In this document: piece after piece, positions 1 to 35,892 of the stretch
Numbering within the stretch: position 1 is the first letter of the stretch
Layout of the letters: each line of letters starts with the position of its first letter
Source of the DNA: a virus
IMG/VR virus record: IMGVR_UViG_3300048694_000995
Location: 1 to 35,892 of that record
Reading direction: 5' to 3' (one strand)
DNA length: 35,892 nucleotides
Made by a program: the position numbers and the translations under genes
Notes under the pieces: model-generated
Database searches by the model: none
What the model was told of the DNA's origin: nothing
The model's input: only the letters and a program-made list of their open reading frames with translations

Positions 1-111
1 ATTCACGGACACATTCACCAAAACAAACTACCGTTGCCGTGGGTCAACGTCTGCGTTGAGCATCGACAGTACACACCAATTTCTATAGAGGATCTATTGG
101 ACTCAATATGA
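1..111 (+). CDS. Metallophosphoesterase, C-terminal end (5' truncated)
   Basis: Frame 1 is open from the first base to a TGA at 109-111, giving the last 36 residues of a protein that begins outside the window. The fragment starts IHGHIHQN and continues with PWVNVCVEH and YTPISIEDLL. A GHxH motif followed by an N-V-x-V-E strand and a T-P-I-S segment is the usual C-terminal end of calcineurin-like metallophosphoesterases, where the histidines bind the two metal ions. Its stop overlaps the start of the next gene (ATGA, 108-111), so the two are translationally coupled. The substrate cannot be told from this fragment. The family call rests on a short motif and is moderately sure. Confidence 0.65.
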   Translation: MHGHIHQNKLPLPWVNVCVEHRQYTPISIEDLLDSI

Positions 112-566
112 CACAGTTTGTGTACATAAACAGCGATTTGTTTGACGACAACCACTACGTAATAGCACATGGCTGTAATTGTCGGGGTGCAATGGGGGCC
201 GGATTTGCGAAACAACTTCGCGACCGGTTCCCATTTGCATATACAGACTTCCGTGAACAGTGGCTACCAATGAAGCCACCAACAATGCTCGGCAAGGTAA
301 TATATTCGAAAGTCAATCATAATCCACAGGACTTTGTCGTTGCCCATTGTCTAATTCAAAAGGAATATGGACGGGATGGCAAACGATATCTGTCATATGA
401 CGGATTGCATGATTGCTTGACCGATATATCAAAAAAGATCAACGATGATGTTCCGATTTCAATGCCACAGATTGGGTGTGGACTTGCTGGAGGCAGTTGG
501 GGTATTGTAGAAGCAATCATCAGGGATAGACTACCAAATCATACAATAAAGGTATACACGATATGA
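108..566 (+). CDS. Macro-domain (ADP-ribose-binding) protein
   Basis: This 152-residue protein is a stand-alone macro domain. Residues 19-34 (IAHGCNCRGAMGAGFA) match the ADP-ribose-binding loop with its conserved Asn and Gly-rich turn. Residues 119-131 (MPQIGCGLAGGSW) match the second loop, which holds the distal phosphate or ribose. The length is right for a single macro fold of the Poa1/ALC1-like or ADP-ribose-1''-phosphate phosphatase type. Known relatives bind or hydrolyse ADP-ribose derivatives, including removal of ADP-ribose from macromolecules. Which of these this protein does cannot be read from sequence. It overlaps the metallophosphoesterase upstream by 4 nt and the next small gene by 4 nt. 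The Shine-Dalgarno is weak (AGGA at 88-91, far upstream), fitting coupled translation. Roles in NAD-derived metabolite processing or in countering host ADP-ribosylation are inference. Confidence 0.88.
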   Translation: MTQFVYINSDLFDDNHYVIAHGCNCRGAMGAGFAKQLRDRFPFAYTDFREQWLPMKPPTMLGKVIYSKVNHNPQDFVVAHCLIQKEYGRDGKRYLSYDGLHDCLTDISKKINDDVPISMPQIGCGLAGGSWGIVEAIIRDRLPNHTIKVYTI

Positions 567-763
567 TGACAATGTTGAATACATACATGCTAATTGTGTG
601 GGTTGCATCTAGCTCAGGGCTCGCCGTCACACAAGACAAGATTCAAGCATCGCAATTTGGAGCCAACGACGCAAAAGAACGATGTGACCAAATAGGCAAG
701 AACATCACAAGCCTATTTGGCAGCCCGTTCTTCTCTGTCCGTTACATTTGCTATGAGAAATGA
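563..763 (+). CDS. Small protein with N-terminal hydrophobic segment
   Basis: This 66-residue protein is not recognised. Residues 1-21 are hydrophobic (MLNTYMLIVWVASSSGLA) and could be a signal peptide with cleavage after an SGLA-type site, leaving a small exported domain with two cysteines (C41 and C63). The ATG overlaps the macro-domain stop (ATGA at 563-566). There are alternative in-frame ATGs at codons 2 and 4, so the exact start is uncertain. Function is unknown; periplasmic or membrane location is inferred only from the hydrophobic N-terminus. Confidence 0.6.
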   Translation: MMTMLNTYMLIVWVASSSGLAVTQDKIQASQFGANDAKERCDQIGKNITSLFGSPFFSVRYICYEK

Positions 764-772
764 GGAAAGACA

Positions 773-1258
773 ATGATTTTAGCATTCTTATATCGAACAT
801 ACTACTGCTGGGGACCCAAGAGTTGCTTTGTCGGCGCATATGATGACACCGATGATGCACTTGCCAAGCTGAGAGGACATGAGGATGAAACAAACCTTGA
901 ACTGATCGATACAGAAACGTATCAGATCACCAAGTATGTTTGGCAGCCGACATATCGACACATTATCGTTGCAAGTGAGAAAGAGGAATACGTTCACTAT
1001 CGATGGGATAAACAAGCACCGCTGATTCGTGTTGTGTGGGATGGTCCTCTCCGTCGTTATAATGAACACAATGATCTCGTATATGGCGGGAAGTGGTATA
1101 GTGAAGATCAAGTACCTGACGAAGACGATTTGTTTCAGTCATGGCACAAGAAGAACTATCCGCAGTTGTTCCTGTTCAACAAAGATGCAACGGCTAATAC
1201 ACCTGTCTCTGCAGTTACTCAAGATAACAAAGATGGTGTCCGGGGAATAATGATGTGA
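773..1258 (+). CDS. Hypothetical protein
   Basis: This 161-residue soluble protein is not recognised. It is preceded by a good ribosome-binding site (GAGGAAAGACA then ATG). It is rich in Tyr, Trp and Asp, with an aromatic N-terminus (YRTYYCWG, residues 8-15), charged middle segments, and a disordered-looking C-terminus after about residue 140 (NTPVSAVTQDNKDG). No transmembrane segment or catalytic motif is visible. It sits in a run of small accessory genes between the macro-domain gene and a membrane protein. Confidence 0.65.
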   Translation: MILAFLYRTYYCWGPKSCFVGAYDDTDDALAKLRGHEDETNLELIDTETYQITKYVWQPTYRHIIVASEKEEYVHYRWDKQAPLIRVVWDGPLRRYNEHNDLVYGGKWYSEDQVPDEDDLFQSWHKKNYPQLFLFNKDATANTPVSAVTQDNKDGVRGIMM

Positions 1259-1290
1259 ACATGGACAAACGATGCGAAGGGGGGTACTAG

Positions 1291-1689
1291 ATGTTGACAT
1301 CAATCTCAATCTATGATATATTGATTTGGTTTGGTGTATACCTGCTATCATCAATTGTGTGGATGTGCATCTCATTGTATGCTCGCGGAGCTCGGAAAAC
1401 ATCCGGATCAAAATGGTACTGGGATGATTATATCTTCTTCCCGGGAATAATGATGTGGGCATGTTTGTTCCGAGGTATTGTCCTGATGTTTGAAGGGTGG
1501 CACTGGCTAGTTGATCTTCTGTCTGGCAGACTGATTAAGCACGAAGACAATACTACATGGAAAACGTACCACGAAGGAACAAATCCGTATCAGGAGCCCT
1601 CAACAACGAGAACTTGGTACATTATGTTATTCGGCAAGCGATATAACCTGAAAAGCAAAACTATAACTTGGGATAAGTGGATTGACTAA
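1291..1689 (+). CDS. Membrane protein, function unknown
   Basis: This 132-residue protein has an N-terminal transmembrane helix (residues about 8-28, ILIWFGVYLLSSIVWMCISL). A second hydrophobic stretch lies around residues 48-68 (FFPGIMMWACLFRGIVLMF), followed by a hydrophilic Trp- and Thr-rich C-terminal domain. A strong AAGGGGGG Shine-Dalgarno lies just upstream of the ATG. The stop TAA shares its last base with the ATG of the next gene, another membrane protein, suggesting the two are made together. I do not recognise a family. Confidence 0.65.
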   Translation: MLTSISIYDILIWFGVYLLSSIVWMCISLYARGARKTSGSKWYWDDYIFFPGIMMWACLFRGIVLMFEGWHWLVDLLSGRLIKHEDNTTWKTYHEGTNPYQEPSTTRTWYIMLFGKRYNLKSKTITWDKWID

Positions 1690-2078
1690 TGATGATTGAT
1701 GTTCATATTGTGTATGCAATTCTTATCGGCCATTTGATTGGTGATTTCTTTCTCCAAACAGATGCAATGGCCAAGAATAAGAGCTCGAGCAGCCTTGCGC
1801 TGTCCCAACACGTGCTAGTGTACACCGCGACGGTAGGAACGGTAATGCTAGCATTCTTGGCATTTGCAAGGATTACCGTCTCGTTTGAAGCATTCATGTT
1901 GTGGGTAGTGTTGAACGGCTGTTTGCATTGGGTCACCGATTATTTCACTAGCCGAATCAACAAGAAGCTGTGGGCTGCAGGAGACGTACATAATTTCTTT
2001 GTCGGTGTCGGATGCGATCAGCTGATTCACTACGTCTGCCTAATTTCTTCTACGATCTTGTTCAACAAACTAACTTAA
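1689..2078 (+). CDS. DUF3307 integral membrane protein
   Basis: This 129-residue protein matches the DUF3307 pattern. The first helix carries HLIGDFFLQTD (residues 15-25), a His-Asp-Gln pattern within a membrane helix. A lysine-rich loop and a Ser-rich segment lead to a second His (LSQHVLVYT, about residue 40). Further helices carry HWVTDY (about 79-84) and DVHNFFVG and DQLIHY near the end. Four hydrophobic segments are visible. DUF3307 proteins occur in bacteria and in T4-like phages; their biochemical function is not established to my knowledge. The start codon overlaps the previous stop (TAATG), giving a two-gene membrane-protein unit. Confidence 0.75.
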   Translation: MMIDVHIVYAILIGHLIGDFFLQTDAMAKNKSSSSLALSQHVLVYTATVGTVMLAFLAFARITVSFEAFMLWVVLNGCLHWVTDYFTSRINKKLWAAGDVHNFFVGVGCDQLIHYVCLISSTILFNKLT

Positions 2079-2089
2079 TTGAGCTAAAT

Positions 2090-2473
2090 ATGACAGATAC
2101 AATACTGGTTCATGTAGTCGATGGAATCAGCTATCAACAGTCACCATATGCCAGTGAATATGGATCTCCATATCAGCTGCAGTCTCAGGAAAGACGGTGG
2201 GTATCACCGAAACTTGGTGACACTCGGGTAATTGATGGGTACTTGCTATATGTTAGAGATGTTTTTTGCATCAGTATTATACCACCTAGGATGTATCGAA
2301 TACAATGGGCACTGCCACAAGAACCAACCCGTGAGAAAATGAAGTTACGGAGTCAGCAATTCAAACAAAGGCTTATCCACGGAAGAGAGGACGGCTACTA
2401 TGATATCAATTCAGAGGATCCTCGATCTGATGAACCAGCTCGGGATAGCTCTATGGGAGGCACAGTCCTATAG
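2090..2473 (+). CDS. Hypothetical protein
   Basis: I place the start at the ATG at 2090, 11 bases after the DUF3307 stop, rather than further upstream where the frame would overlap that gene by 67 bases. The protein is then 127 residues, starting MTDTILVHVVDG. It has a beta-rich, Tyr/Arg-containing first half (YLLYVRDVFCISIIPPRMY) and a charged, apparently disordered C-terminus with many Asp, Arg and Ser. No family is recognised. The motif CTAAATA lies directly before the start. Its last 74 bases are shared with the small gene at 2400. Confidence 0.6.
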   Translation: MTDTILVHVVDGISYQQSPYASEYGSPYQLQSQERRWVSPKLGDTRVIDGYLLYVRDVFCISIIPPRMYRIQWALPQEPTREKMKLRSQQFKQRLIHGREDGYYDINSEDPRSDEPARDSSMGGTVL

Positions 2474-2552
2474 AGTACAGATTCGAGATCGAAAGATCAA
2501 GGACATCAAGATCGATACCGACAAGAAGGTAATAGTTGTAATCGTCGATTAA
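2400..2552 (+). CDS. Small 50-residue protein overlapping the previous gene
   Basis: An ATG at 2400 has a well-placed Shine-Dalgarno (GAGAGG at 2385-2390, nine bases upstream) and opens a 50-codon frame to a TAA at 2550-2552. The product starts MISIQRILDLMNQLG and ends in alternating charged and hydrophobic residues (IRDRKIKDIKIDTDKKV, then IVVIVD), which suggests a helix followed by two beta strands. It overlaps the previous gene by 74 bases in a different frame and fills most of the gap up to 2596. No family is recognised. The ribosome-binding site and gap filling are the evidence that it is real. Confidence 0.5.
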   Translation: MISIQRILDLMNQLGIALWEAQSYRVQIRDRKIKDIKIDTDKKVIVVIVD

Positions 2553-2595
2553 CTAAATAACACGTCGTTACAATTATCTTTTTACGGAGAATAAC

Positions 2596-2793
2596 ATGAC
2601 CGAATCAATAAGATGGATTGCCGGTGTAATCATGGCAGGACTTGCGACGTTCGGATTCTATCACTACAAGAATGCAGATGTGACAAAGATGGATATCTGT
2701 CTCAAGGCACCTAACCTTGTCTATAAGGAAGGTGGATGTGTCCGCGAGAGCAAGTTAGAAATTGTCACTCCGGAGACACCAGTCAAGAAGTAA
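2596..2793 (+). CDS. Small membrane-anchored protein
   Basis: This 65-residue protein has a clear ribosome-binding site (ACGGAGAATAAC before the ATG). An N-terminal transmembrane helix or uncleaved signal (residues about 6-23, RWIAGVIMAGLATFGFYH) is followed by a short hydrophilic tail with two cysteines (C35 and C48) that could form a disulphide if the tail is periplasmic. The family is not recognised. It follows a 43-base gap containing CTAAATAA and a T-rich run, which may carry a promoter. Confidence 0.6.
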   Translation: MTESIRWIAGVIMAGLATFGFYHYKNADVTKMDICLKAPNLVYKEGGCVRESKLEIVTPETPVKK

Positions 2794-2809
2794 TCATTGG
2801 AACTTTGCT

Positions 2810-3076
2810 ATGTCACAATTGAAATTATACGTATTCGATCAAGGGTGGGCCGGTGCAGAGTTGTTTGTCACCTCAGACAAACAGAAAGCAATAGAAAAAC
2901 TGATCGATCCACAGATACAACATTATCGTGCGCTCGATCAGCTTCACAAACGTGATCATCCGGACCGCCATAATCCATGGATTGCTCAAATCAATTATCT
3001 TGAAACAAATAGACAGACAGTCCTACAGGAGTATGATATCACTGAAGGATTGTCTGTAACTACTACAGGAGAATGA
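2810..3076 (+). CDS. Hypothetical protein
   Basis: The ATG at 2810 gives 88 residues (MSQLKLYVFDQGWAGAELFV at the N-terminus). An upstream TTG at 2762 in the same frame would overlap the preceding gene and is rejected. The protein looks like a small alpha/beta domain: two strands, then a long helix with KAIEKLIDPQIQHYRALDQLHK, a His/Asp-rich turn (KRDHPDRHNPW) and a final helix. No catalytic motif is recognised. It is the last protein gene before the tmRNA, and its stop codon lies inside a late-promoter-like motif. Confidence 0.6.
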   Translation: MSQLKLYVFDQGWAGAELFVTSDKQKAIEKLIDPQIQHYRALDQLHKRDHPDRHNPWIAQINYLETNRQTVLQEYDITEGLSVTTTGE

Positions 3077-3082
3077 TAAATA
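3075..3082 (+). promoter_or_regulatory. Candidate T4-type late promoter for the tmRNA
   Basis: GATAAATA matches the NATAAATA form of the T4 late promoter (consensus TATAAATA). With T4 spacing, in which the octamer occupies about -13 to -6, transcription would start near 3088. That is exactly at the foot of the hairpin opening the tmRNA precursor. The window also encodes gp33, the coactivator such promoters use. ATAAATA is expected by chance several times per strand here, so position is the main support. Confidence 0.4.
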
Positions 3083-3108
3083 GAATTTACATTGGTTCGC
3101 CAATGTAA

Positions 3109-3170
3109 TGTATCGATGAAGCTATCAAATAACGAACTGGACGCGGGCGCAATACCCGCCGCCTCCACCA
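3109..3170 (+). ncRNA. tmRNA acceptor piece (mature 5' end approximate)
   Basis: This half carries the CCA end and the T arm. The T stem GCGGG/CCCGC is perfect. The seven-base loop is CGCAATA, keeping the C and A at the positions equivalent to C56 and A58 but lacking the usual TT at 54-55. The 3' CCA is encoded (3168-3170). The 5' boundary is set just after the TTCG hairpin, so that the GTATC strand that pairs with the coding piece is included; the real processing site is unknown. Confidence 0.8.
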
Positions 3171-3270
3171 AAAGTATACTGTGAGGATGCTAGTTGCATG
3201 GCTAACACGAACAAAGTGCAACCTACTGTATAATAGTGATCATAAAAACGGTAAGCAGTATACTTTTGAT
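3171..3270 (+). other. Excised spacer between tmRNA halves
   Basis: The 100 bases between the CCA end and the first G of the coding piece would be removed from the precursor. They begin AAAGTATACTG (3171-3181) and end with its exact complement CAGTATACTTT (3256-3266). The spacer thus forms an 11-bp stem, 12 bp if A3170 is included. This stem would continue the acceptor stem after a short TGAT asymmetry and hold both processing sites close together. The internal 74 bases show no obvious further pairing and no reading frame of note. Confidence 0.8.
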
Positions 3271-3504
3271 GGGGGCGAAATAGGATCGACAGGCGTATAG
3301 GAGAGAGTGGAGATACCGGGCGCGAGCTCCGTTAACGCAAGACAACAAACAAGTGCAAACGATAACGCACCTGTCGAGGTTCGCCTAGCGGCTTAACCTC
3401 ATGAGTTCGACACTGACTTGGAAACAGAATAGTGTCACAGCGTACTGGCTGTAACAGTACTAGAGGTTTAAGTCGGCTTTCCTCGATCAAACAAAAGCTG
3501 ACTT
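3271..3504 (+). ncRNA. tmRNA tag-coding piece (3' end approximate)
   Basis: It starts with the acceptor 5' strand and the D-loop-like segment. A small hairpin capped by a GCGA tetraloop (stem 3318-3321 with 3326-3329) precedes the tag frame. After the tag come the P5 helix GAGGTT/AACCTC (3376-3381 with 3395-3400), a stem GACACT/AGTGTC (3409-3414 with 3431-3436), and an H-type pseudoknot made of ACAGC/GCTGT (3437-3441 with 3448-3452) and GTACTG/CAGTAC (3442-3447 with 3455-3460). The final hairpin at 3470-3504 doubles as a terminator. The mature 3' end may lie before or inside it. Confidence 0.85.
3355..3396 (+). other. tmRNA proteolysis tag reading frame
   Basis: The resume codon GCA at 3355 follows an A-rich stretch (AACAAACAAGT). 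The frame reads A-N-D-N-A-P-V-E-V-R-L-A-A then TAA at 3394-3396. Both the AND start and the LAA end are classic for SsrA tags; the C-terminal LAA is what ClpXP reads. The stop codon lies at the closing strand of the P5 helix, as usual for tmRNA. With the alanine carried on the tmRNA itself, the added tag would be 14 residues. Confidence 0.93.
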
Positions 3505-3512
3505 TTCTTTTA
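3470..3512 (+). terminator. Intrinsic terminator after the tmRNA
   Basis: AAGTCGGCTTT (3470-3480) pairs with AAAGCTGACTT (3494-3504), 11 bp with one G-U. The loop is 13 bases and the hairpin is followed by a T-rich run (TTTTCTTTTA, 3503-3512). It closes the tmRNA transcript before the SpeD-like gene. Part of the hairpin might also be the last helix of the tmRNA. Confidence 0.75.
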
Positions 3513-3540
3513 TCTGCACGGAGGTACATGAGTTAAACAG

Positions 3541-3948
3541 TTGGCACATCTACAACACAAGCACATCATCGTTAGAGCCGATGTATTTAATCCTCCTAAC
3601 CCAGGAGATCACAAAAACCTAACTGAATGGTTTGAAGATCTTGTTAGTAGTATCAAAATGAAAATCCTGTCTGGCCCACATGTTGTTTATTGCAAGATGG
3701 TTGGCAACCAAGGATTCACTGGAGTTTGTGCTATTGAGACATCTCATATAGCATTGCATATTTGGGATGAAGAGTCTCCTGGACGACTTGAGCTCGATGT
3801 GTATACTTGTAGTGACCTTGATCAGTCCGTAATCTTCGATAAGCTACAGGCATTCAGTCCTGTTAACATTAAGTACATCGTCCTTGATAGACAGGACGGC
3901 CAGCAGATCATTGAACACGTGATCGAAAAACAATCATTGGCAGCCTGA
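3541..3948 (+). CDS. speD: S-adenosylmethionine decarboxylase-family protein (SpeD-like)
   Basis: SpeD is a pyruvoyl enzyme that cuts itself to make its cofactor and decarboxylates S-adenosylmethionine for spermidine synthesis. In this 135-residue protein, residues 65-77 (IETSHIALHIWDE) match the self-cleavage region (ESHxxxHxWPE), and LELDVYTC at 83-90 matches the segment with the catalytic cysteine. By alignment with the Thermotoga enzyme, the new pyruvoyl N-terminus would be S68, with H73 and C90 as catalytic residues. The residue before S68 is Thr rather than the usual Glu (E66-T67-S68), and two residues are inserted before the Cys segment. The start is a TTG at 3541, because a stop closes the frame at 3529; a Shine-Dalgarno (CGGAGG, 3519-3524) lies 16 bases upstream. 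SpeD-like genes occur as auxiliary metabolic genes in T4-like phages; some homologues act on ornithine or arginine, so the substrate is open. Confidence 0.82.
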   Translation: MAHLQHKHIIVRADVFNPPNPGDHKNLTEWFEDLVSSIKMKILSGPHVVYCKMVGNQGFTGVCAIETSHIALHIWDEESPGRLELDVYTCSDLDQSVIFDKLQAFSPVNIKYIVLDRQDGQQIIEHVIEKQSLAA

Positions 3949-3954
3949 ACACCG

Positions 3955-4002
3955 TTGACATCATCATTCAATTGTAGTATTGTTTGATGATGTCAATTTT
4001 TT
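3955..4002 (+). terminator. Intrinsic terminator after speD
   Basis: TTGACATCATCA (3955-3966) and TGATGATGTCAA (3985-3996) form a perfect 12-bp stem with an 18-base loop, followed directly by six Ts. It separates the tmRNA-speD unit from the gp33-gp32 block. Confidence 0.9.
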
Positions 4003-4014
4003 ATGAGGATAGCT

Positions 4015-4293
4015 ATGCGAGAGCGAATTATAGATTTTATTGGTACGGTAGTAGCAGCTACGTTGGTTGGTATATGTATTGTGTTGGTTGGAGTAGGACT
4101 GCAACGATTGTACTATGGTCCGCCCCCAGCCCCGATTCAAACTTCAGCTGCAATAACAGTCCCCAACGACGGTTGGCGGATTAAGCTGTACTACAAAAGC
4201 CCCGAAGGAATTGAAAAGGAGCTTGATGCATACATTGCTATTCCCGGTTATATTTTCAAGATTGAATCTGTGACAGCGAAGGATGCAAAGTAA
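4015..4293 (+). CDS. Small single-pass membrane protein
   Basis: I choose the ATG at 4015 because GAGG lies six bases upstream. The in-frame ATG at 4003 sits on the terminator's T-run and its own codons form the ribosome-binding site. The product is 92 residues with a transmembrane helix at about residues 8-32 (FIGTVVAATLVGICIVLVGV). A Pro-rich hinge (YYGPPPAPIQTS) and a C-terminal domain of about 50 residues with beta character (WRIKLYYKSPEGIEKEL) follow. The family is not recognised. Its stop abuts the GTG start of gp33. Confidence 0.65.
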   Translation: MRERIIDFIGTVVAATLVGICIVLVGVGLQRLYYGPPPAPIQTSAAITVPNDGWRIKLYYKSPEGIEKELDAYIAIPGYIFKIESVTAKDAK

Positions 4294-4539
4294 GTGTCGG
4301 AAGTAATCTACGTGGAAAAACTATTGAACATCTCAGCTGAAATTGAACAGCTGGTCGAGAAGCATCAGATTGATTACATCGACGCATGCATGCTATATTG
4401 CGAACGACATAACTTAGACGTTGAACAGTTCGCAATGCTAATCCGCAACAACCAGAACATAAAGTCCAAGCTGCAGGTAGAAGCGGAGCAACTAAACTTC
4501 CTAAAAAAGCAACCTCGTATAGAATTTGACGGAGAGTGA
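4294..4539 (+). CDS. 33: Late-transcription coactivator gp33
   Basis: In T4, gp33 bridges host RNA polymerase, the gp55 sigma factor and the gp45 sliding clamp to activate late promoters. This 81-residue protein aligns by eye with the core of T4 gp33. IEQLVEKHQIDYIDACMLY (residues 17-35) matches the helix with the spaced Tyr and Ala. Residues 41-50 match the segment containing Gln-Phe-Ala and a following Ile. IKSKLQVEAEQLNFL (56-70) matches T4's IxxKIQxEAxxxNLL. The start is GTG right after the previous TAA, with AAGGA ten bases upstream. The gene order 33-59-32 is also that of T4. T4 gp33 ends in a hydrophobic clamp-binding tail; this one ends PRIEFDGE, so the clamp contact, if any, must differ. 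Confidence 0.8.
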   Translation: MSEVIYVEKLLNISAEIEQLVEKHQIDYIDACMLYCERHNLDVEQFAMLIRNNQNIKSKLQVEAEQLNFLKKQPRIEFDGE

Positions 4540-4540
4540 T

Positions 4541-5410
4541 ATGGAAAATTTTGTCTATGACTCTGGTATTCGAAGTGAAACGCCGCCTCCTCTGATATCA
4601 CGAAAGCAAGATTTGATCATCAAAGCAAAACAGCTGAATGATGATCATTACTGGGAATATATGCGAGAAGTATTTGCTGACGACTTTGAGAATCTTGATC
4701 GCTCTCGTTTTCGCGTATGGCAATCTGTCCTGTCAGTCCCGCTGATGGTTCGTTCGCGATTCCAGTATTACTTTGCAACTGCACTGTCTGCGGCTGTAAG
4801 AGATCCAATCTATGCACAGGCACTTGAGCAGCGAATGATTGGAATGACGCTGAACGATTTCGAGCTGCTATTCCGTGTTGTTGATGACTTCCCAACAACT
4901 GCTAATCGTATCCAGAACCTATCGCATCTCCTCCTTGGAGAGATATACGTAGAAAAACTCAGTCAAATGGACTCAATCGTTGAGCTTGGTGGTGGCGTCG
5001 GCGATATGGCAGACATTATTCATACGCTAGGGTTCAAAGGCCGCTATCAACTATATGATTTCCCAGAGCTTGGTGCAATTCAGAAATGGCACCATAGACA
5101 ACTAGGAATTGCAGACAAAATAGAGTACATCAGCGATTATACAAAGCTAGAGCCCGCAGATCTTGTTATTGCAACTTGGTCTTTAACTGAAATGCCAATC
5201 GACCTTCGTACAAAGATCGAAGAGCAACTGAAACACTCTAAACGATGGCTTGTAGCATACTCGAATAAGATCTTTGGTATGGACAATGCTAGCTACATGA
5301 AACAGTTTGCTGAGAAATTAACGACTGCTGGTAGCAACGTGACATTTATCGACGTTCCATTTATGCCCTGGGACGGTGGTACTCGTTATATGTTTGCAAA
5401 ACCTCAATGA
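4541..5410 (+). CDS. SAM-dependent methyltransferase-like protein
   Basis: The ATG at 4541, with GGAG six bases upstream, gives 289 residues. A helical N-terminal domain (about 1-140) is followed by a Rossmann-type methyltransferase core. Motif I is IVELGGGVGDMA (146-157). The acidic end of strand beta2 is YQLYDFPEL (169-177), where Asp would bind the SAM ribose. ADLVIATWSLTEMP (206-219) is the motif IV region. This layout (Glu-Leu-Gly-Gly-Gly-x-Gly-Asp plus a D-F-P-E loop) resembles putative sugar O-methyltransferases rather than DNA base methyltransferases, and no DPPY-type motif is present. It lies between gp33 and gp59, overlapping gp59 by 4 nt, so it is expressed with replication genes. 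The substrate is unknown. Confidence 0.75.
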   Translation: MENFVYDSGIRSETPPPLISRKQDLIIKAKQLNDDHYWEYMREVFADDFENLDRSRFRVWQSVLSVPLMVRSRFQYYFATALSAAVRDPIYAQALEQRMIGMTLNDFELLFRVVDDFPTTANRIQNLSHLLLGEIYVEKLSQMDSIVELGGGVGDMADIIHTLGFKGRYQLYDFPELGAIQKWHHRQLGIADKIEYISDYTKLEPADLVIATWSLTEMPIDLRTKIEEQLKHSKRWLVAYSNKIFGMDNASYMKQFAEKLTTAGSNVTFIDVPFMPWDGGTRYMFAKPQ

Positions 5411-5997
5411 CAGCATTTGAAGCTTATTGTTTATACATCGGCCTCAAGAATCACTTCACTCAAACAACATACGACTATTTCAAGTACAACGGAAAGAGTA
5501 CTGCATCAATCGAATCGTTCAACAAACGGATCGACAAGTACTTCTTTGTCAAACTCGCCAAGCACAAGGACCCGAAAGGGTTCTTGATTGCGAATTTGAT
5601 TGCCGATCAGTCATTCTGGGTAGGTCAGCTAACACACAATCAACAGACAAACGAGATCTATAAGCAATGGCTGAAACGAAAGCAGTCGTTGCAATATCAA
5701 TTCAAGGAAGACCTCAAAAAGATACCTCCTAACAAATTCCAACAGCACTTCTTGGTACAAAACAATCATCCGAAAGTGATCGTTCTTTTTCTACAGAACC
5801 AAATATCACTTGAATCTTTGTGCATTATGATTGATAGTATTCAATGTTACAGTTATCTCAACAAACAACTGAACGATGACGTCGTCTGGGATTATGTTGG
5901 TAAGCTGATACGAAAGTACACACCATTCATTGAGTATGACAAGAAACACTATCGTAAACTGATCAAGGAATATGTCAATTCAACGAATACTAAATAG
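5407..5997 (+). CDS. 59: DNA helicase loader gp59
   Basis: gp59 loads the replicative helicase gp41 onto gp32-coated forked DNA. This 196-residue protein is close to T4 gp59 in length (217). Clear matches are RIDKYFFVKLAKHKDPKGF (residues 41-59; T4 has RRDKYFFQKLSEKYKLKEL), LIANLIADQSFWVGQL (60-75; T4 ISNLVANQDAWIGDI), and FKEDLKKI then LESLCIMIDS, matching T4's FEEDIRNI and FETFILLDS. It starts by ATGA overlap with the methyltransferase gene. It lies directly upstream of gp32, its binding partner. Confidence 0.88.
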   Translation: MTAFEAYCLYIGLKNHFTQTTYDYFKYNGKSTASIESFNKRIDKYFFVKLAKHKDPKGFLIANLIADQSFWVGQLTHNQQTNEIYKQWLKRKQSLQYQFKEDLKKIPPNKFQQHFLVQNNHPKVIVLFLQNQISLESLCIMIDSIQCYSYLNKQLNDDVVWDYVGKLIRKYTPFIEYDKKHYRKLIKEYVNSTNTK

Positions 5998-6018
5998 TAT
6001 CATACACTATGATATAAT
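5988..6018 (+). promoter_or_regulatory. Extended -10 promoter with upstream dyad, for gp32
   Basis: TGATATAAT (6010-6018) is a perfect extended -10 element (TGnTATAAT), 33 bases before the gp32 ATG. No good -35 hexamer is visible, which extended -10 promoters can do without. Immediately upstream, overlapping the gp59 stop, is a dyad ATACTA-AA-TAGTAT (5986-5999). It also contains CTAAATA. The dyad may be an operator or part of a middle/late element. This would give gp32 its own strong transcript. Confidence 0.55.
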
Positions 6019-6050
6019 CAATACACTCTAATACAAGGAATACAACAGAT

Positions 6051-6974
6051 ATGTCAAATACATCTTTTAGTGCACTGAAGAAGAACCGTACATCTAATAT
6101 CTCACGTCTTGCTGCAGAGCTTGACAAGATGAACACAAAGAAGCCACAAGGCGATTCTGATGATGGTCGATTCTGGCAGCCAACAGCAGACAAAGCTGGC
6201 AACGGCAGTGCAATAATCAGATTCCTTCCTGCGCCCAAAGGTGAAGACCTCCCATATGCTCGTTATTGGTATCACGGATTTCAGGGTCCGACTGGTAGCT
6301 ATTACATCGAGAACTGTCTAACGACTATCGGTGGAAAGTGTCCGGCTTGTGATGACAACAATCGACTGTGGAACTCGGGAGACGAAAAAGACAAGAAAAC
6401 TGTCTCGCAGAGAAAGAGACGACTGACATTTGTTTCTAACATTCAGGTGATCAAGGATCCTGCTAATCCGGAAAACGATGGCAAGGTATTCTTGTTCAAG
6501 TATGGCAAGAAGATCTTTGACAAGATCAGCGATACAATCGTTCCGCCTGAGGATGAACTTGATCCTACTGAACCAGTTGATGTATTCGACTTCTGGGAAG
6601 GTGCACCGTTCAAGCTTCGTTTCCGTAAGGTAGAGGGATATCGTAATTACGAGAAGAGTGAATTTGGTGATCCATGCCCGATTGCCGATAGTGATGAAGA
6701 GATCGAAGCTATCTGGAATCAGCAGCATTCGCTTACTGAGTTCACCGATCCTTCGAAGTTCAAATCTCGTGATGTTCTTCTAGCAAACCTTGCTAAAGCT
6801 CTTGGTACTGGTGACGTGTCAGAACATGCTGATGATGTTCAGTTACCAGAGTCTCAGCCAGAGGTTCAGTCTAAGCCTGCGAAGAAAGCACCGGCGAAGA
6901 AGGCGCCTGCTGCTAGCAAGGAGGATGATGATCTCGAGTTTGATGACATCTTCAAGAAGCTTAATGAGGAATAA
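6051..6974 (+). CDS. 32: Single-stranded DNA-binding protein gp32
   Basis: gp32 coats single-stranded DNA in replication, recombination and repair. This 307-residue protein has the T4 layout. A basic N-terminal region (about 1-25) for cooperative binding is followed by the core starting at AGNGSAIIRFLPAP (T4: AGNGQAVIRFLPS). The zinc site is H75, C89, C97, C100 (YHGF, ENC, CPAC), equivalent to T4 H64, C77, C87, C90. IQVIKDPANPENDGKVFLF matches T4's LVVKDPAAPENEGKVFKY. The C-terminus has a Lys/Ala-rich linker (about 275-290) and an acidic tail (DDDLEFDDIF), the arm that contacts gp59 and polymerase in T4. It has its own extended -10 promoter and ends at a shared terminator. Confidence 0.96.
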   Translation: MSNTSFSALKKNRTSNISRLAAELDKMNTKKPQGDSDDGRFWQPTADKAGNGSAIIRFLPAPKGEDLPYARYWYHGFQGPTGSYYIENCLTTIGGKCPACDDNNRLWNSGDEKDKKTVSQRKRRLTFVSNIQVIKDPANPENDGKVFLFKYGKKIFDKISDTIVPPEDELDPTEPVDVFDFWEGAPFKLRFRKVEGYRNYEKSEFGDPCPIADSDEEIEAIWNQQHSLTEFTDPSKFKSRDVLLANLAKALGTGDVSEHADDVQLPESQPEVQSKPAKKAPAKKAPAASKEDDDLEFDDIFKKLNEE

Positions 6975-6977
6975 AAA

Positions 6978-6999
6978 AAGGGGCCCGGAAGGGCCCCTT
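6978..6999. terminator. Shared terminator between convergent genes
   Basis: AAGGGGCCC (6978-6986) and GGGCCCCTT (6991-6999) form a 9-bp GC-rich stem with a GGAA loop, between the stop of gp32 and the stop of the minus-strand protease. A run of seven As before it on the plus strand reads as a T-run on the minus strand, so it is a classical terminator for the minus operon. In the plus direction the downstream T content is poor (TTCGCTTATC), so gp32 termination may be weaker. Confidence 0.85.
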
Positions 7000-7005
7000 C
7001 GCTTA

Positions 7006-7800
7006 TCACGATACTGATCTGATTGTCCAGAAGTCATCAGACAAATTTGTATTGTGCAAGTACTGATATGGCATCCAACAATACCCTTTTAGTGGACCCC
7101 AAGTTGGACCCCAGCTGTTACGTACGAGATAGGCCTGCTTGCTGTCATCATATCCAAAGCACGACATACAATGTCCACCAAGAGATTCATCATGCGCCCC
7201 TGGCATCGGAACAATACCGGTATTCTCTGCGTCATAAAAGTTCTGATACAGCATTGATCCAAACACAAACGGATACCCAGCTGCCAGACATGCTTTCATC
7301 TGTGCGCCATTAGTCAGACGAAGATAACGGATTGCCTTCATCTTCTGTGCCTGATCATAACATGCTTGCGGCGGCTTATCCTTGAACTTGTCAATGTTAT
7401 ATGGCCACAAAGATTCATCGCAATACCCAGTTGAACCAACAGTCTTGATACCATCACGAATTTCTGCCCCGGCATCTTCATTGACAGTGTTCTCAATTAC
7501 ACGCTCATTGTAATAGATGAACAACCGTGACGTCTGCAGCTTCGGAAGCTTTTGTTTTGCTCTCTGATACTCTAGCAATGCTGTTATTCCATGAGCAGTA
7601 CATGATCCCAGCTCGCCTTGATCGTCGCAAACATCCATTGATTTCGACAAATCAACTTTTGAAGGAAGAGCAAGCGGAACTTCCATTCTCATTACTAGGG
7701 AGTAATTGTGGTCTCGCCAGTCTGGTTTATCAGGACGCCATCCAAATTTTCTGACAATTGGTTTATCAGAACTAGCCACTGATTTAGGTTTCTTTGCCAT
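7006..7800 (-). CDS. Papain-like cysteine peptidase (family C1)
   Basis: This 264-residue protein has the full papain catalytic set: Q61 (oxyanion hole) and C67 in DQGELGSCTAHG, H210 in GGHCMSCFGYD, and N228 in VRNSWGPTWG. All are correctly spaced for a C1 protease without a long propeptide. The N-terminus (MAKKPKS) is basic and shows no signal peptide, so it acts in the host cytoplasm or is packaged in the virion. DWRDHNY (27-33) and LPSKVDL before the Cys are the entry segment typical of C1 enzymes in bacteria and phages. It has a strong Shine-Dalgarno (AAAGGAG) and a TATAAT on the minus strand within the preceding 20 bases. It is the last gene of the minus operon, just behind the giant tail protein. 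Substrate unknown; processing of virion or tail proteins and host-protein cleavage are both possible. Confidence 0.9.
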   Translation of the reverse strand: MAKKPKSVASSDKPIVRKFGWRPDKPDWRDHNYSLVMRMEVPLALPSKVDLSKSMDVCDDQGELGSCTAHGITALLEYQRAKQKLPKLQTSRLFIYYNERVIENTVNEDAGAEIRDGIKTVGSTGYCDESLWPYNIDKFKDKPPQACYDQAQKMKAIRYLRLTNGAQMKACLAAGYPFVFGSMLYQNFYDAENTGIVPMPGAHDESLGGHCMSCFGYDDSKQAYLVRNSWGPTWGPLKGYCWMPYQYLHNTNLSDDFWTIRSVS

Positions 7801-7815
7801 TGTATCTCCTTTATA

Positions 7816-10800
7816 TTATACCCAACATCTACCAAATGAGCCTGTTCCATGTGACCCAGGGCCACCAGGAGAGTCTCCGTATGGATTGTGCTGGAATCCA
7901 TTTCTACCTGTAATTCCATTTGCACCTCCAGGAGATCTATTTGGATCCGGCTTGCCAAGCTGCGAACTTGATCGTCCAGCCTCCGTCACTCCTGATTGAG
8001 GTGTTGTTCCTTGTTGCTCACCACCACGAGACGGCAATCCAGTCTCCGCTGGTGCAGATTGCTGGCCACCACCCTGATAGTCCGCCGCCGGTCCCTGTGC
8101 TGAAACCGGACGTGGCAATCCAGAAGTCATTTCTGGTTGTGGTGGAGCAGCCGGCATAGTTGTTGGTGCAGTAGGTTGTACTTGTACTTCTCCTGGAGGA
8201 GCATTCTGTACTTCCGGCGGAGGAGTTGCAACTGCTTGATCCGGTGTTGGGCCAGCCGGCTGTTGTTGCGGTATACCAGTAAACGCAGGAGGGGTTATTG
8301 TAGGCTGTTGTTGCTCTGTTATTCCAGGCGATGATGGCAACGGACCAGGTGTTCCCACGGCTGGTTTATTAATTTGGTTAGTAACGAATTGATCGTATCG
8401 TGCACGTTCCTCTGGTGATAATTGTCCCCCTTCGATCCGGAATGGATGATTTGGACCTAGTCCACCTTCCATCGTGTAGTCAGATCCTTGAGATCCTACT
8501 CCAGGTACCCTTCTTTGGAAATGCATAGGGTCACCTCGGCCAGCAGCAGCAGAGATCCATGGACCACCCCAAATGAACTTTTCATCCGGATACATTTGCT
8601 TACCACGAATATTAACAGATCGATACATCTGTTCGTAGTAACGCCACCCAGCGCTGTTACGATCGTGTGGAATTGCATTGCCCTTATCATCATATATCTG
8701 AATATCCATCGCAATACCAGATGGGTGATTTGTTGTACCGGTTGCTCGAGCATCATGACCAGAAATAATACGAGCGTGAAATCCTTCCGGAAGATCTCGA
8801 GAGGCAGCTTTCATTACCTGAATCAACTTGGGATCCAGCCCACGAACATTACCGCGATCGTGGAACAATCGCTCAGATCCAACAGAGCTTTCGAATGACT
8901 GCTGTTGATTCCAGCGAGGAACATCAATTCCAGTATCAACTTGCGTACGAGGAGATTGCAATCGCGACACCTGCTCGGCCGCTTGGTTGCCGCTAATAGC
9001 ACTGGAAGGACGTGCCATAGCAGGGCCCTGACTACCGTATACCATTCCGGTACCACGACCACCAGAACTTTGATAGTCATGCGTAGAATGATCCGCCCAG
9101 TATGTTTGCATACCTGCCTGCTGATATGCAGCATTTACTTTGCTCTTGTCACCTGCACCAGCTTCATTGAATCCACCTATCGTATAGTTCTTGTATTCAG
9201 GGAACCGCTGCTGGATTGTCGCAATATCTTTCTCATTAAGATTCTTGAGAAGCAGCCGCGCAGTAACACCACTATCTTTCATCCAGTTAAGATGATCAAT
9301 TACTTCATTAACATTCTGCAGATTGTCGACTTCGTATGTCTTGCCACCAGCCTGCGAATGAGCTAGATGACGAGCACGAACATCATCTCTCCATTTTCCT
9401 TCTGCAGAACGATATTGATCGAATGTTTGCTCAGAACTTTTTGCTGCCTGTTCAATCCGTGATCTCTCATCCGGAGCCCAACGATCACCTGTTGGCCCGC
9501 CTCGTCCCTCATCATACTTGTGTTCAAATCCACTTACACTGATATTATCGCCATACTTTGCTTTCAGTGCACGATATTCTTGTTCGGTATAAGGTTTATT
9601 CTCATTAAAGAATAGACGAACACTATCAGATTGTTGTGGAGAGGTCGATTGTTGTGGATCACCTATTTTTACAGTTGATGGTTTCCAACGACGGTCTTTG
9701 TTCTCAAGAACATAACGCTCGCCATCTCCTGAAGCCAAAATTGGTGCACCACTAGATTGTACACCCGCTGACTCATTACCAGTTGCACCTCTAGCTTCAT
9801 TGGTACCTTGTTTATGTACAGTTTCAATCAGCTTGTCCCATCTAGACAAAACAGCTGATTGTTGAGCTAATGATTGAAATCTGTAGTTGTCTGTTTGCGG
9901 ATAATATCCATCACTATTATTAACCGCTCGAATAATATCTCCATTATAACGTGATGCAGCTCTGTTTAATGTTGCTTCTATCCATTTTTGTTGAGCTGCG
10001 GGTTGATTACCAACTTCTATTTGTGCGCGAGCGGCGAGTGCATTACGAATTGCAGGATCACTCAACTGTTGATCGAACTGACTGCGATCGATCATATGAC
10101 CTTCCGGTACTTGGAATCCTTCGGCCATTCTTCCACGCATATTAGCAGGTATAGCTGATGCAAACTGCGGGCCGCCAGAAGAAGGCTCAATTGGTGCACC
10201 AAATGCAGTTTCCGCTCCGCGGCCGCTTTCACTACCATATGGTCGACCAACTGCACCGCCAGAATATCCAGCTCCGCCCAATCCGTCTCCGAGAGGCATT
10301 GCTCCAGATGCAGCAATTGCTTCTGCAGATCCTAGACGACCCATATGGCCAGCAAGAAACTCAAATCCAGGAGGCAGTTTACCAAACTGCATGAACTGGC
10401 TCTTCTGCTCTTCAATTCGCTGACGATTGTATACATCTAATGGCGACTGCTGACCACTAGAAGCCCAATCCCACAAAGATGATGCAACACCAAATCCAGC
10501 AGTCATCGGACCCTTGGTAGTTGGTTGTGCAGCTTTTGGAATGTTCGTTGGATTAGGCGAAGGTAACGCACTCGCCGGAGGGGACTTTATCTGTTCTGCT
10601 GGTTTATTACCAGTAGCCCATCCCCACAACGATGACCAAGAGTTTAGAGGAGTCTTTTGTTCTTCCTGCTTTGGAGGTGGAGTAGGAGTTCCTGGGGGAA
10701 CCCCATTACGCATTTCTGTATACGCCTGATCTCTTCTTTCCTTATTAGCATGCTTAAGCTTTTCACTAATATCTTCCTGGCCTTTTTGCGTAAGGTTCGG

Positions 10801-11529
10801 ATGAGTAGGATTGAATGGATTAATGTCACTTAACGGATTGGAAGGAGTAATCCCAAGACTTTGCTGTCTCTGTACATTGTAGTCGCCAATTGTTTTCAAC
10901 CCAAGAGCAACACCAAGTGCAGCAATTACAGCCGGATTCAATAGCCATGTTAATGCTCCAGTTGGTACTGGAAGCATTGAAAGAGAACCTTGTGAACCAC
11001 CTTTTCCAGAAGCTGGCTCCGCCGCAACTGCAGTTACTTCTGGTTTCTTTTGTCGCGACTGTATATACAGATTATCAAGTTGAGCTGTTATTGTATTAAC
11101 AGACTTGTCTAGCCGATCTAGACGATTCTCAACTGTATTGAAAGCAGTCTGAACCTTAACATCGATCTGAGTAAGAGCTTGTTCTTGTTGCTGGAGATTG
11201 TTCTTCAAGATCTGTTGATTGCGATCAAATCGAATCAAATGACCTTGTACACCAACAAGAACCTGTTGTACTAATGTTGCAAGCTTATCGACACTATCAG
11301 CAGTCTTGATTCGATCAATTGGCTGTTGAAGAGTACGAATCTTTTCTGTCGATGCTGAATCAGCTATAATCTGATCTAGATCACTATTATACTGTTCTCC
11401 AAACGTAGTCAGCTGATAATTGATATCTCCACCAGAAATCGACGAGCGGAGATTGCCACCTGACATTCCACCAGTCATCGATCTCAATGCAGAAAAATCA
11501 ATCGCTTGTTTGAAGAAATCGTCGCTCAT
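7816..11529 (-). CDS. 1237-residue tail hub / tape-measure-like protein with M15 peptidase motifs
   Basis: Reading from the N-terminus: residues about 50-160 are a long coiled coil; about 190-215 is a hydrophobic Ala/Leu segment (LLNPAVIAALGVALG); about 225-480 is low-complexity Pro/Gly/Gln sequence. Around 490-560, LAARAQIEVGN with E505 and then an N-R-A segment resembles SleB-type cell-wall hydrolases (tentative). About 640-820 is an uncharacterised domain with EVDNLQNVNEVIDHLNWM, faintly like glycoside-hydrolase barrels. At 920-1010 is an M15-type D,D-peptidase motif set: NHPSGIAMDI with H935 and D942 (HxxxxxxD) and DPMHFQ with H1003. The last 200 residues are Pro/Gln-rich. Coiled coil, hydrophobic segment and peptidase in a gene after a gp26/gp51-like pair suggest a tape measure or hub protein that cuts peptidoglycan during DNA entry. 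This is inference; T4's tape measure gp29 is 590 residues and has no peptidase. Confidence 0.75.
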   Translation of the reverse strand: MSDDFFKQAIDFSALRSMTGGMSGGNLRSSISGGDINYQLTTFGEQYNSDLDQIIADSASTEKIRTLQQPIDRIKTADSVDKLATLVQQVLVGVQGHLIRFDRNQQILKNNLQQQEQALTQIDVKVQTAFNTVENRLDRLDKSVNTITAQLDNLYIQSRQKKPEVTAVAAEPASGKGGSQGSLSMLPVPTGALTWLLNPAVIAALGVALGLKTIGDYNVQRQQSLGITPSNPLSDINPFNPTHPNLTQKGQEDISEKLKHANKERRDQAYTEMRNGVPPGTPTPPPKQEEQKTPLNSWSSLWGWATGNKPAEQIKSPPASALPSPNPTNIPKAAQPTTKGPMTAGFGVASSLWDWASSGQQSPLDVYNRQRIEEQKSQFMQFGKLPPGFEFLAGHMGRLGSAEAIAASGAMPLGDGLGGAGYSGGAVGRPYGSESGRGAETAFGAPIEPSSGGPQFASAIPANMRGRMAEGFQVPEGHMIDRSQFDQQLSDPAIRNALAARAQIEVGNQPAAQQKWIEATLNRAASRYNGDIIRAVNNSDGYYPQTDNYRFQSLAQQSAVLSRWDKLIETVHKQGTNEARGATGNESAGVQSSGAPILASGDGERYVLENKDRRWKPSTVKIGDPQQSTSPQQSDSVRLFFNENKPYTEQEYRALKAKYGDNISVSGFEHKYDEGRGGPTGDRWAPDERSRIEQAAKSSEQTFDQYRSAEGKWRDDVRARHLAHSQAGGKTYEVDNLQNVNEVIDHLNWMKDSGVTARLLLKNLNEKDIATIQQRFPEYKNYTIGGFNEAGAGDKSKVNAAYQQAGMQTYWADHSTHDYQSSGGRGTGMVYGSQGPAMARPSSAISGNQAAEQVSRLQSPRTQVDTGIDVPRWNQQQSFESSVGSERLFHDRGNVRGLDPKLIQVMKAASRDLPEGFHARIISGHDARATGTTNHPSGIAMDIQIYDDKGNAIPHDRNSAGWRYYEQMYRSVNIRGKQMYPDEKFIWGGPWISAAAGRGDPMHFQRRVPGVGSQGSDYTMEGGLGPNHPFRIEGGQLSPEERARYDQFVTNQINKPAVGTPGPLPSSPGITEQQQPTITPPAFTGIPQQQPAGPTPDQAVATPPPEVQNAPPGEVQVQPTAPTTMPAAPPQPEMTSGLPRPVSAQGPAADYQGGGQQSAPAETGLPSRGGEQQGTTPQSGVTEAGRSSSQLGKPDPNRSPGGANGITGRNGFQHNPYGDSPGGPGSHGTGSFGRCWV

Positions 11530-11753
11530 CAGAACCCGTGTCTACGCCCGCTTGCTTTTCTTTCTATTGCTTCTCTCATCAAACGATCCTGTTCTGCCTG
11601 TACTCGCAACTGCTCGTGATAATCAGCAATCAGCTTCAAGTAGATGTCAATCTCAAAGACAATCAGGTTCTCGAGGTCAGCAATCGAGTACTTATGATGA
11701 TGTGCAAGACTGAACAATACCTTGTAATAATTGTCCAGTGAGTTGTGAGACAT
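11529..11753 (-). CDS. Small gp51-like baseplate hub assembly / chaperone-type protein
   Basis: This 74-residue helical protein starts MSHNSLDNYYKVLFSLAHHH and ends in a basic, charged helix (RLMREAIERKASGRRHGF). In the middle, YSIADLENLIVFEIDIYLKL resembles the core of the small second tail-assembly-chaperone proteins encoded just after gp26-type proteins and before the tape-measure gene. In T4-like phages of cyanobacteria the equivalent gene is usually labelled gp51. Its start overlaps the gp26 stop and its stop overlaps the start of the giant protein, so the three are translationally coupled. The gp51 label rests on position and size, not strong sequence similarity. Confidence 0.6.
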   Translation of the reverse strand: MSHNSLDNYYKVLFSLAHHHKYSIADLENLIVFEIDIYLKLIADYHEQLRVQAEQDRLMREAIERKASGRRHGF

Positions 11754-12478
11754 CAGAAGGTGAAAAAATCTTCTAACGTGCGAAGGCGAATAGTACGCTC
11801 CGTCCCTTTTGAGTTTGTGTACTTGATATCATATTCCAACGTTGGAATTGTCTTCAAGAACTGCTGAATCTGATCAAACTTACTAGACGGAATGTCATCG
11901 ATAAACTCAAGCAATTCCTGTTCGGTTGCCTGCGCGCAATTATATACACCATCATCGCCACCAAACACTTTGTCTAGAGAGCTGACGAGTAGATATTGAA
12001 ACAGATCTGTTGCACTCTTATTGAATACACCAGCGACAGTATACTTCGATACCGGAGGATACTGAAGTATAATAGTTATTTTGTCATCGATCGCGATCTT
12101 ATCTAGATCTTCCTCCTGTTCAGATAACTTAACGTTGTTCAAATCAATATCAAAGTCATATTGCTTGTCATCCTCGTTGTCTTTGTATGACAACTTGACC
12201 GTTCCGCCGACAGACGCAATTCGTATCTTGAGGAACATCCACTGAATTGCAAATAATGGGAATGACTCAATAGCAACCGGACTAGCAACAACACAATTAG
12301 AAACAATCTGAGTAATTGCTTGAATGAAGTCCGCTTGATCAGTCGACTGCTTTGCCATCAAAAGGATCTTTTCTTCCTTGACAAGCATAGGACGGTATGT
12401 TACATTAACAGACTTGTTGTTTGGTCCAACAATTACCGACAGAGGGTATGTTGGATGAGATATTTTTGGCAAATTCAT
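11753..12478 (-). CDS. 26: Baseplate hub protein gp26
   Basis: This 241-residue protein has the signature of the T4 gp26 baseplate-hub family near its N-terminus. SVNVTYRPMLVKEEKILLM (about residues 23-41) corresponds to the family's Y-R-P-x-x-V-K-E-E-K-x-L motif, followed by an acidic helix and IVSNCV (about 57-62). The rest is a helical chaperone-like body. T4 gp26 is 208 residues, so the length fits. A good Shine-Dalgarno (TGGAG) precedes the ATG, separated from the upstream gp54 gene by 19 bases. Family members act in assembly of the central hub and resemble tail-assembly chaperones. Confidence 0.82.
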   Translation of the reverse strand: MNLPKISHPTYPLSVIVGPNNKSVNVTYRPMLVKEEKILLMAKQSTDQADFIQAITQIVSNCVVASPVAIESFPLFAIQWMFLKIRIASVGGTVKLSYKDNEDDKQYDFDIDLNNVKLSEQEEDLDKIAIDDKITIILQYPPVSKYTVAGVFNKSATDLFQYLLVSSLDKVFGGDDGVYNCAQATEQELLEFIDDIPSSKFDQIQQFLKTIPTLEYDIKYTNSKGTERTIRLRTLEDFFTF

Positions 12479-12497
12479 AGTTAACTCCAGTTAAATG

Positions 12498-13187
12498 TTA
12501 AGACCCGAATCCCCATGCCAATCCTTCAAGATCTTCCATCGTATAACGATCGTTGAACTGTGTTGGTGCGAATGGATCTGGCGAGGGTATACCTTCTCCA
12601 GTTGCTTTCATGTTATCCTCAATCCAATCAATATATTCAAAGTTTACCTGTATACGGGCAACGGTATTTGTTTCATTCCAGCTAAGAGGCAAGTCAAATA
12701 TCTGTGCTGGAAATGCTTCTTTGATTAGATAGCGTTTGATTAGTATTCCATCGGAATGATAGACTTGAATGCTAAGATCGGTTGCATAATCCTTCTTATA
12801 AGCAACTTCATATTGTGCACCATTATACCCTGTTTGATTGAATGAGTTATACCAATTGTGAGTAATAATGTGCTGCTGCCACATATGAAAATACGTTAAG
12901 TTGTTCATTCGCCCGTCAACAACAAATGTGCATATCAACGGACTATACAACATTCCCATCGGCCGCTTTTCGTCCGGTCCGTACGTATAACGACGATACG
13001 TGTCTGTATACATATGGCCACCAGGAAGAAGAACGCTATCACACCAAAACTCAAGAGGACGTGCACCCCGAATTTCCGATTGCAACACCGGTGGCGGCGG
13101 AAAGACAACTGAGAATCGATTCGTTGGAAGAGGATGAGCCCCGGCCTGATTAATATGTGCACTAAATCGTTGAATGTCGAATCCCAT
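12498..13187 (-). CDS. 54: Baseplate tail-tube initiator gp54 (tail-tube fold)
   Basis: This 229-residue protein has the tail-tube (gp19-like) fold signature. NRFSVVFPPPP (residues 23-33) is the first strand. LEFWCDSVLLPG (45-56) follows, then RRYTYGPDEKRP with the conserved Gly-Pro turn. A strand CTFVVDGRM leads to the helix YFHMWQQHI, and the end contains ARIQVNFEYIDWI. In T4 the two baseplate proteins of this fold are gp48 and gp54, which cap the hub and start tube polymerisation. The longer plus-strand protein at 14315 fits gp48, so this one is best called gp54. T4 gp54 is 320 residues, so this version is shorter. It is coupled to the upstream gene by TAATG. Confidence 0.75.
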   Translation of the reverse strand: MGFDIQRFSAHINQAGAHPLPTNRFSVVFPPPPVLQSEIRGARPLEFWCDSVLLPGGHMYTDTYRRYTYGPDEKRPMGMLYSPLICTFVVDGRMNNLTYFHMWQQHIITHNWYNSFNQTGYNGAQYEVAYKKDYATDLSIQVYHSDGILIKRYLIKEAFPAQIFDLPLSWNETNTVARIQVNFEYIDWIEDNMKATGEGIPSPDPFAPTQFNDRYTMEDLEGLAWGFGS

Positions 13188-13846
13188 TATTGTGACTTAC
13201 CTTTGATACTGTCTGCCCAAACTTGTTGTTTGCTCTTCTTTTCGAATCGTTCAATATTTAGCCAGATCGCAGCCTCCCATTCATCCGGAGGGACTACATA
13301 TACTTTACCTCCTGCCATCTTCTCATACAAATACATCTTGACACATGCATCTGCGTTCATTCCAAGTACAGGTTTTCGTTTATCTCTCCATTGGCCGACC
13401 TTCTTTTTGCCAAAGATTCGTTGGAGGACCTGATACGTTACTACTAGCTTCTCCTTTTCATCTTTACACTTTTCATATACATCACTCTTGACAAGGATGT
13501 AGTATAACAATGCTCTCTGCTGAGGCGGCAAATAGTGAAAGTTAATACCGCGAAATCCATCGGCCTCAAAGCTGAATGGAATCACCAGAGGAAGACGGTC
13601 ATAGTATGGAAGAGTCTTTTTGTGTTTGGGATCATACCAATATGCAATCATACGACCAGTATGTTTCTTCGGGTCAAGTTGCATTACCCGCTCTGGATGA
13701 CGATTCATAAATTGATTTGCGGAGATATTTCCAGTTAGGTGACTACCAATCTCATGGTATACATCCTTGGCACGCTGTCTTACATTTTGAGATGCATCAT
13801 TGAGAGCACCTACCAGCTTACCCCAGAACTCAGAAAAACTTGTCAT
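13187..13846 (-). CDS. Conserved T4-like assembly protein, unidentified
   Basis: This 219-residue soluble protein lies between gp4 and gp54 and overlaps gp4 by 17 bases. Its centre (PYYDRLPLVIPFSFEADGF and GINFHYLPPQQRALLYYIL, about residues 79-119) looks like a segment I recall from T4-like phages of other hosts. I cannot attach it to a T4 gene with confidence. The gp2 DNA-end protector is the obvious candidate by position next to gp4. The N-terminus is amphipathic helical and the C-terminus is basic (EKKSKQQVW), compatible with nucleic-acid or virion binding. No catalytic motif is seen. Confidence 0.6.
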   Translation of the reverse strand: MTSFSEFWGKLVGALNDASQNVRQRAKDVYHEIGSHLTGNISANQFMNRHPERVMQLDPKKHTGRMIAYWYDPKHKKTLPYYDRLPLVIPFSFEADGFRGINFHYLPPQQRALLYYILVKSDVYEKCKDEKEKLVVTYQVLQRIFGKKKVGQWRDKRKPVLGMNADACVKMYLYEKMAGGKVYVVPPDEWEAAIWLNIERFEKKSKQQVWADSIKGKSQ

Positions 13847-14288
13847 CTATTCCAATTTCTTTCTCGGTGATCAATTTAAATTGGTACCCATGCTTAGTAC
13901 AGTAGCGCTCCGCTGCTTTCCATTTTGCTTCATTGATACCCCATGTAAATACTTCCTTGAGATACTTTGCAGAGGCCTTACCACTCTTTACCTTGGGAGG
14001 AGCAGTCTGAACTTTTGGCTTGACTTCCAGTAGCCACGTTTGTATCTTACCGTCCTTTGTCTTGATCTTGACAACAAAGTCAACGAAGTATCGATGAACC
14101 TTATTGTCAATCGGACTAAGGTATGGTATCGCTAGTTCTTCACTACTCCATTGAAGGACGTCCGGATGAAGATCTAAATAACGCATTACCCTAGCTTCGT
14201 AGCCAGATCGATAAATAATATTATTGACATTGCCGCTATACTTAGCTGGGTTGATTGGACGATATGGTCCCTTATAATATTTTGCCAT
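13830..14288 (-). CDS. 4: Head completion protein gp4
   Basis: This 152-residue protein matches T4 gp4 (also called gp50, 150 residues), which completes DNA-filled heads before tail joining. Aligned landmarks are KYSGNVNNIIYRSGYEARVM (residues 16-35; T4 KYRGDPKKITYRSNWEKFFF), YFVDFVVKIK (T4 YFMDIWMK), LLEVKPKVQTAPPK (T4 IEIKPKKETQPPV) and FTWGINEAKWKAAERYC (T4 YTWSVNTDKWKAAQSLA). The E-x-K after a D-x-x-V strand is a PD-(D/E)xK-nuclease-like arrangement. Its ATG is only 26 bases from the divergent gp48 start and its ribosome-binding site is weak. Confidence 0.92.
   Translation of the reverse strand: MAKYYKGPYRPINPAKYSGNVNNIIYRSGYEARVMRYLDLHPDVLQWSSEELAIPYLSPIDNKVHRYFVDFVVKIKTKDGKIQTWLLEVKPKVQTAPPKVKSGKASAKYLKEVFTWGINEAKWKAAERYCTKHGYQFKLITEKEIGIDDKFF
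14210..14217 (+). promoter_or_regulatory. Candidate late promoter for the plus-strand baseplate operon
   Basis: GATAAATA on the plus strand lies within the gp4 coding region, 98 bases before the gp48 ATG. The 26-bp divergent gap itself is too short to hold promoters for both directions, so an element inside gp4 is needed. Single matches of this kind occur by chance. Confidence 0.35.
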
Positions 14289-14314
14289 AGTTCGTAGTCT
14301 CTAAAGGAACAATT

Positions 14315-15184
14315 ATGCCTCTTACGTTCGATCAAGTAGCTGCTCAGGTACCTTCTAACCTGACAACAACTAGATTCCCATCTATCAATGATGCCAACAG
14401 CAAAATTACAGATAAGATGAAAAGCAGTCTGACTGTCAAGTCGTATACATTTCCAACAGATCTGCCAAAACACCATTTTGTTATTTATGAATATCAGATG
14501 ATAGGAGCAGTAGCTCGGGATCTTTGTGGAGTATATAGACTACCTCTTCCTTCTCAATTGAGAGATTCGAAACAGATTCGGTTTGACAACGGGTTTAACA
14601 TAGCGCATGATGCAAAAATGCTTGCTGCGGGTGCGGCCGGATGGGGATTGGCTAAGATATTTGGCGAAAAGACCGCAAAGAGTTATGTCGATACCGCTCA
14701 AGCGGTAGCTGGGGTCGCTGGGGAGGCCGCTCGCGTGTTTAGCGGAGGCAACCTAGCATTGAACAACTTCAATTGGGTAACACTATCAACCCCAAACTTT
14801 CATCAATGGGGGATAAACTTCGTATTTAGACCAAAATCACACGACGAATCAATACAAATTCGAGATATGGTTAATAACATCAAAGCAAATATGCATCCAA
14901 CAAGATTTACTGGTACCAATGGACTGGTACTATCATTTCCAAATATATTCGTTTGTGCGTTTTCTCTGCCGCAGTATCTGTTTAAGTTCAAACCAGCTGT
15001 TTTCAACTCAATAACGACAGAATATAGCACGACAATGTTCAAGGTTGATGGTGCTAGCGTTCCGGAGTATATAATTGTTTCATTGAATGCACACGATCTC
15101 GAGATTTGGACCAAAGAAAATTTCGCTGGGCACGCATCGGCCGAGCCGTTCACAGCGATTACACAACAAGGATGGTATACATAA
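14315..15184 (+). CDS. 48: Baseplate tail-tube cap protein gp48
   Basis: This 289-residue protein begins the plus-strand structural operon. The middle segment DLCGVYRLPLPSQLRDS (residues about 69-85) is the entry motif of gp48-like proteins. The C-terminal half has the tail-tube-like features: HQWGINFVFRPKSHDES, then IRDMVNNIKANMHPT, LVLSFPNIFVCAF and LFKFKPAVFNSITTEYSTT. T4 gp48 (364 residues) caps the baseplate hub and starts the tail tube with gp54. A Shine-Dalgarno (AAAGGAA) precedes the ATG. It ends in a TAATG overlap with gp53. An Ala/Gly-rich helix at about 105-140 may be a flexible insert. Confidence 0.75.
   Translation: MPLTFDQVAAQVPSNLTTTRFPSINDANSKITDKMKSSLTVKSYTFPTDLPKHHFVIYEYQMIGAVARDLCGVYRLPLPSQLRDSKQIRFDNGFNIAHDAKMLAAGAAGWGLAKIFGEKTAKSYVDTAQAVAGVAGEAARVFSGGNLALNNFNWVTLSTPNFHQWGINFVFRPKSHDESIQIRDMVNNIKANMHPTRFTGTNGLVLSFPNIFVCAFSLPQYLFKFKPAVFNSITTEYSTTMFKVDGASVPEYIIVSLNAHDLEIWTKENFAGHASAEPFTAITQQGWYT
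14482..14489 (-). promoter_or_regulatory. Candidate late promoter for the minus-strand operon
   Basis: CATAAATA on the minus strand (TATTTATG on plus), about 195 bases upstream of the gp4 start and inside the gp48 gene. Together with the plus-strand match at 14210 it would make two converging-start, divergent-target promoters, each embedded in the opposite gene. Support is positional only. Confidence 0.35.
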
Positions 15185-16095
15185 TGGATCGTTACTTCGA
15201 TAAATTCCCCAATGTATACTATAACGGCGTACTTTGCAAAGACATAACCCGACGTGTTCGCGTCAATGCAAGCGAAGAGGCTCAGGGCGATCCTAACATA
15301 TACTATCCATTCGAACTGAAGCAGAACCTTCGGCCGGATCAGGTTAGTGAGTTCTATTATGAGGACAGCCGGCTTGATTGGTTAGTGTTCTTAACAAACA
15401 ACGTTATTGATCCGTACTACCAATGGTACCTTGACGATCGTCTGCTGACACAACTTGTAATAGACAAGTATGGTTCAGTTGAATATGCAACTCGTAAGAT
15501 CAAGTACTATCAGAATAACTGGGCGTCCGATGACCAAGTACTATCTGTCTCTGCATACAATAATACAATTGAGCAAAAGCTAAAGAAGTACTATAAACCA
15601 AATTGGGGTCCAAAGCAACAATTAGTATCGTTCTCGCGTCGACAAGAAGATACGACATACAACACAAATAGAATATACAGCTATACAGTCAATAGTACTG
15701 CCGGATTCATTGTTGGTGAACCAGTCGACTTTGCTGTTGTTCAATCAACAATTGGACAAGGAGAAGTGTTCTATTCGAATGCAACTCATCTCCAAATAGG
15801 CAACCTCTCTGGTAATGTATACAGCAACTCAACATACTCACTAGTAATTTCTGGTACTGTATCAAACTCCGTCTGTTCAACAAACAACAGCACAATGATA
15901 ATCAATAACATTGACATTGACGAGCAAGTATACTATGATCCAGTCAGCTATTATGATTATGAACAGATCGTTAATAACAACAGAAAGCATATCAATCTGA
16001 TAGCTGCAGGACCGCACGGAATAGTTGTACAGAACGTCGCCGACCGCTTACAAGAGAATGTTGATCCGCTTACACAATTGACCAAGGAACAGTAA
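15184..16095 (+). CDS. 53: Baseplate wedge protein gp53
   Basis: gp53 fastens wedges together in the inner baseplate. The ATG at 15184 (TAATG overlap with gp48) gives 303 residues. Residues about 55-100 match T4: FYYEDSRLDWLVFLTNN then VIDPYYQWYLDD, ending KYGSVEYATRKI (T4 has YGNPQLYWVLLMCNDNYDPYYGW). The end, from VYYDPVSYYDYEQIVNNNRK to VADRLQE, corresponds to T4's final Y-x-Y-E and helix. T4 gp53 is 196 residues; the extra length is an inserted beta segment at about residues 155-230 (GFIVGEPVDF to LVISGTVSN), a module also seen in gp8 of this window. Confidence 0.88.
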   Translation: MDRYFDKFPNVYYNGVLCKDITRRVRVNASEEAQGDPNIYYPFELKQNLRPDQVSEFYYEDSRLDWLVFLTNNVIDPYYQWYLDDRLLTQLVIDKYGSVEYATRKIKYYQNNWASDDQVLSVSAYNNTIEQKLKKYYKPNWGPKQQLVSFSRRQEDTTYNTNRIYSYTVNSTAGFIVGEPVDFAVVQSTIGQGEVFYSNATHLQIGNLSGNVYSNSTYSLVISGTVSNSVCSTNNSTMIINNIDIDEQVYYDPVSYYDYEQIVNNNRKHINLIAAGPHGIVVQNVADRLQENVDPLTQLTKEQ

Positions 16096-16098
16096 TAC

Positions 16099-17397
16099 GT
16101 GCTAATCCAACCTGGCAAATGTAGATTGAATCTCTGCTTGATAGACAATGTTCCTGCATTTGATGGAACACAAAACAACTATCATGTTCAGGAACTTCGT
16201 TTGTATGAAGATATCTGTAAGCCGTACTTTACCGGTCAGTTGGTAGTTGAGACCGGATACAATACCGGCGACAGTTTTATTAGCCCCGGGCTCGTTGTTC
16301 AATTGAACTTCGAGGCACCAAGAAGCGACGGCGGCAAAACACGTGTCTATAAAGAGGACTTTCGTATATACTCATATGAAAGTAAGCCGCTGACACCATT
16401 TACAATGCAGTACACAATAACGCTGATCGGTCAAGAGTATTACAACGATAAAACAAACGTCGTTCAACAAAGCTTTCCGAATATCCCAGGAACAGAAGCT
16501 GCTAAGCAGATTCACAATCAGTATATGACTGCGGGCCATGGGCCGATTAGAGTTGAACCAACCGCAATGGGACTTTTGTCGCAAACTGATGTTCCACATA
16601 TCGTTAACAACAAGAAGCCGATCAAAGCAATCCACGACATTCTCGACAGTGTCGTATATGCTCAATACAAGACGTGTGCAGCGGTCTATTATCGCGATAC
16701 CAAGGGGCATGTGATAGCTCCACTACAAGCATTAATTGAGCAGGCGCCTATAGCAGAGACATTCAAACATAACTTTGCACTTGGAGCAGACTTCTCTGCT
16801 GCAGCAGCTGCGTACAGCAATATTCATCACTTGAAGCCTCTTAGTCCAGCTGGTGAAGATCGTAGCAGTACAAGCGGAAGCGACCTTGAAGGACTATTTC
16901 AGAGCAGTAGTGGATACGATTTGAAGTCTGGTGACTATTTGAGCAAGAATCTATCAGTTGATGATGCAATAACAAACCTATTCGGTGCCGCCGCATCATT
17001 CCAAAAGCTAGCAAAATCATTTACTGGTGGAATCAAGTCCGCAAAGTATGGTGGTAAGCAGCTAATGACTCTTCTTGACGGCCGACGTCAACCAGTATCA
17101 GTAGATAAGAATGGTCCCGGAGGATTCAATACAGCAGAAGACAAGTTCGTAACAGCATTAACATATAGTCCAAAGTATTGGGTATCGGTACCAATGCAAA
17201 CAGGGCTAAATGTTACTTGTGGGCAGCGTATTGTAGTAATCTATCCTCTTGGTCTAGCAAACAATGATAAGTTAATGATCAAGACTCTTTTTGTTCCTAG
17301 ACTAGTACATGAGTTAAGATTCACAGAAGGGGACAAGAGAAACACTATCAGCAATCAAGGAATAACAGATCTATATTGCGTAGATTGGAATGGATAA
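16099..17397 (+). CDS. 27: Baseplate hub protein, gp27-like
   Basis: This 432-residue protein fits the trimeric hub ring gp27 (T4: 391 residues), onto which gp5 docks. The N-terminus (CRLNLCLIDNVPAFDGT, then VQELRLYEDICKPYFTGQL) is the usual start of gp27-like hub domains, with ITLIGQEYYNDK around residues 109-120. The C-terminus (KTLFVPRLVHELRFTEG, then DLYCVDWNG) also fits. A Ser/Gly-rich middle (about 240-300) is less conserved. The start is GTG at 16099, with AAGGAA 10 bases before it, just after the gp53 stop. It is followed by a 140-base gap and then by gp5, its expected partner. The call rests on position, length and N-terminal style. Confidence 0.7.
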   Translation: MLIQPGKCRLNLCLIDNVPAFDGTQNNYHVQELRLYEDICKPYFTGQLVVETGYNTGDSFISPGLVVQLNFEAPRSDGGKTRVYKEDFRIYSYESKPLTPFTMQYTITLIGQEYYNDKTNVVQQSFPNIPGTEAAKQIHNQYMTAGHGPIRVEPTAMGLLSQTDVPHIVNNKKPIKAIHDILDSVVYAQYKTCAAVYYRDTKGHVIAPLQALIEQAPIAETFKHNFALGADFSAAAAAYSNIHHLKPLSPAGEDRSSTSGSDLEGLFQSSSGYDLKSGDYLSKNLSVDDAITNLFGAAASFQKLAKSFTGGIKSAKYGGKQLMTLLDGRRQPVSVDKNGPGGFNTAEDKFVTALTYSPKYWVSVPMQTGLNVTCGQRIVVIYPLGLANNDKLMIKTLFVPRLVHELRFTEGDKRNTISNQGITDLYCVDWNG

Positions 17398-17536
17398 ACG
17401 TAGTCATTATTGCAAACAAGTCAATGTTGCTAGCAAACTACGTTGTTAACATCATTAATGCTTATTGTCGGGGGGCATCCCCAGTATACACTGGTGTTAA
17501 AACATGTCAACAGTTAAATGGTTCAATTAAATAAAC
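17398..17536 (+). other. Structured 139-base gap before gp5
   Basis: This is by far the largest gap in the baseplate operon. AACGTAGT (17397-17404) pairs with ACTACGTT (17437-17444), with an inner TTGC/GCAA pair. Further on are GGGG/CCCC around GGCAT (from about 17471) and CCAGT-ATAC-ACTGG. No T-run follows, so it is not a plain terminator. The gp5 start lacks a clear Shine-Dalgarno (only AATTAAATAAAC precedes the ATG). No tRNA, promoter of good quality or reading frame was found. Confidence 0.45.
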
Positions 17537-18490
17537 ATGAGCACAAATCCTAGTAACATCGATGGTATAATTCAATCTCAGCAATGTGTTGTTGGGATTG
17601 TCGTTGATGATAATGACCCCAAGCAGACTGGACGATGCAAAATACGTATCCTCGGCCACCAGGACGATATTGGCAAGATCCCGGACGACAAGCTACAATG
17701 GATATCTCCGATTGTCAATGGATCACCACAGATACGTCAGGTCGGACGGTTTGGTAGCACATATCTCAAAGGAAGCAAAGTAGTCCTTCAGAATCTTGGG
17801 TTGCAGGGATGGGCAATTGCAGGTGCATTAAGTAACGATGAGAATGATCCTTCCAAACAGGACATTAATCACGTAGCTACAGATAATAGTCCTATGTTGA
17901 TTAACAATGGGCAAAATGTAGCAATGCGGCTATTCAATGGACAGTCTTCTAGAGCACTTACACCATCAACACAGTCGCTGTACAAGCTAATTGGAACAAA
18001 CAGTCACCTACTACAAGATCCTATTGCTGCAATTCATAATCTTGCACCTACTCCAGAAATCTATGGTAAGAGAACATCAATCAAAGTCCCGGCCGGACAG
18101 TTCAAGTCAATAGGATTTGAGAGATATTTTGGTGAGGTCAAGAATGTACAGTCATTCATGTCTGGCAAAAGTATTCCGGCGTTAATTCCTAATGCACTGG
18201 GAATGATTGAGCAGCTAAAGAAAACAGCTATCCAAGGACTAAACATTCCGGCAATTGATAGCGTTGGCGGACTACAGAACATCTTGGGTGCACTGCAGGG
18301 TATATCAAGCATGCAAAGTAGTGCTAATCAAGGTACGGCAACACAAGATGCTGCGAACCAAGAAGAAGAGTTGCGACGGATATATATTGCATTAACTGGA
18401 AAACAGCCACTTGATCGTTTTGGGAACGAAACACTTGAATACAAAGCTTGGCGAACTGCATATCTTAATGGAGAACCTTTGGTAGGATGA
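17537..18490 (+). CDS. 5: Baseplate hub gp5, N-terminal OB-fold part (no lysozyme domain)
   Basis: T4 gp5 has an OB fold, a lysozyme domain and a beta-helix spike. This 317-residue protein carries the OB fold at its N-terminus: CVVGIVVDDNDPKQTGRCK (residues 17-35), then IRILGHQDD and KLQWISPI, the usual gp5/VgrG-like entry domain. After about residue 120 there is no lysozyme signature (no E-8-D/C-5-T arrangement is seen). A helical segment with GMIEQLKKTAIQGLNIPA and a C-terminal stretch (EEELRRIYIALTGKQPLDRF) are seen instead. The spike follows as a separate gene overlapping by 4 nt, mirroring the T4 maturation cleavage that separates gp5* from gp5C. A weak ribosome-binding site and the structured gap upstream are noted separately. 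Confidence 0.82.
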   Translation: MSTNPSNIDGIIQSQQCVVGIVVDDNDPKQTGRCKIRILGHQDDIGKIPDDKLQWISPIVNGSPQIRQVGRFGSTYLKGSKVVLQNLGLQGWAIAGALSNDENDPSKQDINHVATDNSPMLINNGQNVAMRLFNGQSSRALTPSTQSLYKLIGTNSHLLQDPIAAIHNLAPTPEIYGKRTSIKVPAGQFKSIGFERYFGEVKNVQSFMSGKSIPALIPNALGMIEQLKKTAIQGLNIPAIDSVGGLQNILGALQGISSMQSSANQGTATQDAANQEEELRRIYIALTGKQPLDRFGNETLEYKAWRTAYLNGEPLVG

Positions 18491-19140
18491 GTGACAGCAA
18501 CCGCGCAGATAAAACAACAACACCTTCTTCGAAGTATCCAGACCATCAGGTGTGGTATACTCATGGTGGTATTCGATTCGAAGTTGGCAATGAAGCTGGC
18601 AAAGAAACCGTCAAGATGTTTCATCCATCTGGTAGCTATACTGAATGGTATCCAGATGGCAAGACTATGCAGTTCACTGTCGGTGAAAACAAACAGTACA
18701 ACAAAGGCGGTGTGACAGTAACCGTTGATGAGAACAATGATGTTCATATCAAAGGACACAGTAAGATTCAGATAGGTGGTGGTGCACACATTGAAGTTGC
18801 TGGTGATGCTGGAATTGTCTGTGGTGGTACTGTTGGAGTCGCCGGGCTCGGTGATATAGGCATTCGAGCGAAGAATATATACCTAGGTGCAGAAGGTGAC
18901 CTAAATATCCATGTAGCTGGCAAGACTAATATTACGTCTGTTGGCAACTTTGGTGTGACTACGCAGGCCGATGCATCAGTAACCGCAAGTGGTGATGCTT
19001 CATATGCTGCTGGTGGTGAAACTGCAGTTAACTCTGGTCAAAATACAAATATTAATGCATCTGGTGATGTTGTTACCAAGGGAGCTTCAACAAAAGTACA
19101 GGGTGGTGGTGCAAGTGCTCCGCCGACGACGTTCAAGTAA
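18487..19140 (+). CDS. Central spike, gp5C-like beta-helix protein
   Basis: This 217-residue protein corresponds to the C-terminal membrane-piercing spike of T4 gp5. It opens with MFHPSGSYTEWYPDGKTMQF (residues 43-62), the conserved start of the spike domain. It continues as short repeats of alternating polar and hydrophobic residues rich in Gly, Asn, Val and Ile (DVHIKGHSKIQIGG, then HIEVAGDAGIVCGG, then NIYLGAEGDLNIHVAGKTNI), typical of an intertwined triple-stranded beta-helix. It ends GGGASAPPTTFK without a metal-binding tip of its own. Its ATGA overlap with the OB-domain gene implies production in equal amounts. A separate PAAR-type tip protein was not seen. Confidence 0.87.
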   Translation: MSDSNRADKTTTPSSKYPDHQVWYTHGGIRFEVGNEAGKETVKMFHPSGSYTEWYPDGKTMQFTVGENKQYNKGGVTVTVDENNDVHIKGHSKIQIGGGAHIEVAGDAGIVCGGTVGVAGLGDIGIRAKNIYLGAEGDLNIHVAGKTNITSVGNFGVTTQADASVTASGDASYAAGGETAVNSGQNTNINASGDVVTKGASTKVQGGGASAPPTTFK

Positions 19141-19151
19141 GGAGAGATCCA

Positions 19152-19577
19152 ATAGCAGTTGTAGATAGACAGGGTCTGGTTGCCAAGCAACGTGAAATAT
19201 ACTCTGACATCCCTATAAACTTTGATATGAACCCGTTTACCGGAGTTCTAGCTCGTGTAACAAACGAGCATGCTGTTGCTCAATCTCTACGGAACTTTGT
19301 TATGTGCGGCCGTGGTGAGAGATTCTATGATTCGAACAAGGGCAGTCGATTTGGGGCCGCTCTGTTCGAATTATTTGACCCACACGTCCTTGATACTGCA
19401 AAAGCAGATTTGATCGCGACCCTCCAGGCATATGAACCACGAGCTCAGATTATTAATATACTAGTAGATGACGATCCACTAGACGCGAACAGTCTAACAA
19501 TGACGATGTATTTTGCAGTGATAAATATACCTAATCAACAATTCTCATTCACTGTTAACGTCAGACGAGTACGATAA
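19152..19577 (+). CDS. 25: Baseplate wedge protein gp25 (non-AUG start)
   Basis: gp25 sits at the sheath-baseplate junction. Typical residues are seen: VAQSLRNFVMCGRGERFYDS, then GSRFGAALFELFDPHVLDTAK and YEPRAQI. The first in-frame ATG (19227) would remove the conserved N-terminal E-I-Y-S-D-I (19194-19211), matching T4's KLYSDI. Upstream the frame stays open with no ATG, GTG or TTG. The best start is ATA at 19152: it has GGAGAG immediately after the spike stop, five bases before it, giving 141 residues. CTG at 19176 would give 133, nearer T4's 132, but without a good ribosome-binding site. The stop overlaps gp6 (TAATG). Confidence 0.85.
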   Translation: MAVVDRQGLVAKQREIYSDIPINFDMNPFTGVLARVTNEHAVAQSLRNFVMCGRGERFYDSNKGSRFGAALFELFDPHVLDTAKADLIATLQAYEPRAQIINILVDDDPLDANSLTMTMYFAVINIPNQQFSFTVNVRRVR

Positions 19578-21400
19578 TGGCAAATACGACAAGTTCAACT
19601 GATGTTACTTCAGTAGACTTTGATACGAACAGAGCACGGCTGCAGGCGTTCTTGCAAAGCCAGGATCAATTCAAAGATTACAACTTTGAAGGGTCGACGC
19701 TTTCTATATTACTTGATCTTCTTGCATACAATACGTTCAACACTGCGTTCTATACAAACATGGCGCTTGCAGAAGCGTTTCTTGACAGCGCGGTATTGAA
19801 GAGTTCTATTGTCTCACATGCAAAAGAACTGAACTATCTTCCAAAGTCTGCTACATCATCTGTAGCTAACGTCACTGTCACATTCCAGGCATCCGGAGCA
19901 TCAGCTCCATACACAATCCCAAAGGGGTCACCATTTACAACTCTTGTCAAGAGTCAGTCATATACATTTACTACGCCAGAGAGTATCGTTGTTACATCTA
20001 GTAATACGACATTCACATTCACAACAGATATCTATGAAGGATCATTTGTAAGTGACAGTTATGTTTATCCGGCTATTACCGATGCCGACCTGATCACATC
20101 GTTTAGAATTACTAATCAGACGGTCGATACAACGTCTATTGAAGTACGTGTATTCGAAGATGGATCGCAGTACGGAGATATTTACACTGCAACGGATACT
20201 CTACTTGGGCTGAACGGCGCCAGCAAGGTGTTCTTCCTCCAGGCAACAGACAATGGGTACTATGAGGTACTATTTGGCGACAATATCTTTGGTCGAAAGC
20301 CAAAGGCCGGAGCTCTAATCAATATCGAGTATCGAGTAACATCCGGATCGGCAGCAAACGGATCCAAGGTATTCAGTTGCGACTTTGATCCAACTGGTGT
20401 CGGTGAATTGTCCGATAGTCCTGTTACAGTTACCAATCAGGTTGCTATTACCGGTACCGATCCACAATCAATTGAATCGATTCGTACATATGCACCGCGG
20501 TACTTTGCATCGCAACAACGAGCGGTTGCATCAGACGATTACAAGAGCCTTGTTCTTTCAAAGTTCTATGGTGATATCGACGACGTTCAAGCTTATGGTG
20601 GCGAATTAAATGAACCAAAGCTGTATGGAAGAACGATCGTTGTTATCAAACCAGTCGACGGTGAAATAGCTCCGGATGTATTAAAGAACGACGTTGCGAA
20701 CTATATGTTAAAGCTTATTGCAGTTCCTTCGCGAATTGTTCTCAAGGATCCTGACTATTTTTATGTTGCAATCAGTAGTGTTGTTCAGTATAATAAGACA
20801 TTGACTAATAAGAGTGCGTTGGAGCTGAAAGGTATAGTTCAGACTGCAATCCACAATTATAGTGCAGACAATCTTGAGAAGTTTGGGGCAGATTTCCGAT
20901 ATTCACGGTTCGTTCGTCAGATAGATAACTGTGACGATAGTATTGTATCAAATGATACAGAGGTGTTGTTGTCGAAACGACTGGTACCGAAACTAGACTT
21001 CGAAACGTCGTTTGAGATCAATTTTGGTAATGCGATCTATAATGAAGGAACAAGAACAACAAAATACATTGATGAGCCGGTAATTACGTCGTCTCCGTTT
21101 ACATATGTTGCTGCTGATGGAACAAATTATCCAAACAGCTACATCAATGACGATAACACTGGTACTTTGTATGTCTATACATACATTAACAACCAGCTAA
21201 CAATTGTTAATAGTGACATTGGTACAGTTAACTACACAACTGGTAAAGTAACGATTAACAATTTGTTAGTATCACAGTATAGCAACTACATCTCGTTGTA
21301 TGCTAAGCTTGCAATCAAAGACATTCTAATGTCTACAAACAAAATTCTATTCATCGATCTAGATGACGTCACTCTAACTATAGTTGAGCAATTCGATTAA
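19577..21400 (+). CDS. 6: Baseplate wedge protein gp6
   Basis: gp6 forms the dodecameric inner ring of the baseplate. This 607-residue protein has the gp6/gpJ-like start: NRARLQAFLQSQDQFKDYNF, then GSTLSILLDLLAYNTFNTAF and AEAFLDSAVLKSSIVSHAKE (residues about 18-90). This is followed by a beta-sandwich region and ARIT-type domains (QRAVASDDYKSLVLSKFYGD, about 312-331). T4 gp6 is 660 residues. The start overlaps gp25 and the stop overlaps gp7 by one base each (TAATG), so translation of gp25, gp6 and gp7 is chained. A GATAAATA late-promoter-like match lies 50 bases upstream inside gp25. Confidence 0.93.
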   Translation: MANTTSSTDVTSVDFDTNRARLQAFLQSQDQFKDYNFEGSTLSILLDLLAYNTFNTAFYTNMALAEAFLDSAVLKSSIVSHAKELNYLPKSATSSVANVTVTFQASGASAPYTIPKGSPFTTLVKSQSYTFTTPESIVVTSSNTTFTFTTDIYEGSFVSDSYVYPAITDADLITSFRITNQTVDTTSIEVRVFEDGSQYGDIYTATDTLLGLNGASKVFFLQATDNGYYEVLFGDNIFGRKPKAGALINIEYRVTSGSAANGSKVFSCDFDPTGVGELSDSPVTVTNQVAITGTDPQSIESIRTYAPRYFASQQRAVASDDYKSLVLSKFYGDIDDVQAYGGELNEPKLYGRTIVVIKPVDGEIAPDVLKNDVANYMLKLIAVPSRIVLKDPDYFYVAISSVVQYNKTLTNKSALELKGIVQTAIHNYSADNLEKFGADFRYSRFVRQIDNCDDSIVSNDTEVLLSKRLVPKLDFETSFEINFGNAIYNEGTRTTKYIDEPVITSSPFTYVAADGTNYPNSYINDDNTGTLYVYTYINNQLTIVNSDIGTVNYTTGKVTINNLLVSQYSNYISLYAKLAIKDILMSTNKILFIDLDDVTLTIVEQFD

Positions 21401-23514
21401 TGTCTGATCAAATTGAAAAGAAGATCAGTCTACTAGTACAGAGACAATTCCCGGACTTCATACAAGAAGAGGGTCCGGTTCTTACTCAGTTTGTCAAAGC
21501 GTACTATGAGTGGATGGAACAAGAAGGCAACGCTCTGTATTACAACAGACGTATTCTTGAGCTTCGTGATATTGACACAACAGTAACAGATTTCCTCTCG
21601 CATTTCCAGAAGAAGTATCTTTATGGGATTCCGTTCAACGTAATCATTAACAAGAGATACTTGCTCAAGCACATACTTGACGTATATCGATCAAAAGGAA
21701 GCATTCAGTGCTTTAAGTTGCTGTTCCGTTTGATATATGATGAAGACGTCGACGTATACTTGCCCGGAAGAGATCTTCTGCGGGTCAGCGATGGTATTTG
21801 GAAAGTACCTCAGTATCTCGAGGTAAGCTATATCGATAACTTGCAGCAGTATGTCGGTAAGAAAATCTATGGTGCATCTACCAAGACAACCGCAGTCGTT
21901 GAAAGCTTTATTCGCCAGCCGGTCAACGGAACTATAGTTAACAAGCTGTATATCTCTAACATCCACCCAAAAGGTGGGACATTCGACCGCGGCGAAAAGA
22001 TCTACAATTATAATGATCGCAATAGTGCAAATCTTGCATTAATAATTGGTGCATCTCCTATTATTCTTGGTAGTGTCAATAGTGTCGATGTTATTAATAG
22101 CGGTGGCGGATTCAAAGTTGGCGATATTCTTCGGGTTGCTCATCGCAGTCTTGCAAATAATGCAGTAATCAGTACCGGCATTGGTGCGTATGTCAAGGTA
22201 ACTGAGCTAGCTGTTCGTCGAGGTGAACTGTCGTTTGAAATCATCGATGGTGGGACGGGGTATTTGCAGAACAGCCATTGCTTTGTTTATCGCGGGGACG
22301 GAGATACAACAGGAAACGGAGGGTCATTCCAGCTAGGTCCACTTTCATATACTACCGATTTAACGTATGATCAATCGTTAATCATCGATGATTATCTAAC
22401 AACTGTCAATAGTGATGCGACGGTCAACGTTGGCAGCACAATGAGTTTTGTCACTGCTAGCTTTGGTACAATTGCAACGCTTGCGAATACTAAACCCGGA
22501 TTGGGGTATACGGCAGCTCCTAATATTTTTGTTCGTAGTACACTACTATCATCGAACCTTGCTGGAACAGTATCATACAATAGCGGGTCAAATACTGTTA
22601 GTGGTACAAACACAATCTTTGATATCGTATTTGCTGCAAATGACTGCATCTATTTGCAATCAAACGGAACAAATTCGAATACCGGCGAATATCAGATCAT
22701 CAAGACTGTTGCCAATGCTACCAGCCTTGTTCTTTATGGACCTCCAACAAACAATAGTACTGCAACTGCGATCTATAAAGCAGCTCCAAACATTATATCA
22801 TCACAATTTGCTCTATACGATCCTCTAATTGCAACAGACGACGGCGATACTCCTGGACTCAATGCTCAGATCAGCGGATTCCCATCAACTGGTAACGATG
22901 CAATTGGAAAGCTAGCTGCTATCCAATCCGGCGAAGGATATCGTAATGGCGAATTAGTATACATGTACCTGACAGGTAGTTTGACAGATCTACAAATTGC
23001 TCAAGGAGGAAGTGGTTATTCGAATGGAGATCCAATTGTTTTTGCTGGTGGCAGTCCAAATGTTATTGCCTCTGGTTATGTCACAACAAACAACACAGGT
23101 GGTGTTACTTCAGCTATCCTCGATCCTGTTGGATCCGGCTACCAGACACTCCCTGAGGTCCGAATTAAGACAGTAAGTGGTTCCGGAGCAATTCTGACTG
23201 TTGCTATTCAGGACTATAATCCTTCATCGGAAGTAATAGGTACAATTGTCAAGAAAGGCGTTGGTAAAAAACGTGGGTACTTTGTCACAACGCAAGGATT
23301 TCTTAATAGTGACAAGGTTGTTCAGGATAGCTACTTCTGGCAAGATTATTCATATCAGCTGAGAGCTGCTATTACTGTTGATAAGTATCGTAACATTCTA
23401 TATCAAACATTCCACCCAGCTGGCGCAGAAATGTTTGGTCAGTATCTTTCAACGACAACAGTCAATAATTCGTTTGCTGTACAGTACAGCAACACGACAC
23501 CTACAATATCATAA
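21400..23514 (+). CDS. 7: Baseplate wedge protein, gp7-like, lacking the T4 N-terminal region
   Basis: This 704-residue protein begins where T4 gp7 is about two-thirds through. FVKAYYEWMEQEGNALYYNR (residues 31-50) and RSKGSIQCFKLLFRLIYDED (95-114) align with T4 gp7's FCEAYIQYLSDGYGTQYNNL and STKGIEASYKFLFKVLYNEE. That T4 region lies after the large N-terminal propeller-like part, which is absent here. Downstream are beta-rich repeats with GxGYxxG turns (GGTGYLQN, GEGYRNGE, GGSGYSNGD, GSGYQTL) and, at about residues 388-463, a small beta module shared with two later genes. The end (HPAGAEMFGQYLS) resembles the C-terminal motif of the T4 region (HPVGFGFIAITL). It sits between gp6 and gp8, as in T4. 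Confidence 0.85.
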   Translation: MSDQIEKKISLLVQRQFPDFIQEEGPVLTQFVKAYYEWMEQEGNALYYNRRILELRDIDTTVTDFLSHFQKKYLYGIPFNVIINKRYLLKHILDVYRSKGSIQCFKLLFRLIYDEDVDVYLPGRDLLRVSDGIWKVPQYLEVSYIDNLQQYVGKKIYGASTKTTAVVESFIRQPVNGTIVNKLYISNIHPKGGTFDRGEKIYNYNDRNSANLALIIGASPIILGSVNSVDVINSGGGFKVGDILRVAHRSLANNAVISTGIGAYVKVTELAVRRGELSFEIIDGGTGYLQNSHCFVYRGDGDTTGNGGSFQLGPLSYTTDLTYDQSLIIDDYLTTVNSDATVNVGSTMSFVTASFGTIATLANTKPGLGYTAAPNIFVRSTLLSSNLAGTVSYNSGSNTVSGTNTIFDIVFAANDCIYLQSNGTNSNTGEYQIIKTVANATSLVLYGPPTNNSTATAIYKAAPNIISSQFALYDPLIATDDGDTPGLNAQISGFPSTGNDAIGKLAAIQSGEGYRNGELVYMYLTGSLTDLQIAQGGSGYSNGDPIVFAGGSPNVIASGYVTTNNTGGVTSAILDPVGSGYQTLPEVRIKTVSGSGAILTVAIQDYNPSSEVIGTIVKKGVGKKRGYFVTTQGFLNSDKVVQDSYFWQDYSYQLRAAITVDKYRNILYQTFHPAGAEMFGQYLSTTTVNNSFAVQYSNTTPTIS

Positions 23515-23523
23515 GGGAATATA

Positions 23524-25068
23524 ATGGGGCTTCTAAAACCAGGATACAACAAGGCAATTATCGATAGTATCATAGCTGGTATCAATGCAAATACAGCTCA
23601 GTACTATGCATTTGCTGGTAATCCAGTCACATATGATGGTGCGGTCCCAGCTGAAACTGCCGATGATCTAACGTCGGCTGCAGCATTTAATCAATCGATT
23701 GAATTTGGTAAGAAGCTCGCAAACACCGATTTTGCATATATGATTCGTAATATTGTATGGACAGCGAATACAAATTATGCTCGTTACGACAACACAATCG
23801 ATATATCGAACTCTGACTATTACGTAATTGCCCCTCCTGCAATCGTTGGTGGCGATTATCTTGTATTTAAATGCATTGATAACAACGGTAACGGCAAGTC
23901 AACTGAGATTCCCGATCAGATACAAACGCAATCATTCACCAAATCTGATTCATATACATGGAGATATGTTGCATCTATTAGCGATGCTCATTACAAGAAA
24001 TTTGCGACTGCAGATCACGTTCCGTTGTATAGTAACAGCTCAGTCATAGCTGATGCAGATCTTAATGCTGGGGTCGAAGTTGTTGTTGTATCAAATGGTG
24101 GTATCGGCTATGCATGTCATCATGACGGACAAATACAGAGTATAGTTAATACATCTGTTTTGCAGATTGAACTAGACGCGTCGTCTGACAACGATTTTTA
24201 TGTTAACAACTCGATCTATATTTACAACAACATTAGCGTTGGTGGGCAGCTGCTGACAATTGCTGATTATGTTGCAAATACAACTGGCCGGTGGGTATAT
24301 GTTTCTCCTGCTGCAAATACAGATTCAATAACAACTGGTGTCACGAACTATAAAATTACACCTCGATTAGTATTCGATCACGATGGAACAAGTGATCCAA
24401 AAGGGTACGTGACAATTAATACTACTAGTAACAGTATACTGTCAGCAGTAATAGTTGATCCAGGAACAGGAATTTCTCGGGTTTCTGTATCTGTTGTTAG
24501 CAATACTGTATATGGTAGTGGAGCTAATCTTTACTGTATTGCTCCGCCACCCGGTGGTCATGGTAGCGATGTATTCAGCGAACTTAAAGTATCTGCAATT
24601 GGTATTGGATTCCAGTTCAGCGGGACAGAGTCAAATACGATTTCCGGGCTGATTCCTTACAATAAGATTGGTATTATTACCGGTCTCCATGCTCTCAATG
24701 CAAATAACACAAAGGGATCTGCATTCTCATCAAATACATTCTCGCAAGTACTACGAGCAACTGTTTCCCCGTCTGCGACATTTACTGTTGGTGAATTAGT
24801 CACCGGAAATACTTCTGGTGCAAAAGGATATGTTGCATTTAGTAATAGCACAACGTTGATGCTAACCGGCGACAAGGATTTCTCAAACGGAGAGTATATT
24901 ACTAGCAGCAACGGATCGTTGTCAACTGCAATAACAATATCGACTCTTGGTGACATATACACAAAGTCTATCAATCCGTTGTATGTGCAGAATACAGACA
25001 ATATTCAGAGATCAAATACACAGAACGAAGCATTCAAGATTGTCATATCGTTTAATTCTGGAGGATGA
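23524..25068 (+). CDS. 8: Baseplate wedge protein gp8
   Basis: gp8 is a wedge dimer contacting gp6, gp7 and gp10. This 514-residue protein has the gp8 pattern: DYLVFKCIDNNGNGKST and QSFTKSDSYTWRYVASISD then KKFATADHVPLY (residues about 111-170), matching T4's WLVYRCLDV, DGYVWEYLFEIP and the T-N-E-Y-I-V-V-P end. T4 gp8 is 334 residues. The excess is C-terminal beta sequence including a GELV...GYV...L module (about 420-470) also inserted in gp53. It ends in a strand-rich stretch that includes NEAFKIVISF. The upstream Shine-Dalgarno is AAGGGAA. Confidence 0.87.
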   Translation: MGLLKPGYNKAIIDSIIAGINANTAQYYAFAGNPVTYDGAVPAETADDLTSAAAFNQSIEFGKKLANTDFAYMIRNIVWTANTNYARYDNTIDISNSDYYVIAPPAIVGGDYLVFKCIDNNGNGKSTEIPDQIQTQSFTKSDSYTWRYVASISDAHYKKFATADHVPLYSNSSVIADADLNAGVEVVVVSNGGIGYACHHDGQIQSIVNTSVLQIELDASSDNDFYVNNSIYIYNNISVGGQLLTIADYVANTTGRWVYVSPAANTDSITTGVTNYKITPRLVFDHDGTSDPKGYVTINTTSNSILSAVIVDPGTGISRVSVSVVSNTVYGSGANLYCIAPPPGGHGSDVFSELKVSAIGIGFQFSGTESNTISGLIPYNKIGIITGLHALNANNTKGSAFSSNTFSQVLRATVSPSATFTVGELVTGNTSGAKGYVAFSNSTTLMLTGDKDFSNGEYITSSNGSLSTAITISTLGDIYTKSINPLYVQNTDNIQRSNTQNEAFKIVISFNSGG

Positions 25069-25069
25069 A

Positions 25070-25627
25070 GTGAAACAGACTATTATACTCGATGATCTAT
25101 TTGACAATGCTATGATCAAAACTATTAATACACATGTTCTCAACGGAACGTGGAAGTTTGTCCCAGATATGTCATACGGCGGCAAGCAGCATTTTGGGTT
25201 CAACCAGACATTTAAACATCCATCACTTGGAGTTCTTTCTCCTCTTTATGAACAGATTTGTGTGCCGATTATAAATACCGTAACGCAACATACCGGTATA
25301 CAGATAAATGACATTGCGTTCACTCGAGCGTTCTTGCAGGTACCGCTTGCTGATAAATACTATGATAATACTAATGGTGTACACATAGATTTGCCAGAAC
25401 CACACTATGCATGTGTATACTACTGTGATGACAGCGACGGTGAGACTATAGTATACGAACAAACAGCAGGAACAGTTCCTTGCGGGTCAACTAATGTTGA
25501 TCTCACTGTCCATAAGACAGTGGAACCAAAGAGAGGACGAGTAGTGCTATTTGATGGATTCCGGTATCACTGCAGCTCTCAGCCGCGTAACTCAATGCGG
25601 TGCATTATTAATTTTAATCTGATCTAG
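25070..25627 (+). CDS. 2-oxoglutarate/Fe(II)-dependent oxygenase
   Basis: This 185-residue enzyme has the iron triad H105-x-D107 (GVHIDLPE) and H167 (FRYHCSS), and R177 to hold 2-oxoglutarate (MRCIINF). This is the prolyl-hydroxylase-like double-stranded beta-helix pattern; such enzymes hydroxylate proteins or small molecules. The start is GTG at 25070, five bases after GGAGG and two bases past the gp8 stop; an ATG at 25065 is followed by a stop after two codons. 2OG oxygenases are common in T4-like phages of cyanobacteria, often among structural genes, with unknown substrates. Placement inside the baseplate operon suggests late expression and possibly virion proteins as substrates (inference). 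Confidence 0.88.
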   Translation: MKQTIILDDLFDNAMIKTINTHVLNGTWKFVPDMSYGGKQHFGFNQTFKHPSLGVLSPLYEQICVPIINTVTQHTGIQINDIAFTRAFLQVPLADKYYDNTNGVHIDLPEPHYACVYYCDDSDGETIVYEQTAGTVPCGSTNVDLTVHKTVEPKRGRVVLFDGFRYHCSSQPRNSMRCIINFNLI

Positions 25628-25634
25628 GACATCG

Positions 25635-28600
25635 ATGCCACAAAAAACAGACTTGAATGTCAGCCCGTACTTTGATGACTTCAGTGAGGAAGACAACTAC
25701 TATCGCTATCTGTACCGGCCGAAACTTCCGGTACAGGCACGAGAGCTCAATGGTGTTCAGTCATTGCTACAAAACCAGATCGAGAGATTTGGTAACTGGG
25801 CATTCAAGAACGGTGATATTGTCTCCGGTTGCGCAATTCAAGATCTTCCGGTAGTGCCATTTGTCCGCCTTGATGATAATCAGGCGAATGCTGCTGTCTA
25901 TAGTGCGGCGGCGCTTGCAAACACTCAGGTCGTTTGCCTTGCATCAAATCTTCAAGCACGCGTGATCATTTCAAGTGACGGATTGAAGTCAAACTATCCG
26001 AACACAAACATCATCTATCTTCAGTATCTCAACACCGGTACAGGCGGCGAGACTGTATTCTCAAATACAAGTCAGCTAACATTCTACAACATCCCAAGAA
26101 CCGGTAACGATAGTATCGACATCGTTGCTGTTGTAAACACATACGCAAACAGCACTGCTAATACATATACGGTTGGTAACGGTCATTGTATCAGTGTCAG
26201 CGATGGAATCGTATTCATCTCCGGTTGCTTTGTCAAAGTAAAGAACCCAACATTCGGTATCGTTAATGCATATAGCGTATATGCTGGTAACAGCGTTGTT
26301 GGATTCCAGGCAGTAGAAGACATTGTAACTGAAGATCAAGACTCGACATTAGCAGACAATGCTCTTGGATACGAGAACGAAAATGCACCGGGTGCACATC
26401 GTCTACGTATTCTACCGTCGCTTGTTACGCTAGATCCAGCAGATGCAGCAAACACATCTGGGTTCAATCCGATTGTAACCTACAACTACGGTGCTCTAGT
26501 AACAAAGAGTGTTGCGGGTGCAAATGTCTATAGCATTGTTGGTGACGCTCTTGCTCAGCGTACATATGAAGAATCTGGCAACTACGTTGTTACTCCGTTT
26601 ACAGTTGATAGCGTAACGTCACTTCCTGGTAATAGCATTGTTAGTTCAATTGATGCGAATACCGTTCTAGGTAGAATCAATCCCGGACTTGGTTATGCTC
26701 AGGGTAAAAGAGTCCAGCTGCTTAAGACCGCATACATCAATATGCGTCGTGGTGTCGACACTCAAGTTAATCGTCAGCAACAGATTACATTCAATTACGG
26801 AGGATATGTTCTTCTTAATGAAGTTGCCGGATCATTTGACTTCAATAAGGTCGAGACTGTACAGCTTTATGATACTGCACAGCAAGCTGTAACCAATAGA
26901 ACATTCTCTGCTACATCACCAACTGGCAACTTGATTGGTAATGCTGCACTTCGTTGTTTCTCATATGTGAGTGGCGCTCCGGGAACGAACACTGCGCAAT
27001 ATGCATTGCACTTGTTTAATATTCAACTTGCAAATGGATACAGTACAAGCAAAATCAAATCAGTATACTATAACGGTACATACAAAGGTATCGGAGACGT
27101 TGTTTCTAATGGTACTGTTGGTGCTAGCAGCAAAGATCAGTTGTATTCGTTTGGTGTTAGTGGCCTAAAGAGTCTTCGTGACTCATCAAACAACAACAAT
27201 ACCGAGTATGTCTACCGTACCAAAGTAACCGGTACACTAGCTACAAACGGACAGATCACAGTTACTCTTCCAGCATCTGCAACCGGTGGTGTTGATATTC
27301 TTCCATACGGAACCGGTCAATTAACCGATGCAGAGGCCGGAGGATTTAACGTTGCTTATAACGCAAATGCTCAATCATCTGCTCTATCAGGTACGGTAAC
27401 AGTATATGCAAGTAACAACTATGTGTTGGGATCATCAACAACATTCACATCAGACTTCAATCTTGGTCAGCTAATCAAGGTAGGAAGCGATACACGAATA
27501 ATTACATCGATTGTCAATAACACCGTTCTCAATGTCCAATCAGCATTCAGTGCAAACGCATCCGGCCAGACGTATTATGGATACTACCCACAAGGTAAGC
27601 TTGTCCCGCTGACATATAACGTTGGTTATGGTCGCCAGGGATATGTTAATGTAACGAACACAACATCATTTGTTATTCAAACCCCAGCTCGTCCATCAGC
27701 CAGCGTTGGTGTTGATGTGACATTTGACGTTCTTCGTACTCAGGTGTCACCGGCACAGAAGGTAATCAACAAGAATCGATTTGTCAAGATCAACACGAGC
27801 AACAATGCTGCTGGGCCAATTGGTCCATGGTGTCTTGGTATAAGCGATATTCATCAGGTTCGTGCTGTATACGGCCATGCAAACTCCTATACAACATCTG
27901 GTACTGATATTACCAACCAATTTGTATTTGGTACCGGACAAAAAGACACGCACTATGACTTTGGATATTTGTATCCAAAAGCTTCATACAGCCAGTCTAC
28001 ATATCCATGTCTACTTGTTCAGCTAGATTATTTCACAACAAATACATCTGGCGGGCTTGGATTCTATACAGTTGAATCGTATCCAATCGATGATGCAAAC
28101 ACATCAAATACCAATGCGATTATGACTCGTGATATCCCAACGTATGTTGACGAAGCAGGAATCAAGACTCCTCTTCGTGACTATGTTGACTTCCGTGTTC
28201 CGGCTACATCAACTGCAAACAATACCGGCGCAGTTGACATGTCAAACACAGCAGCAGTTAATACTGCTATTGGATATGCAACGTTGAACCCATCGTCAAC
28301 TGTGACGTTCAATGTTCCAGTTAATGGATTGAACATACCATCATATGGTAAGAACTTCCAGGCTGACTATACAATGTATCTCAGCCGTAAGGACTTGGTA
28401 TACATTACACCTGACAACGTTCTTAAGGTCAAAGAAGGATTGAGTTCGCAATCACCACAAACTCCGTTGTATCCAGAGAATGCAATGGCGATTGCGGTTA
28501 TCAATATTCCTCCATATCCTTCATTGTCATCTGATCAGGTCGATCAGTTGAAAGCGGTTAATAACAGATCAAAGAACATCATTCGTGATACTGCCCAGGC

Positions 28601-29387
28601 GATATCTTCTAACATTGTGACAAACAAGCGTTACACAATGAGAGATATCGGTAAGCTTGATACTCGTACTACAAACCTTGAGCAATTTGTTCAGCTGTCG
28701 CTTCTTGAGAAGAAGGCCGCTGATATGACTATTACTGATCAACATGGATTAAATCGATTCAAAAACGGAATCTTTGTTGACCCAATGTCAGACTTCACAC
28801 AAAGCGACGTCAGCAATCCAGAGTATAGTATTGCAATCGATTTTGATAAAGGAGTAGCACGTCCGCGTATTATTCGTGAAGTGCTCCGTGTCAAGTTTGA
28901 TAGTTCTGCATCAACTAATGTTGTTCGGACCGGCCGGTTGGTCACTCTGCCATACACAGAAGTAGAGTTCCTAACGCAGCCATTTGCTACAAAGTACCGT
29001 TCATCAGCTCACGTTGCGTTTGCATGGAACGGAAAGTGTGTATTGCTTCCTTCATATGATAACCACAGCGACATAAATAATACTGGGTCACTAAACGTGA
29101 CAATCGATAATAGCACACCATGGAAAGAGTTTGCACAAAGCCCAATGGGATCAATTTGGGGTGACTGGCGTACATCTACCAACGTTGTTTCGACGTCGGT
29201 TCTTTCTGGTAATACAGAGATCACCAACCTCAACGTTAACCTTGGATGGCAAGGTGGCCACGATGCATCTGCTATACCAGCTTTGTTGAACTACATGGTC
29301 AGTAACTATGGTGAAGCTTCTATTCATGGATTGAACGTAACAACGTTTGGTAACGGTCGTTTGTCTGATAGATTCTATTTCGCGTAA
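25635..29387 (+). CDS. DUF4815 virion protein (outer baseplate / fibre region)
   Basis: This 1250-residue protein starts with the DUF4815 signature: NVSPYFDDFSEEDNYYRYLY (residues 8-27), then PVQARELNGVQSLLQNQIER and FGNWAFKNGDIVSG. DUF4815 proteins are virion proteins of T4-like and other tailed phages lying after the wedge genes. The rest is largely beta-rich and Asn/Thr/Ser-rich, with a small beta module at about residues 585-653 shared with gp7-like and the next protein. The region KDLVYITPDNVLKVKEG (about 918-934) and a helical stretch around 960-1020 are typical of the family's centre. A role as a baseplate-peripheral or fibre-attachment protein is inference. Confidence 0.82.
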   Translation: MPQKTDLNVSPYFDDFSEEDNYYRYLYRPKLPVQARELNGVQSLLQNQIERFGNWAFKNGDIVSGCAIQDLPVVPFVRLDDNQANAAVYSAAALANTQVVCLASNLQARVIISSDGLKSNYPNTNIIYLQYLNTGTGGETVFSNTSQLTFYNIPRTGNDSIDIVAVVNTYANSTANTYTVGNGHCISVSDGIVFISGCFVKVKNPTFGIVNAYSVYAGNSVVGFQAVEDIVTEDQDSTLADNALGYENENAPGAHRLRILPSLVTLDPADAANTSGFNPIVTYNYGALVTKSVAGANVYSIVGDALAQRTYEESGNYVVTPFTVDSVTSLPGNSIVSSIDANTVLGRINPGLGYAQGKRVQLLKTAYINMRRGVDTQVNRQQQITFNYGGYVLLNEVAGSFDFNKVETVQLYDTAQQAVTNRTFSATSPTGNLIGNAALRCFSYVSGAPGTNTAQYALHLFNIQLANGYSTSKIKSVYYNGTYKGIGDVVSNGTVGASSKDQLYSFGVSGLKSLRDSSNNNNTEYVYRTKVTGTLATNGQITVTLPASATGGVDILPYGTGQLTDAEAGGFNVAYNANAQSSALSGTVTVYASNNYVLGSSTTFTSDFNLGQLIKVGSDTRIITSIVNNTVLNVQSAFSANASGQTYYGYYPQGKLVPLTYNVGYGRQGYVNVTNTTSFVIQTPARPSASVGVDVTFDVLRTQVSPAQKVINKNRFVKINTSNNAAGPIGPWCLGISDIHQVRAVYGHANSYTTSGTDITNQFVFGTGQKDTHYDFGYLYPKASYSQSTYPCLLVQLDYFTTNTSGGLGFYTVESYPIDDANTSNTNAIMTRDIPTYVDEAGIKTPLRDYVDFRVPATSTANNTGAVDMSNTAAVNTAIGYATLNPSSTVTFNVPVNGLNIPSYGKNFQADYTMYLSRKDLVYITPDNVLKVKEGLSSQSPQTPLYPENAMAIAVINIPPYPSLSSDQVDQLKAVNNRSKNIIRDTAQAISSNIVTNKRYTMRDIGKLDTRTTNLEQFVQLSLLEKKAADMTITDQHGLNRFKNGIFVDPMSDFTQSDVSNPEYSIAIDFDKGVARPRIIREVLRVKFDSSASTNVVRTGRLVTLPYTEVEFLTQPFATKYRSSAHVAFAWNGKCVLLPSYDNHSDINNTGSLNVTIDNSTPWKEFAQSPMGSIWGDWRTSTNVVSTSVLSGNTEITNLNVNLGWQGGHDASAIPALLNYMVSNYGEASIHGLNVTTFGNGRLSDRFYFA

Positions 29388-29398
29388 GGAGACTTTTT

Positions 29399-32059
29399 TT
29401 GGCGGTAAATACAACTACGACGGTTACAACAACAACGTCGACTCGTAATGGAATAGGTCTGCAGGTTGATAGCACGACAGACACAGTAACAATCGGTGAC
29501 TTTGTCACCGATGTTGCTATTCAGCCATATATTGCAAACCGAATAATATCATTCCTTGCATACAACATGAGACCAAATCAGAGAGTTCATATATTCTTTG
29601 ATAGCGTCCTTGTTGATCAATATTGTGCTCCTGGTGTATTTCCTTCCGGAGCGATCGATACTTCTGATTACACTCAAGTTGCAAAGAATGGCAACTGGGG
29701 TGACGCGATCTACACTGATGCAAGCGGGCGAGTTTGTGGTCAGTTTAACATCCCAGAAGCAACATTCAAGACAGGCGATCGCGTTCTCGAAATAACAGAC
29801 GTTGATAATCTTGCAATGGGTAATGATGCGATGACAACAGTGTCATCAGCAATCTTTACTGCTTCAAACCTTAACGTAACAAAAAAGGCAGTAACACTTA
29901 CTACTGTTAATCCGGAAATCAGCGTTGTTCCTGTCACCAACACAGTCGTTACAACGAACACTGTTGTTACTGTTCAAAACGTAGCAAACTACAATGTCAC
30001 TGCATATTGGCAAGAACCTATTGCTCAGCGGTTGACAATCAATACTCCCGGCGAGCAGGCTGGAATATATGCGGCGTCGATTGAGCTGTACTTTAAACAG
30101 AAAGCTCAGGTATCAAACAATGGCGTTACTCTGTATCTTTGCGAGATTGAAAATGGCTACCCAGCTGGAACTAAGATTCTTCCATTCTCTACTGTTCATC
30201 TTGATTATGCTAATGTTAATGTAAGCGCCGATGCATCTGTATCAACAAAGTTTACATTTGAGGCACCGGTGTTCCTTAATAATAACACCGACTATGCATT
30301 TGTAGTTCGTCCTGATAGCAACGATCCGGACTACTGGGTTTATAGTGCTAATCTAGGTGACGTTGATATTGCATCGAACATTCAGGTTTATAGTCAGCCG
30401 GTTGTTGGTACTGCATTCTATGGTGCAACTGCAAATGAGTGGACTGCGCTGCAGACTGAGTATATTAAGTTTAAGTTGAATCGTGTAAAATTTAGCAGCA
30501 CATCCGGTACAGCTGTATTCTATAACAGCAACACGGACTTCCTGACAATCTATAACGTCGGATATAGCAACACAAGCGTTGGTATTCTATCCGGCGACTA
30601 TGTGTTCCAGGCTACAAACAGCACCCCATCCACATCAAATACCAGCATTGCTGGAGTCGTCAATTATTATGATAGTGTACGTGGTATTCTTTATGTTGCA
30701 AACAGTACTGGCAACTTTACTGGTAACAGCTTTGTTCAGGTTCACAGATTTGCAAATGCGTCGTTGGCATCTTCTCCGAACACGACAACAATTATTGCAT
30801 TTGGTAATACCAGTTCACTTCATAACCCAATTGTTGATGCGGTTGTGCCTCAGTTTGCAACTATTGCGCCGGCCGGCACGACACTGTCGTTTGGATACAA
30901 AGGGACCAGCAATGCATATGCCGTTGATAGTAACACAACACCGGTTCAACTTGGATATGAAAGAGAGCTATTCGACCAAGAACGAATCGTAGCATCGAAG
31001 TCAAACGAAGTTGCTCATATGAGCAATAACAAGTCGTTTACGATTGTTGCAAACATGACTGCAGATAGTGACTATGTTTCTCCTGCTATTGATACCGTAC
31101 GTCAGCAGCAGCTTGTTATTCAGAACCAGATCGATCCAATTTCGTTCATATACGAAGAGTTCTATGCATCTGGTAACTCTCAATCGAAGTATGTATCGCA
31201 GATCGTTACACTTGCAGACGGACAGGACGCTCAGGATCTTCAAGTAACGCTGACTGCCCATCGCCCTCCTACAACTGATATTCAGGTATGGGTCCGATTC
31301 CTCAATAAGGAAGATACACAGCCAATCTCTCAGAAAACATGGACTCCTCTCAAAAACAATGCATATGATTTGTATTGCGATCCATCAAACCCAGCCGATG
31401 TTCGCGACTACACATTCACAGTTCCTGAATTCTTCTCAATGATTCCGACTACCGGAACAACAACATCGACGAACGCAAGTGCTGTTATAACCGGAAGCGG
31501 TACTTTATTTGGTACGGAAGTCCGTGTTGGTCATTACATCAACATGTTCCCTAATACAACATTTAGTGATACGTCAAGACAAATTATTGCAATTGCAAAT
31601 ACAACTCAGCTGACTCTCGAAGCACCTTTCACTGGCAACTATACTGGCCAGCCATATTATATTGTTCCTCCGGTAACAACGGCCTGGGCGTCTATTAATA
31701 CTGTTACTCAGTTGTCTGGTAACGTAACAACATCAACAACAAATAACAGTATTACTGGTAGCGGCACATTGTTCGGAACAGAGTTGCAGGCAGGAAGTAT
31801 CATTAGTGTTAATGGTGATCAACAGGTTGTCGTTTCAATTGCAAACAACACGTATTTGACTGTTGGTACTCCATGGAGCTCTTCTGTCAGCGGAGCCAAT
31901 GCATACCATGTAACTCCGGCTGGATTGACATACATAAATAAACCAAACAGCCTATATAATACATTCAAACAGTTCCAAGTGAAGATTGTTTTGCAATCAA
32001 ACGATACATCCAAGGTGCCAATCATCGACGATCTTCGTTGTTTGGCAATGCAGCTATAA
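29399..32059 (+). CDS. Large virion protein of the fibre region
   Basis: This 886-residue protein starts at TTG (29399), after AAGGAG and a T-run. The N-terminus, with IISFLAYNMRPNQRVHIFFD (residues about 49-68) and DQYCAPG, is the usual opening of the proteins following DUF4815 proteins in T4-like phages (Arg-x-x-V-x-F, then L-x-P-N-x-x-x-x-x-F-F-D). The middle carries a beta-sandwich typical of adhesin-like domains (residues about 205-330). Near the C-terminus are two successive copies of a 65-70 residue beta module (31451-31672 and 31716-31922). It is probably a tail-fibre or baseplate-peripheral component; receptor contact is not shown. Confidence 0.75.
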   Translation: MAVNTTTTVTTTTSTRNGIGLQVDSTTDTVTIGDFVTDVAIQPYIANRIISFLAYNMRPNQRVHIFFDSVLVDQYCAPGVFPSGAIDTSDYTQVAKNGNWGDAIYTDASGRVCGQFNIPEATFKTGDRVLEITDVDNLAMGNDAMTTVSSAIFTASNLNVTKKAVTLTTVNPEISVVPVTNTVVTTNTVVTVQNVANYNVTAYWQEPIAQRLTINTPGEQAGIYAASIELYFKQKAQVSNNGVTLYLCEIENGYPAGTKILPFSTVHLDYANVNVSADASVSTKFTFEAPVFLNNNTDYAFVVRPDSNDPDYWVYSANLGDVDIASNIQVYSQPVVGTAFYGATANEWTALQTEYIKFKLNRVKFSSTSGTAVFYNSNTDFLTIYNVGYSNTSVGILSGDYVFQATNSTPSTSNTSIAGVVNYYDSVRGILYVANSTGNFTGNSFVQVHRFANASLASSPNTTTIIAFGNTSSLHNPIVDAVVPQFATIAPAGTTLSFGYKGTSNAYAVDSNTTPVQLGYERELFDQERIVASKSNEVAHMSNNKSFTIVANMTADSDYVSPAIDTVRQQQLVIQNQIDPISFIYEEFYASGNSQSKYVSQIVTLADGQDAQDLQVTLTAHRPPTTDIQVWVRFLNKEDTQPISQKTWTPLKNNAYDLYCDPSNPADVRDYTFTVPEFFSMIPTTGTTTSTNASAVITGSGTLFGTEVRVGHYINMFPNTTFSDTSRQIIAIANTTQLTLEAPFTGNYTGQPYYIVPPVTTAWASINTVTQLSGNVTTSTTNNSITGSGTLFGTELQAGSIISVNGDQQVVVSIANNTYLTVGTPWSSSVSGANAYHVTPAGLTYINKPNSLYNTFKQFQVKIVLQSNDTSKVPIIDDLRCLAMQL

Positions 32060-32069
32060 GGAAACGAAT

Positions 32070-32276
32070 ATGTGTGGTATTCTATCATCTCTTATTCTAA
32101 TGTGGAGCGGAATGTCATGTACCGCTCCCGGGAAATATCATCCACCTCGTAAGCCAAGTGCACATCAACTAAGAGTCGTTGATAATCCAGGTTGTACATG
32201 GTACTATACCGATGAGAAGGGAAGAACTCATTGCGCCAAGAGTCATAAATTCTGGAGAGTGTATAATCCGGAATGA
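32070..32276 (+). CDS. Small protein with possible lipoprotein signal
   Basis: The ATG at 32070, preceded by AAGGAAACGAAT, gives 68 residues. The N-terminus (MCGILSSLILMWSGMSC) is hydrophobic and ends in Cys; G-M-S-C is a weak lipobox with no positive charge ahead of it. The rest is basic and aromatic (GCTWYYTDEKGRTHCAKSHK) with two more cysteines. A small outer-membrane or periplasmic lipoprotein is possible. The frame continues upstream into the previous gene but has a good start here. Not recognised. Confidence 0.6.
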   Translation: MCGILSSLILMWSGMSCTAPGKYHPPRKPSAHQLRVVDNPGCTWYYTDEKGRTHCAKSHKFWRVYNPE

Positions 32277-32509
32277 ATAACTATATCAAGACTGATAGAG
32301 AAGGGCTGGTTCGTGATCCGAAGAGCGGGGCAATCCTCAATACAAACAAAGATCAGTTAGAAAGCTATCGTAAACAAAAGTTGGCATTCAGTCAACAGGA
32401 ACAATTTCGTCAGTCAGTAGAAGTTCGTATTGGCAAGATTGAGAATACACTAACAGATATCACACAGTCGCTGAATAAGCTCGCTGAATTACTAGGATCA
32501 AAAAAATAA
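32273..32509 (+). CDS. Small coiled-coil protein conserved in T4-like phages
   Basis: This 78-residue protein starts by ATGA overlap with the previous gene. The N-terminal part NYIKTDREGLVRDPKSGAIL (residues 3-22), then NTNKDQLESY, is a pattern I recall from small proteins in the structural regions of T4-like phages. After residue 45 it is a continuous amphipathic helix (VRIGKIENTLTDITQSLNKL), likely a coiled coil. Function unknown; it may be a small virion or assembly factor. Confidence 0.65.
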   Translation: MNNYIKTDREGLVRDPKSGAILNTNKDQLESYRKQKLAFSQQEQFRQSVEVRIGKIENTLTDITQSLNKLAELLGSKK

Positions 32510-33679
32510 ATGCCTATTAGCGTTGCGAACGTTGGATTAACAAATACAAAAGACTATCAGCGGCAGAGAATCAACGATCTCGCATACGCAATGTCAACGC
32601 GCGTCGTCTCTACCGACAGCAATACTGCAACCGGTAATGCGGCAATCAGTGGGACGTTTTCTTGCGATGTTTTGGTTGCTAATGCAATATCGATTGGTGG
32701 TGGAAACGGATCGATCAACACAACGTCGATTGCGGTTAGCAATCTAACTGCAAACACGTTATTTGCTACAAGTGCAAACTTAACATCGATATTTGCAAAC
32801 AGCATCAGCGCAAACTTTATTTCTGGCAACCAAGTCTCCGGTAATACTCTTTCGTTTACATCTGCAAACCTGACATCTGCCAAGATTGGTACATTGGTTG
32901 TCGGCAACAGCACTGTTAACGTATCAATTGCAGCTGCAAATAGTACTCTGCAGGCTAATGGTCAGTATTACCTTAATGCAAACGGAAACTGGGCACTTGT
33001 CCAGCAGTCATCAAACGTTGCAACGCGTGTTTATGCAAAATGGACTGCAAATGCGAGCCAAAATTCGTTTAGCTATGCAAATGGAATTGACAGTTCATTA
33101 CTAGATCTCTATTACAATGGTGTTCATCTTTCGAATGCAGATTACACTGTTACCAATAGCACATCATTCCAGCTAACAACTAACGCAACCAACGGTGCGA
33201 TTGTCGAGATGGTGTCATATGCAAATGTCCAATTAGCGACATTTAGCATTACTGCTGTTGGGTCAAATACCCAAATAATGTTTAATGATTCTGGCAATGC
33301 AAATGGATATAACGGGCTTGCATACGATAAAACATCAAATACGCTATCTATTGGTTCGATTGGTCACCAATCGATTGTAACAAGTACATTTGGATTGTCG
33401 CCGGTTGCTATCGATACAATCGCACTATCAACATATCGTTGCGCCGAGTACGTTGTTTCGATCAAAGACAATGCAGCTAATAACTATCAGGTAAGCAAGC
33501 TGCTAATGATTCATAATGGTGGAACCGCAACTGTTACTGAATATGGAATGATCTCTACTGCTGGTACTTCATTAGGGTCATTTGACAGCACAGCGAATGC
33601 AACGGTTGCATCATTGTTGTTCACGCCAACATCAACGTCAACAAACATAACAATCAACAAAGTAGCGGTTGCAGTATAA
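32510..33679 (+). CDS. Tail-fibre-like protein with short repeats
   Basis: This 389-residue protein starts directly after the previous stop. Residues about 45-135 are short repeats of the type S-x-N-L-T-A-x-x-x-F/I-A (ISVSNLTANTLFATSANLTS-like, with SNLTANTLF, SANLTSIFANSIS and SANLTSAKIGT), which would form a beta-solenoid or triple helix. Residues about 170-235 form a beta domain (RVYAKWTANASQNSF). The C-terminal part (TYRCAEYVVSIKDNAANNYQ, then LMIHNGGTATVTEYGMI) is a domain common at the ends of phage tail-fibre proteins. It is likely a trimeric fibre, perhaps receptor-proximal. Confidence 0.75.
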   Translation: MPISVANVGLTNTKDYQRQRINDLAYAMSTRVVSTDSNTATGNAAISGTFSCDVLVANAISIGGGNGSINTTSIAVSNLTANTLFATSANLTSIFANSISANFISGNQVSGNTLSFTSANLTSAKIGTLVVGNSTVNVSIAAANSTLQANGQYYLNANGNWALVQQSSNVATRVYAKWTANASQNSFSYANGIDSSLLDLYYNGVHLSNADYTVTNSTSFQLTTNATNGAIVEMVSYANVQLATFSITAVGSNTQIMFNDSGNANGYNGLAYDKTSNTLSIGSIGHQSIVTSTFGLSPVAIDTIALSTYRCAEYVVSIKDNAANNYQVSKLLMIHNGGTATVTEYGMISTAGTSLGSFDSTANATVASLLFTPTSTSTNITINKVAVAV

Positions 33680-33705
33680 AAAATAGCGTACGATGTATAG
33701 CTAAA

Positions 33706-33741
33706 TATACTGTATATAGATAATCAGTATACAAATAAATA
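33706..33741 (+). promoter_or_regulatory. Hairpin plus late-promoter-like motif before the fibre cassette
   Basis: The 85-base gap 33680-33764 contains CTAAATA (33701-33707). An inverted repeat TATACTG/CAGTATA (33706-33712 with 33725-33731, loop 12) and AATAAATA (33734-33741) follow. With T4 spacing, transcription from the last would start near 33747, just before the AGGA ribosome-binding site of the next gene. This suggests separate transcription of the last three genes. Confidence 0.4.
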
Positions 33742-33764
33742 ACAAACAGAGGATATTTGATCAA

Positions 33765-34172
33765 ATGGCGTTTCAGTTCTCAACAACATATAGAAATGCA
33801 ATCCTTGACCAACTTGAAACAACTATCGGTACATCTGCTATTTTAACTCTACGGACCGGCGCAGCTCCAGCTGATTGCGCAACAGCAAACTCCGGATCGT
33901 TGATCGCGCAGATTAATTTGCCGTCAGATTGGATGGCGGCCGCCTCAGCTGGGTCAAAGGCTAAATCTGGCACTTGGGCCAATACTTCTGTCGGTGGTAC
34001 TGGCACCATCGCGCATTTTCGTATTCACGATTCGCTTGGTACGGCATGTCACCTGCAAGGTACGTGCAGCAATACAGGCGGTGGTGCTGATATGGAATTG
34101 GACAATACAGTCGTTAATGCTGGCCAGTCTATTACAATTACGACATTTACCTTAACTGCCCCTGGCGCGTAA
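33765..34172 (+). CDS. Small virion-type protein of the fibre region
   Basis: This 135-residue protein has the look of a small beta-sandwich protein I associate with phages and prophages of alphaproteobacteria: FSTTYRNAILDQLETTIGTS (residues 4-23), then LRTGAAPADC, LPSDWMAAASAGSKAKSGTW and HFRIHDSLGTACHLQGT, ending in TITTFTLTAPGA. Such genes usually lie beside tail-fibre or minor tail genes. AGGA lies about ten bases before the ATG. A structural or decoration role is inferred; the function is not established. Confidence 0.65.
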   Translation: MAFQFSTTYRNAILDQLETTIGTSAILTLRTGAAPADCATANSGSLIAQINLPSDWMAAASAGSKAKSGTWANTSVGGTGTIAHFRIHDSLGTACHLQGTCSNTGGGADMELDNTVVNAGQSITITTFTLTAPGA

Positions 34173-34176
34173 TATA

Positions 34177-35283
34177 ATGTTGAAATTTACACATGCGGAT
34201 AGATTAGAACGATGGCTTGGTAAAGAGCAAGTTGATCTTTATTCGAATATGATGAAAGATTGGTATGGTCCTCCTATACCATTGGCCGGTGTTCCTGGTA
34301 GCGTTTATGTAACAAAGGGTGGGGATTTCGTTGGCCCAATTAGAGGCGGTGGATTTGCAAATCTTATCGATTTTGCAGAACAGCGCCAACGAAGAATTCT
34401 ACGTAACTGGTTTGATAAAAATCGCAATCAGCTGAATGCAGGATTTGCTTCTCTTTCGGATTTAATTTCAGAAGCAACTGCTGGCGGCAAAGCCCAAGTG
34501 CTAGTCTACAACAAAGCTGCAACTACAGCGACGACTGTTGGTAACGCTTTTTCTTGTTTTAACGTCGGTAACTTACCGGCCGCTTCTGGTATTGGTGGTA
34601 CTTCTGGTACCGGACGAGCGTGCACGAGAACAACAACTGGTGCATTAATTCAGGCAAATGCTACTGCTGGCGATACATTACATTTAACAACATGGACTGG
34701 ATTAGCTTCTGCTATTTCATCTCTTATGTTAGCAGACAGATTATGGGATATGACATATAACCATGCAACTGCAACAACAACTGCCGTAGATGGTGTAAAC
34801 AGACCTACAAGATATCAAACTGCTGTTTTAGCTCCTGGCAATTTTATTTCAGGCGAAATTACAACTGCTCTTTCTGCAACTGCTCATAACTTGACAGTCA
34901 CTTATGTTGACCAAGACGGTAATACCGCTGAAGCTGCAGCTGCATATGCTGCTCCTGTTTCTGCCGTTGTCGGCCGTTCTCCGACTGTTGCAGGTCAATG
35001 GTTTGTCCCTCTGAACTCTCCTGATACTGGTGCAAGGTATATAACAAACATTGCTCAGTCAACAATTACTTCTGTTACAGGTGTAACTTCGTGGTTCATT
35101 GCTCACCCTCTTGCATTGATGCCAAATCCAGTTGCAAACGTTCCATTTGTGTTAGATGGTATTAACTCTGCATTTAACTTACAGAGAATTTATGATGACG
35201 CTTGCCTTTTCTTTTACACTCCAATGATTGCCACAGCAGGCTCAATTACATATACGGGAACCATTCAAGTAGTAAGTGGATAA
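34177..35283 (+). CDS. Virion-type protein of unknown function
   Basis: This 368-residue protein follows the previous gene after four bases and has little Shine-Dalgarno. The N-terminal 100 residues contain helical and basic segments (ADRLERWLGKEQVDLYSNMM, then AEQRQRRILRNWFDKNRNQL). The rest is Ala/Thr/Gly-rich beta sequence with aromatic strands (DTLHLTTWTGLASAISSLML, then QWFVPLNSPDTGARYITNIA). It ends in a strand (SITYTGTIQVVSG). I do not recognise a family. Its neighbours suggest a tail-fibre-associated or capsid-decorating protein. The codon style looks somewhat different from the baseplate genes (more GCT and TTA), which I did not quantify. Confidence 0.6.
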   Translation: MLKFTHADRLERWLGKEQVDLYSNMMKDWYGPPIPLAGVPGSVYVTKGGDFVGPIRGGGFANLIDFAEQRQRRILRNWFDKNRNQLNAGFASLSDLISEATAGGKAQVLVYNKAATTATTVGNAFSCFNVGNLPAASGIGGTSGTGRACTRTTTGALIQANATAGDTLHLTTWTGLASAISSLMLADRLWDMTYNHATATTTAVDGVNRPTRYQTAVLAPGNFISGEITTALSATAHNLTVTYVDQDGNTAEAAAAYAAPVSAVVGRSPTVAGQWFVPLNSPDTGARYITNIAQSTITSVTGVTSWFIAHPLALMPNPVANVPFVLDGINSAFNLQRIYDDACLFFYTPMIATAGSITYTGTIQVVSG

Positions 35284-35288
35284 ACTAA

Positions 35289-35892
35289 ATGCTTCTCAAT
35301 ATTGATTTCTTAACGAGAAGCAGATTTTTATGGGCTACTACCCTTAGTAGTAGTACTCAAGACGAAAGATTACGTCTTGAGAATGGTCTTGCCGATGTTA
35401 ACAAATCAATCGGTACATTTACCAGAACTACTAGCGGCGCGGTTGCAGTCACTAGTTCTGTCAACAAAACAGTATCAAATTTTACTAAAACTATCAGTGG
35501 CACTGTCGCCGCCACTGGCACAGTTAATAATACACTATCAACGCTAACAAAGACTGCTAGTGGTACTGTTGCCATATCTGGCACCACAAATAAGACAATT
35601 GCAGCAATAACAAAGACTGCTAGTGGTACTGTTGCTATATCCGGTACCACAAATAAGACAATTGCAGCAATAACAAAGACTGCTAGTGGTACTGTTGCAA
35701 TTACCGGATCTACAAGCAATACGTTATCAACGCTAACAAAGACTGCTAGTGGAACAGTTGCAATTGCCGGATCCGTTGTTAAGACTATTAATACACTTGG
35801 CAAGACATTAGTTGCAACTGTTAGCAATTCAGGTGCAAATGCGGTTGTCAACAAAACAATTGGATTGTTAACAAAGACAGTCAACGGTGTAG
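35289..35892 (+). CDS. Tandem-repeat fibre-like protein (3' truncated by window end)
   Basis: ATG at 35289 opens a frame that runs off the window after 201 residues. No other ATG, GTG or TTG start exists before the repeats. The N-terminus MLLNIDFLTRSRFLWATTLS is followed by a charged turn (SSTQDERLRLENGLADVNKS). From 35421 come 21-residue repeats of the form T-K-T-A-S-G-T-V-A-I-S-G-T-T-N-K-T-I-A-A-I. The alternating small, polar and hydrophobic residues fit a beta-solenoid or fibrous stalk. The Shine-Dalgarno is poor (only GGA nearby) and the first 95 bases can form three hairpins. A tail-fibre or stalk role is inference. Confidence 0.65.
   Translation, partial: MLLNIDFLTRSRFLWATTLSSSTQDERLRLENGLADVNKSIGTFTRTTSGAVAVTSSVNKTVSNFTKTISGTVAATGTVNNTLSTLTKTASGTVAISGTTNKTIAAITKTASGTVAISGTTNKTIAAITKTASGTVAITGSTSNTLSTLTKTASGTVAIAGSVVKTINTLGKTLVATVSNSGANAVVNKTIGLLTKTVNGV
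35421..35892 (+). repeat. 63-bp in-frame tandem repeats
   Basis: Units begin at 35421, 35484, 35547, 35610, 35673, 35736 and 35799, each 63 bp (21 codons). The seventh is 72 bp, and the next begins at 35871. Units 3, 4 and 5 are nearly identical at DNA level (ACAAAGACTGCTAGTGGTAC recurs), while the first two have drifted, suggesting recent expansion in the middle of the array. The array continues past the window. Confidence 0.9.

Follow-up and report, generated by a model that had tools for sequence, protein, structure and literature searches.

A phage-borne permuted tmRNA gene upstream of gp33, gp59, and gp32 in T4-like phages

The window examined here, by which we mean the whole stretch of viral DNA that was analyzed (35,892 nucleotides), carries at 3087-3504 a locus that an earlier note had read as a permuted two-piece tmRNA gene of the alphaproteobacterial type, with the suggestion that it be checked by using Infernal with the Rfam alpha_tmRNA model. 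That model (RF01849) matches at 3051-3439 with 109.4 bits (E 3.4e-29, cut-off 50), and the tmRNA_permuted model (RF04321) matches at 3110-3396 with 110.9 bits (cut-off 47). These were the two above-cut-off matches in an Rfam search of the whole window, both at the tmRNA locus; an ARAGORN run did not call the gene. The permuted order can be read directly from the sequence, wherein the T arm, the acceptor strand, and ACCA are followed by a 100-nt spacer and then by the tag half. The features of the locus and of the genes downstream are as follows.

3075..3082, + strand: GATAAATA, putative late-promoter element identical at 7/8 positions to the T4 late-promoter octamer TATAAATA, which relatives have equivalently placed
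3087..3108, + strand: 5′ hairpin UUACAUUGG-UUCG-CCAAUGUAA, 5′ of the acceptor piece (fold -9.5 kcal/mol, z -4.7; matches the RF01849 5′ hairpin)
3110..3170, + strand: acceptor piece (covariance model, pairing, and covariation)
3132-3139, + strand: interior strand of the acceptor piece, pairing with 3290-3296
3143-3159, + strand: T arm GCGGG-CGCAAUA-CCCGC (sequence)
3160-3166, + strand: acceptor 3′ strand CGCCTCC (RNA CGCCUCC; sequence)
3167-3170, + strand: ACCA (sequence)
3171..3270, + strand: spacer of 100 nt, predicted to be removed from the precursor; its ends pair in a 12-bp helix, AAAGUAUACUGU/GCAGUAUACUUU, stacked on the acceptor stem
3271..3296, + strand: start of the coding piece (covariance model, pairing, and covariation)
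3271-3277, + strand: acceptor 5′ strand GGGGGCG (sequence)
within 3271..3296, + strand: D-like segment GAAAUAGGAUCGAC (sequence)
3290-3296, + strand: interior strand of the coding piece, pairing with 3132-3139
3355..3396, + strand: tag frame (sequence), with resume codon GCA at 3355, ANDNAPVEVRLAA at 3355-3393, and stop codon TAA at 3394-3396
3409..3436, + strand: post-tag hairpin GACACU/AGUGUC with conserved UUGGAAACAGAA loop; pairs 3410-3415/3430-3435 covary in phage homologues
3438..3460, + strand: candidate H-type pseudoknot CAGC-GUACUG-GCUG-UAA-CAGUAC (sequence reading)
3470..3511, + strand: rho-independent terminator AAGUCGGCUUU...AAAGCUGACUU followed by UUCUUUU (fold -11.8 kcal/mol, z -3.9)
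4294-4539, + strand: gp33 (PHROGs and Pfam matches)
4526-5410, + strand: unknown ORF between gp33 and gp59
5407-5997, + strand: gp59 (PHROGs and Pfam matches)
6051-6974, + strand: gp32 (PHROGs and Pfam matches)

The previously noted span runs from the 5′ UUCG hairpin through the end of the terminator stem. Its two halves pair across the permutation at 7/7 acceptor positions, the T arm pairs at 5/5 positions, and the interior helix is present, all as had been described, and the G3-U70 alanine identity pair corresponds to 3273-3164. The spacer helix folds together with the acceptor stem (z -4.6). We regard the locus as almost certainly a real permuted tmRNA gene. Note that the terminator is absent from the list of a consensus scanner, which permits loops of 3-8 only. 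The candidate pseudoknot sits between the coding piece and the terminator, and several of the relatives that were read appear to be shorter there.

The virus is a T4-like phage, as had been proposed earlier. Proteins of the window match T4 gp33, gp59, and gp32 by name and gp6 through S-PM2 and other isolates, and further families comprise baseplate wedge and hub, tail-tube cap, head-closure, and DNA-end-protector proteins. The gp33, gp59, and gp32 genes stand in T4 order. The best isolate relatives (DLP_6, Sinorhizobium phages, HTVC008M, and Melnitz) are just 35-55% identical, a DNA search of the tmRNA region against GenBank phages gave no match, and the sole match in a 25-kb near search was 76 bp of gp32. 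A glutamine riboswitch (RF01739) was not matched in 2700-4100 at E values up to 5. Located 3′ of the tmRNA gene is a SpeD-like (S-adenosylmethionine decarboxylase) gene at 3520-3948, where ATGAGTTAA, which would halt translation immediately, comes after a good ribosome site (GGAGGT) and the long frame does not begin until TTG 3541; a frameshift or sequencing error is possible.

By searching viral contigs with a pattern for the alpha tmRNA D segment, we recovered at least 119 stretches. Among the matches listed (119), 117 have an upstream acceptor half that pairs with the tag half at 6/7 positions or more, although this test takes the best-pairing upstream site and is therefore partly circular. 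For covariation analysis, 71 non-redundant phage genes were rearranged into the unpermuted order. The interior helix formed by 3132-3139 and 3290-3296, which played no part in selecting these 71 homologues, exhibits as many as six kinds of pair at a position, and one to six sequences are unpaired there. Acceptor and T-arm pairs also covary across this set, and G3-U70 is unchanged in 71/71 genes. The pairs of the post-tag hairpin are unpaired in 10-30% of the aligned sequences. Among viral spacers of 25 nt or longer, 75% have ends joined by a helix of at least 8 bp, versus 2% of shuffles, and this helix is retained in relatives while its sequence changes. One contig (G022) yields two tmRNA_permuted matches 200 bases apart (L317 and L318), one of them weak, which could represent a 359-nt spacer or a partial duplication.

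The window gene encodes the tag (A)ANDNAPVEVRLAA, which has an LAA end. A search of viral contigs for this exact tag pattern found none. Among 94 parsed viral tags, 89 have a terminal AA preceded by L, I, V, Q, or A, and 88 begin with ANDN. Two parsed tags ending in NCK or CKR (L058 and L075) proved to be parsing errors, since the real tags lie downstream. Four viral contigs (L063, L098, L114, and L085) have unusually long tags of about 29 and 31 residues (ANDNALSNVTFVDFSAPVTAVNEDFALAA; ANDNVAQPKFMKKRNTFARKVGFTKGMALAA) in which the ALAA end is kept. The ANDN start and LAA-type end of tags are used by host adaptors and ClpXP. The 72 distinct phage tags, none of them in common with the bacterial sample, might be taken to mean that a phage-specific tag diverts tagged proteins from their usual course or flags host proteins so that their amino acids are recycled, as has been suggested for Melnitz (PMC9004378). 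However, the start and end used by the host machinery are kept, and the middle part of bacterial tags is likewise variable. We therefore consider such retargeting unlikely, and prefer a tag that would act as a normal degron.

At least 117 other viral contigs carry an alpha-type tmRNA. When contigs were found through gp59 or gp32 rather than through tmRNA, a permuted tmRNA scored above cut-off in 18/37 and 19/28 of them, and in 30 of 37 contigs found in this manner the tmRNA is encoded no more than 7 kb upstream of gp59 or gp32 and in the same orientation, whereas the other 7/37 do not keep this place. In a second set, chosen by the tmRNA pattern alone, every placeable contig among the matches listed (47/47, the denominator being contigs with a parsed tmRNA and a detectable gp33, gp59, or gp32) has gp33, gp59, or gp32 downstream on the same strand, and the start of gp33 is mostly 0.3 to 2.2 kb from the tmRNA. 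The window shares this synteny, with gp33, gp59, and gp32 at 4294..6974 (+ strand) as the conserved downstream neighbors. Because the contigs are related by descent, some being almost identical, these counts do not represent independent events. What is new here is that the place of the tmRNA beside core T4 genes is conserved in many phages, and thus tmRNA-based ribosome rescue would be widespread among T4-like phages, as a cargo with a conserved position, and not an oddity.

HTVC008M, AG-345-P14, and DLP_6 also carry a permuted tmRNA, and those of HTVC008M and DLP_6 are unannotated in their records. The tmRNAs of HTVC008M and Melnitz are of the alpha type, that of DLP_6 fits the beta-type model, and that of the single-cell virus AG-345-P14 fits the cyanobacterial-type model. 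The beta-type gene of Stenotrophomonas phage DLP_6 (KU682439.2, 102838-103059; L286) lies beside a large tRNA array. Stenotrophomonas, the host of DLP_6, has a one-piece tmRNA of its own.

We considered whether the gene might be a recently captured host tmRNA gene, or a remnant left by imprecise excision or by use of an attachment site, with no selection in the phage. Indeed, tmRNA genes are common integration sites (PMC9004378), and the type of this tmRNA fits Alphaproteobacteria. However, the gene is complete with all pairs present, its place is fixed in T4-like genomes, and it scores 109 bits with RF01849 versus 143-313 bits for main chromosomal copies over the cut-off. A quick tree was built from 121 phage and 64 alphaproteobacterial tmRNA genes (about 205 columns); in it, phage genes fall on one side of a single, weakly supported branch (support 76), such that the split between phages and bacteria needs one change versus about 53 in shuffles. 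An earlier, narrower sample gave the same split with support 85; because the first bacterial sample was rich in Rhizobiales, 35 alphaproteobacterial genes of low score were added for the repeat tree, and AT-rich hosts are still thinly covered. The window gene falls near the junction between phages and bacteria, together with L006 and L029, and the tree gives neither the direction nor the number of transfers. The one-branch separation and the conserved genome place favor a tmRNA long resident in phages over one recently captured, which we judge very improbable; we likewise reject the remnant or attachment-site reading on the strength of covariation and synteny. The earlier proposal that the phage took its gene from an alphaproteobacterial-type host thus stands with regard to type but not as a simple capture. 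One alphaproteobacterial genome has, besides its normal copy, a second, divergent tmRNA (L477, G172:C5:288509-288849; 72.8 bits; tag ANDNSPVAMAA) that may be phage-derived.

The octamer TATAAATA has its first base 30-60 bases upstream of the T arm in 74/106 viral versus 0/95 bacterial genes, and a host -35 box (TTGAC) stands ahead of it at host spacing in 47/106 versus 0/95. Upstream DNA is 36% GC in the viral set versus 51% in the bacterial set. Nevertheless, AT-richness is unlikely to be the whole explanation, because Markov shuffles give 9.8 ATAAATA occurrences against the 78 observed upstream of viral genes, almost all of which fall in a 30-base interval, and 15 AT-rich bacterial genes have no octamer in the promoter slot. 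Of the 35 genes in the wider bacterial sample, two carry TATAAATA within 100 bases, but its positions (-73 and -95) do not fall in the phage slot. We believe that a predicted promoter joining bacterial and late-phage signals, present in many relatives, is also new here.

In the window, GATAAATA lies further upstream than the octamer of relatives because the 5′ hairpin lies between, and it would put the start site at about this hairpin. There is no good -35 box at the right spacing upstream of the window tmRNA, and judged by these motifs the window's own promoter is weaker than those of its relatives. ATAAATA is not enriched across the window (9 observed versus 8.25 expected), and [AC]TAAATA occurs six times in its non-coding DNA versus 1.5 expected. 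We see an even chance that this copy is expressed late.

The gene very probably acts in trans-translation, and we are similarly confident that it is a complete, working permuted ssrA of an old phage-borne lineage, supplementing trans-translation by the host. The sequences themselves establish the gene structure, the tag, the covariation, the synteny, and the promoter motif of relatives; processing, charging, timing, and function are predicted from these features. A single precursor would end at the terminator, and the spacer hairpin would be excised by host RNase P and host 3′-end nucleases, to yield separate acceptor and coding RNAs that would stay joined through the acceptor stem and the interior helix. 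Host AlaRS would charge the RNA through G3-U70, host SmpB would deliver it, and the tag, a normal ClpXP-type degron, would be added to chains on stalled ribosomes. The claim that host SmpB and AlaRS are needed is in part borne out, since G3-U70 is present for AlaRS and no SmpB was found in the 35.9-kb fragment, a result that holds for the fragment only. That the RNA is instead a decoy tying up SmpB or AlaRS to stop host rescue, as has been proposed for the tag-less tmRNA of mycobacteriophage DS6A, whose tRNA-like-domain-only form inhibits tmRNA (PMC4131195; PMC11915505), is very improbable, because the LAA-ended tag is complete, G3-U70 and the helices are kept, and the frame with its resume codon, degron end, and stop is preserved in the window and nearly all relatives.

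Working trans-translation by a lineage kept upstream of gp33-gp59-gp32 would in many relatives draw on the host -35 box and the T4 late octamer for tmRNA made both early and late; the combined promoter predicts that phage tmRNA appears early in infection and is still high late. Rescue could then continue while host DNA and RNA are destroyed, and the likely gain would be that ribosomes are recycled after message cleavage and loss of the host gene. For the full proposal, in which an ancient permuted-tmRNA lineage of the phages' own heads the gp33-gp59-gp32 operon, often with a promoter for host sigma and gp55, and trans-translation is run by the phage throughout infection, we find belief and doubt equally balanced. 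The question of why phages carry tmRNA can thereby be put to the test in pairs that grow in culture, among them those of HTVC008M and Melnitz.

The earlier note knew of no description of a permuted tmRNA in a T4-like phage, but there is a precedent: a two-piece ssrA upstream of the late-transcription coactivator has been published for the T4-like phage Melnitz (Buchholz et al., PMC9004378), placed after an early promoter, in a study that reports ssrA in 17/47 related contigs and 53 two-piece calls among phage tmRNAs. The tmRNA database holds 79 phage sequences of all forms (PMC11915505). Like the window, Melnitz (MZ577097) has a permuted alpha-type gene upstream of gp33-gp59, and its tag, ANDNYVPVDYALAA, is similar in style. 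In contrast, the Melnitz promoter is TTGACA-N17-TATAAATA and the window has only GATAAATA; the same tool finds a glutamine riboswitch after the Melnitz gene but none in 2700-4100 of the window, such an adjacent riboswitch being the mark of the riboswitch-regulated tmRNAs of Melnitz, Mosig, and AG-345-P14; and the window, unlike Melnitz, has the 5′ hairpin and, before gp33, the SpeD-like gene and another ORF. Pelagibacter phage HTVC008M also resembles the window, with an alpha-type tmRNA at 145161-145370 upstream of gp33 at 146004, although gp6 and gp32 are only 35% and 49% identical to those of the window. The tmRNAs of mycobacteriophages Bxz1 and Wildcat and of Bacillus phage G are of the one-piece form. 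These tmRNAs (PMC4131195) are phage-borne like that of the window but belong to different phage groups. Alphaproteobacterial chromosomal tmRNA (RF01849; for example, Caulobacter) shares with the window gene the permuted order, the 5′ hairpin, G3-U70, GAAAUAGGAUCGAC, and the style of tag, and differs in that its main copies score 143-313 bits and that the phage octamer occupies the promoter slot in 0/95 sampled genes.
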